Source of the DNA: Chthoniobacter flavus
GTDB lineage: Bacteria > Verrucomicrobiota > Verrucomicrobiia > Chthoniobacterales > Chthoniobacteraceae
Direction: 5' to 3'
Assembly (NCBI GenBank): GCA_945861435.1
Contig: CAMAUX010000049.1
Span: 1 to 41,201 of the forward strand
DNA length: 41,201 nt
Shown: positions 1 to 41,201 of the stretch, piece after piece
Numbering within the stretch: position 1 is the first letter of the stretch
Layout: every line of letters begins with the position of its first letter
The notes under the pieces: generated by a model
What the model saw: only the letters and a program-made list of their open reading frames with translations
The model's database searches: none
Told to the model about the DNA's origin: nothing
Position numbers and translations under genes: made by a program

Positions 1-21
1 AACCAAGAACCAAGAACCAAC
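1..21. repeat. Edge of a 7-bp tandem repeat (AACCAAG)
   Basis: The window opens with three 7-bp units: two identical AACCAAG and a third ending in C. The array is cut by the window edge, so its true length is unknown. It has the same period as the array at the right end of the window but a different sequence. No coding role is visible. Confidence 0.5.
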
Positions 22-40
22 AGACACCCCCAACTTCAGC

Positions 41-151
41 CATGCCGGAGGCATGAAAGCCAATAGCCGGTGGTGGACGCAGTCCGCAACGCGGACGAAG
101 GGAACCACCGGATCCCAGTTCCCCACGCGACGCGCCCCGGCATGGGGCGCG
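41..151. repeat. Intergenic palindrome cluster (three hairpins)
   Basis: Three inverted repeats lie in a row. The first is CATGCC at 41-46 with GGCATG at 50-55, loop of 3. The second is nested: CCGGTGGT at 67-74 pairs with ACCACCGG at 104-111, and inside it GTCCGC at 82-87 pairs with GCGGAC at 91-96. The third is CGCGCCCC at 131-138 with GGGGCGCG at 144-151. Such a chain of perfect stems between genes resembles dispersed palindromic intergenic elements. Only one copy is present in this window, so dispersal elsewhere in the genome is inference. No T-run follows any stem, so a terminator role is not supported. Confidence 0.5.
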
Positions 152-281
152 AGAAGGCCGACCATCCGAGGAAACCTTGCCTCTCCCTATCGGCTCCCGC
201 CGCTTGATGCCCGATGCATTGGCGTACCCGTCGTCCCTGAAAGTCAACCACCGCACCCCCACCACCAATCAGCATCACCGA

Positions 282-1370
282 TCAGCGCGCAACAATATCC
301 GCGATCCCCTTGTCGCATGAAAGCACTCCGCACCTCCCAAGCTCACCGCCCTTCCCAATCCGATATGCCGTGATCGTGCCCCCCTCGTACGCTGTCACAA
401 TCAGATACTCACCGCCGGGCGACAGCGTGAACCCCCAAGGAATCTTGTCGGCCGGCGTGCGCCCCAGCAACCGCACATCCCCGTTCGCCTCGATCCGATA
501 CCGCGTGATCCAATCAAACTCGCGCGAATGCCCGCGGATCCCCGCAAAAAGAAACCGACCGCTCGCATCCATCACCAGATCCGATGAGGACACCCCGTCC
601 TTCGGCTCGGAATCCGTCACCGCATCGCACACGTTGCGGAACTTCAGGCGCCCCTCCCTGTCGCTGTCATACACCGACACGCCCAGATGCTGCTCGTTGC
701 TGAAATAAACCACCGGCAGCTTCGGATGATACGCCATGTGCCGCGGACCCGTGCCGGCAGGCGGCACCGCATCCCACGGATCCATCGGCGTGAGACTCCC
801 CGTGCCCGCATCAAACCGATACTGCAGGAGCGCATTGGTCTCCTTCACATAAGGAATATAGACAAAGCGATTGTCCGGCGAAGGCAGCACACAATGCGCG
901 TTCTTCCGCCCCTCATCCCTGCCGGCCACCCATTTCGAGGGAGTCCCGGCCTCATCCAGCGCATACACATCCACCGCGCCGCTGAAGTAATCCGCGCTCA
1001 GAAGAAAACGGTTGGCCCGGTCGGTGCTCAGATAAGCGCTCCCGTGCTTGAGCGTAAAAGGCGTGTGACCACTGTAACCCCCTCGCTCGTTCACCCTCAC
1101 CGCAGCGGCCTGTGCTTCACCGGGTTTCGCACCACTGGGTGCCACATACAAAAGGGGCTTCGTGGGATGCAAAGCAATCGCCCTCAGCTCAAACCCAAAG
1201 TCCACCTTGCTCTCCACCGTCAGCTCCAAACCCGCCTCCGACGGCTTCGCCTCTACGACCCATAGCTGCTTGCTCGTCGGACTGGGCGCGTACAGATGAA
1301 AAGGCGCCTCAGCACCAGCGAGCGCACCAGTGACAAGAAGAACAGGAAGGAGAACTCCGATCGTTTTCAT
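282..1370 (-). CDS. Secreted beta-propeller lactonase family protein (6-phosphogluconolactonase-like)
   Basis: The product is 362 residues and begins with a signal peptide (MKTIGVLLPVLLVTGALAGA), so the mature protein should be periplasmic or secreted. The rest shows the repeating beta-propeller pattern of the lactonase (Pgl/YbhE-type) family. Blade-like segments include HPTKPLLYVAP, LSADYFSGAVDVYALDE, YHPKLPVVYFSNEQ and LSPGGEYLIVTAYEGG, and conserved GPRHMAYHP is typical of the family. The length fits the usual 330-390. I chose the ATG at 1370 because it starts the signal peptide and a GGAGG-containing Shine-Dalgarno lies about 12 bases upstream. An in-frame start at 1424 would add a charged leader that disrupts the signal. 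Secreted relatives are common in this group and their substrates are mostly untested, so a role in the pentose phosphate pathway should not be assumed. Confidence 0.8.
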   Translation of the reverse strand: MKTIGVLLPVLLVTGALAGAEAPFHLYAPSPTSKQLWVVEAKPSEAGLELTVESKVDFGFELRAIALHPTKPLLYVAPSGAKPGEAQAAAVRVNERGGYSGHTPFTLKHGSAYLSTDRANRFLLSADYFSGAVDVYALDEAGTPSKWVAGRDEGRKNAHCVLPSPDNRFVYIPYVKETNALLQYRFDAGTGSLTPMDPWDAVPPAGTGPRHMAYHPKLPVVYFSNEQHLGVSVYDSDREGRLKFRNVCDAVTDSEPKDGVSSSDLVMDASGRFLFAGIRGHSREFDWITRYRIEANGDVRLLGRTPADKIPWGFTLSPGGEYLIVTAYEGGTITAYRIGKGGELGRCGVLSCDKGIADIVAR

Positions 1371-2004
1371 GATTCGTAAAACTTCCTCCCTCCTCGCAGA
1401 TCTGCGCCCTCCCGGAAAGCCCACGCTTCACCCCCGGTAAAATCCCCTCATCCGCACACACCCCGCGGTCTCCGGCTCAGCATCCCCAAGCCGCGCCCTT
1501 CTGCGCCCCCAATCTTCACCAGCAACTCCATGCTCACTCGCGCCCGCGAAATACCCAGAGCACCCTCTCCCTCCTCCAATCTACGCGCGGCTTTGAGCCC
1601 CCGGCTTAGGTGGGTCGTGGAGAAAGGCGGCGAGCTTTTGTTTCCAGAAATCCGGACCGGGGTGGTTGAGGGATGCAGCGTCCATTCGGTGGCGTTTAAG
1701 TTTCCAACTGGGGGAGTGAGGTGATGGTGGGGCGTTGGTGGAAGAGAGCGGATGTCCTCGGATGTCAGCCTGCGGTCGGATGGCTTGCGGAAGGGACCAT
1801 TTTCACAGCGAAAAGACCTCTTAACTGTACGCAACGGCACGTTAGCGCCAAGCATTATGCATATCTATACAGTGGAAGTAGCCACACCGACTAAGGACCG
1901 CCCCAAAGCAAAGGGCAGGCCGCGGGATTGATGACTCCGACCGCCGCGCTTAATATGGGTAGAATGAAACCCGCGCCCGCCGTTGAGTTCCCAGAGTTGC
2001 ACGC
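1371..2004. other. Intergenic region, no supported gene
   Basis: These 634 bases separate the lactonase gene (minus strand) from the CARF-HEPN gene (plus strand), so the region holds divergent upstream sequence. Short open frames exist on both strands (1448-1855 minus, 1530-1724 plus), but they overlap, are rich in Arg, Pro and Ser, and have no convincing ribosome site. The stretch around 1825-1885 is noticeably more AT-rich than its surroundings. Apart from the promoter candidate listed separately I see no RNA gene, CRISPR repeat or terminator. Confidence 0.5.
1928..1956 (+). promoter_or_regulatory. Candidate sigma-70 promoter of the CARF-HEPN gene
   Basis: TTGATG at 1928-1933 and TAATAT at 1951-1956 are separated by exactly 17 bases. 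Each box matches the sigma-70 consensus at 4 of 6 positions. Transcription would begin near 1963, about 40 bases before the ATG at 2005. No clear Shine-Dalgarno follows. This is a pattern match only. Confidence 0.4.
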
Positions 2005-3303
2005 ATGAACTCCACCGACTTCGATCCACCCACGGGAGTCGCGAACGGTGCGGTGCTCATCTCCGTCGGGGGGTCGCCGGCACCTATCCTCAAGAGCCTG
2101 CGGAGCGAACGCGCAGCCCATGTGTGGTATTTCTGCTCGGCCGGCACCCGGGGCGTGGCTGAAGAAATCCATGCGCAGCTCGACTGGCACCCCAAGCCGC
2201 GGTTCATCGAGGTGGAACGCTACGAGGAGCTTGGCCCGTGTTATTCGGAGCTCCGTAGCTGGATTCCACAAATCCTCAGGGAAACGCGGGTGGCGGCAGC
2301 CGATGTCCGCGTGGATTACACCGGCGGGACGAAGACGATGAGTGCGGCTCTGGTTCTCGCGGCCACAGAACTCTTCAGCCGGTTCAGCTACGTGGGCTCG
2401 CTCCAGCGTGAAGGCGATGGGCTCGGAGTGACGGTGGATGGCAAAGAGCACATGCTTTATCAGGCCAATCCGTGGAGCGAACTCGCAGTGCGAGAACTCG
2501 AAAGAGCGCGGGATTTCTGGGATGCCCTCAACTTCAGGGCCGCGGAGGAGATGCTGCGGAAGATCGCCCGTCTCTCGGGTCGGAAGCTCCCGGCTGCTCT
2601 TGCGGGCGTGGCGCAGGGACTGGCTGCACGGCATCGGCTGGACTTCAAGGATGCGAGTCGGTGTCTGAGCAGCGTGCGTAGGGACTTGGCTCTCCTGCTG
2701 GATGCCGCACCAAAGCATCCGCTGCCAGAGGTGGTAAACGCGATGGTTTCGCTTTGCGACAAGTGCGCGCCCGAGAAGGAAGCCGGCCCCGAGCTACTGA
2801 GGGAGCTCTTGGACAATGCGCTGCGCACGGCGGGGCAGCACCGCTACGACGATGCGGCGGCGCGGCTCTACCGAGCGATGGAAATGCAGGGTCAGTTGTG
2901 GCTCACCGAAGGCACTGACGGGCTTTTTGTGAACGGGCGCTGTGTAGCGGCGCGTGCGTCCGAGATCCCTCCCGCCCTCGCAGCGCTGGAATGCTGCCGG
3001 CCGGATGCTGAGGGGGAGGTTAAGCTCAGCCTCGAACAGTGTTTCCGCGCTGTCCATGCGCTGGGCGACGGGCGCGTCACGGCCGTGATGGCCGATCTCG
3101 CCGTTGCCGGCCAAGGACGAGGCGCAAGCCGCTGGCGCAACGCCACACGCGAGCGCAACGAGGGCATCCTTGCCCACGGCGTAAAGCCTGTGGATGAGAG
3201 GGGCTTTGAGCGAATGAAGCACACCGCCGCCGAATTTCTCGGCTTCGACCTTTCCCATGAGGCTCATCCCCTGCCCCGCCTCGACCTGGCGTGGCTGCAA
3301 TAA
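2005..3303 (+). CDS. CRISPR-associated CARF-HEPN protein, Cas02710 (TIGR02710) family
   Basis: This 432-residue protein looks like a cyclic-oligoadenylate-activated ribonuclease of type III CRISPR immunity. The N-terminal CARF domain (about 15-160) shows the first-strand motif LISVGGSP at 19-25 and the signature DYTGGTKTMS at 104-113, which is very characteristic of the Cas02710 family. The middle (about 160-350) is alpha-helical. Near the C terminus RNEGILAHG places Arg384 and His391 six residues apart, the R-x(4-6)-H pattern of HEPN RNases, in the RN...LAHG form seen in this family. Known from the family: CARF domains bind cyclic oligoadenylate made by Cas10 and switch on the RNase. Neither cas10 nor an array is nearby, so activation in trans or by another nucleotide synthase is inference. 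The gene converges on the Cad1 gene with a 15-bp gap. Codon use is less biased to third-position C than in ppc or lpxB, which hints at transfer. Confidence 0.86.
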   Translation: MNSTDFDPPTGVANGAVLISVGGSPAPILKSLRSERAAHVWYFCSAGTRGVAEEIHAQLDWHPKPRFIEVERYEELGPCYSELRSWIPQILRETRVAAADVRVDYTGGTKTMSAALVLAATELFSRFSYVGSLQREGDGLGVTVDGKEHMLYQANPWSELAVRELERARDFWDALNFRAAEEMLRKIARLSGRKLPAALAGVAQGLAARHRLDFKDASRCLSSVRRDLALLLDAAPKHPLPEVVNAMVSLCDKCAPEKEAGPELLRELLDNALRTAGQHRYDDAAARLYRAMEMQGQLWLTEGTDGLFVNGRCVAARASEIPPALAALECCRPDAEGEVKLSLEQCFRAVHALGDGRVTAVMADLAVAGQGRGASRWRNATRERNEGILAHGVKPVDERGFERMKHTAAEFLGFDLSHEAHPLPRLDLAWLQ

Positions 3304-3318
3304 TCTCGCACCGAGGAG

Positions 3319-5298
3319 TCAGAGTGCGGCGATCTCCCCGGCGATCGCGGCAATCATTGGGTCGGTGCGCTTGATGAGATCTTCCCGTTCGTTGGCGGGC
3401 AGGAATGCGTGGCTGAAAGCCTGCTTCACGAGGCAGAGCGTTTCCCACCAGGTGAGCCCCGGGTTCATCCGTGCTGCCGCGAGGTATTCATCCGCAAGTG
3501 TGGTGCGGGAGATGCCTGGATTATCCGTGCACAGCGTGAGGGGGACGCCAAGCTCCATCAGGGCGCGCAAAGGATAATTGGCGTCCGAACCCGGATAGTC
3601 CGGATCGCGATACCCAACCACCTCCCGGTTGCTCGTCGGGCAAAGTTCAAGACAGATCCGCCGATCCCGGAATCTGCGGGCCAGATCCGGCGCTTGAGCA
3701 AGCGAGAGGCCGTGGCCGATTCGGTCGGCGTGCAAGTGATAGGCAGATTTCCAAATATTCGCGGCCGGCTGGCCTTCGCCGGCGTGGATGGTGATGGGCA
3801 GGCAGACCGAAAACGCTTCGTGAAAAAGCGGCGCGATCACTTCCGGATCCCCCTGCCCTTCGTCTCCCGCAAGGTCGATCCCTGCGATGAAGCTGCCATA
3901 CCGCTCCCGAGCATCAAGGGCCATACGGATCGTCTCTGTAATGCTCTCTTCCGAACGACGGTCGGCGATGACGATAACCCGAATCAGGGGATCCTGATCC
4001 ATGCGCCCCTCAATCAGGGCATCGTGAAACTCTGTGAGAAAGTGGGCGTGGTATTTTGCCGGACTGCAACGCACCTCGAGATACGCCAAGCCATCTCGGC
4101 GGCAACGGGCCCGGATCGCTTGAGCGCAGGCGCGGGTGGCCACGGGGTGCTGGAGGATCGTCGAACCCACGAGTGATCCCGGGTGCTCATAGGCCTTGAA
4201 GCCCCATGGGTGTCGGTCTCGCAGTGCGACCCGCGGCGCAGGATCCTGCCAGAGGACTTTCGCGATTTCCGAGGGAGAATGCTGGGAGAGAAGACAAGCC
4301 GCAGCATGAGCCCTCCGTAAACGATCGGGAAACGGCCATCGATCCCCACCCGGAAGTTGCGAGGCGGCCAGCCACGCCTCGGCATCAGCTGAGGCACGTG
4401 GGCGGTCCTTGTGGGGAAGTTGTTCCCACATGGCATTCCCAACCGCTACCTGCTCCGCGAGATCGAGCAAACCACCGAGGTGGCAGTGTAATTCTGCCTT
4501 GGGAAGCCTCGTGAGCCATTCGCGTGCAGTGGCCGAAACCGGCGTGTTGCGTAATCTATCAATGAGACCCGGGGCCATCCGGTAGAGGCTGCGCCAGTTC
4601 TCGTGGTGTTCCTGCCGAGCCACGGACGCGTGGAAATTGACGAGAAGGCTGCCACCATCTCTCTCCCGCTCTTCAAGATCGCGCCAAAGCCAACGATCTC
4701 CCGGTGGGCCGATGGTGCCCGGCTCAATAGGATAGCGCTCCGAAACGAAAGCGGGCTCAAGATCCAGCAACTCCCCGCGGGGAGCGCTACCCACCAAGAC
4801 AGGCTGAGGCAGAAGTTCCGGTGGAAGCGGAGACGCAAAATCATGCGCGTTCAGGACTTCAGACCGCACTCCCGGCGGCAGGATATGCACCATGACCCTG
4901 CATCCAAATGCCATGCCCGCCCTCTGCATGTCGGCAGACATGGTCTTGCGTCCCCCTGCAATGCAGAGCACCGCATCGGGCCCAGCCTTGAGAACGACCC
5001 GAAGGATGGTTTCCCGTATGAGCTCGATCTCCTCCTGGACCTGACCGTCCGTGGCCCGGGTACGAAACCAGCGCAGCGGAACCGGACGACCGATCCGCGC
5101 CCACCAACCCTCCACCTCCCGTTCGCCGGCGGCCCCACCCGTGGTCACGATCCACAGCTCCTCAGGTTCAGTAATGGGGCAGGGCCAATCGACAGGGACC
5201 ACCCCCAACGCATAAAGCGGGCAGCGGCCGGGCGCCACGAGCGCATACATTTCAGGAATGATCTGCCAGGTGAGGCCGAGGGTCGCGACGAGGATCAT
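3319..5298 (-). CDS. cad1: CRISPR-associated adenosine deaminase Cad1/CAAD (CARF-ADA fusion)
   Basis: This 659-residue two-domain protein has an N-terminal CARF domain (about 1-160) beginning MILVATLG and carrying LCIAGGRKTMS at 111-121, the ligand-binding loop type of CRISPR ancillary proteins. A linker follows (about 160-260), then a full adenosine deaminase TIM barrel (about 262-655). The metal and catalytic residues are present: His271 and His273 (ELHCHLGG), His505 and Glu508 (HAGE), His529 (RIGHG) and Asp592 (CTDNP). The CPTSN signature is at 553-557. Classical ADA has Asp-Asp at the last site; here the second is Asn593. Cad1 proteins with this architecture are reported to convert ATP to ITP when cyclic oligoadenylate binds, giving abortive-type phage defence. 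The gene is convergent with a Cas02710 gene and no cas10 is in the window. The start is the ATG at 5298; its ribosome site is weak. A purely metabolic ADA is unlikely because of the CARF domain. Confidence 0.9.
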   Translation of the reverse strand: MILVATLGLTWQIIPEMYALVAPGRCPLYALGVVPVDWPCPITEPEELWIVTTGGAAGEREVEGWWARIGRPVPLRWFRTRATDGQVQEEIELIRETILRVVLKAGPDAVLCIAGGRKTMSADMQRAGMAFGCRVMVHILPPGVRSEVLNAHDFASPLPPELLPQPVLVGSAPRGELLDLEPAFVSERYPIEPGTIGPPGDRWLWRDLEERERDGGSLLVNFHASVARQEHHENWRSLYRMAPGLIDRLRNTPVSATAREWLTRLPKAELHCHLGGLLDLAEQVAVGNAMWEQLPHKDRPRASADAEAWLAASQLPGGDRWPFPDRLRRAHAAACLLSQHSPSEIAKVLWQDPAPRVALRDRHPWGFKAYEHPGSLVGSTILQHPVATRACAQAIRARCRRDGLAYLEVRCSPAKYHAHFLTEFHDALIEGRMDQDPLIRVIVIADRRSEESITETIRMALDARERYGSFIAGIDLAGDEGQGDPEVIAPLFHEAFSVCLPITIHAGEGQPAANIWKSAYHLHADRIGHGLSLAQAPDLARRFRDRRICLELCPTSNREVVGYRDPDYPGSDANYPLRALMELGVPLTLCTDNPGISRTTLADEYLAAARMNPGLTWWETLCLVKQAFSHAFLPANEREDLIKRTDPMIAAIAGEIAAL

Positions 5299-5532
5299 GT
5301 TGGCAAATAAAACAGGGTAGAGACGGTGCCCTGCGAGAGGGCCACTCTGCGATACTATTAGATAGCAAGACTGTCAGCTCGGAGTTGGCGCGTCTCGAGT
5401 TGATCTTCCCATCCGGAGCCATCCGGGGCCTATGCTCTCAAACCTACGAGGACCCAGATACGGGCCAAATCGGTGGATCTGGGAGGATCAGGTTTTGGCG
5501 CCTAGGCGCACCGCTTTACACGGCTCTTTGCG

Positions 5533-6348
5533 GTGGTCCTATCCGCAATCTGGGAACGGCTCGACCTGCTTGGCCTCTTGAAAAGCTATGGGACAGCATC
5601 GGGGCGAATACGATTTGTCGGCGCGCTTCATGAAGCCTGGAAACAGCTCTGGCTCTGGGGGATGGCACCTCCGGCAACACATAACACCGCAGCAACAGCG
5701 CTGAGCTCATGGGACAGCATCCACCCGGGAAAGAAAATTCCGTTCGCAAAAGCTGCGATTGCCTCCACTCAAATTCCGCCGCCGTCTCACTGTGAAAGCC
5801 CCTTCAGAACCCTGGTTCCCCACGCGGTCACCTGCCAGCTCGACGACCTTCAAAACCTCGAGAACCAGCTCGCACGCAAGATCCGCGCTGAACTCTTGAA
5901 CCTCTTCCCTCAACCATCCGGGAGCTCCTGCCCACTCCCCAACCTCGAGACCACACTCAACCAAATCGGCGCCACTGCCTCCCACGACTCCCACACCGAT
6001 GCAGCCGATTTTGTGACCTCCGAAATCCCCGAGCAAATCACTGAACAAACCCTCACCCGCATCGCCACCTCCTCAGGGATCCTCGTTCTCGGCGAAACCG
6101 CATCCACGTGGACCTTGGGTGTGGGGGTTGCCATCGCCCTTGGTGCTGATTACCTCTGGGACTGGATCACGAAGCCCACCGCCGACATCGCGAGAGAGGT
6201 CGGCTTTTGCATTGAAGAACTCGGGAACACTGGCACCGAGGCACTCCAAAGCGAATGCAGCCGCCTTGTCTCCCAGCGCTGCGAGCAGAGGGAAGAAGCC
6301 ACCCAACGCCTCATCGCCCAACTCACTCCAATCTTGGGTGGCGCCTAA
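5533..6348 (+). pseudogene. Truncated, diverged paralogue of the next gene
   Basis: The open frame gives up to 271 residues from a GTG; an ATG at 5662 would give 228. From about residue 97 it aligns along its length with the protein at 6620-7639. Shared blocks are LQNLENQLARKIRAEL against LQSLENELAIKMRSEL, TSEIPEQITEQTLTRIATSS against TSEIAAQITVQILTRMAASS, STWTLGVG against STWSLGVG, and the C-terminal SECSRLVSQRCEQ against TECSRLASQRCEQ. The N-terminal membrane anchor and the first 140 or so residues of the paralogue have no counterpart, and the sequence before the homology resembles nothing I know. A frame at 5385-5633 overlaps it and starts at TTG without support. I call it a decayed tandem duplicate. 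It could still be expressed, because the conserved part has no stop. The 234 bases before it, up to the cad1 start, include an AT-richer patch but no promoter I can defend. Confidence 0.6.
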
Positions 6349-6619
6349 GAAATCACGCGCCTCATCCGTTTGCGCTTCGAGAGCCGCTCCTCCACCCCAC
6401 CCGCGTGCGCCCCACACCGCTCCCCACACCGCCCCACTCCATGATCCCCGCCCCCTTTGTCGCAACACCCCTGCGTCTCTCGCCAAACCTGCGGCACCCG
6501 CAATCTTCTCCACAAAAAACCGGAATTTCCGGCAGTCCGTCCCTTCTTCCTCACAGAACACCGCGCTTCTGAAAATCAAACGCCCGCACACCCTCAATCG
6601 CCGCCACTCCACCCTCGCC

Positions 6620-7639
6620 ATGAAAACCCACCTCCACAACGCCCCCTCCACCACCAGCAAGACCACTCACCCGCTCACGCAGGGAATCCTCCTCCTCGTT
6701 GCGGTGGTGCTCTGCGTGCTGCCTTTCAAGGCATCGCTTTTCAACACCGCAAACAACACCACCGCAGCCACACCCATCCACAGCCCGGAAACCCCCGCGC
6801 GCCCCACGGCCGAGGAGATCCGCCGCCGCATCGACCCCCTCCTCAGTGAAGCCCGCGTCGAGACGAAGGCCATCACCGCTCGCAACGCTCATGCGATCAA
6901 CGCCCTCATCCAAGGGCACTCCGCTGGTGTCCAAACCTTTGCTGAAGACGTCGTGTCCCCCTCAGGCAAATGGGCGTACATCAAAAGCAAACTCCCCGGC
7001 ACTTCTGCCGACGGACACGAGAAATTCATTCGCGAGAAATTCGCAAAACACATCTTCTCCGAGGTCGCCCTCAAGGAAGCTGTCTCCCAAGCCGTCTCCC
7101 GCCAGATCAAGGAACTCCAGAGCCTCGAAAACGAGCTCGCCATCAAGATGCGCAGCGAACTGGCGGCACTCACCCCCGACTCGGGAGACGCTGCTGTACA
7201 GCCCCCCGACTTCGAAGCCGCGCTCAAAGAGATCTGCAACGCCGCCTCATGGGACGCATGCAAAGGCATCGGCAATGTCGTGACCTCCGAGATCGCCGCG
7301 CAAATCACCGTGCAGATCCTCACCCGCATGGCCGCCTCTTCGGGCATCCTTGCCATTGGCGGCATCTCTTCCACGTGGAGCCTGGGGGTCGGATTCGTCG
7401 TGGCCATCTTTGTCGATTACGTCTTGGGACTCATCGACAACCCCGCTGCCGATATCGCGAAGGCCGTGTCAAAATCACTTGGGGAACTCGCGCGCACCGG
7501 CACCGACGCACTCGAAACCGAATGCAGCCGCCTTGCCTCCCAGCGCTGCGAGCAGTGGGAACAGGCCGCCCAACGCCTCATCGCCCAAGCCACTCAGCCA
7601 ACCCGCAGCGCCAGTCTCGCCTCCGTTCGCAATCCCTAA
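6620..7639 (+). CDS. Uncharacterised membrane-anchored coiled protein, cassette gene A
   Basis: The function is not recognised. The product is 339 residues. A short basic/polar N terminus precedes one strong hydrophobic segment (about 22-40), then a proline- and threonine-rich linker (45-65). A long charged helical region follows (65-185, including KELQSLENELAIKMRSEL). A second hydrophobic glycine-rich stretch (about 239-270, containing SSTWSLGVG and FVDYVLG) looks like a membrane hairpin, followed by a charged helical tail. Four cysteines fall in the C-terminal half. I chose the ATG at 6620 because it directly precedes the hydrophobic anchor; the open frame runs 501 bases further upstream through sequence with no similarity. 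It is followed after 43 bases by the helical-repeat protein, and a truncated paralogue lies just upstream, so the three probably form one cassette. The 271 bases before the start hold no other gene I can support. Confidence 0.65.
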   Translation: MKTHLHNAPSTTSKTTHPLTQGILLLVAVVLCVLPFKASLFNTANNTTAATPIHSPETPARPTAEEIRRRIDPLLSEARVETKAITARNAHAINALIQGHSAGVQTFAEDVVSPSGKWAYIKSKLPGTSADGHEKFIREKFAKHIFSEVALKEAVSQAVSRQIKELQSLENELAIKMRSELAALTPDSGDAAVQPPDFEAALKEICNAASWDACKGIGNVVTSEIAAQITVQILTRMAASSGILAIGGISSTWSLGVGFVVAIFVDYVLGLIDNPAADIAKAVSKSLGELARTGTDALETECSRLASQRCEQWEQAAQRLIAQATQPTRSASLASVRNP

Positions 7640-7682
7640 CCCGCTCCTCATCCCGTTCATCCCACCTCCACCCCACAAGGCC

Positions 7683-8555
7683 ATGCGCAAACTCCTCCTC
7701 CTCTCACTCACCTGCGCGGCAGCCCTCTCCACCGCTCCCCTCCACGCGGGGGTCCTCTCCACCCTCGGCCGCGAAACGACGGAGACAGCACTCCGCACCG
7801 GCGCGCGCATCGTCGGCAAGGAAACCGCAGAACAACTCAGCGAGAACGCCCTGCGCATGGTGCTCCGTCACGGAGAAGAATGCAGGCCCCTGCTCAAACG
7901 GGCCGGACCGCTTGGTGAACGCGCCCTCGAACAGGCCGGCGAACAAGCGCCGGACGTCATCCGCCTCTATGCGCGCTGCGGAGAAGAGACCCTCCACATC
8001 CTCTCGAAACCCAACAAACTCGCACTCTTCCTCAAGCACGGCGACTCAGCCGCCAGCGCACTCCTGCGCCACCCCGGCATCGCCGAAGACGTCATCACCA
8101 AATTCGGACCGCGCTCCGCGGAAGCTCTCATGCGCCTCAGCCAACGCGAGGCGCAGCGACTCGGCATCATGACGGCCGAAGGCTCTCTTGAGCGCATGGG
8201 CCGCACCGAGGAAGTCTTCGCGCTGATCACCCGCCTCGGCGATCGCGCCATGGAATTCATCTGGCGCAACAAAGGAGCCCTCGCCGTGGGCTCCACGCTC
8301 GCCCTCTTTCTCAGCAAACCGGAAGTCTTCATCGACGGCGTGCAGAAGCTCGTCGTCGAGCCCATGATCAAACCCATCGCAACGCAAGCCGCCGCCGCCA
8401 CCCCATGGGGTTGGTTGATCTCCGGCGGGCTCTTCCTCCTCTTCCTGCCCACCATCGTGCGCCGCGTGTCCGACGCCCGCAGCAGCGCAGTGCCGCAAAC
8501 CCCGGCCCCCCACGACACCCCCTCCGCTCCCATTCCCGAGACCGCCACCGTCTGA
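7683..8555 (+). CDS. Uncharacterised exported protein with glycine-punctuated helical repeats and two membrane segments, cassette gene B
   Basis: The function is not recognised. The product is 290 residues and starts with a signal peptide (MRKLLLLSLTCAAALSTAPL, cleavage near HAG). Residues about 40-165 form a chain of short amphipathic helices, each ending in Gly or a Gly pair: RHGEECRPLLKRAG, PLGERALEQAG, EQAPDVIRLYARCG, LALFLKHG, DSAASALLRHPG and IAEDVITKFG. This looks like a solenoid or scaffold. Two hydrophobic segments follow (about 196-211 and 240-260), then a short basic stretch and a Pro/Thr-rich tail. From memory, proteins of this type recur in Planctomycetes and Verrucomicrobia next to genes like the upstream one; I cannot confirm this here. 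The likely location is the inner membrane with the repeat domain in the periplasm. The ATG at 7683 is chosen because it starts the signal peptide. Confidence 0.65.
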   Translation: MRKLLLLSLTCAAALSTAPLHAGVLSTLGRETTETALRTGARIVGKETAEQLSENALRMVLRHGEECRPLLKRAGPLGERALEQAGEQAPDVIRLYARCGEETLHILSKPNKLALFLKHGDSAASALLRHPGIAEDVITKFGPRSAEALMRLSQREAQRLGIMTAEGSLERMGRTEEVFALITRLGDRAMEFIWRNKGALAVGSTLALFLSKPEVFIDGVQKLVVEPMIKPIATQAAAATPWGWLISGGLFLLFLPTIVRRVSDARSSAVPQTPAPHDTPSAPIPETATV

Positions 8556-8601
8556 CCCACACGCCACTCCGCGCCTGCCATTCCCAACCAGAACTGTGAC
8601 C

Positions 8602-8880
8602 ATGAAAAGACTCCTCAGCACCCTCCTCGCATGGGGCCTTGCGCACGCCTCAACCCATGCGAGCCCCATCTTCGGCAGCTGCCGCGGCGGCTCCTGCTCC
8701 ACCCGCAGTTCCTCCTCCGGCCTCCGATCCGCTTCAGGCCCCGGCATCAACCCGCTCACCGGCCGGCCTTCGGAATTTGCCCAAGTCAAAGAGCGCGCCT
8801 CGCTCGCCGCACGCATCCAGGCTGAAAAGGACGCCATCGGATTTTCCCACACGGAGAGGATGCTCCAGCGCCGCAGATAG
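8602..8880 (+). CDS. Small secreted Ser/Gly/Cys-rich protein, cassette gene C
   Basis: The product is 92 residues. A signal peptide (MKRLLSTLLAWGLAHASTHA) is followed by a short Ser-, Gly- and Cys-rich stretch (SPIFGSCRGGSCSTRSSSSG) with two cysteines, then a basic, helix-prone C terminus. The ATG at 8602 begins the signal peptide; a GTG at 8596 in the same frame would add only two residues. The gene sits 46 bases after the helical-repeat gene in the same direction, which argues that it is the last member of the cassette. I recognise no family. Its small size leaves some doubt that it is real, but the signal peptide, context and spacing favour it. Confidence 0.5.
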   Translation: MKRLLSTLLAWGLAHASTHASPIFGSCRGGSCSTRSSSSGLRSASGPGINPLTGRPSEFAQVKERASLAARIQAEKDAIGFSHTERMLQRRR

Positions 8881-9349
8881 TCCCCGCGCGGCGACGAAGG
8901 ATGCATTTCCGCCGCAGCCACGCGCCTTCTTCGAGCGCCTTCTTCGAGAGACTCTTCCTCCCTTTTTGACATTCCCGCCAAAGGACACAGCCCCTCGATG
9001 GCCCCTCCATCGCATTCCATTTACAAGTCCGCCACTGCGCCCGAAAAACGGCTCGCCGTCGGCGGCAGATCCCGCTCACTATAAGCGCTCTCGTATTTTC
9101 AAAGGGTCTGGCGCCGGTCGGCGTCTGGATTCCTGAGACGGCCAGAAAGTGCATGGCTGCTAATGTCTCTTTATAGCGACTTATCGGTCGCCATGTGTTG
9201 GTCGGCTCCGGGGCCAGTGCTCCGGAACCGCAGGTATATTCACAGCGCGTATGTGCGCAACCAAGGCCCGGCCCATGGATTCACCCCGTGAATCACGCAA
9301 GCCGGACCGAATACCGCAGTTCAACAACCACCCTTCACACCCACTTTTC
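8881..9349. other. Intergenic region, no supported gene
   Basis: These 469 bases lie between the secreted-protein cassette and the LRR-like gene. Overlapping frames on both strands are arginine/proline-rich and have no support. A 13-bp direct repeat occurs near the left end and is listed separately. A small inverted repeat (GCGAC at 9176-9180, GTCGC at 9187-9191) lies in a slightly AT-richer patch, and the area around 9140-9250 may hold the promoter of the next gene. I see no clear -35/-10 pair. Confidence 0.45.
8922..8947. repeat. Two tandem copies of a 13-bp unit
   Basis: GCGCCTTCTTCGA occurs at 8922-8934 and again, identically, at 8935-8947, just after the last cassette gene. A T-run follows at about 8964-8968, but no hairpin precedes it, so this is not a normal terminator. 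The unit length equals that of the four-copy repeat at 11894-11945, and both units start GCGCCT. Confidence 0.6.
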
Positions 9350-10633
9350 ATGTCCGACCCCATTCGCAACCCTTTCGAATTCCCCTTCCTCGATGAGAAA
9401 CATTTCGTCGAGCAAATGAAGGCCTACCACTTCCAGAAGTACCTGGAAAAGTGCCGCCAGATCCCATGCATCCCCTACGAGAAACGCACACCCTTGCACC
9501 GCTACGTCGAGAACTGCAGGTATCTCATGCGCAGCAAAACCATGCACCTGCATCCCGTTCGCGAGGTGATCAGCAGCCCCACCCTCGTAGCGCGCGCACG
9601 GAAGGAACTCGCGCTCCCTTGGGGCGAGTTAACCACCCGCTTTCTCGCCGTCGCCAGCCATCTCCCCGAACTCATTCACGAACTCGAGGACGCAGCTCTC
9701 AAGCAACTGCGGGGATGGCCGCAGTTTTATTTCCCCAACATTCGCGAGCTCTCCTGCCACACCGCAGAACTGGCGGGGCCAGGCCTCCTCTCCGTAAATC
9801 TGGAAAATATCCGCGACCTCCATCCCCACGCTCTGAGGCTCATCAGCGTCGATGCCCGTCTGCTCACGCTCGGACTCCCCACCCTCACCCACTCCCACGC
9901 ACACGCCATTGGCGTTCGTGTAAAGCATCTGATCACACACTCCCTTGCGCCAGGCACCGCGGGAATTCTCACCGACGTCAGCCCCCGCACCTATGAACTG
10001 GAAGAATTGCCCTCTCCGGCGGATTGCGTCGCCCTCGCCCACTGCGACTACGCGAGCAAATCCACGGTCATCATCGCCCCAAAATCCTCCGTGTACGATC
10101 CCACCCCCCCGAACCCTCTGGAGCTCTTCCGGGACTTCCAAGGAGCACTGCACTTCTACTCCGGCCAACTGACCCCGGACCAAACCGAAGTCTGCAGATC
10201 CCTTCGTGCCCACACCCTCTGCCTCGACAACCAATGCTGGCTCGACCCCAACGTCGCCGGCCACCTCGCAGAGTTTCAAGGCAGTGAACTCCACCTCGAC
10301 ACCCACATGTTCGAAGACTCTGCACTCGAAAACCTCCTCCACTTCCAAGGCACCCTCCATATCGGACTGTTTGATAAACTCAGCGACAGGGAGGCCCTCG
10401 CCCTCAGCTTCCACGAGCACCCCGTTCACCTCCCCGACGTGAACTCGCTCACCGACCGCCAGCTCAAAGCCCTGTGCGAGCGCCCCGCCCCCGTCTTCCT
10501 CCGGAGGGGATGCATCCAGTTCTCCCCCTCGCAGTTGGCATGGCTCGAGAACGCTGGCCAGACCGCCCTCCGCATCGAGCCGAACTACCACGACCCCTAC
10601 CGGGCACACTCGACCTCTCAGTCCGGCTCGTGA
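9350..10633 (+). CDS. Uncharacterised LRR-like repeat protein
   Basis: The product is 427 residues with no signal peptide or membrane segment, so it is probably cytoplasmic. The N-terminal half (1-260) is not recognised. From about 264 to 410 it has roughly six repeats of 22-24 residues, each a short beta-like stretch followed by a helix. Examples are QGSELHLDTHMFEDSALENL, QGTLHIGLFDKLSDREALAL and PVHLPDVNSLTDRQLKALC. The pattern (small-residue turn, LxL strand, LS/LT turn, helix) resembles degenerate leucine-rich repeats found in many planctomycete and verrucomicrobial proteins. Such domains usually bind other proteins. I chose the ATG at 9350 (MSDPIRNPFEF); the in-frame start at 9251 adds a low-complexity basic stretch. 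Only 48 bases separate it from fba, but fba has its own promoter candidate, so co-transcription is uncertain. Confidence 0.6.
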   Translation: MSDPIRNPFEFPFLDEKHFVEQMKAYHFQKYLEKCRQIPCIPYEKRTPLHRYVENCRYLMRSKTMHLHPVREVISSPTLVARARKELALPWGELTTRFLAVASHLPELIHELEDAALKQLRGWPQFYFPNIRELSCHTAELAGPGLLSVNLENIRDLHPHALRLISVDARLLTLGLPTLTHSHAHAIGVRVKHLITHSLAPGTAGILTDVSPRTYELEELPSPADCVALAHCDYASKSTVIIAPKSSVYDPTPPNPLELFRDFQGALHFYSGQLTPDQTEVCRSLRAHTLCLDNQCWLDPNVAGHLAEFQGSELHLDTHMFEDSALENLLHFQGTLHIGLFDKLSDREALALSFHEHPVHLPDVNSLTDRQLKALCERPAPVFLRRGCIQFSPSQLAWLENAGQTALRIEPNYHDPYRAHSTSQSGS

Positions 10634-10646
10634 GCTTTTGGAACGT

Positions 10647-10674
10647 TTGACTCACCCCCTCCTTCTGCTAAAGA
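10647..10674 (+). promoter_or_regulatory. Candidate promoter of fba, very close to the start codon
   Basis: TTGACT at 10647-10652 (5 of 6 consensus positions) and TAAAGA at 10669-10674 are 16 bases apart. The ATG is at 10682, so transcription starting 7-8 bases after the -10 box would give an almost leaderless message. The same bases (AAAGAG) could act as a weak Shine-Dalgarno if the transcript starts further upstream. Confidence 0.35.
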
Positions 10675-10681
10675 GCGGCCC

Positions 10682-11758
10682 ATGACTGCTACCAAGCGAT
10701 TCCGGGCCGGTGTCCTCTTTGGCGATGAAGTGACCGAACTCCTCAACTACGCCAAGTCCAGCGGGTTTGCCCTCCCCGCCGTCAACTGCATCGGCACCAC
10801 CTCCGTCAACGCCACGCTGGCCGCCGCGCGCGAGGTCAACTCGCCCACCATGATCCAGTTCTCCAACGGCGGCGCCCAGTTCTTCATCGGCAAGGGCGTC
10901 AGCAAGGACGCGCAGTTCGGTCCCATCCAAGGGGGCATCGCCGGCGCCCACTACGTCGACATCGCCGCCAAGGCCTACGGCGTCTCCGTCATCCTCAACA
11001 CCGATCACTGTGCCAAGAAGCTCCTCCCATGGGTCGACGGCATGCTCGCCGCCAGCGAGGAGCAGTTCGCCAAGACCGGCAAGCCCCTCTACAGCTCCCA
11101 CATGCTCGATCTCTCCGAGGAACCCCTCCACGAGAACCTCGAGATCTGCGCCAAATACTTCGAGCGCATGACCAAGATGGGCATGACCCTCGAAATCGAA
11201 CTCGGTGTCACCGGCGGCGAGGAAGACGGCGTCGACAACTCCGGCGTCGAAGAATCCAAGCTCTACACACAGCCCGAGGAAGTCGCCCTCGCCTACACCA
11301 CGCTGAGCGCCATCAGCCCCAACTTCACCATCGCTGCCGCCTTCGGCAACGTCCACGGCGTCTACAAACCCGGCAACGTGAAGCTCAAGCCCCCCATCCT
11401 CAAAAACTCCCAGGATCACATCGCCACAAAACTCGGCACCGGCCCCAACCCCGTGAACTTCGTCTTCCATGGCGGCTCCGGTTCCTCGCGCGAAGAGATC
11501 CGCGAGGCCATCAGCTACGGCGCCATCAAGATGAACATCGACACCGACATCCAGTGGGCCTTCTGGGACGGCATCCGCAATTACGAGGCCAAGAACCACG
11601 ACTATCTCCAGGGCCAGATCGGCAACCCCAAGGGCCCCGACGCACCCAACAAAAAGCAGTACGATCCGCGCGTCTGGCTGGGCGCAGCAGAGGACGCCGC
11701 CACCAAGCGCCTCCTCACCTCCTTCGAGGATCTCAACTGCGTGAACCGCAACGCCTGA
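10682..11758 (+). CDS. fba: Class II fructose-bisphosphate aldolase
   Basis: This is the cytoplasmic zinc enzyme that reversibly splits fructose 1,6-bisphosphate into dihydroxyacetone phosphate and glyceraldehyde 3-phosphate in glycolysis and gluconeogenesis. Its 358 residues match the usual size of the class IIA (FbaA-type) subgroup. Recognisable parts are FALPAVNCIGTTSVNATL near the N terminus, NTDHCAKK with Asp108 and His109 at the catalytic/zinc position, LEIELGVTGGEEDG with the helper glutamates, the phosphate-binding FVFHGGSGSS, and IKMNIDTDIQW near the C terminus. It is probably transcribed alone: a promoter candidate lies just before it and a strong terminator about 80 bases after it. 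Confidence 0.96.
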   Translation: MTATKRFRAGVLFGDEVTELLNYAKSSGFALPAVNCIGTTSVNATLAAAREVNSPTMIQFSNGGAQFFIGKGVSKDAQFGPIQGGIAGAHYVDIAAKAYGVSVILNTDHCAKKLLPWVDGMLAASEEQFAKTGKPLYSSHMLDLSEEPLHENLEICAKYFERMTKMGMTLEIELGVTGGEEDGVDNSGVEESKLYTQPEEVALAYTTLSAISPNFTIAAAFGNVHGVYKPGNVKLKPPILKNSQDHIATKLGTGPNPVNFVFHGGSGSSREEIREAISYGAIKMNIDTDIQWAFWDGIRNYEAKNHDYLQGQIGNPKGPDAPNKKQYDPRVWLGAAEDAATKRLLTSFEDLNCVNRNA

Positions 11759-11838
11759 TCCGCAGCGCCTGATCCGCCTCACGGCGCTCCACGGCACCCA
11801 TAATCCATGCTCCTCTGCAAAGAGGGGCACAGTCTCTG

Positions 11839-11882
11839 AAACCGGGCTCCATCGCCTTCGCGCGTGGAGCCCGGTTTGTTTT
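11839..11882 (+). terminator. Rho-independent terminator after fba
   Basis: AAACCGGGCTCC at 11839-11850 pairs perfectly with GGAGCCCGGTTT at 11866-11877 around a 15-base loop and is followed by TTTGTTTT. Orientation and position fit the end of the fba transcript. On the other strand the stem is not followed by a useful T-run, so it would not serve aroB well. Confidence 0.85.
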
Positions 11883-11893
11883 CGCAGCGCCAT

Positions 11894-11945
11894 GCGCCTC
11901 CATTGCGCGCCTCCATTGCGCGCCTCCATTGCGCGCCTCCATTGC
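11894..11945. repeat. Four perfect tandem copies of a 13-bp unit
   Basis: GCGCCTCCATTGC is repeated head to tail four times without a mismatch, starting 12 bases after the fba terminator and ending 119 bases before the aroB stop codon. The gap 11759-12064 (306 bases) holds this repeat and the terminator and no gene I can support. Such minisatellites can change copy number by slippage. No function is visible. Confidence 0.85.
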
Positions 11946-12064
11946 TTCGCGACTGAAGCGCCTCACTCCACGCGCACCGCACCGTCCCCCATGCAGCCAA
12001 CCCTGCCAACCCACTATGTCGTCTGCACCGTCCGCATCGTCCGCTCCAGCCTCCGTGGTCGCCG

Positions 12065-13201
12065 CTACACCAGCACCGAGCGCACCGCCGCGTGGACCGT
12101 GTCCCACGGCACGTCCTCCCGCTGCTGCCACTGACCAATCCCCGTCGGCAGCACGAACACGTTCCGCCCTTCGCGGAATTTCTTGTCCAGTTGCATGGTC
12201 CGCTCGATCCGCTCAAACAACCCCGGCGCATCCCGGTGACTGAGCGGCAGCCCTGCTCGCTCCAGCAAGCTCTGCAGGCGCGGCGCAAAATCCCGCGGCA
12301 CCATCCCCAGCGCAGCCGCGAGCCGTGTCGCCGCCATCATTCCCACCGCAATCGCCTCCCCGTGCGTGAGCGCGTAATCGGCCGAAAGCTCCAGCGCATG
12401 GCCCACCGTGTGCCCGAAGTTGAGCACGTTGCGGATCCCCTTCTTGTCGAATTCATCCTGCGCCACCACCGCCGCTTTCAAACGCACACACTGTGCCGCA
12501 ATGTCGATGAGCGCCGCGGGCTCACGCGCCAGCAACCGATCCAGATTGCGCGCCCCGTCGCCCTCCAGTTGTTCAAAAAGCGCGCGACTGCACACCGCCC
12601 CGTACTTGATCACCTCCGAGATCCCGCTGCGCAGCTCCCGATCGCTCAGCGTCCGCAGCAGCCCGAGGTCGCACACCACAAGCCGCGGCTGATTGAAGAT
12701 GCCCATGATGTTCTTCACCCCGCCGAAATTCACCGCCACCTTGCCTCCCACGCTCGAGTCGACCGCTGCCAGAAGCGTTGTTGGAATCTGCACAAAAGGC
12801 ACGCCGCGCCGGAACACACCGGCCGCGAATCCGCCCAGATCGCCCACCACACCACCGCCGAGCAGGAAGACGAGAGGCACCGCGCCCGCATCGGGAAACG
12901 CCTCGAGCATCGCCGAACAAACCTTGGTGAACTCCTCCCAATTCTTGGCCTCCTCAGTATTGGGAAGCTCGTGCCTCACCACACGCGTGAAGCCTGCACC
13001 GCGCAGCACCGCTTCCAACCGCTCAAAGTACAGCGCACCCACCTGCGCATTGGTGAGCACGAACGCATTCGTCTGCGTCATCCCCTGCTCGCGCAACAAC
13101 GGCCCAAGCCCCTCCAGCAGTCCATCCCCCAACAACACGGGATAGCTGCGGGGACCAAGTTCAACCTTCACGCGGACGGCACTAGAGGAGGTGGGGTTCA
13201 T
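12065..13201 (-). CDS. aroB: 3-dehydroquinate synthase
   Basis: This cytoplasmic NAD- and metal-dependent enzyme converts DAHP to 3-dehydroquinate, the second step of the shikimate pathway. The 378-residue protein shows the family signatures: FLLGGGVVGDLGGFAAG (about 112-128, NAD binding), QIPTTLLAAVDSSVGGK (about 138-154), SGISEVIKYG with metal-ligand Glu196, NFGHTVGHALE (metal-ligand His) and THGEAIAVGM (metal-ligand His). I chose the ATG at 13201, giving MNPTSSSAVRVKVELG with GGAGG/GAGGG sequence 10-20 bases upstream; the frame could extend to 13318 through non-conserved sequence. It is divergent from ppc with 122 bases between the starts, which must hold both promoters. The gene at 28057-29280 belongs to the same superfamily but to a different, non-shikimate branch. 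Confidence 0.95.
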   Translation of the reverse strand: MNPTSSSAVRVKVELGPRSYPVLLGDGLLEGLGPLLREQGMTQTNAFVLTNAQVGALYFERLEAVLRGAGFTRVVRHELPNTEEAKNWEEFTKVCSAMLEAFPDAGAVPLVFLLGGGVVGDLGGFAAGVFRRGVPFVQIPTTLLAAVDSSVGGKVAVNFGGVKNIMGIFNQPRLVVCDLGLLRTLSDRELRSGISEVIKYGAVCSRALFEQLEGDGARNLDRLLAREPAALIDIAAQCVRLKAAVVAQDEFDKKGIRNVLNFGHTVGHALELSADYALTHGEAIAVGMMAATRLAAALGMVPRDFAPRLQSLLERAGLPLSHRDAPGLFERIERTMQLDKKFREGRNVFVLPTGIGQWQQREDVPWDTVHAAVRSVLV

Positions 13202-13323
13202 GAAATGAGCCCTCCATCCTCCCGCACCCACGCGCTCGGGGCAACCCGCAATCCTCAAATCAGGACTCCACCCGATCGCAGACTTGCACGTCGCCCGCAA
13301 GCCCTCCACATAAGACACCCGGC

Positions 13324-16107
13324 ATGGAAACTCTATCCGCTGACTCCCAAACGCCGGATTATCTCGGCCTCGGATTCACCAAGATCGATGCGGACCTGGC
13401 CTTCCTCATGGAGTGCCTTGGCGACGTGCTCGACGCACTCGGCCGCAGCGACCTCGCCAGCCATCTCCCGTGGTCCGGTCAGCCAAGCGCCACGCCCGTT
13501 GACCAGCTCCCCGAGCACCTCGGCCTCGTCTACGCCATCGCTTTCCAACTCCTCAACATGGTCGAGGAAAACGCCGCCTCCACCATGCGCGCACTCCGCG
13601 AGGAACACGAGGGCCTCACCGAAGAACGCGGCCTCTGGGGCGACAAACTCGACCAGCTTCGCTCCGCCGGCTTCTCCGCAAAATCCATCCTCGAAGCCCT
13701 CTCGGCCGTCGAGGTCGAGCCCGTCCTCACCGCCCATCCCACCGAAGCCAAGCGCCTCGCCGTCCTCGACCAACACCGCGCCCTCTACGCGCTGCTCATC
13801 TCCCGCAACCACTCCCAACACACCCCCACCCAGACCGCGAACCTTCGCACCCGCATGCGTGCAGGACTCGAGCGCCTCTGGCGCACCGGCGAGATTCTTC
13901 TGGAAAAGCCCACCCTCACCGACGAGCGCCGCAACCTCCTCCACTACCTGCGCGAAATCTTCCCAGCCGTCCTCCCGGAAATCGACGAGCGCCTCCGCAT
14001 GGCATGGAACTCCTCCGGCCTCGACCCCCACCTCCTCGACTCCGCCTCCGCATGGCCGCAGATCCGCTTCGGCACATGGGTGGGCGGCGACCGCGATGGT
14101 CATCCCGGCGTCACCGCCGAGGTCACCGCAGAGACCTTGGAGCGCCTGCGCGCAAACGCACTCGTCGTCCTCCACCGCCAGCTCAACACCCTCGCCGAGC
14201 GCCTCAGCCTCTCCGAATGGGTGCAGACTCCCCCTCCCTCCCTTCTCGCCGCACAGGCAGGCCTCCTCGCCGCTCTCGGCCCCGCATCCAAGCCCCTCCT
14301 CGAAAAGGACCACAACGAACCATGGCGCCGCGTCGTCCGCCTCATGCTCGCACGCCTCCCTGTCGAAGTCGTCCCGGGCCAGCTCGCCCAGATCCTCCAA
14401 GGAGATCGGTTCTACAAGTTTCCGCACGAACTCGCCGCCGACCTCGCTGCTCTCACCCAATCCCTCCACGACGTCGGCGCCCGCCGCCTCGTCCACAGCG
14501 ACGTGGATCCGGTCTCCCGCACCCTCGAAGTGTTCGGCTTCCATCTCGCACGCCTCGACATCCGCCAGAACTCCGCCTTCCACTCCAAGGCCCTCATCCA
14601 ACTCATGGGCGCCGTCGGCATCGACGCCAGCCAGTGGGAGGAATGGAGCGAAACCGAACGCCTCCGCCTTCTCGAAAAGGAACTTCAGAACGCACGTCCC
14701 TTCCTCCACCCAAAAGCCTCCGCAGGTCCGGAAGCAGACGCCGTCCTCGCCTGTTACCGGGTCCTCGAGCACGAGATCGAGACCCACGGCGCCGCGGGCA
14801 TCGGCTCCCTCATCGTCAGCATGACGCGCCGCCTCAGCGACCTCCTCGTCGTCTACGTCCTCGCACGCGAAGCAGGCCTCGTGTGCCGCCGCGCCGAAGG
14901 CCTCGTCTGCCTGCTCCCTGTCGTCCCCCTCTTTGAAACCATCGACGACCTCGAGCGCGGTCCTGAGATCCTCCGTGGCTTCCTCCAAGCCCCGCTCACC
15001 AAAGCCAGCCTCGCCCACCACGCCAAGCGTGCAGGCCGCGCGGACCGCCTCGTCCAGCAGGTCATGGTCGGCTACAGCGACAGCAACAAGGACGCCGGCA
15101 TCCTCGCCAGCCAATGGGCCCTTCAAAAAGCCCAGCACCAACTCGCCGAGGCCGGCCGCGAAATGCACGTCGACATCCGCTTCTTCCACGGACGCGGCGG
15201 CACCGTGAGCCGCGGCGCGGGCCCCACCCACCGCTTCCTCGAGGCCCTGCCCACAGGCACGCTCAGCGGCCAGATCCGCCTCACCGAACAGGGCGAAACC
15301 ATCGCCCAAAAATTCGGCAACAACGTCACAGCCGCCTACAACCTCGAACTCCTGCTCGCGGGCGTCACCGCCACCACCCTGCAGCACAACGCTTCCGACG
15401 CACCCGAACCGCACCCGCTCTCCCCCCTTCTCGAAAAGCTCGCGCACTCCAGCCGCACCGCTTACCGCGCACTGCTCGAGACCGAAGGCTTCCTCTCCTT
15501 CTACAGACAGGCCACGCCCATCGACGCCCTTGAGCACAGCCGCATCGGCTCGCGCCCGTCGCGCCGCTCCGGCCAGCCCAGCCTCGCGGACCTGCGCGCC
15601 ATCCCCTGGGTGTTCAGCTGGAACCAGTCCCGCTTCTACCTCCCGGGCTGGTACGGCGCCGGCAGCGCCCTCGGCCAACTCAACGATCAGGAGTGCGAGC
15701 AACTCCAGGAAGCCGCCTCCACCTGGCCCTTCCTGCGCTACCTGCTCACCAACATCGAGTCCTCCATCGCAAGCACCGACCGCTCCCTCATGCGCGCTTA
15801 CACCGACCTCGTCGAGGATCCCGCCCTGCGCGAACGCTTCTGGAATATCATCCTCGCCGAGTGGGAACTCACCCAGCGCATGCTCGAAAAAATCCGCGGC
15901 CCCATCGGCCAGCGTCGCCCCCGCATGCTGCGCACCCTCGGCCTGCGCAGTCAGGCGCTCGACATCCTGCACCGTCAGGAAATCCATCTCCTGCGCCAGT
16001 GGCGCTCACTCCGGGCCACCGGCCAGGACGCCGAGGCCGACCAGCTCCTGCCGAGCCTCCAGCTCACCATCAACGCCATCGCCAGCGGCCTTCGCACCAC
16101 AGGCTAG
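13324..16107 (+). CDS. ppc: Phosphoenolpyruvate carboxylase
   Basis: This cytoplasmic anaplerotic enzyme makes oxaloacetate from phosphoenolpyruvate and bicarbonate to feed the TCA cycle. The product is 927 residues, slightly longer than the usual 880-900. Diagnostic motifs appear in order: VLTAHPTEAKR with catalytic His138, GGDRDGHPGV (about 255), VGYSDSNKDAG (about 582), FHGRGGTVSRG (about 622) and the PEPC C-terminal ending, here SGLRTTG. The protein therefore looks complete. A candidate TTGCAC/CATAAG pair at 13284-13314 sits so close to the ATG that the message would have a very short leader; this is weak evidence. A large open frame on the opposite strand (13333-15987) is a codon-bias shadow. 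The 199 bases after the stop contain no gene or clear terminator. Confidence 0.97.
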   Translation: METLSADSQTPDYLGLGFTKIDADLAFLMECLGDVLDALGRSDLASHLPWSGQPSATPVDQLPEHLGLVYAIAFQLLNMVEENAASTMRALREEHEGLTEERGLWGDKLDQLRSAGFSAKSILEALSAVEVEPVLTAHPTEAKRLAVLDQHRALYALLISRNHSQHTPTQTANLRTRMRAGLERLWRTGEILLEKPTLTDERRNLLHYLREIFPAVLPEIDERLRMAWNSSGLDPHLLDSASAWPQIRFGTWVGGDRDGHPGVTAEVTAETLERLRANALVVLHRQLNTLAERLSLSEWVQTPPPSLLAAQAGLLAALGPASKPLLEKDHNEPWRRVVRLMLARLPVEVVPGQLAQILQGDRFYKFPHELAADLAALTQSLHDVGARRLVHSDVDPVSRTLEVFGFHLARLDIRQNSAFHSKALIQLMGAVGIDASQWEEWSETERLRLLEKELQNARPFLHPKASAGPEADAVLACYRVLEHEIETHGAAGIGSLIVSMTRRLSDLLVVYVLAREAGLVCRRAEGLVCLLPVVPLFETIDDLERGPEILRGFLQAPLTKASLAHHAKRAGRADRLVQQVMVGYSDSNKDAGILASQWALQKAQHQLAEAGREMHVDIRFFHGRGGTVSRGAGPTHRFLEALPTGTLSGQIRLTEQGETIAQKFGNNVTAAYNLELLLAGVTATTLQHNASDAPEPHPLSPLLEKLAHSSRTAYRALLETEGFLSFYRQATPIDALEHSRIGSRPSRRSGQPSLADLRAIPWVFSWNQSRFYLPGWYGAGSALGQLNDQECEQLQEAASTWPFLRYLLTNIESSIASTDRSLMRAYTDLVEDPALRERFWNIILAEWELTQRMLEKIRGPIGQRRPRMLRTLGLRSQALDILHRQEIHLLRQWRSLRATGQDAEADQLLPSLQLTINAIASGLRTTG

Positions 16108-16306
16108 GCGCGCATGCAGAAAGGGGCCGCCTCGGAGCGGCAACGCCTCCGCGCAGCACACGGCAGGAAACAACGCCACCCGAGCGTTGCTCCAGTGCAC
16201 GCCTGCAAAGGATGCCATGCACACGGCAACACAAGGGCGCCAAGCAGACCGTCCTCGCGTACGAGCACCATTGCCCACGGGGAGTCTCCCAGCTAAACCA
16301 GCGCCC

Positions 16307-18424
16307 ATGTCGCTTACCCCCCTTCCCCGCGGAACCGCACTCCGGTCTGCAATCCAGTGCCTGCTTCCTCTCCTCCTCTGCGCCGGGTCTCTCCACGCCG
16401 AGGACATCGTGATCTACGGCGGCACCTCCGCCGGCATCACCGCCGCCATCCAAGCCGCCCGCGAGGGCCGCACCGCCGTCCTCATCGAACCCACCAAGTT
16501 CCTCGGCGGCCTCACCACAGGCGGCCTCGGCGCCACCGACATCGGCAACAAGCGCGCCATCGGAGGCCTCTCCCGGGAGTTCTACACCGGCATCTTTCAC
16601 TACTACGCCGAGGATCCGAAGTGGGTCCAACAGACCCGCGAAGCCTACTTCTCCAGACGCCCGCACGGAAACGCCGCCGACGAAGGCACCATGTGGACCT
16701 TCGAACCCCACGCCGCATCCGACGTCTACTCCAAGATGCTCAAGGCCGCCGGAGACAAGGTCACGGTCGTCCTCGGCGAACGACTCGATTTGAAAAAGGG
16801 CGTCGAAAAGGACGGCACGCGCATCGTCAAAATCCGCATGGAAAGCGGCCGCGAATTCACCGGCAAAGTCTTCATCGACTCCACCTACGAAGGCGATCTC
16901 ATGGCCATCGCAGGCGTCCGCTACCACGTCGGCCGCGAAGCCAACGCCACCTATGGCGAGACCCTCAATGGCGTGCAGGTCCAGCGCGGTCACTCCCACC
17001 AGTTCAAGACTCAGGTCGATCCTTACGTGCGCAAGGGCGACCCCTCCAGCGGCCTGCTTCCCGGCATCGAAAAGGAAATCCCCGGCCCCGACGGCTCCGG
17101 CGATCACAAGGTCCAGGCTTACAACTTCCGCATGTGCACCACCGACGTGCCCGAGAACCGGCGCGATTGGGAAAAGCCCGCTCACTACGACGAACGCTGG
17201 TACGAACTCGCCCTTCGCAACGTCGAGGCCGGCGAAGACCGCATCTCATGGGCCCCCACACCCATGCCCAACCGCAAAACGGACACGAACAACAACTTCG
17301 CCATCAGCACCGACTTCATCGGCCAGAACTGGAACTACGCCGAAGCCGACTACGCCACGCGCGCCAAGATCTGGCAGGCACACGAAGACTGGCAGAAAGG
17401 GTTGATGTGGACCTACGCCCATCACCCCCGCGTACCCGAGAAAATGCGCGACGCATTCCAGCGCCTCGGTATGGCCAAGGACGAATTCACCGACAACGGC
17501 AACTGGCCCCGCCAGCTCTACGTGCGTGAAGCGCGCCGCATGATCTCCGACTACGTGATGAGCGAGAAGAACTGCCGCCGCACCGAGGTCGTCGAGGATT
17601 CCGTGGGCATGGGCGCTTACAACATGGACTCCCACCACATCCAACGCTTCGTCACCAAGGAAGGCTTCGTGCGCAATGAAGGCGACATCCAAGTCGGCAG
17701 CAAACCCTACCCGGTCAGCTACCGCAGCATCCGCCCCAAGGCCTCCGAGTGCAGCAACCTCCTCGTCCCCGTCTGCCTCAGCGCCAGCCACATCGCCTAC
17801 GGCTCCATCCGCATGGAACCCGTCTTCATGGTCCTCGGCCAGTCCGCCGCCACCGCCGCTGGTCTCGCCATCGAGGCCGGCACGTCCGTCCAAGCCATCG
17901 ACACCGCCACGCTCAAGACACGCCTCCTGAACGCAGGACAGGTGCTCGATCTCACCGGCATCGAAGCCGCGCCCGCAGCCCAAGGAATCCCCAAAAACAA
18001 ACTCCCCGGTATCGTCGTCGATGACACCGAGGCTGCCCTCAAGGGCTTCGAGACCACCGGCCAGACAACCTCGGGCTTCGTCGGCGATTCCTACCGGCAC
18101 GATGGCAACGAAAACAAGGGCGCCATGTCCGCCCGCTTCACCCCCTCCCTCCCCAAGGCCGGCAAATACCGCGTCGCCATTTCCTACGGGCCGAACGCCA
18201 ACCGCGCCACCAACGTCCCCGTCACCATCCACCATGCCAGCGGCGAGACCAAAGTCCTCGTCAACCAAAGGCTCAAACCCAAGGGCCAAGGCGAGGCTCC
18301 CTTCCACGATCTCGGCACCTTCGAGTTCCCTGCGGGCAAGGACAGCTGGGTCGAGATCACCAACGCCGGCACCAACGGCCACGTGATCGTCGACGCCGTC
18401 CAGTGGCTCCCTGCCGCCCGCTAA
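16307..18424 (+). CDS. Secreted FAD-dependent oxidoreductase with C-terminal golvesin/xanthan-lyase-like domain
   Basis: The product is 705 residues. It has a signal peptide (about 1-31, ending CAGSLHAED), then a dinucleotide-binding fold at the mature N terminus (IVIYGGTSAGITAAIQAARE) with the EPTKFLGGLTTGGLG stretch typical of the FAD_oxidored (PF12831) family. The second FAD contact region is near NLLVPVCLSASHIAYGSIR and FMVLGQSAATAAGLA. The last 130 or so residues (about 570-705, from IVVDDTEAALKGFETTG to the end) look like the beta-rich accessory domain found at the C terminus of golvesins and xanthan-lyase relatives, probably carbohydrate- or polymer-binding. The ATG at 16307 is chosen for the signal peptide. 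It converges with the glycosidase-like gene 44 bases downstream. Relatives are common in polysaccharide-degrading PVC bacteria; the substrate is unknown. Confidence 0.8.
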   Translation: MSLTPLPRGTALRSAIQCLLPLLLCAGSLHAEDIVIYGGTSAGITAAIQAAREGRTAVLIEPTKFLGGLTTGGLGATDIGNKRAIGGLSREFYTGIFHYYAEDPKWVQQTREAYFSRRPHGNAADEGTMWTFEPHAASDVYSKMLKAAGDKVTVVLGERLDLKKGVEKDGTRIVKIRMESGREFTGKVFIDSTYEGDLMAIAGVRYHVGREANATYGETLNGVQVQRGHSHQFKTQVDPYVRKGDPSSGLLPGIEKEIPGPDGSGDHKVQAYNFRMCTTDVPENRRDWEKPAHYDERWYELALRNVEAGEDRISWAPTPMPNRKTDTNNNFAISTDFIGQNWNYAEADYATRAKIWQAHEDWQKGLMWTYAHHPRVPEKMRDAFQRLGMAKDEFTDNGNWPRQLYVREARRMISDYVMSEKNCRRTEVVEDSVGMGAYNMDSHHIQRFVTKEGFVRNEGDIQVGSKPYPVSYRSIRPKASECSNLLVPVCLSASHIAYGSIRMEPVFMVLGQSAATAAGLAIEAGTSVQAIDTATLKTRLLNAGQVLDLTGIEAAPAAQGIPKNKLPGIVVDDTEAALKGFETTGQTTSGFVGDSYRHDGNENKGAMSARFTPSLPKAGKYRVAISYGPNANRATNVPVTIHHASGETKVLVNQRLKPKGQGEAPFHDLGTFEFPAGKDSWVEITNAGTNGHVIVDAVQWLPAAR

Positions 18425-18468
18425 GGCCCATCCATCCAATAGATCCGGGCCACACCTCGGATATTCCC

Positions 18469-19992
18469 TCAACGCCCCGAAGCTTCCGAGTTCCGGCCGG
18501 GCCTCATCGGTTTCCTCACCACAGGCCTCAGCAATTCCGGAATCACGAGCACAAGCCCCGGATCGGAAATGTCACCGGGTTTCGCCGCCATGAGTCCGAC
18601 GCGATGAATCACCGCACCCGGAATCGAAAGACTCCCGTTGCCCGCCTTCACTTCCTTTGTGATGTCCACCGGCTCCGAGCCCGCGAGGTCTTGCGCAAGG
18701 ATCTGCTTGCCGGTGAGATCGCTGCTCACGGTGATCGTGAGACTGGCGTATTCGCCGAAGATGCCAACGGGACGATCGATCTTTCCCGCAGCAACCGTCA
18801 CGTCCGCAAGCGGGAGGACCAGCTTGAGCCTGCCGTTTTCGCCAGGGTTGCGCGGGATCGACGAAATGGCGATCTCTCCATCCGGATGCCGTGAACACAG
18901 AACGTAGGGCGGCTCTTTTCCATCGGGCATGACCACGGAAGGAAGAGCGAGTCCACCACGCGCGATCCGCGCCGGCGCTGGCTTGCTTTTGAAGTCCGTC
19001 AGCGAGGTCTCATCCACGAAGAAAGCATCCCCCTTTGGAAAGGGCTGCGCGATGCGATGCCAGCGCACCGCACGCGTCACCTCGTCCATGCGACTCCCGC
19101 AATTGCGGAAGTCGGGACGGATCGTGCCATTGGGCATTTTCTCATTCATTAGCGGATGGCGCATGACCCCGTAGCTGCAGCCCATACCTGCGCCAATGTA
19201 CACCTCGTCCTCGCAGTTGATGATGCGATGGTCCTTGGCATCCTCTTTCGAGAGGAAAGCCCCGATGCGCCGGATGGTCTCGGGAATGGAGACCGAGATG
19301 TTCACGTCATAAGTGCGGTAGAGGTCGCCCACGGGCCCGGCTCCACCTTGCTCGATCCAGATGTCGGGTGCGGCAGCGCGCGTTTCCGGAGTGAGGCGGA
19401 ACTTCCACAGCGGCTTGCCGGGGATGCCGATCCCCCAGTCCACCTTCCAGTTGCCGATGCCAGCTTCCTGCGACCATTGCAGGCGCTCGATCCAGTAGGC
19501 AGCGCTGTCGATGGGCAGCGAGTCCACGTTCGGCCGGGAGTTGCAAATCCACAGCCCGAGGTCGCGCCAGCCCCGCGCCTTCACATCCTTGCTCAGTTTG
19601 GCCAAGCGCTCCGCAGGCGTTCCCTTGTAGGAAGGGAACCGCCCGGTATCGACCTCGATGCTGCCACGACGCGTGTCGTTGTGCCCGCCGCCGAGCGGAA
19701 AGTCGAAGGCGTCATCGAGCAGGAACGTGAGGTCGCCACGGACGTCAGGATAAAACGCCAGCCAGTTTTGATTCGGGCCGCTGCCAAACAGACTGGCCTC
19801 GACCATCATGTCCGCCTGCGCGTTTGCGCCGGAGTAGCTGCAAGCGAACCCCTGCGCGTTCCACGTGCAGAAGTAATCCGGCACAGTACTCGGCGTGTTT
19901 GGAACAAGGCTGGGTTCAGCCCCAACCAATGAGGGCGTGAGCGCTAGCAGCGGGCCCAACACCAAGGCGACAGTGAACGCGCGATATCTCAT
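18469..19992 (-). CDS. Secreted glycoside-hydrolase-like protein (TIM-barrel type, function unproven)
   Basis: The product is 507 residues with a signal peptide (MRYRAFTVALVLGPLLALTP, cleavage near VGAEP). The mature protein begins DYFCTWNAQGFACSYSG and continues with segments expected of a (beta/alpha)8 glycosidase. These are a mobilised aspartate pair in TFLLDDAFDFP, a second-strand LGLWICNSRPN, and NWKVDWGIGIPG with Lys-x-Asp as in alpha-galactosidase-like (GH27/GH36-type) nucleophile strands. A beta-sandwich-like C-terminal domain (about 385-500) follows. Similar proteins are annotated only as hypothetical or glycosidase-like. The ATG at 19992 is chosen for the signal peptide. It lies 41 bases after the SUMF1-fold gene in the same direction and is probably the last gene of that operon. 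Confidence 0.6.
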   Translation of the reverse strand: MRYRAFTVALVLGPLLALTPSLVGAEPSLVPNTPSTVPDYFCTWNAQGFACSYSGANAQADMMVEASLFGSGPNQNWLAFYPDVRGDLTFLLDDAFDFPLGGGHNDTRRGSIEVDTGRFPSYKGTPAERLAKLSKDVKARGWRDLGLWICNSRPNVDSLPIDSAAYWIERLQWSQEAGIGNWKVDWGIGIPGKPLWKFRLTPETRAAAPDIWIEQGGAGPVGDLYRTYDVNISVSIPETIRRIGAFLSKEDAKDHRIINCEDEVYIGAGMGCSYGVMRHPLMNEKMPNGTIRPDFRNCGSRMDEVTRAVRWHRIAQPFPKGDAFFVDETSLTDFKSKPAPARIARGGLALPSVVMPDGKEPPYVLCSRHPDGEIAISSIPRNPGENGRLKLVLPLADVTVAAGKIDRPVGIFGEYASLTITVSSDLTGKQILAQDLAGSEPVDITKEVKAGNGSLSIPGAVIHRVGLMAAKPGDISDPGLVLVIPELLRPVVRKPMRPGRNSEASGR

Positions 19993-20033
19993 CAGCGTGC
20001 TCCAATGATGATTCGTTCCCGAAACGCAGAGGC

Positions 20034-20924
20034 TCATTGCTCAACGAGCACCACGCGGAACCCAATCTTGTCCTTCTTCGTCGCCACGGGATCCCGCCAC
20101 CGTTTGGCCGAACGGCACTTCACGGAATCCTCGGCCCACGAACCACCGCGCAGGACCGGATGTCCCGGAGGGTTGATGGGATCGATGACCGCTTCCTTCC
20201 GATAACCGTTGATCCCATCCAGACACCATTGGCCAAGATTGCCGTGCATGTCGTCGAGCCCCCAAGCGTTCGCCTTGAACGTTCCCACAGGCGTGGTCGT
20301 CTTGCGATTCTCCCCCTTGGCTCCGTTGCCGTAAGGCCGCTCCCCGTCGATGTTCGCCATGCTCGAATCCAAATCGTTGCCGAAATAAAACGGCGTCGTT
20401 GTCCCGGCGCGGCACGCGTATTCCCACTGCGCCTCGGTCGGCAGCCGGAACTCGAATTTGGCTACCGCGTACTTCGTGTTCAGTTTTTGGAGGAACTCCT
20501 GGCAGTCGTTCCAGCTCACGGTTTCCACCGGAAGCATCGCCCCCTTGAAATGGGAGGGGTTGGCTCCCATCACCGATTCCCACTGGTTCTGCGTCACCAG
20601 ATGGCGTCCCATCCAGAAGCCTTTGCGGTGAGTCACCTCGTGCTGCGGACCTTCGTTTTTGTCCCGCCCCACCTCGGTTTCCGGACTGCCCATGAGGAAA
20701 CCTCCAGCCGGAACCCAGACCAAATCCAGCATCACGGTTCCGCCCAAATTCACCGTGGCGGCGTCTCCCGACTTGGCCGAACCAGTGGGCGTCTGCGCCC
20801 CTGCGTTGCCAATCATCGCCAGAATCAAAAGCACGCACCTCAGAAACATCTTCACCACTTCGGTCGAGCACCTCGCCAGGATTGAGATGGTGCGTTGCAT
20901 CGCGGACTCAGGGCACTCCTTCAT
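20034..20924 (-). CDS. SUMF1/FGE-fold exported protein (probably not a formylglycine-generating enzyme)
   Basis: The product is 296 residues from an ATG that overlaps the upstream stop codon (ATGA at 20921-20924), which suggests translational coupling. A second start at 20849 would begin the signal peptide directly (MFLRCVLLILAMIGNAGAQ). The mature part is a full SUMF1 domain: MLDLVWVPAGGFLMGSPETE, VTQNQWESVMG, PVETVSWNDCQEF, RLPTEAQWEYACRAGT, HGNLGQWCLDG and the C-terminal RGGSWAEDS...CRSAKR. True FGE uses two cysteines five residues apart in this last motif. Here the first is Glu and only the second Cys remains, so sulfatase activation is unlikely. No sulfatase gene is in the window. A structural or ligand-binding role in the exported complex is inference. 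Confidence 0.8.
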   Translation of the reverse strand: MKECPESAMQRTISILARCSTEVVKMFLRCVLLILAMIGNAGAQTPTGSAKSGDAATVNLGGTVMLDLVWVPAGGFLMGSPETEVGRDKNEGPQHEVTHRKGFWMGRHLVTQNQWESVMGANPSHFKGAMLPVETVSWNDCQEFLQKLNTKYAVAKFEFRLPTEAQWEYACRAGTTTPFYFGNDLDSSMANIDGERPYGNGAKGENRKTTTPVGTFKANAWGLDDMHGNLGQWCLDGINGYRKEAVIDPINPPGHPVLRGGSWAEDSVKCRSAKRWRDPVATKKDKIGFRVVLVEQ

Positions 20925-23194
20925 TGGATGAAAATGAACTGCTTCGTATTCAGCAGCGCATAGACAAGGTCCTCGATCGCACCGCCCGCTTCCACCGCCC
21001 GCGCCCTTTCCTGCGCCGTGGGCTTGCGCGCAAGCAGCGCAACGTACACCGCCTCCACCTTGTCCTCCGCCCGCGCCACCGACTGCATGAGCGGCGAGAA
21101 CGGCGAGAGCAAACCTTTCGCGGAAATCAGATCGCTGTTCATCAACGCCAGCGCCTGCGGGATGGATGCGTTCGGGTTCGCGTTCTCCACGAAGTCGCGA
21201 TCGCTCTGCCCCATCGTGCGCAGAAAGTGACCGCGCGGTGCGGGACTCTCCAACTCACTGGCGCGCATCCATTCACCACGCGCCTTCTCGCAGTAGGCCA
21301 CAAATCCTGCGTGGTCCTTCTCGGGATAACCGAGCTTCCCCGCTAGCAACGTGCGATGCTGCCTCTGCGCCTTCTCCAGCACCTCCGTCTGAGCAGCACT
21401 CTTGGGCGCCGGTCCATACCCGGGAACATACGTCTTTCGCCATGTCTCGACCGCGAGGACAGCGGGGTTCGTGTTCATCTTGTAGGTCTCGTCGACCACC
21501 GCCCTGACACCCGATCCCGCCTTCTTCTCCACAAGATTCGCGACCAGCGGGGTGAGAAAATTGAGCACATAAGCCTCGTGGCGCTCGCGCTCAAGCCCGC
21601 CAATCTCGCGGCGCAACTCGATCTCGCGGACCTTGTCCCCGCTGCGCTTCGCCACCACTTCAGCGTCCCTCGCCACCTTCTCCTTTGCCTGAAGTGACTT
21701 CTCGCTCGCAAGGCTGGCGTAGCCAAGGTCCACGGTCGCCTTCCCATCGTAGTTCAAATACGCGTCGTAGACCATGTGCGACACCGCAATCCGCCGCTCA
21801 TCACGCGCCTCGCGCACCAGATCCCGCGCATCCGGCTCATGACTGGCAAGCGCCACAATGCAGTCCCACACCTGCTCCGCCGTCATGCGCCGCAGAGCAG
21901 GTCCTTGAAAGTGCCAGCCGCTGCCGCGCGCGAATTCTGCGGAGCAAGCCACCGACTGATAAGCACGCGTGTTCGCGATCACGGCGAGGAAGGCGCGCAT
22001 GTCGTAATGCAGAGCCACCATCAGCTTCTCGAGGTGGCCCTCCAACTCGGGCACCATGGCCTCCGTGTCGTCCCGCAACTCGTCCAGCGGCTCAATGAGC
22101 GCCACACCCAGCATCTTCTTCCAAAGCCGGTTCACCACCACCCGCGTGAATGCAGGATTCTCAGCCGAGGCAACCCACCGCGCGAATGTCTCCGCGCGAT
22201 CGCCCCCGGTCTCCACCGCGGTCCCATAAATGGCGCGCGGCACCATCACATCCCCCGGCTTGCCGTCGCTCTGGTGGAAGTCGAACGGGAGCTTCAGCAC
22301 TGCATCCTTCTTGCGATCCAGCGCCACGGGGCTCAGGAGCTGGCCGATGCCATGGCGGATGATGTTGAGAACCTTCCGAAACTCCATGGCATCGAGCCGC
22401 TCCTTTTCGCGTGCCGCCGCAGCCTTGCCGCCGTCCTTGGACGCCGCCTTCTCGCGCACGAAATCCTCATGGATCACCTGCTCGCGCGCCTTGAACTCAT
22501 CGCGCACGCCGCCCAGCGCCTCACTCACCGACTTGTTGCCGTAGGTGTAAGCGGCAAGGTGGTAGAACTCCGTCTGCTTCCACTTGTCGAAGGGGTGGTC
22601 GTGGCACTGCGCGCATTCAATGCGTGTGCCAAGGAAGATCCGCGTCGTGATCGCCATGTTATCCAACGGCATCTCCGGATCGCGCCCGTAGTAACCAATC
22701 GCCCCGTTCTCCCAGCCGGCACCGCGTGCCGAGAGCATCTCGCGCACGAACTGATCATAGGGCTTGTTCTCCCGAAGGCTCTCCTTGATCCACTTCGCAT
22801 AGGCCGCCGGCACCACGTTCGCCGTGTTCACGAAATGCGACTTCAAGCGCAGGATGTCCGCCCAGAAATTAGAGAAATTCGAGGCGTAACTCTCCCGCCC
22901 AAGCAGTTCCCCAATCAGCGCCGCACGCTTGTCCGCACGCTTGGACTCGAGAAAAATCCGAGCCTCCGTCGGAGTCGGAATGCGGCCGGCGAGATCGAGA
23001 TAGATCCTGCGCAAGAATGTCTCGTCACTCGCAGGCGCGTTGCCAGCCACCTTCGCCGCCTTCCAATGCGCGGCGAGAATGGAGTCGATCTCGCCTGCAG
23101 CCTTCTGCGTCTGCTCGGCGGTGAACGCCGCCCAAGCATCCAAGCCCATGGCCGGGAGACAGAGCAGCGCGAGAAAAACACGGGTGATTTTCAT
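20921..23194 (-). CDS. DUF1549/DUF1553 domain protein (PVC-type secreted cytochrome-like)
   Basis: The product is 757 residues with a signal peptide (MKITRVFLALLCLPAMGLDA, cleavage near AWA). It shows the two-domain architecture typical of Planctomycetes and Verrucomicrobia: DUF1549 (about 30-240, with RRIYLDLAGRIPTPTEAR and KPYDQFVREML) and DUF1553 (about 330-600, with NPAFTRVVVNRLWKKMLGV). Between them IECAQCHDHPFDKWKQTEFY contains a Cys-x-x-Cys-His, the heme c attachment pattern seen in this family. The C terminus carries LMNSDLISAKG and LLNTKQFIFIQ, also typical. The biochemical function is unknown; the family is usually paired with DUF1501, as here, 35 bases upstream. It overlaps the following SUMF1 gene by ATGA. 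The location is probably periplasm or cell surface. Confidence 0.88.
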   Translation of the reverse strand: MKITRVFLALLCLPAMGLDAWAAFTAEQTQKAAGEIDSILAAHWKAAKVAGNAPASDETFLRRIYLDLAGRIPTPTEARIFLESKRADKRAALIGELLGRESYASNFSNFWADILRLKSHFVNTANVVPAAYAKWIKESLRENKPYDQFVREMLSARGAGWENGAIGYYGRDPEMPLDNMAITTRIFLGTRIECAQCHDHPFDKWKQTEFYHLAAYTYGNKSVSEALGGVRDEFKAREQVIHEDFVREKAASKDGGKAAAAREKERLDAMEFRKVLNIIRHGIGQLLSPVALDRKKDAVLKLPFDFHQSDGKPGDVMVPRAIYGTAVETGGDRAETFARWVASAENPAFTRVVVNRLWKKMLGVALIEPLDELRDDTEAMVPELEGHLEKLMVALHYDMRAFLAVIANTRAYQSVACSAEFARGSGWHFQGPALRRMTAEQVWDCIVALASHEPDARDLVREARDERRIAVSHMVYDAYLNYDGKATVDLGYASLASEKSLQAKEKVARDAEVVAKRSGDKVREIELRREIGGLERERHEAYVLNFLTPLVANLVEKKAGSGVRAVVDETYKMNTNPAVLAVETWRKTYVPGYGPAPKSAAQTEVLEKAQRQHRTLLAGKLGYPEKDHAGFVAYCEKARGEWMRASELESPAPRGHFLRTMGQSDRDFVENANPNASIPQALALMNSDLISAKGLLSPFSPLMQSVARAEDKVEAVYVALLARKPTAQERARAVEAGGAIEDLVYALLNTKQFIFIQ

Positions 23195-23229
23195 GGTCTC
23201 TTCAGGTCAATGACAGCAGTGCATGAAAC

Positions 23230-24516
23230 TCAGGCGAATACCGCTCCGATCGCCTCGCCCTTGTCCGCGAGCTTGAAGGGCCGCCCGCTCGGAGCCTGCA
23301 CCACCTCCTCCAGCGGCAGCCCCAGCGCACAACCGATGGTGGCGTTGAAATCCGGGATCGTGATCTCGTCATCCTCCACCTCCGCCGCCGTCTTGTCGGT
23401 CTTTCCAAACACGAACCCTCCCTTCACACCCCCGCCGAACATCGCGGCCGAAAACGCCTTGGGATAATGGTCGCGCCCCAGCGCCGGATTGATCTTGGGC
23501 GAGCGCCCAAACTCGGTCGCCACCACCACCAGCGTGTCCTTCAACATCCCACGCCCGTGCAGGTCGTTCACGAGCGCCGCCAGACCACGATCCAGTTTAT
23601 CGCAGAGATCCGGCGTCGCGATGAAGTTGCCCGCGTGCGTGTCCCAGCCGTGAAGGCTCACCTCAATGAAGCGCACGCCGCGCTCCACGAGCCGGCGCGC
23701 GAGCAGACATCCCTGTCCGAAGGGATCGCGCCCATACTCGTCGCGCAACGCCGGCTTCTCCTGCTCCAGATCGAAGGCCACGATGTCCTGGCTCGCCATC
23801 ATCCGATATGCGCCGTCGTAAGCGCCCGAATGCGCGGCCACATTGCGCTGCTTGCCAAACACGCGCACGAAGTCCGCGTCCAGATCCCCCGCGAGCTTCA
23901 TGCGCGCTGTGTGCGCCTCCTTTGCCAGCCCCTTCTGCAGCACGATGTCGCTGAGTCCCTTCTCGGGATTGTTCACAAAGAGCGGCGCAAGTTCAGGCGA
24001 AAAGAACCCCGCGCCAGGATGGCGGCTCGCATTGCCCACGTACACCGAGCCCGGCAGCGTCGGATTACCGGGACCGCGGAAATGCTGGAGCCATGCGCCC
24101 ATCGAGGGATGATTGATCGTGCCCCGGAGCTGATAGCTCGTGTGCATCATGTAGTTCCCCTGCTCATGCGCACCCTGCGTGGAGGTGAGCGAGCGGAATA
24201 CCGTGCCATGGTGCATCTGCGCGGCCGTGCGCGGCAGATACTCGCCGAGCAGGATGCCGTCCGCGCTCGTCTGGATGGTCTTCGTCGGCCCCATCACATC
24301 GCCCTGCTTGGGATCCCATGTGTCCAGATGGCTCATCCCTCCGTCCATGTAGAGATAGATGACACTCTTCGCACTGCCGCCCTTTGCCGCCGCGGCGGCC
24401 AGCGCTTCGCGGGAGAGAAAATCCGGCAGCAGCCCGACACCGAGAAGCGCACTGGCGGTGCGTGAAATGAACCTGCGGCGGGTGAGTTCGTCGGAACGGG
24501 AGAGCGGGGTTTTCAT
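23230..24516 (-). CDS. DUF1501 domain protein with Tat signal
   Basis: The product is 428 residues. It begins with a twin-arginine signal (TRRRFISRTASALLGVG) followed by a short hydrophobic stretch, so it is probably exported folded. The DUF1501 core follows: SVIYLYMDGGMSHLDTWDPK, QGAHEQGNYMMHTSYQLRG, GVRFIEVSLHGWDTHAGN and VVVATEFGRSPKIN. The family is related to the alkaline phosphatase/sulfatase fold and keeps metal-ligand-like His and Asp residues, but its substrate is unknown. I chose the ATG at 24516, which places the RR motif 13-15 residues in; the frame extends to 24708 without support. 172 bases separate it from the FecR gene, long enough for its own promoter, though the order and direction match the usual sigma/FecR/DUF1501/DUF1553 arrangement. 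Confidence 0.88.
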   Translation of the reverse strand: MKTPLSRSDELTRRRFISRTASALLGVGLLPDFLSREALAAAAAKGGSAKSVIYLYMDGGMSHLDTWDPKQGDVMGPTKTIQTSADGILLGEYLPRTAAQMHHGTVFRSLTSTQGAHEQGNYMMHTSYQLRGTINHPSMGAWLQHFRGPGNPTLPGSVYVGNASRHPGAGFFSPELAPLFVNNPEKGLSDIVLQKGLAKEAHTARMKLAGDLDADFVRVFGKQRNVAAHSGAYDGAYRMMASQDIVAFDLEQEKPALRDEYGRDPFGQGCLLARRLVERGVRFIEVSLHGWDTHAGNFIATPDLCDKLDRGLAALVNDLHGRGMLKDTLVVVATEFGRSPKINPALGRDHYPKAFSAAMFGGGVKGGFVFGKTDKTAAEVEDDEITIPDFNATIGCALGLPLEEVVQAPSGRPFKLADKGEAIGAVFA

Positions 24517-24688
24517 GAGGGGGATTGTCAAAACGGAAGCGAGCCGTGCGCCTGTTGAACACCGCGCAAGCCACGAAGGGTGCACTCCAATTGCGCGCGC
24601 TCCGACTCGGTGAGCGGCCGCCGAACAAGAACAGGGCGAGATTTCATTGTGCCAGTGCAGAGGGAGTTCAATGACAAAACGCAGCGCA

Positions 24689-25996
24689 TCATTCCTTCTC
24701 AGCCCCATCGGCGATCACAAGCGAGGCGTCGTCAAAAATCACCGAGCCCGAGTCCAGCAGGTTCGAGTTAAGCATGAGCTGAATCTGCACCTGCCTTGTG
24801 CCCGGCGGCGCGAACGCAGCGAACTGCGTCTGCTCGAAATGATCCGGCGTGGATTTCGCATTCACAAAGCGCCGCATGGCAAAGGCGATATCGCGCCCCT
24901 CCTCGTTCACGAAAACGATCTTCAACATCGCCACCTGCCGCGTGCGCAGCGAATCGCGCGCAGGCGTCGCCCCCCAGACCGAGGCGATCACCAGCTTCCC
25001 GGCGATCTCGCCCGTCATCACCTTCTGCCGGCACTGCGGCCAGGCTGCATAGCCTCCGGCAAAAACACGCACCGCGCCTCCACTGCGCCCGCCACTCGCC
25101 ACCCCTTCAATGTTGGTGTCCGTTCCGTTCCATGTCTGCTCGCTGAGCCCCTGTTCAAAGCCAGGATCGCGCAGCAGATTCCCGCCTCGCTGCACGGCGG
25201 CGTTCACCGCGGGCGATGCCAGCAGCAGTTCGGAAAACTCCTCCCGGGCAAGCGGCTCGATCGCAAGGATGCCGTCGCTGCGCACCTCCACCGCCTCTCC
25301 TTTGCGCAGACGACGCGGCTGCCCCCTTCCCAACTGCACCTCACCGCTGAGCACCGCCACAAGCGTGCTGCGGTCCGCACGCGCATCCACGGCAAACTCC
25401 GTGCCCAGATCCACCACCACCGTCGCCGCCGTCTCCACGGAAAGCCGCGACTCGGGCGACGGGCATCGGCAGAAAATGCGGCCCTGCTCAACGAACACCC
25501 GTTTGCGCTCCGGAAAGCGCACGACTGCCGGCCCCTGCATCAACACCGTTGCCCCGTCCACACAGAGAAACTCCGCCGAACCCGACTCCAGCCGCAACGG
25601 GCCGGGCGGCAACTCGCCACTGCGCAGCGCCATCTCCACGTTGGGATCCGCCCACACGGCCTCCTTGGCCGCTGCCAGCGCCACGAAAGGCGGTGAGGTG
25701 CGCGAGCTCGGCGTCATCCACCACCACCCGAATGCCAGCACGAGCGCGGCCGCACCGGCGAGCCCGATCCATGCAGGGCGCAAAAGGAAAGCCCAGGCCC
25801 GGCGCGGGGCACCCTCCGCTCGCTCGCCCATTGCCGAGGCTCCCAGTGCGGAGTCCACATTCAGATAGCTCAGGAACTCGCGCCTCAGCGCCTTGTCCCC
25901 CATCAGCGCCGCCTCCAGTTCACGCGACTCCTCATCCGTGAGTGCGCCGTCCGCATACCGCCCAAAGAGTTCCTCCATCCGCTCCCGCCCCTTCAT
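24689..25996 (-). CDS. FecR-domain membrane protein with C-terminal carbohydrate-binding-like domain (putative anti-sigma factor)
   Basis: The product is 435 residues. The N-terminal 70 residues (MKGRERMEELFGRYADGALT...) look like a cytoplasmic anti-sigma zinc-finger-type or helical region. One membrane segment follows (about 85-100, WIGLAGAAALVLAFGWWW). A FecR beta domain (about 115-260) contains VVVDLGTEFAVDARADRSTL and LVAVLSGEVQLGRG. The last 170 residues (from NLLRDPGFEQGLSEQTW) form a beta-sandwich reminiscent of CBM_4_9-type modules, ending FDDASLVI. It overlaps the sigma factor gene by ATGA (25993-25996), so the two are translationally coupled and probably act as a sigma/anti-sigma pair. 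The periplasmic half may sense a polysaccharide or envelope signal; that is inference. Confidence 0.82.
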   Translation of the reverse strand: MKGRERMEELFGRYADGALTDEESRELEAALMGDKALRREFLSYLNVDSALGASAMGERAEGAPRRAWAFLLRPAWIGLAGAAALVLAFGWWWMTPSSRTSPPFVALAAAKEAVWADPNVEMALRSGELPPGPLRLESGSAEFLCVDGATVLMQGPAVVRFPERKRVFVEQGRIFCRCPSPESRLSVETAATVVVDLGTEFAVDARADRSTLVAVLSGEVQLGRGQPRRLRKGEAVEVRSDGILAIEPLAREEFSELLLASPAVNAAVQRGGNLLRDPGFEQGLSEQTWNGTDTNIEGVASGGRSGGAVRVFAGGYAAWPQCRQKVMTGEIAGKLVIASVWGATPARDSLRTRQVAMLKIVFVNEEGRDIAFAMRRFVNAKSTPDHFEQTQFAAFAPPGTRQVQIQLMLNSNLLDSGSVIFDDASLVIADGAEKE

Positions 25997-26526
25997 ACCA
26001 GACCCTCCCGGGAAAGTTCGCGCCGCGTGCAATCCGCCAGCGCAAGACGGATCCGATGCAGGGTTTTGTAGAGCGACATCGCCGTGCGGCCCAACCGGGT
26101 AGCCAGTGCGTCAATGCGGGTGCCCCGCTCATAGGCTGCGGCCACCAGAGCGCGCTGCGATTCCGGCAGCTTCTCCATGCAGCGATGGAGCGCCTCCCGC
26201 TCGGCATCGAGCGCATCGGCTGCCTGCTCCGCCTCCAATGCGAGTTGGGTGAGAAGCGCATCACTGAACACGTGCCGATCCCGCGCACGATCGCGTGCAG
26301 CCGCCAGCGCCTCAAAGCGTGCGATCCCGAAAGCCCAGCGTCGGAAATCCTCGGGCGACTCGAGTGTATCAAACTTGCGCCACAGGATGGCCGCCACCTC
26401 CTGCATCACCTCCCGGGCCTCTTCGCGCTCGCGAACCAGGGCACGCACAAAGCTTCGGAGCGCCTCCTCATGCTCGAGGAAAAGCCGCAGGAAGCGGTCA
26501 TGCCGCTGCTGTTCATCCGAAGTCAT
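25993..26526 (-). CDS. ECF-type RNA polymerase sigma factor, Rhodopirellula/Verrucomicrobium family
   Basis: The product is 177 residues with sigma region 2 (about 8-80, including FLEHEEALRSFVRALV and DFRRWAFGIARFEALAAARD) and region 4 (about 110-165, with CMEKLPESQRALVAAAYERG and a helix-turn-helix around IDALATRLGRTAMSLYKTLH). The pattern fits the short sigma-70 family described for Rhodopirellula and Verrucomicrobium (TIGR02989). I prefer the ATG at 26526 over a TTG six codons upstream. The gene overlaps the FecR gene by ATGA and probably controls itself and the downstream exported proteins. It is divergent from the ebo-type genes with 250 bases between the starts; no clear promoter is visible there. 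Confidence 0.88.
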   Translation of the reverse strand: MTSDEQQRHDRFLRLFLEHEEALRSFVRALVREREEAREVMQEVAAILWRKFDTLESPEDFRRWAFGIARFEALAAARDRARDRHVFSDALLTQLALEAEQAADALDAEREALHRCMEKLPESQRALVAAAYERGTRIDALATRLGRTAMSLYKTLHRIRLALADCTRRELSREGLV

Positions 26527-26776
26527 CCCTTTCACTCTCCGCAAGTGCCCGCCATTTGCCGCGTGTTTTCAAAAAAACCGACGGGTGCTGGCGGGAAGCA
26601 TGTTGTCTGGATCCTCAGCCGCACGTTTCACCAAACCCTCCGCCATCGGAGTCTTAGGGAAAATTACCGGGATCTACGCACGCACTCGCCATTTAACCAA
26701 AAGGTGCTTTGCTTGGAGGGGTTTCCCTTTCTCAAACCCGTCGTCTTTCGCAACCCCAATCACCCCTTCCCCGACC

Positions 26777-28060
26777 GTGCCCTCCCCGAAGAAACTCCTC
26801 GTCGTCGACATCGCCGCCTTTGGGTGGAACCTCGTCAAAAATCTGCCGGAATTCCAGCCCGCCACCACGTTCTTCCCCGCGGTGACCAGCGTGTTCCAAG
26901 CCTGCTTCCGCACGGCCGCGACACCCGGCGCGCACGGACTCGTCGCCAACGGCCTTTTCTTCCGCGATCTGCGCAAGGTCCTCTTCTGGGAGCAGGCCGC
27001 CACCCTCGTCGAAGGCCCCCGCATCTGGGACAAGTTCCGCGCCCGCGGCGGCAAGGTCGGCATGATGTTCTGGCAGCAGAGCATGGGCGAGGCGGTGGAT
27101 CTCGTCGTCACCCCGGCCCCCATCCACAAACACAGCGGCGGGATGATCCAAGCCTGTTACACACAGCCCGCCGAACTCGAAGAACGGCTCAATGAAGCCG
27201 TCGGCCAGCCCTTCAATCTCATGAACTACTGGGGCCCGCTGGCCAACCACAAGTCCAGTGACTGGATCGTGGAAGCCACCTGCGCCGTCCTCGGCATGCG
27301 CGACATCGCCCCGGATCTCCTGCTCACCTACATTCCCCACCTGGACTACGACCTCCAGCGCCACGGCCCCCACGGCGAACCCGCCCGCAAATCCCTCGAC
27401 CTCCTCCTCGGCTACCTCACCCAGATCAAAGCCGCCTGCCGCGAAAACGGCTACGACTGGATCTTCGTCGGCGACTACGCCATCGAACCCGTCCAACGCG
27501 GCGCCATCTTCCCCAACCGCGCCTTGCGCGATGCCGGGCTCTTCGAGACCCGCGACATCCGCGCGATGGACTACACCGACTTCTTCACCAGCCGCGCCTT
27601 TGCGGTGGTCGATCATCAGATCGCCCACGTCTATTGCAAGGACGCCGCCGCCATCCAAGAGGCCGCAGAAGTCCTGCGCCAGTTACCCGGCGTCTGCGAG
27701 GTTCTCGACCGCAAAGCACAAGCCGCCCGCAGCCTTGAACATCCCCGCAGCGGCGACCTCCTGATCGTGGCCGAACCCGGTGCATGGTTCGCCTACCCAT
27801 GGTTCGAAAAAAACCACGCGCCCGACTACGCCAGCCACGTCGACATCCACAACAAGCCCGGGTACGACCCGTGCGAACTCTTCTTCGGCTGGCCGCCGCC
27901 CAGCGTCAGCTTTGACACGCAGAAGATCCACGGCTCCCATGGAAGCGTGGCGCCGGGCTACGAAGTGGCGTGGGCGACCTCCCTCCAACTCCCCTCCACC
28001 CCAAAGACCACCATGGATCTCGCCGCTGCCACACAGGCATGGATGGACGCCCGCGCATGA
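26777..28060 (+). CDS. eboF: EboF-like alkaline phosphatase/nucleotide pyrophosphatase family protein
   Basis: The product is 427 residues from a GTG; no ATG precedes the conserved core in frame. The alkaline phosphatase superfamily fold is recognisable: LLVVDIAAFGWNL (Asp11, metal ligand), PAVTSVFQACFRTAATPGAHG (nucleophile Thr near 37), YIPHLDYDLQRHGP (Asp and His ligands), FVGDYAIEPV (usually GDHGM in phosphodiesterases, here His replaced by Tyr) and VDHQIAHVY. There is no signal peptide, so it is cytoplasmic. In characterised ebo clusters this gene acts with the dehydroquinate-synthase-like EboD and the TIM-barrel EboE in moving a secondary metabolite to the periplasm; the reaction is unknown. 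It overlaps eboD by ATGA. The assignment rests on family resemblance plus the two neighbours. Confidence 0.75.
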   Translation: MPSPKKLLVVDIAAFGWNLVKNLPEFQPATTFFPAVTSVFQACFRTAATPGAHGLVANGLFFRDLRKVLFWEQAATLVEGPRIWDKFRARGGKVGMMFWQQSMGEAVDLVVTPAPIHKHSGGMIQACYTQPAELEERLNEAVGQPFNLMNYWGPLANHKSSDWIVEATCAVLGMRDIAPDLLLTYIPHLDYDLQRHGPHGEPARKSLDLLLGYLTQIKAACRENGYDWIFVGDYAIEPVQRGAIFPNRALRDAGLFETRDIRAMDYTDFFTSRAFAVVDHQIAHVYCKDAAAIQEAAEVLRQLPGVCEVLDRKAQAARSLEHPRSGDLLIVAEPGAWFAYPWFEKNHAPDYASHVDIHNKPGYDPCELFFGWPPPSVSFDTQKIHGSHGSVAPGYEVAWATSLQLPSTPKTTMDLAAATQAWMDARA

Positions 28061-29280
28061 GCCACAGCGCCCCCCACCACAGCGCGGACCGCAGCGGTTT
28101 CCCGGCGGGCCCCACCCAGACGGTGCAACAGCAGATCTCCGTGCACTGGGACTTTCCGGTCTCCTTCACCCACCACCTCTTCGCCCCGTCCAATCCGCTC
28201 CTCGCTGACACGCTCAACCGCCTCCAGGAGAAGCGATGCCACAGGGCCATGGTGTTCATCGACTCCTTCGTCGCCAAAGCACGCCCCGAACTCGCCGCGC
28301 AGGTCACCAAATACTTCCATGCGCACGCGGGCAAAATCGCGCTGGCCTGCGCCCCCCAACTCACCCCGGGTGGCGAGGCCGCAAAGAACGATTTCCGCGT
28401 CGTGGAAGGCTTCATGCAACTCCTCCTCGAGAACCGCATGGACCGCCAGTCCTATGTGATCATCGTCGGGGGTGGCGCAGTCATGGACTCCGTCGGCCTC
28501 GCCGCTGCCCTCGTCCACCGCGGCCTGCGCCAGGTGCGCGTCCCCACCACCGTGCTCGGACAGAACGATGCAGGCGTGGGCGTGAAAAACGGCGTCAACT
28601 TTCTCGGGGGAAAAAACGCCATCGGCACCTTCGCCCCGCCTTTTGCAGTCCTCAACGACTTCCAGTTCCTCCCCAGCCTCAGCCCGCGCGACTGGCTGTG
28701 CGGCGTCGCCGAGGCCATCAAGGTCTCCATCATCCGCGACCGCCCATTCTTCGACTGGCTTCTCGAAAACGCCGCGCGCTTTCCGGCCCGCGACTTCGCG
28801 GCCATGCAACACCTCGTGCAGCGCTGTGCCGAGATGCACCTCGAGCATATCCGCACCAACGGCGATCCCTTCGAGTACGGCACGGCACGCCCGCTCGACT
28901 TCGGCCATTGGTCCGCCCACAAGCTCGAGCTGCTTTCCCATTTCCGCATCTCGCACGGAGAAGCCGTCGCCTGCGGCATCCTGCTCGACTCCATCTACGC
29001 CCAGATGCAGGGCTGGATCACCGACAAGGAACTCGCCCTCATCCACTCCAGCCTCCAGCGCAGCGGCTTCCCGCTCTGGATCGAGGAACTCGACGCCCGC
29101 GACCCCGCCGGCGAGCGGCTTGTCTTCGGAGGCCTGCGCGATTTCCAAGAACACCTCGGAGGCGAGCTCTGCGTCACCTTCCCCAGTGGCATCGGCGCCC
29201 GTCAGGAGGTGCACACGATCGACCTCACCATGATGGATGCGGCCGTCGAGCAACTGCGCCGCCTCACCCACCAGCCATGA
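28057..29280 (+). CDS. eboD: EboD-like sugar phosphate cyclase (3-dehydroquinate synthase homologue)
   Basis: The product is 407 residues of the dehydroquinate synthase superfamily. NAD-binding IIVGGGAVMDSVGLAAA (135-150) and the metal ligands Glu219 (GVAEAIK), His284 (DFGHWSAHKLE) and His300 (ISHGEAVACG) are all kept, so catalysis is likely. Where shikimate enzymes read AAVDSSVGGK this one has LGQNDAGVGVKNGVNF, which marks the Ebo branch and argues against a redundant aroB; the true aroB is at 12065-13201. The ATG at 28057 overlaps the eboF stop (ATGA) and its own stop overlaps the eboE start the same way, so the three are translationally coupled. Product unknown; a cyclitol-type intermediate is only inference. 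Confidence 0.85.
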   Translation: MSHSAPHHSADRSGFPAGPTQTVQQQISVHWDFPVSFTHHLFAPSNPLLADTLNRLQEKRCHRAMVFIDSFVAKARPELAAQVTKYFHAHAGKIALACAPQLTPGGEAAKNDFRVVEGFMQLLLENRMDRQSYVIIVGGGAVMDSVGLAAALVHRGLRQVRVPTTVLGQNDAGVGVKNGVNFLGGKNAIGTFAPPFAVLNDFQFLPSLSPRDWLCGVAEAIKVSIIRDRPFFDWLLENAARFPARDFAAMQHLVQRCAEMHLEHIRTNGDPFEYGTARPLDFGHWSAHKLELLSHFRISHGEAVACGILLDSIYAQMQGWITDKELALIHSSLQRSGFPLWIEELDARDPAGERLVFGGLRDFQEHLGGELCVTFPSGIGARQEVHTIDLTMMDAAVEQLRRLTHQP

Positions 29281-30473
29281 TCCTGCAGCATCACCCCCCA
29301 CTGCACCTCACCTACTGCCTCAATATCCACCGGGGCGAAAGCTGGGCGGAGAACTTCGACGCCATCCGGGAAAAGGCGCTCGCCGTCAAAAACGCCATCG
29401 CCCCGAACCAGTGGTTCGGACTGGGTCTGCGACTTTCCCAAGCGGCAGCCCAGACCCTGCTGGGAAGCGAGGCCCTCATCGACGAAGCGCGCGCGTTCTT
29501 CTCCGAGCACCAGCTCTATCCCTTCACCATCAACGGATTTCCCTACGGCAACTTCCACGGCACCACCGTCAAGGAGTCCGTCTACGCGCCCGACTGGCGC
29601 ACCGACGAGCGCCGCGAGTACACCCTCCAACTCGCCGACGTGTTCACCCACTTCCTCCCCCCGGAAGTTGACGGCTCCATCAGCACCGTCCCCTGCTCCT
29701 TCAAACCGTGGATCACCACCGACGAGGAGAAAGCCGCCATGGCACGCAACCTCGGCACCGTCGCCGCCTACCTCAGCGCCCTCCGCGAGGACACCGGCCA
29801 GGAGATCCATCTCGGCCTCGAACCCGAACCGGACTGCTTTCTGGAAACCACCGGGGAAATGATCAGCTTCTTCAAGGACTCCTGCCTGCGCGATGGCGCC
29901 CGGGAGGTCCAGCGCATCCTCCAGTGCAACGAGACCCACGCCGAAGACGTCGTGCGCAGACACCTCGGCGTCTGCCTCGACACCTGCCACGCCGCCCTCC
30001 AGTACGAGGATGTCCTCGACTCCTACAGCCGTTACCAAGCCGAGGGCGTGCGCATTTCCAAGGTCCAGCTCAGCGCCGCACTCCGCGGCCCCGCCGACCA
30101 GGCAACGCGCGAGGCTCTCAAATCCTTCGCCGAACCCGTCTACCTCCACCAGGTCAAGGGCCGCACCACCGCCAACAAGCGCGTGGCATGGTACGACCTA
30201 CCCGAGGCACTGGGCGAAATGGCGGAGTTCCCCGAACTCGAGGAGGTCCGCGTCCATTTCCATGTCCCGCTCTTCCTCCCGGCCGCAGGCGCATTGGGAT
30301 CCACCGCCACCGAACTCACCCCGGAATTCTTCCGCGCCCTGCGCGCAGGCGGCTGCTCCCATCTGGAAATCGAGACCTACACCTTCGACGTCCTCCCGCC
30401 GGAACTCAATCCGGGCGACGTGGTCCGGAGCATCGCCCGCGAGTACGAGTGGGTGCTTTCCAAGCTGGACTAA
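29277..30473 (+). CDS. eboE: EboE-like TIM-barrel metabolite traffic protein
   Basis: The product is 398 residues, starting MILQHHPPLHLTYCLNIHRG at an ATGA overlap with eboD. It belongs to the xylose-isomerase-like TIM-barrel group. Barrel-strand signatures include LTYCLNIHRGESW, FTINGFPYGNFHG, HLGLEPEPDCFLETTGE, LGVCLDTCHAALQYED, VSKVQLSAAL-like VRISKVQLSAAL, and HFHVPLFL. Glu, Asp and His residues in the third to fifth of these are positioned as metal ligands. LTYCxNIHxGE near the start is characteristic of EboE. Cytoplasmic; reaction unknown. It ends the coupled F-D-E trio. eboA, eboB (TatD-like) and eboC (UbiA-like prenyltransferase) are not in the window; the next gene is an MFS transporter. 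Confidence 0.85.
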   Translation: MILQHHPPLHLTYCLNIHRGESWAENFDAIREKALAVKNAIAPNQWFGLGLRLSQAAAQTLLGSEALIDEARAFFSEHQLYPFTINGFPYGNFHGTTVKESVYAPDWRTDERREYTLQLADVFTHFLPPEVDGSISTVPCSFKPWITTDEEKAAMARNLGTVAAYLSALREDTGQEIHLGLEPEPDCFLETTGEMISFFKDSCLRDGAREVQRILQCNETHAEDVVRRHLGVCLDTCHAALQYEDVLDSYSRYQAEGVRISKVQLSAALRGPADQATREALKSFAEPVYLHQVKGRTTANKRVAWYDLPEALGEMAEFPELEEVRVHFHVPLFLPAAGALGSTATELTPEFFRALRAGGCSHLEIETYTFDVLPPELNPGDVVRSIAREYEWVLSKLD

Positions 30474-30852
30474 CGCAGCGCCCTCTACCCGGTGGGGCGG
30501 AAAAGACCATCCCTCCCACGCGCGGACGCAAAACAGCCCACAAACGAAACTGTTCCAAGCGGCTAAAGCCGACGGTTGATGCAGCCACCGCCCCCACGCC
30601 CCCAGCCCAATTCAGCGTTGACAGCCCGTTACCCGGCGAATGTCATGCACGCGGCTTCGATCCAGCGGCCTCCCTGCAACGTCCCCCACCAGATGCCGGG
30701 CTCTCCCCGGGCGGTTCCTGCCTCGTCACATGGCAGACCTCGCTCCCGAGGCTGAGCCAGACTCCAAGGGTCCGAGGCGGTGCGGCTTGAGGATCGGACC
30801 ATCCCCCCTGAACCACCTGCAAAACCTCGTTTCCCCGTTCACCTAAAAAACC
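30474..30852 (+). other. Intergenic region with structured leader upstream of the MFS gene
   Basis: This 379-base gap has no gene I can support. If transcription starts at the promoter candidate ending at 30646, the leader is about 200 bases and contains three local hairpins: CCGGG at 30696-30700 with CCCGG at 30706-30710; CCTCG at 30738-30742 with CGAGG at 30747-30751; and GGTCCGA at 30769-30775 with TCGGACC at 30794-30800 (18-base loop). None is followed by a T-run. I cannot match it to a known riboswitch class. The ATG at 30853 has no Shine-Dalgarno; it is preceded by CACCTAAAAAACC. Confidence 0.4.
30618..30646 (+). promoter_or_regulatory. Candidate promoter for the MFS transporter
   Basis: A perfect TTGACA at 30618-30623 is followed after exactly 17 bases by TGTCAT at 30641-30646 (4 of 6 consensus positions). 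It is the best sigma-70-like match I find in the window and would separate MFS expression from the ebo trio. Confidence 0.5.
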
Positions 30853-32436
30853 ATGAGTAACTCCATCAACCAAACCTCCTCCTCCGGGGAGACTGCACCC
30901 AACGCCATGCGCCTGCTCTGGGCCGGATTCATGGCCATCCTCGCAGCCGGCGTCGGCTTCGCCCTGCGCGGCGGCATCTTCGGCGCCTGGGCTTCTGAGT
31001 ATCACTTCACCGCATCCCAGCTCGGCGAGGTCGGAGGCGCTGGATTCTCCGGCTTCTGCTTCGGGATCATCATCGGCGGCGTCTTGGTGGACAAGTTCGG
31101 CTACGGCAAGCTCATCGCCCTGGCACTTCTTGGGCACATCATTTCGGCCGTCGTCACTTTCGGCGCATCCACGCCGGAAAACGCCTACAGCTACCTGAAA
31201 TGGGGCATGTTTATCTTCGCCTACGCGAACGGCACCCTCGAGGCCGTGGCCAATCCGCTGGTCGCCACCGCGTTCCCTCAAAACCGCACCCACTACCTCA
31301 ACATCCTTCACGCCTCCTGGCCTCTGGGCATGGTCGTGGGCGCCGGCGCCAGCTACTTGCTGGGATCCGTGCTGAACCTCAGCTGGAAAATGCAGCTCGC
31401 CTTCTACCTCGTGCCCACCGTCGCCTACGCGGTGATGTTCATGGGCCAGTCCTTCCCCAAATCGGAAGCAGCACTCAAGGGCGCCAACTTCTCTGAAATG
31501 TTCAAGGACGTCGGCCTCCTCGGCGGTGCCGTGGCCTGCTACCTCGTCGCGCTCTTCTTCGGCGGCGCCACCACCGGCTTCGCCATCGGCGGCGTGCTTC
31601 TCCTCATCGTCGGCATTATCACCCGATTCTCGTTCGGCTCCCTCCTCCTCTTCGTGCTCTTCATCACCCACGCACTCGTGGGCGCGGTCGAACTCGGCAC
31701 CGATGGCTGGATCGAAGCCATCACCGGCAACCTCTTCACCGCCGAACAGGGGAAAGCGCTCTTCATCTGGACCTCCGCCATCATGTTCGGCCTCCGCTTC
31801 TGCGCTGAGTTCATCGAGAAGAAGATCGGATCCCCGATCGCCCTCCTCGTCACCTCGGCCATTCTCGCCGTCGTCGGCCTGCGCCTCGCATCCGGCATGG
31901 ACTCCTTCACCATCGCTCTCGCCGCCCTCGGCGTTTACGCTCTCGGCAAGACGTTCTTCTGGCCCACCATGCTCGCCGTCGTCGGCGACCGCTTCCCACG
32001 CTCAGGCGCCGTCGCCATGTCCATCATGGGCGGCATCGGAATGCTCTCCGCAGGCCTGATCGGCGGTCCCGGACTCGGCTACGCAAAGGACCGCTTCACC
32101 TCGGAAGCCCTCCAGCAGAGCTCCCCGGCAGTCTACGAGGCATCCAAAGCTGAGAAGCCTTCGCAATTCCTCTTCCTTGCCCCCGTCAACGCTGTCGCTG
32201 GCGAAAAACTCGAAGCGGCCAAGAAAGCGGGCGATCAGGGCACCGAAGATCAGAAGGCCATCGTCGCTGCCAACCAGAAGGGCGATCGGCAGACGCTGAA
32301 AGCAGACTCGTACATCCCGCTCGCAATGGCTGGCATCTACCTGCTGCTCCTCTTCTACTTCAAGTCCATCGGCGGCTATAAAGCCGTCCGCATCGACGAG
32401 CCTGCCGACTCCCGCCGCGAACACGCGAGCGTCTAA
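30853..32436 (+). CDS. MFS transporter (sugar-porter-like, substrate unknown)
   Basis: The product is 527 residues and about 12 membrane segments, beginning with [21 protein letters not shown] and ending with [20 protein letters not shown]. The MFS loop 2-3 motif appears as [12 protein letters not shown] after the second segment. [18 protein letters not shown] and [19 protein letters not shown] resemble FHS/sugar-type permeases common in PVC bacteria. Unusually, about 85 residues of charged, soluble sequence (about 415-500, Lys/Ala/Gln-rich) separate the last two membrane segments. Transport direction and substrate cannot be read from the sequence. It has its own promoter candidate, a long leader and a strong terminator, so it is probably monocistronic although it follows the ebo trio. 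Export of the ebo product is possible but unproven. Confidence 0.85.
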
Positions 32437-32461
32437 AAACGCAGCCTCCATCGTTCACTCC

Positions 32462-32494
32462 AAAGGGACAGGGCTCCGGCCCTGTCCCTTTTTG
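32462..32494 (+). terminator. Rho-independent terminator after the MFS gene
   Basis: AAAGGGACAGGGC at 32462-32474 pairs perfectly with GCCCTGTCCCTTT at 32479-32491 around a TCCG tetraloop and runs into TTTTTGTTT. It is a textbook intrinsic terminator 26 bases after the stop codon. Because the stem also starts with an A-run it may work weakly on the minus strand, but no minus-strand gene ends here. Confidence 0.92.
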
Positions 32495-32608
32495 TTTCCC
32501 CCCATTTCTCCGCATCCGCGAATTCGACCACGACGCTTCGGCGTATGCTCCGCACCTGAAAGCCCGGCGATCACCACCCCTTGCATCCCAGCAGGCCCGG
32601 CAGTGCCA

Positions 32609-33913
32609 TCAACGCCCCACCTGCTCCACCGCCTGCTCCTCCACCAACGGCCGCACCGGAAGCGCCGGCTTCATCGCAGCCCGCAATTGCGCCGGGGACA
32701 CCTCACCCTCCCACCGACTGATCACCACCGTGGCCACCCCGTTGCCCACCAGATTCGTCAGCGCCCGGCACTCACTCATGAACCGATCGATCCCGACCAA
32801 GAGCGCCATGCTCTCCACAGGAATCGTCCCGACCGCCTGCAACGTGGCCGCCAGCGCGATAAACCCCGCCCCCGTCACCCCGCTCGCCCCCTTTGAAGAA
32901 AGCATCGCCACCAGGAGCAGCGCCACCTGCCCCCGGAGATCGAGTGGCGTCCCGGTGGCTTGGGCAAGGAACACCGCCGCCATCGCCATGTAGATGTTCG
33001 TCCCGTCCAGGTTGAAACTGTAACCGGTCGGGATCACGAGCCCCACCGTCCCCGGCTTGCACCCCAGCGCCTGCAGCTTGCGCATCATCCCCGGGAGAGC
33101 CGTCTCGCTGGAACTGGTGCCCAGCACCAACAGCAATTCCTCGCGCAGATACAAAACGAAGCGCACCACGGAGAATCCGGCCACACGCGCGATCGCTCCC
33201 AGCACCCCAAACACAAACACGGCTGCGGTCAGGTAAAAGCCCCCCATCAACAACGCAAGCCGGCTCAAGGACCCGATGCCGTAACTGCCCACCGTGAACG
33301 CCATCGCACCAAACGCCCCCACCGGCGCCACCTTCACCACGATCGCGATGATCCCAAAGAAGAACTCTGTCAGCCGCTCGATCCCGCTCAAAAGCACCCG
33401 CCCCTTCTCCCCCATTCCCGCAAGCGCAAACGCACTCAACCCCGCGAGCAGCAGCACCTGCAACAGGTCCCCCTTCGCAAAGGCATCCACAAAACTATGC
33501 GGAATGATGTTCAGCAAAAACTTCACCGTCCCCTGCTCCTGCGCCTGGCTCACATAGCCCGCCACACGCGCCCCATCCACATGCCCCCCAGTCTCGAACC
33601 CCACACCCGGCTTGAGCAAATTGACCACCACCAACCCAAGGATGAGCGCCAGCGTCGACACCACTTCGAAGTACAGCAGCGTCTTCCCCCCCACGCGCCC
33701 CAACCGTCGCAAGTCCCCCATCGACGCGATCCCGTGCACCACCGTGCAAAAAATAATCGGCGCGATCCCCATCTTCACAAGACTCACAAACCCGTCCCCC
33801 AACGGCTTCAGATCCCTGCCCAAACCCGGCCACATCCACCCCACCGCCACCCCAAGCAGCATCCCAATCATCACCTGCACATAAAGAATCCGATACCACG
33901 GGAGGCGTGCCAT
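32609..33913 (-). CDS. Dicarboxylate/amino acid:cation symporter (DctA/GltP family)
   Basis: The product is 434 residues, an inner-membrane elevator-type transporter of the DAACS family, which imports C4-dicarboxylates or glutamate/aspartate with protons or sodium. The two re-entrant loop regions and substrate motifs are clear: [14 protein letters not shown] (hairpin 1 serine-rich motif), [15 protein letters not shown] (TM7 NxDGT-type), [14 protein letters not shown] (hairpin 2) and [18 protein letters not shown] (TM8 Asp, Arg, Asn). The [11 protein letters not shown] form and TM8 sequence fit DctA-like members slightly better than GltP; the substrate stays open. The ATG at 33913 is preferred over an in-frame TTG at 33925. 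It is divergent from dprA with 163 bases between the starts. Confidence 0.93.
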
Positions 33914-34076
33914 GGCCGGATTCAACGCTCAGGGCACGCCACGCCGCAACCGCTTTCCTTCACAACCCCGCCTTCCCTCGCCCACCGAAGACAGCCCGCA
34001 GCCACAACCGGGAAGCTCACCCCTTTACTCCACCCACCCCCAAGCCTAGCGTGCGCCCCACCCCGCACCGCCCACG

Positions 34077-35210
34077 ATGAACCGCACGGAAGCCTGCATC
34101 GCCCTCAACCTTATCCCCCAGCTGGGACCGGTGCGGCTGCGCAAACTTCTGGAGGTGTTCGCCGAACCTGAACGCATCCTCGGAGCACGCGCCTCCCAGC
34201 TGAAGACCGTCGAAGGCATCGGCCCCGAACTCGCCGAATCCCTCTCCAAGTGGGAGGACCGGGTGGATCTCGCCGCCGAACTGCGCGCCATCAACGCCTT
34301 CGGCGCCCATGTGACCACTCCATGGGCCGATGATTATCCGCGCCACCTCCGCGAAATCTACAACCCCCCGATCGTCCTCCACGTGTGGGGCAACCTGATG
34401 GAACGCGACAACCGGGCGGCCGCCGTCGTCGGCTCGCGCAAGTGCAGCCCCTACGGCCTCGAATGCGCCCGCAAACTCTCCTTCCAACTCGCCTACGCCG
34501 GGCTCACCGTCGTCAGCGGCCTCGCACGCGGCATCGACACCGCCGCTCATCAGGGCGCCCTCGCCGCCAAGGGACGCACCATCGCCGTGCTCGGTTCCGG
34601 TCTCAACGACCTCTACCCGCAGGAAAACCTTGCCCTCGCAGAAAAAATCGCCGCACAGGGCGCAGTCGTCAGCGAGTACCCCATGGCCATGCCTCCGAGC
34701 ACGGTCAACTTCCCCTACCGCAACCGCATCGTGGCCGGATGGGGACAGGGACTTCTTGTCATCGAAGCCGGCCTCAAAAGCGGCGCGCTCATCACCGCCA
34801 ACCAAGCCATCGAACACGGCCGCACCGTGTACGCCGTACCCGGCCCCATCGATCGCGCCACCTCCGCCGGCACCAACCAACTCATCCGCCAAGGAGCCCA
34901 ACTGGTCACCTCCGCCGCTGACCTGCTCGACGACCTCCAAACGCTCCTCCCCCCCGATCCGCCCCACAGACGCCACACCGCTCCCCCCTCCCCAGCGCCA
35001 TCCACGCCTTCCCCCATCGAGGCATCCGGAGACGAAAAACTCCTCCTCGAAGCACTCTCCACTGGCGAGCTCACCATCGACGAACTGGTCGGAAAAACGG
35101 GCCTCGGAGCCTCCCAAGCCAGCGCCACCCTCCTTCAGATGGAGCTCATGCATTTGATCCAAGCACTTCCCGGACAACGATTTAGAACCCGCACAGGACA
35201 GGGCTCGTAA
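34077..35210 (+). CDS. dprA: DNA processing protein DprA (Smf)
   Basis: This cytoplasmic single-strand DNA-binding protein protects incoming DNA and loads RecA during natural transformation. The product is 377 residues. An N-terminal helix-hairpin-helix-like region (LIPQLGPVRLRKLLEVF, VEGIGPELAESL) is followed by the Rossmann-like DprA core (about 85-290). Its signatures are AAVVGSRKCSPYG, VVSGLARGIDTAAHQGAL, TIAVLGSGLNDLYP, NFPYRNRIVAGW, GLLVIEAGLKSGALITANQA and VYAVPGPID. A proline-rich linker and a C-terminal winged-helix domain (about 318-370, LTIDELVGKTGLGASQAS) complete it. It precedes a topoisomerase gene, the classic dprA-top neighbourhood, with a 111-base gap. Its presence is compatible with natural competence but does not prove it. 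Confidence 0.96.
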   Translation: MNRTEACIALNLIPQLGPVRLRKLLEVFAEPERILGARASQLKTVEGIGPELAESLSKWEDRVDLAAELRAINAFGAHVTTPWADDYPRHLREIYNPPIVLHVWGNLMERDNRAAAVVGSRKCSPYGLECARKLSFQLAYAGLTVVSGLARGIDTAAHQGALAAKGRTIAVLGSGLNDLYPQENLALAEKIAAQGAVVSEYPMAMPPSTVNFPYRNRIVAGWGQGLLVIEAGLKSGALITANQAIEHGRTVYAVPGPIDRATSAGTNQLIRQGAQLVTSAADLLDDLQTLLPPDPPHRRHTAPPSPAPSTPSPIEASGDEKLLLEALSTGELTIDELVGKTGLGASQASATLLQMELMHLIQALPGQRFRTRTGQGS

Positions 35211-35220
35211 AAAAAGCAGT

Positions 35221-35250
35221 TTGACCAACTCCGAAAAGCTCCCATAGGTT
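35221..35250 (+). promoter_or_regulatory. Weak candidate promoter of the topoisomerase gene
   Basis: TTGACC at 35221-35226 (5 of 6 consensus positions) is followed after 18 bases by TAGGTT at 35245-35250 (3 of 6). It lies just after the dprA stop codon and would give a leader of about 65 bases. The -10 box is poor. Confidence 0.25.
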
Positions 35251-35321
35251 GCGCCCCCGCAAGAGCCGGGCACGCCCCCCGCAGCCCCTGTTTTTCACGC
35301 CCGCACAGCTCCCTTCCGCTC

Positions 35322-37895
35322 ATGTCCAAGACCCTTGTCATCGCCGAAAAACCCAGCGTCGCCGGCGACCTCGCAAAGGTCCTCAACGTCAAAAAGCAGG
35401 GCGACGTCTTTGAAAACGACCAGTACGTGATCTCCTCCGCGGTGGGGCATCTGCTGGAACTCATCGCCCCGGCCGGCGTCGAAGTCGCCCGTGGCAAGTG
35501 GAAGCTCGAGAACCTTCCCGTCCTCCCCATCGAGTTCGATCTCAACCCCATCGAACGCAACGCCCCACGCCTCACCCTCCTCAAGCGCCTCCTCAAGCGC
35601 AAGGACGTCACCGACGTCATCAACGCCTGCGACGCCGGCCGCGAGGGCGAACTCATCTTCCGCAACATCCTCAAAGGCACCGGCGTCCACAAACCCGTCA
35701 AACGTCTGTGGCTCCAGTCCATGACCCCGGACGCCATCCGCACCGCCTTCACCCGCCTGCGTTCCGACGAGGAGATGCGCCCCCTCGCTGACGCCGCCGT
35801 CAGCCGTTCCGAGGCCGACTGGCTCGTGGGCATCAACGCCACGCGCGCCCTCACCGCCCTTAACTCCATCGGAGGCGGCTTCAACAAAACCACCTCCGGT
35901 CGCGTCCAGACTCCCACCCTCGCCATCCTCGTCGATCGCGAACAAAAAATCCGCGCCTTCAAGCCGCGCACGTACTTCGAGGTCTTCGCCGACTTCGGCA
36001 TCCAGTCCGGCGCCTACCGCGGCCGCTGGTTCGACCCTTCATTCAAGAAGGGCGCCGAGGAAGACACCCGCGCCGAACGTATCTGGACCCGCCCTCAGGC
36101 CGACGCCATCAAAGCCAAGTGCGAAGGCAAGCCCGGCCGGATCGAGGAGGAAAAGAAGCCCACATCCCAAGCCTCCCCGCTTCTCTACGACCTCACCACC
36201 CTGCAGCGCGAAGCCAACTCGCGCTTCGGCTTCCCGGCGCGGATGACACTCCAGATCGCCCAGTCCCTCTACGAGAAGCACAAGGCGCTCACCTATCCCC
36301 GGACGGACTCGCGTTACCTGCCCGAGGACCACGTGGCCACCGCCAAGCACGTGCTCGCAAGTTTCGAAGATCCCACCCTCCTCTCGCACGCCCGCAAGGC
36401 CCTGGAACGCGGATGGGTCGTCCCCAACAAGCGCATCTTCAATAACGCCAAGGTCAGCGATCACTTTGCCATCGTCCCCACGGGCACCCCGCCGCGCAAC
36501 CTCTCGGAAACCGAGCAGAAGATCTACGACATGGTGTCGCGGCGCTTCATCGCCGTATTCCATCCCCCGGCACGCTTCGAAGTCACCACCCGCATCACCA
36601 TCGTCGAGAGCGAACACTTCAAGACCGATGGCAAAATCGTCGTCGATCCCGGCTGGCTCGCAGTCTACGGACGCCAGACCGATGGCGACGGCGACTCCGA
36701 CAAGGTGATCGTCCCGTTCGTCCCTCCGGAAATGGCCCGCACCGAGGCCATCGAGATCAAGGAGAGCGAAACCAAGCCACCGCCACGTTTCAACGAAGCC
36801 ACCCTTCTCAGCGCCATGGAAGGCGCCGGCAAGATGGTGGACGACGAAGATCTCCGCGATGCCATGAGCGAACGCGGCCTCGGCACACCCGCCACCCGCG
36901 CACAAACCATCGAAGGCCTTCTCACCGAGGGCTACCTCATCCGCGAACAGCGCGAACTCATCGTCACCGCCAAGGGCATCTCCCTCATCACCCTCCTGCG
37001 CCACGTCCACGCCGAGACCCTCACCAAGCCAGAACTCACCGGCGAATGGGAATTCAAGCTCAAGCAAATGGAGCGCGGCGAAATCTCCCGGGCCACCTTC
37101 ATGGAGCAAATCCGCCGCCTCACCACCGACATCGTCGAGAAGGTGAAGGAAAAGGCCGGTGTCGACGTCGACCAATCCCAGTTTCACGACCTTCCCGCCA
37201 CCTGCCCCAAATGCGGCGGCACACCCTTCAAGGAAACCTTCCGCACCTACGAGTGCGCAAACGCCCAGTGCAAGCTCACCCTCTGGAAGACCATGGCGGG
37301 CCGCGAATTCGAACGGGAGGAAGTCCTCAAACTCCTCACTGAGAAAAAGGTCGGCCCCCTTGAAGGCTTCCGCAGCAAACTCGGACGCGCCTTCGCCGCC
37401 GCCATCGTCATCGGCGAGGACGGCAAACAGAAGTTCGACTTCGAGAAGGATGACAACGGCGATTCCACCGAAACCTTCACCCCCCTCAACAACGAACCCC
37501 TCGGCTCCTGCAAGGTCTGCAATGAGGGACAGGTCTTCGAAACCGCCAACGCATTCGTCTGCGATCGCCACCACAAAAAACAGTGCGCCTTCCGCATGGG
37601 CAAACTCATCCTCCAGCGCGAGATCGCACGCCCCCAAGTCGTCAAACTCCTCGCCGAAGGCAAGACCGACCTCCTCAACAAATTCATCTCCAACCGCACC
37701 AAACGCGCCTTCTCCGCTCATCTCGTCATCGGCAAGGAAGGCAAGGTCGGCTTCGAATTCGAACCCCGCGAAAAGAAGCCCGCGCGCAAAACTGGCCCAC
37801 CCAAGCTTTCCACCGCAGCCATCGCCTCAAAGATCGCCAAAGCGCCGCGGGCCCGCCAGTCCCCTCCGGCCCCTGAAGCATCCGATCCCGTCTGA
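35322..37895 (+). CDS. topB: Type IA DNA topoisomerase, topoisomerase III-like with C-terminal repeats
   Basis: The enzyme cuts one DNA strand through a 5'-phosphotyrosine, relaxes negative supercoils and resolves linked DNA. The product is 857 residues. The N-terminal Toprim domain starts TLVIAEKPSVAGDLAKVLN (Glu9) and has NACDAGREGELIFR near 104, the DAGREGE form common in TopB. The catalytic tyrosine is Tyr325 in YPRTDSRYLP. RGLGTPATRAQTIEGLL (about 530) closes the core. The C-terminal 220 residues hold a four-cysteine zinc motif (CPKCGG, then two further Cys) and two topoisomerase C-terminal repeats (about 660-710 and 760-810, each ending in an IVIG-EDGK or LVIG-KEGK strand). The Lys/Pro-rich tail is probably a DNA-binding tether. 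It sits where topA usually follows dprA; whether a separate topA exists cannot be seen here. Confidence 0.88.
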   Translation: MSKTLVIAEKPSVAGDLAKVLNVKKQGDVFENDQYVISSAVGHLLELIAPAGVEVARGKWKLENLPVLPIEFDLNPIERNAPRLTLLKRLLKRKDVTDVINACDAGREGELIFRNILKGTGVHKPVKRLWLQSMTPDAIRTAFTRLRSDEEMRPLADAAVSRSEADWLVGINATRALTALNSIGGGFNKTTSGRVQTPTLAILVDREQKIRAFKPRTYFEVFADFGIQSGAYRGRWFDPSFKKGAEEDTRAERIWTRPQADAIKAKCEGKPGRIEEEKKPTSQASPLLYDLTTLQREANSRFGFPARMTLQIAQSLYEKHKALTYPRTDSRYLPEDHVATAKHVLASFEDPTLLSHARKALERGWVVPNKRIFNNAKVSDHFAIVPTGTPPRNLSETEQKIYDMVSRRFIAVFHPPARFEVTTRITIVESEHFKTDGKIVVDPGWLAVYGRQTDGDGDSDKVIVPFVPPEMARTEAIEIKESETKPPPRFNEATLLSAMEGAGKMVDDEDLRDAMSERGLGTPATRAQTIEGLLTEGYLIREQRELIVTAKGISLITLLRHVHAETLTKPELTGEWEFKLKQMERGEISRATFMEQIRRLTTDIVEKVKEKAGVDVDQSQFHDLPATCPKCGGTPFKETFRTYECANAQCKLTLWKTMAGREFEREEVLKLLTEKKVGPLEGFRSKLGRAFAAAIVIGEDGKQKFDFEKDDNGDSTETFTPLNNEPLGSCKVCNEGQVFETANAFVCDRHHKKQCAFRMGKLILQREIARPQVVKLLAEGKTDLLNKFISNRTKRAFSAHLVIGKEGKVGFEFEPREKKPARKTGPPKLSTAAIASKIAKAPRARQSPPAPEASDPV

Positions 37896-37977
37896 TCGCG
37901 ACGATCTCAGAAGCCCCAGCTCCCAAGGAGCGCCATCCTCGACAAGGCCGCCGCACCCGGCCTAGATTCCGCCCGTT

Positions 37978-38823
37978 TTGACCACCCCGTCGACACTCGC
38001 CATCATCGCCGGCAACGGTGCCTACCCACTCGCCATGGCCCGCTGCGCACGCGCGGCCGGCGTCCCCGCCATCGTCGCCGCCGCTTTCGAAAACGAGACC
38101 AGTCGCGAACTCATCCCCCTCGTCGACCAGATCGAATGGATGCGCGTCGGCCAACTCGGTCGCATGCTCAAGTTTCTCAAGAACTCCGGCGCCACCCACG
38201 CCGTCATGTCCGGCCAGATCCACCCGAAGAACCTCTTCGACCTGCGTCCCGATCTGAAGGCCCTCGTGCTCCTCGGCAAACTGCGCGCGCGCAACGCAGA
38301 ATCCATCTTCAGCGCCATCGCAGAAGAGGTCGGCAAACTCGGCGTCACCCTCCTCCCCGCCACCACCTACATGGAGGAGTTCCTCGCCCAACCCGGCCTC
38401 ATCGGTGGCCCCAAGCTCAGCCGCCGCGAAGAACAGGACGTCGCCTACGGCTTCCACATCGCCAAGGAAACCAGCCGCCTCGACATCGGCCAGACCGTCG
38501 TCGTCAAAGCCGGCACCGTCCTCGCCGTCGAAGCCTTCGAGGGCACCAACGCCACCATCCAGCGCGGAGGCGAACTCGGCCGCAAAGACGCCGTCATGGT
38601 CAAGGTCTCCAAGCCCCGGCAGGACTTCCGGTTCGACGTCCCCGTCGTCGGCCCCCTCACCCTCGAGGCCGCCCACAAAGCCCGCATCCGCGTCATCGGC
38701 GTCGAAGCCGGGTGCACCCTCCTGCTTGAACCCGAACGCCTCCTCGCACTCGCCCGCCAGCACAGCATCTCCCTCTTCGGCCTGAGCCCGGAACCCAACG
38801 CCAGCGCCCCTTCCAGCCCATAG
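37978..38823 (+). CDS. lpxI: UDP-2,3-diacylglucosamine diphosphatase LpxI
   Basis: LpxI hydrolyses UDP-2,3-diacylglucosamine to lipid X and UMP in lipid A synthesis, replacing LpxH in many bacteria. The 281-residue protein has the LpxI N-terminal domain (LAIIAGNGAYPLAMARCARA) and the DUF1009 core with GQLGRMLKFLKNSGATHAVMSGQIHP, LGVTLLPATTYMEEFL, DIGQTVVVKAGTVLAVEAFEGT and KARIRVIGVEAGCTLLL. The start is a TTG at 37978; no ATG occurs in frame before the conserved GNGAYP motif except after it, so the TTG is needed. lpxB follows two genes later, with an oxidoreductase between, so the three form a lipid A operon with gaps of only 17 and 25 bases. Confidence 0.93.
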   Translation: MTTPSTLAIIAGNGAYPLAMARCARAAGVPAIVAAAFENETSRELIPLVDQIEWMRVGQLGRMLKFLKNSGATHAVMSGQIHPKNLFDLRPDLKALVLLGKLRARNAESIFSAIAEEVGKLGVTLLPATTYMEEFLAQPGLIGGPKLSRREEQDVAYGFHIAKETSRLDIGQTVVVKAGTVLAVEAFEGTNATIQRGGELGRKDAVMVKVSKPRQDFRFDVPVVGPLTLEAAHKARIRVIGVEAGCTLLLEPERLLALARQHSISLFGLSPEPNASAPSSP

Positions 38824-38842
38824 CCCACAGCCCACCGCCCAT
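38815..38842. repeat. Four-unit heptamer repeat spanning the lpxI/oxidoreductase junction
   Basis: Four 7-bp units read AGCCCAT, AGCCCAC, AGCCCAC and CGCCCAT (consensus NGCCCAY). They cover the last codons and TAG stop of lpxI, the 17-base spacer and the first two bases of the next ATG. The last unit is a phase-shifted match to the perfect array at 41074-41201. Confidence 0.7.
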
Positions 38843-39845
38843 GATCAACCCCATCCGCGCCGGCGTCATCGGCACCGGCAGCATCGGCAAAAACCACGCG
38901 CGCATCCTCGCTGAAATCCCCGATTGCAAGTTCACCGCCATCTACGACACCAACCGCGCCACCGCTGAGGAACTCGCCGCACGCTACGGCGCAGTCGCAG
39001 CCCCAAGCCTCGAGGAATTCGTCACCTTGGTGGACGCAGCCACGATCGCCACACCCACCCCAAGCCATTACCCGGTGGGCAAACTCCTGCTCGAGGCCGG
39101 CAAACACATCCTCGTTGAAAAACCCATCACCGAGAACACCGCCGACGCCCACGCCCTTTCCAAACTCGCGCAGGAACGCGGCCTCGTTCTCCAAGTAGGC
39201 CACATCGAACGCTTCAACCCCGCCCTCAGCGCCCTCGAGGCCCGCCTCAAACAACCCCGCTTCATCGAAAGCCACCGCCTCTCCCCCTACCCAAACCGCA
39301 GCACCGAGATCGGCGTCGTACTCGATCTCATGATCCACGACCTCGAGATCATCCTCCATCTCGTGCGCTCCCCGCTCGCCTCCGTACACGCCGTCGGCGT
39401 CCCCGTCCTCAGCCGCGGCGAAGACATCGCCAACGCCCGCCTCTGCTTCGAAAACGGCTGCGTCGCCAATATCACCGTCAGCCGCATCAGCCCCGAACGC
39501 ATGCGCAAAATCCGCGTCTTCCAAGACAGCGGCTACCTCTCGCTCGACTACCAAAAGCAGGAAGGCTTCATGTACCGCCTCGCCGATGAGGGCCAGATGG
39601 AAACCTCCTTCCTCAAAAAACTCCTCGCCACCAAGGACGAAACCATCGTCAGCGAATTCGCCGGCAAACGCATCGTCCGCGAACCCGTCGAAGTCGTGAA
39701 AGGCGAACCACTGCGCAACGAGATCGCCGCCTTTCTCCAGTGTGCACGCGAGGGCTCCCAGCCCAAGGTCTCCGGCCACCAAGCCACCGTGGCTCTCGAA
39801 CTGGCTCTCGAAATTACCCGCCAGATCGAACAGCGCCAACCCTGA
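38841..39845 (+). CDS. Gfo/Idh/MocA family oxidoreductase in the lipid A operon
   Basis: The product is 334 residues. An N-terminal Rossmann domain (AGVIGTGSIGKNHARIL, about 7-23) is followed by ATPTPSHYPVG, the EKP motif at ILVEKPITENT (about 90-100, catalytic Lys) and GHIERFNPAL. The C-terminal alpha/beta domain contains DLMIHDLEIILHLV, whose His and Asp are family-typical. The cofactor is expected to be NAD(P). Its place between lpxI and lpxB with short gaps indicates a lipid A or UDP-sugar substrate. GnnA, the UDP-GlcNAc 3-dehydrogenase that makes diamino-sugar lipid A, belongs to the same family, but its partner aminotransferase GnnB is not in the window, so that assignment is only a possibility. 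Cytoplasmic. Confidence 0.9.
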   Translation: MINPIRAGVIGTGSIGKNHARILAEIPDCKFTAIYDTNRATAEELAARYGAVAAPSLEEFVTLVDAATIATPTPSHYPVGKLLLEAGKHILVEKPITENTADAHALSKLAQERGLVLQVGHIERFNPALSALEARLKQPRFIESHRLSPYPNRSTEIGVVLDLMIHDLEIILHLVRSPLASVHAVGVPVLSRGEDIANARLCFENGCVANITVSRISPERMRKIRVFQDSGYLSLDYQKQEGFMYRLADEGQMETSFLKKLLATKDETIVSEFAGKRIVREPVEVVKGEPLRNEIAAFLQCAREGSQPKVSGHQATVALELALEITRQIEQRQP

Positions 39846-39870
39846 GCTCCAAAGAGACCGCCTCCCCGCG

Positions 39871-40995
39871 ATGAAACTCCACCTCGTTGCAGGAGAAGCC
39901 AGCGGCGATGCCCGCGGCGCAGAACTCATGCGCGCACTCCTCGCCCTCCATCCGGACTGCTCCTTCTCCGGCGCCGGTGGCCCCAAAATGCACGCCATCG
40001 CAGGTGGCAACTTTCTGGACTGGGCCCACGAAGCCGTCGTCGGCCTCTGGGACGTCCTCAAAAAATACGGCTACTTCAAGCACCAGCTCAGCCGCATGCT
40101 GCGCGAAATCGCCGCCCTCAAACCCGACGCCGTCCTCTTCATCGACTACCCGGGCTTCAACCTCCGCCTCGCCAAAGCCCTGCGCGCGCGCCACCCCCAC
40201 CTCAAACTTCTCTACTACGTCAGCCCACAGGTCTGGGCATGGAACCGCGGACGCATCCCCAAAATGGCGCGCTTCCTCGACCTCATGCTCTGCATCTTCC
40301 CCTTCGAACCCCCGCTCTACCAAAGTTCCGGCCTCAAGGCCCTCTTCGTAGGCCACCCCATGCTCGACTCCCTTCCATCACGGGACCAAGCACCCCCACG
40401 CGATCCCTCCCTCATCGCCCTCCTCCCCGGCAGCCGCGAAAAGGAAGTGCGCCGCATCTTCCCCGCCATGCTCGAAACCGCGCGCGAAATGCTCCGCCGC
40501 TCGCCTCAGCTCCGCTTCGCCACAGCCGCCGCCTCCGAAAAAGTCGCCCACAGCATGCGCGAAATCCTCGCCGAGCAAGGCCTCGACGAATCGTCCTGCC
40601 CCATCTCGTCCGCCGGCGCCCACCACCTCATGCAGACCGCACGCGCGGGCATGGTCGCCTCCGGCACCGCCACTCAGGAAGCCGCCTGCCTCGGCCTTCC
40701 CATGATCATCGTCTACAAAGTCGCGTGGCTCACATGGGTCGTCGGCAAACGTCTCATCCGCGTCCCCTTCATCGGCATGCCCAACCTGCTCGCTGAAAAA
40801 GAAATCGCTCCGGAGTTCCTTCAGAACGCCGCCCAGCCTCAACCCATGGCAGACGCCATGCTCCGCCTCGTCCACGACCAACCCGCATGGGACCTCGCCT
40901 CCAGCCAACTCCGTGAGGTCGTCGAAAAACTCGGCAACCCAGGAGCAGGCGCCCGCGCTGCAGAAGCCGTGCTCGCCGAAATCCGCACGCATTAA
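39871..40995 (+). CDS. lpxB: Lipid-A-disaccharide synthase LpxB
   Basis: This GT19 glycosyltransferase joins lipid X and UDP-2,3-diacylglucosamine into the lipid A disaccharide at the inner face of the cytoplasmic membrane. The product is 374 residues, the normal size. Signatures in order are LVAGEASGDARGAELM (6-20), FSGAGGPKM, PDAVLFIDYPGFNLRLAK, YYVSPQVWAWNRGR (about 113-126), FVGHPMLD, LLPGSREKEV, ASGTATQEAACLGLPMIIVYK and IGMPNLLAEKEIAPEFLQ. I chose the ATG at 39871, 25 bases after the oxidoreductase stop, because it directly precedes the conserved start; the open frame extends to 39742 inside the previous gene. The 78 bases after the stop lead into the heptamer array, and no clear terminator is visible. 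Confidence 0.96.
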   Translation: MKLHLVAGEASGDARGAELMRALLALHPDCSFSGAGGPKMHAIAGGNFLDWAHEAVVGLWDVLKKYGYFKHQLSRMLREIAALKPDAVLFIDYPGFNLRLAKALRARHPHLKLLYYVSPQVWAWNRGRIPKMARFLDLMLCIFPFEPPLYQSSGLKALFVGHPMLDSLPSRDQAPPRDPSLIALLPGSREKEVRRIFPAMLETAREMLRRSPQLRFATAAASEKVAHSMREILAEQGLDESSCPISSAGAHHLMQTARAGMVASGTATQEAACLGLPMIIVYKVAWLTWVVGKRLIRVPFIGMPNLLAEKEIAPEFLQNAAQPQPMADAMLRLVHDQPAWDLASSQLREVVEKLGNPGAGARAAEAVLAEIRTH

Positions 40996-41073
40996 TCCCT
41001 GCCACCCACCGGCCACACCACAGCCGATCTATTTGTGGAGGAAACCGCTCACCCTTCCTTTTTAGCCGAAGAC

Positions 41074-41201
41074 CCCATCGCCCATCGCCCATCGCCCATC
41101 GCCCATCGCCCATCGCCCATCGCCCATCGCCCATCGCCCATCGCCCATCGCCCATCGCCCATCGCCCATCGCCCATCGCCCATCGCCCATCGCCCATCGC
41201 C
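41074..41201. repeat. Perfect 7-bp tandem array (CCCATCG), running off the window
   Basis: CCCATCG is repeated 18 times without error, plus two bases of a nineteenth copy at the window end, starting 78 bases after the lpxB stop. The true length is unknown. Seven is not a multiple of three, so the array opens all three frames on the minus strand with a Met-Gly-Asp-Gly-Arg-Trp-Ala-type peptide; this is not evidence of a gene. Perfect identity suggests recent expansion or ongoing slippage. Confidence 0.97.

What the first reader, a model, noticed from the sequence alone, without database searches (positions are those of the whole stretch)
2005..5298. Orphan pair of cyclic-oligoadenylate effectors: Cas02710-type CARF-HEPN next to Cad1 (CARF-adenosine deaminase)
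Two CARF proteins with different output domains, an RNase and a nucleotide deaminase, are convergent with a 15-bp gap. There is no cas10, cas5/7, cas6, cas1/2 or array within the window on either side. Both share the loop GG(T/R)KTMS. A two-effector module separated from type III machinery could be driven in trans by a distant Cas10, or by another cyclic nucleotide synthase. It would combine RNA cleavage with ATP-to-ITP conversion, two growth-arrest routes from one signal.
Basis: partly seen in the sequence, partly recalled or inferred. Interest (0 to 1): 0.88.

Follow-up and report, generated by a model that had tools for sequence, protein, structure and literature searches.

The report
Detached pair of CRISPR type III effectors
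Two ordinary antiviral effector genes, an RNA-cutting one and one that turns ATP into ITP, sit side by side in a bacterial genome in which the enzyme that normally switches them on was not found; this is a new example of a known situation, not a new kind of system.

Summary
Window 2005-3303(+) is an intact TIGR02710 CARF-HEPN (Csm6-like) gene; 3319-5298(-) is an intact Cad1 (CARF-adenosine deaminase) gene. They converge with a 15-bp gap, both CARF loops read GG(T/R)KTMS, and the catalytic residues checked are kept. The window is a whole 41-kb contig. The assembly (5.35 Mb, 96% complete) gave no match to Cas10, RAMP, SMODS or mCpol profiles; the only cas locus my searches found is type II (Cas9). 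So the pair is detached here.

The novelty largely dissolves. Both belong to known type III effector families. Of 75 other Cad1 loci, 40 have type III core genes in the stretch held, and 7 a CARF-HEPN-like gene there, all on Cad1's strand. Cad1 genes away from Cas10 recur, and loci with and without core genes are mixed on the Cad1 tree: no special orphan lineage. Published work already reports co-resident Csx1 and Cad1, Cad1 in genomes without type III, and orphan CARF proteins.

The convergent order is unique in my sample and the genes look separately acquired. Whether Cas10 was lost or is unassembled is unresolved; such MAG absences can be false. No evidence for another cyclase was found.

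The parts
2005..3303 (+). CARF-HEPN ribonuclease gene, TIGR02710 / Csm6-like, 432 aa (P0001)
   Evidence: AF2 model best PDB match Thermus thermophilus Csm6, E 3.3e-11
2323..2343 (+). CARF loop GGTKTMS (residues 107-113)
   Evidence: G108, T109, K110, M112 and S113 invariant in 7 aligned proteins
3154..3177 (+). HEPN active-site motif R384-X6-H391
   Evidence: R384 and H391 invariant in the alignments
3304..3318 (.). 15-bp gap between the two convergent stop codons
3319..5298 (-). Cad1 gene, CARF-adenosine deaminase, 659 aa (P0002)
   Evidence: AF2 model best PDB matches solved Cad1 structures, best E 6.9e-37
4936..4956 (-). CARF loop GGRKTMS (residues 115-121); K118 aligns with TaqCad1 K106 and BabCad1 K104
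   Evidence: HMMER alignment (numbering counted off it); roles of K106/K104
3349..4515 (-). Deaminase domain with H271, H273, H505, E508, H529, D592, N593 all kept
1..275 (.). Dispersed repeat at the contig end; first 149 bases identical to the last 149 of contig C42
282..1424 (-). Left neighbour: lactonase-type 7-bladed beta-propeller protein, no defence-family match
   Evidence: PF10282, 141.6 bits; no PADLOC hit

Best explanation
These are two ordinary type III CRISPR ancillary effectors that have become detached from their cyclic-oligoadenylate synthase. Each was probably acquired from type III loci, the two separately, and they now lie convergently in a Cas9-bearing Verrucomicrobiota genome that lacks Cas10. 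If cA4 (or cA6) were present, the CARF dimer of the first would open its HEPN RNase and the CARF domain of the second would switch on ATP-to-ITP deamination, arresting growth. At present they are most likely idle or on stand-by, retained relics or recent arrivals that work only when a type III system is also present. Shown here: families, kept motifs, and no Cas10, RAMP, SMODS or mCpol match in the assembly. Inferred: the ligand, the activities, the separate acquisition, and that the absence is real.
For: Family calls and folds. Motifs kept; P0001 keeps 41 of 43 and P0002 68 of 70 positions that are invariant in the other 6 and 14 aligned proteins, as its peers do. No Cas10, RAMP, SMODS or mCpol match in the genome; the one Cas1 match belongs to a type II locus: Cas9 142.5 bits (cut-off 100), Cas1, Cas2, 22 repeats. 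Neither gene was found in the 3 congeners held, one of them 86% complete. Separate origins: P0002 pairs with a Planctomycetota Cad1 (support 100) inside a 26-row clade of which 20 rows are Pseudomonadota, whereas the closest relatives found of P0001 are two genomes of the window's own order (55%, 51%) and a Limisphaera MAG (54%). Both families are type III ancillary genes elsewhere: core genes in the stretch for 40 of 75 other Cad1 loci (duplicates removed as). Core/no-core labels are not clustered on the Cad1 tree (22 changes against 24.4 in shuffles). The closest relative of P0001 (in G052) is also in a genome without Cas10 or RAMP match.
Against: The genome is a 105-contig assembly, 96.09% complete, and the pair lies 2 kb from a contig end. 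11 of the 12 other Cad1 genomes of the phylum set have a Cas10 match over the cut-off. Locus L161 carries Cad1 beside a truncated Cmr1-like ORF at a contig edge (76 bits with my own profile; no NCBIfam or Pfam hit) in a genome that scored no RAMP, so such absences can be false. The intact state of both genes argues against a long-abandoned relic. Codon usage and G+C do not mark the pair as foreign.
Confidence: 0.52

Rival explanations
1. A type III locus with Cas10 does exist in this organism but lies in the unassembled or unbinned part of the genome; the pair is an ordinary effector set driven in trans or from just beyond the contig end.
For: Completeness 96.09% in 105 contigs and a repeat at the left contig end. 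A probable false absence is seen at L161 (its Cmr1-like call rests on my own profile alone). Isolated Cad1 loci with a Cas10 in the genome but outside the stretch held exist: L137, L145, L157 (3 of 4 tested). 11 of the 12 other Cad1 genomes of the phylum set have a Cas10 match over the cut-off; the twelfth (G450) has only a 17.6-bit match to positions 53-131, of the kind I discount elsewhere.
Against: Neither Cas10 nor any RAMP gene is found, so the whole operon would have to be missing. Among the repeat matches scored (40 of 277 first-look candidates), the end of C42 is the only exact partner of the contig end (149 identical bases; the others at most 93%), and the last 20 kb of C42 show no ORF matching the Cas, CARF and Cad1 profiles.
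Confidence: 0.33
2. Another, undescribed or unrecognised, cyclic-oligoadenylate synthase (not Cas10) drives the pair, making it a CRISPR-independent two-effector alarm.
For: Loops and catalytic residues are kept although no Cas10 is found. A second genome of the order (G052) has the closest P0001 relative next to a ring nuclease gene (TIGR02584, 192.2 bits), also without Cas10 or RAMP match.
Against: No SMODS or mCpol match. No synthase family recognised among the neighbours scanned, though several of them have no family match at all. No clade of Cas10-free Cad1. G052 shares the CARF-HEPN gene but is not among the genomes with a match to P0002.
Confidence: 0.07
3. The CARF domains have drifted to another ligand or to constitutive low activity, as reported for the orphan CARF protein VC1899, which is not controlled by cA4.
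For: Precedent: VC1899 is an orphan CARF protein with weak RNase activity not regulated by cA4 (PMC7969007, passage in the Discussion).
Against: Unlike what is reported for VC1899, the binding loop with its lysine is kept in both proteins.
Confidence: 0.06

Closest known systems
TaqCad1 plus TaqCsx1 in the type III-B locus of Thermoanaerobaculum aquaticum (PMC12669630)
   Same: One CARF-HEPN RNase and one CARF-adenosine deaminase in one genome; K118, G275, H505, D592 and N593 of P0002 align with TaqCad1 K106, G264, H461, D548 and N549 (alignment, numbering counted off it; roles).
   Different: There the genes lie in a type III-B locus with adaptation genes; here no type III gene is found and the two genes converge.
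Cad1 / CAAD (Baca 2024, PMC11645235; LngCAAD as cited in PMC12669630)
   Same: Full-length CARF5-ADA architecture; fold matches 9c67, 8z3k and 9mmw.
   Different: About 21-26% identical to the solved full-length ones; no type III locus; no NUDIX-like neighbour, which 27 of 75 other Cad1 loci have. I recall, without having read it here, that Li et al. 2025 showed such a NUDIX enzyme acting on ITP.
TIGR02710 / Thermus thermophilus Csm6-type CARF-HEPN RNases
   Same: Family score over cut-off, RX6H motif, fold. TtCsm6 is cA4-activated (PMC10897365, abstract).
   Different: No Cas10 found in the genome.
Orphan CARF proteins: VC1899 (PMC7969007) and orphan Csx15 (PMC13148439)
   Different: VC1899 lacks a cA4 site; here two effectors together keep the binding loops.

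Membership tests
TIGR02710 CARF-HEPN (Csm6/Csx1-like) | Score over the curated cut-off of the family model | tested here: met
   142.1 bits against 83.9
TIGR02710 CARF-HEPN (Csm6/Csx1-like) | HEPN motif R-X4-6-H | tested here: met
   R384-X6-H391, invariant in 7 sequences
TIGR02710 CARF-HEPN (Csm6/Csx1-like) | Csm6 6H linker domain between CARF and HEPN | tested here: inconclusive
   27.4 bits, cut-off 27.6; helices 156-254 in the model
TIGR02710 CARF-HEPN (Csm6/Csx1-like) | cA4- or cA6-dependent RNase activity | not testable with these tools
   needs purified protein
Cad1 (CARF-adenosine deaminase) | CARF5 domain fused to adenosine deaminase over the full length | tested here: met
   619 bits over residues 2-650; fold match to Cad1 structures, best E 6.9e-37
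Cad1 (CARF-adenosine deaminase) | Metal-binding and catalytic residues, and the ATP-contacting residues 264 and 549 of TaqCad1 | tested here: met
   H271, H273, G275, H505, E508, H529, D592, N593 kept
Cad1 (CARF-adenosine deaminase) | cOA-activated ATP-to-ITP conversion as a hexamer | not testable with these tools
   needs purified protein
Type III CRISPR-Cas system | Cas10 in the genome | tested here: not met
   0 matches to PF22335 in G000, in an assembly of 96.09% completeness
Type III CRISPR-Cas system | RAMP subunits in the genome | tested here: not met
   0 matches to PF03787
CBASS (SMODS cyclase) | SMODS nucleotidyltransferase in the genome | tested here: not met
   0 matches to PF18144; cyclases outside this model not tested
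mCpol cyclase system | mCpol domain | tested here: not met
   0 matches to PF18182 in G000; in the controls this model rang only below its cut-off, so the test is weak

The most novel reading that the evidence does not exclude
A bacterium in which Cas9 is the only CRISPR system found keeps a working two-effector cyclic-oligoadenylate alarm (RNA cleavage plus ATP deamination) fed by a synthase that is neither Cas10, SMODS nor mCpol, or by the type III system of an incoming mobile element.
Probability: 0.07. Interest if true: 0.78.

Novelty: new member of a known kind. Interest (0 to 1): 0.3.

Why it matters
It is a clear example of type III effectors without a visible Cas10, in a genome with Cas9, and it adds to the question of how often such effectors are shared in trans, held in reserve or abandoned. 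It also shows how easily 'orphan' effectors can be over-called in metagenome assemblies: in one control locus a truncated type III-like ORF lies at the contig edge beside Cad1 in a genome that scores no RAMP gene. A closed genome or one binding assay would decide the matter.

Tried and rejected
Plain adenosine deaminases: searches returned matches in 45 of 147 and 164 of 387 genomes, but most listed matches cover only the deaminase half. I kept those with CARF coverage or a broken or contig-cut CARF-ADA: 11 other genomes among the matches listed (that list was cut), plus G116 (a match of 28.9 bits to query residues 110-279, whose contig L074 then passed the Cad1 profile).

Weak Cas10 matches: many genomes show 17-29-bit matches, mostly to positions 50-132 of PF22335. 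I read these as GGDEF-type cross-matches (several genomes have many copies) and counted Cas10 only from 40 bits up: 15 of 27 genomes. The tool's own count over its cut-off is 17 of 27; the two extra are G532 and G547. That reading is mine and was not tested further. By the same rule G450 (17.6 bits) does not count. G546 (the genome of L173) has a 23-bit match to positions 1-45 only, which may be a fragment of a real Cas10.

A dedicated Cas10-free Cad1 lineage: not supported by the tree (quick method, SH-aLRT only; two rows under 540 aa, L070 and L187, were left out). The core/no-core labels depend on how much of each contig is held, so they understate 'core'; and one 'core' label, L173, rests on a 26-bit match to my own Cmr1 profile.

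Foreign composition: G+C and codon usage do not single out the pair. Plasmid carriage: no plasmid match for P0001, none covering 80% of P0002. Viral contigs: no relative of P0002 (which reaches close relatives only); P0001 was not searched there.

The Cmr1-like ORFs at the edges of L161 (76 bits) and L173 (26 bits) were called with my own profile; neither has an NCBIfam or Pfam hit. Only L161 is used as the false-absence control.

The profiles were built by me from 1 to 8 sequences of these loci, labelled by position and resemblance. Single seeds of the Cas10, Cas1, NE0113, Card1-like and NUDIX-like sets and most of the TIGR02710 set were checked against libraries; the two seeds of the second CARF-HEPN set are weaker (L065 scores 68.3 bits, under the TIGR02710 cut-off of 83.9; L069 was not scanned), and the Csm, Cmr and Cas6 seeds were not checked before use.
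Full report
1. What is there. The window is the whole contig C49 (41,201 bases) of an unnamed assembly, G000, of 5.35 Mb in 105 contigs, 96.09% complete, 0.24% contaminated. It belongs to the same phylum as a Kiritimatiellota MAG and the same class as Verrucomicrobiota bacterium JB023, because G257 and G378 share contigs with those named records (inferred from equal contig lengths and places). Two intact ORFs converge: 2005-3303(+), 432 aa, and 3319-5298(-), 659 aa, 15 bp apart.

2. Identity of the first gene (P0001). It scores 142.1 bits to TIGR02710 (cut-off 83.9), 69.3 bits to the Csm6 HEPN domain (cut-off 27) and 27.4 bits to the Csm6 6H domain, just under its cut-off of 27.6. The CARF loop is GGTKTMS and the HEPN motif R384-X6-H391; G108, T109, K110, M112, S113, R384 and H391 are invariant among 7 aligned proteins. 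No PDB sequence matched at E 0.001, but the AlphaFold2 model (mean pLDDT 77.4, 5-row alignment) has Thermus thermophilus Csm6 as best PDB match, E 3.3e-11, over the full length. TtCsm6 is a cA4-activated RNase (PMC10897365, abstract seen).

3. Identity of the second gene (P0002). It scores 619 bits to the PADLOC model CARF5--CARF_ADA over residues 2-650. The HMMER alignment with solved Cad1 proteins puts K118 at TaqCad1 K106 and BabCad1 K104, the lysine needed for cA4 binding in the former (PMC12669630 section 7) and part of the pocket in the latter (PMC11645235 section 8). H271, H273, G275, H505, E508, D592 and N593 align with TaqCad1 H260, H262, G264, H461, E464, D548 and N549; I counted this numbering off the alignment, and the roles of G264, H461, D548 and residue 549 are in passages of PMC12669630. 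The model (mean pLDDT 86.8, 15 rows) matches Cad1 structures, best E 6.9e-37.

4. Are the genes decayed? Of the positions invariant in the other aligned proteins, P0001 keeps 41 of 43 and P0002 68 of 70, which is the range of their peers. I see no sign of decay.

5. Is there a signal source? In G000 there was no match to the Cas10 palm domain, to RAMPs, to SMODS or to mCpol (in the control genomes this last model rang only below its cut-off, so it is a weak test). Cas1 gave one match, on C5, and it belongs to a type II locus: Cas9 142.5 bits to TIGR01865 (cut-off 100), Cas1 96.9 (71.7), Cas2 33.1 (24.5), and 22 repeat copies mostly 68 bases apart. Type I genes other than Cas1 were not searched for. 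By contrast 11 of the 12 other Cad1 genomes of the phylum set have a Cas10 match over the cut-off; the twelfth (G450) has one of 17.6 bits, of the kind I discount below.

6. How firm is the absence? Left of the pair only 2 kb is held. The contig starts in a dispersed repeat with more than 60 matches in the genome. Among the matches scored (40 of 277 first-look candidates) the end of C42 is identical over 149 bases, the others at most 93%, and the identity runs exactly from the start of C49 to the end of C42. C42 is therefore the likely left neighbour, and its last 20 kb hold no ORF that matches the Cas, CARF and Cad1 profiles. That favours true absence. Against it, MAG absence can be false: L161 has Cad1 beside a truncated Cmr1-like ORF at the contig edge (76 bits with my own profile; no library hit) in a genome that gave no RAMP match.

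7. What do the families do elsewhere? This is not a random sample. Type III core genes (Cas10, Csm or Cmr) lie in the stretch held for 40 of 75, one of them (L173) on a 26-bit match. Of the 35 without, only 5 have at least 5 kb on both sides (L124, L137, L145, L157, L176), so most are uninformative. A CARF-HEPN gene like TIGR02710 lies in the stretch in 7 of 75 (L118, L120, L122, L173, L072, L065, L069), always on Cad1's strand; in L120, L122 and L072 it is directly adjacent. Of these, L120, L122, L173 and L072 score over the TIGR02710 cut-off, L065 under it, and L118 and L069 were not scanned. None is convergent. The convergent order of the window is thus unique in this sample. In the window's own kin, TIGR02710 matched 4 of 43 genomes, 3 over the cut-off including G000 itself (none of the 14 controls rang).

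8. Effectors away from Cas10. One search examined 27 genomes, most chosen because their Cad1 stretch showed no Cas10, plus L119, L122 and L123 as positive controls: 15 of 27 have a Cas10 match of at least 40 bits (17 of 27 over the tool's cut-off). Of the four isolated loci tested, three (L137, L145, L157) have a Cas10 in the genome outside the stretch held and one (L124, Halochromatium roseum) has no match of 40 bits; L176 was not tested. Of the 12 genomes without a 40-bit match, 4 have RAMPs and 8 do not. Detached Cad1 genes thus recur, with the assembly caveat above. On a tree of 74 Cad1 proteins the core/no-core label changes 22 times against 24.4 in shuffles, so there is no sign of a separate orphan lineage.

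9. Origins. P0002 pairs with a Planctomycetota Cad1 (L117; 51%; support 100), whose gene is followed by a Cas1-like and preceded by a NUDIX-like ORF by my profiles (the latter has no Pfam hit), inside a 26-row clade of which 20 rows are Pseudomonadota. P0001 has its closest relatives found in the window's order (L113 55%, L112 51%) and in Limisphaera (L173 54%). The three congeners held gave no match to either gene. Separate acquisition is the simplest reading (inference).

10. Mechanism. By homology, cA4 (or cA6) would bind the CARF dimers and release RNA cleavage by P0001 and ATP-to-ITP conversion by P0002. Co-resident effectors typically share one activator (PMC11229360, abstract and passages), and TtCsm6 is activated by cA4 and TaqCad1 prefers it, so cA4 is my guess for both; BabCad1 prefers cA6. 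The window lacks the NUDIX-like gene that adjoins Cad1 on the same strand in 27 of 75 loci, so ITP would probably accumulate rather than be broken down further (inference).

11. Comparison with what is known. Csx1 and Cad1 in one type III-B locus, with Cad1 acting as ring nuclease on the shared signal, is published (PMC12669630, sections 5 and 7 read). Baca et al. state that over 70% of Cad1 homologues are in genomes with type III systems (PMC11645235, section 7 read), so a minority are not. Effectors served by another locus of the genome are proposed by PMC11229360 (passages). Orphan CARF proteins are reported in PMC7969007 and PMC13148439 (passages). Searches for papers on Cas10-less or orphan CARF effectors listed no paper whose title or abstract start describes a convergent CARF-HEPN/Cad1 pair; this covers only the listed papers of the open library searched.

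12. Verdict. A sound observation with a partly sound reading: a new example of detached type III effectors. The strange part, what activates them, cannot be settled from a fragmented assembly. Interest 0.3.

Noticed in passing
27 of 75 Cad1 loci, e.g. L066:3083-3682, L064:567-1214, L173:4741-5409, L145:12120-12791: A roughly 200-aa gene with a RExxEE Nudix-type motif directly adjoins Cad1 on the same strand (24 downstream, 3 upstream; most overlap the Cad1 ORF by a few bases). Pfam NUDIX over its cut-off in 4 of 7 scanned, just under in 2, none in 1. Probably the ITP-hydrolysing partner I recall from Li et al. 2025 (not read here). The window lacks it.
   Followed up: partly
G000:C5, about 123860-129869 (L110, L213): Type II locus of the same genome: Cas9 (1114 aa; also 165 bits to Cas9d, under that model's cut-off), Cas1, Cas2 and 22 repeats, the only cas locus my searches found.
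   Followed up: partly
L113 (G052:C56) 2739-5293: The closest relative found of P0001 lies next to a ring nuclease gene (TIGR02584, 192.2 bits) in another 96%-complete genome of the order with no Cas10, RAMP, SMODS or mCpol match.
   Followed up: partly
window 1-275: Dispersed repeat of roughly 120-240 bases with more than 60 matches over many contigs of the genome, some in local clusters; a likely cause of contig breaks.
   Followed up: no
window 5493-5822: Stretch repeated at 83-91% identity on contigs C14, C43 and C57; the two neighbouring ORFs scanned (5533-6348, 7350-8555) have no Pfam or PADLOC hit.
   Followed up: no
L124 (Halochromatium roseum) 8829-13319: Cad1 flanked by a Cas6-like ORF (my own labelling, no NCBIfam hit) and a TIGR02619 CRISPR-associated protein, in a genome with no RAMP match and no Cas10 match above 25.5 bits.
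   Followed up: no
L070 (G294) and L071 (G165): cad1 reading frames interrupted by stops in stretches that hold Cmr-type ORFs; Cad1 may be lost repeatedly, or these are assembly errors.
   Followed up: no
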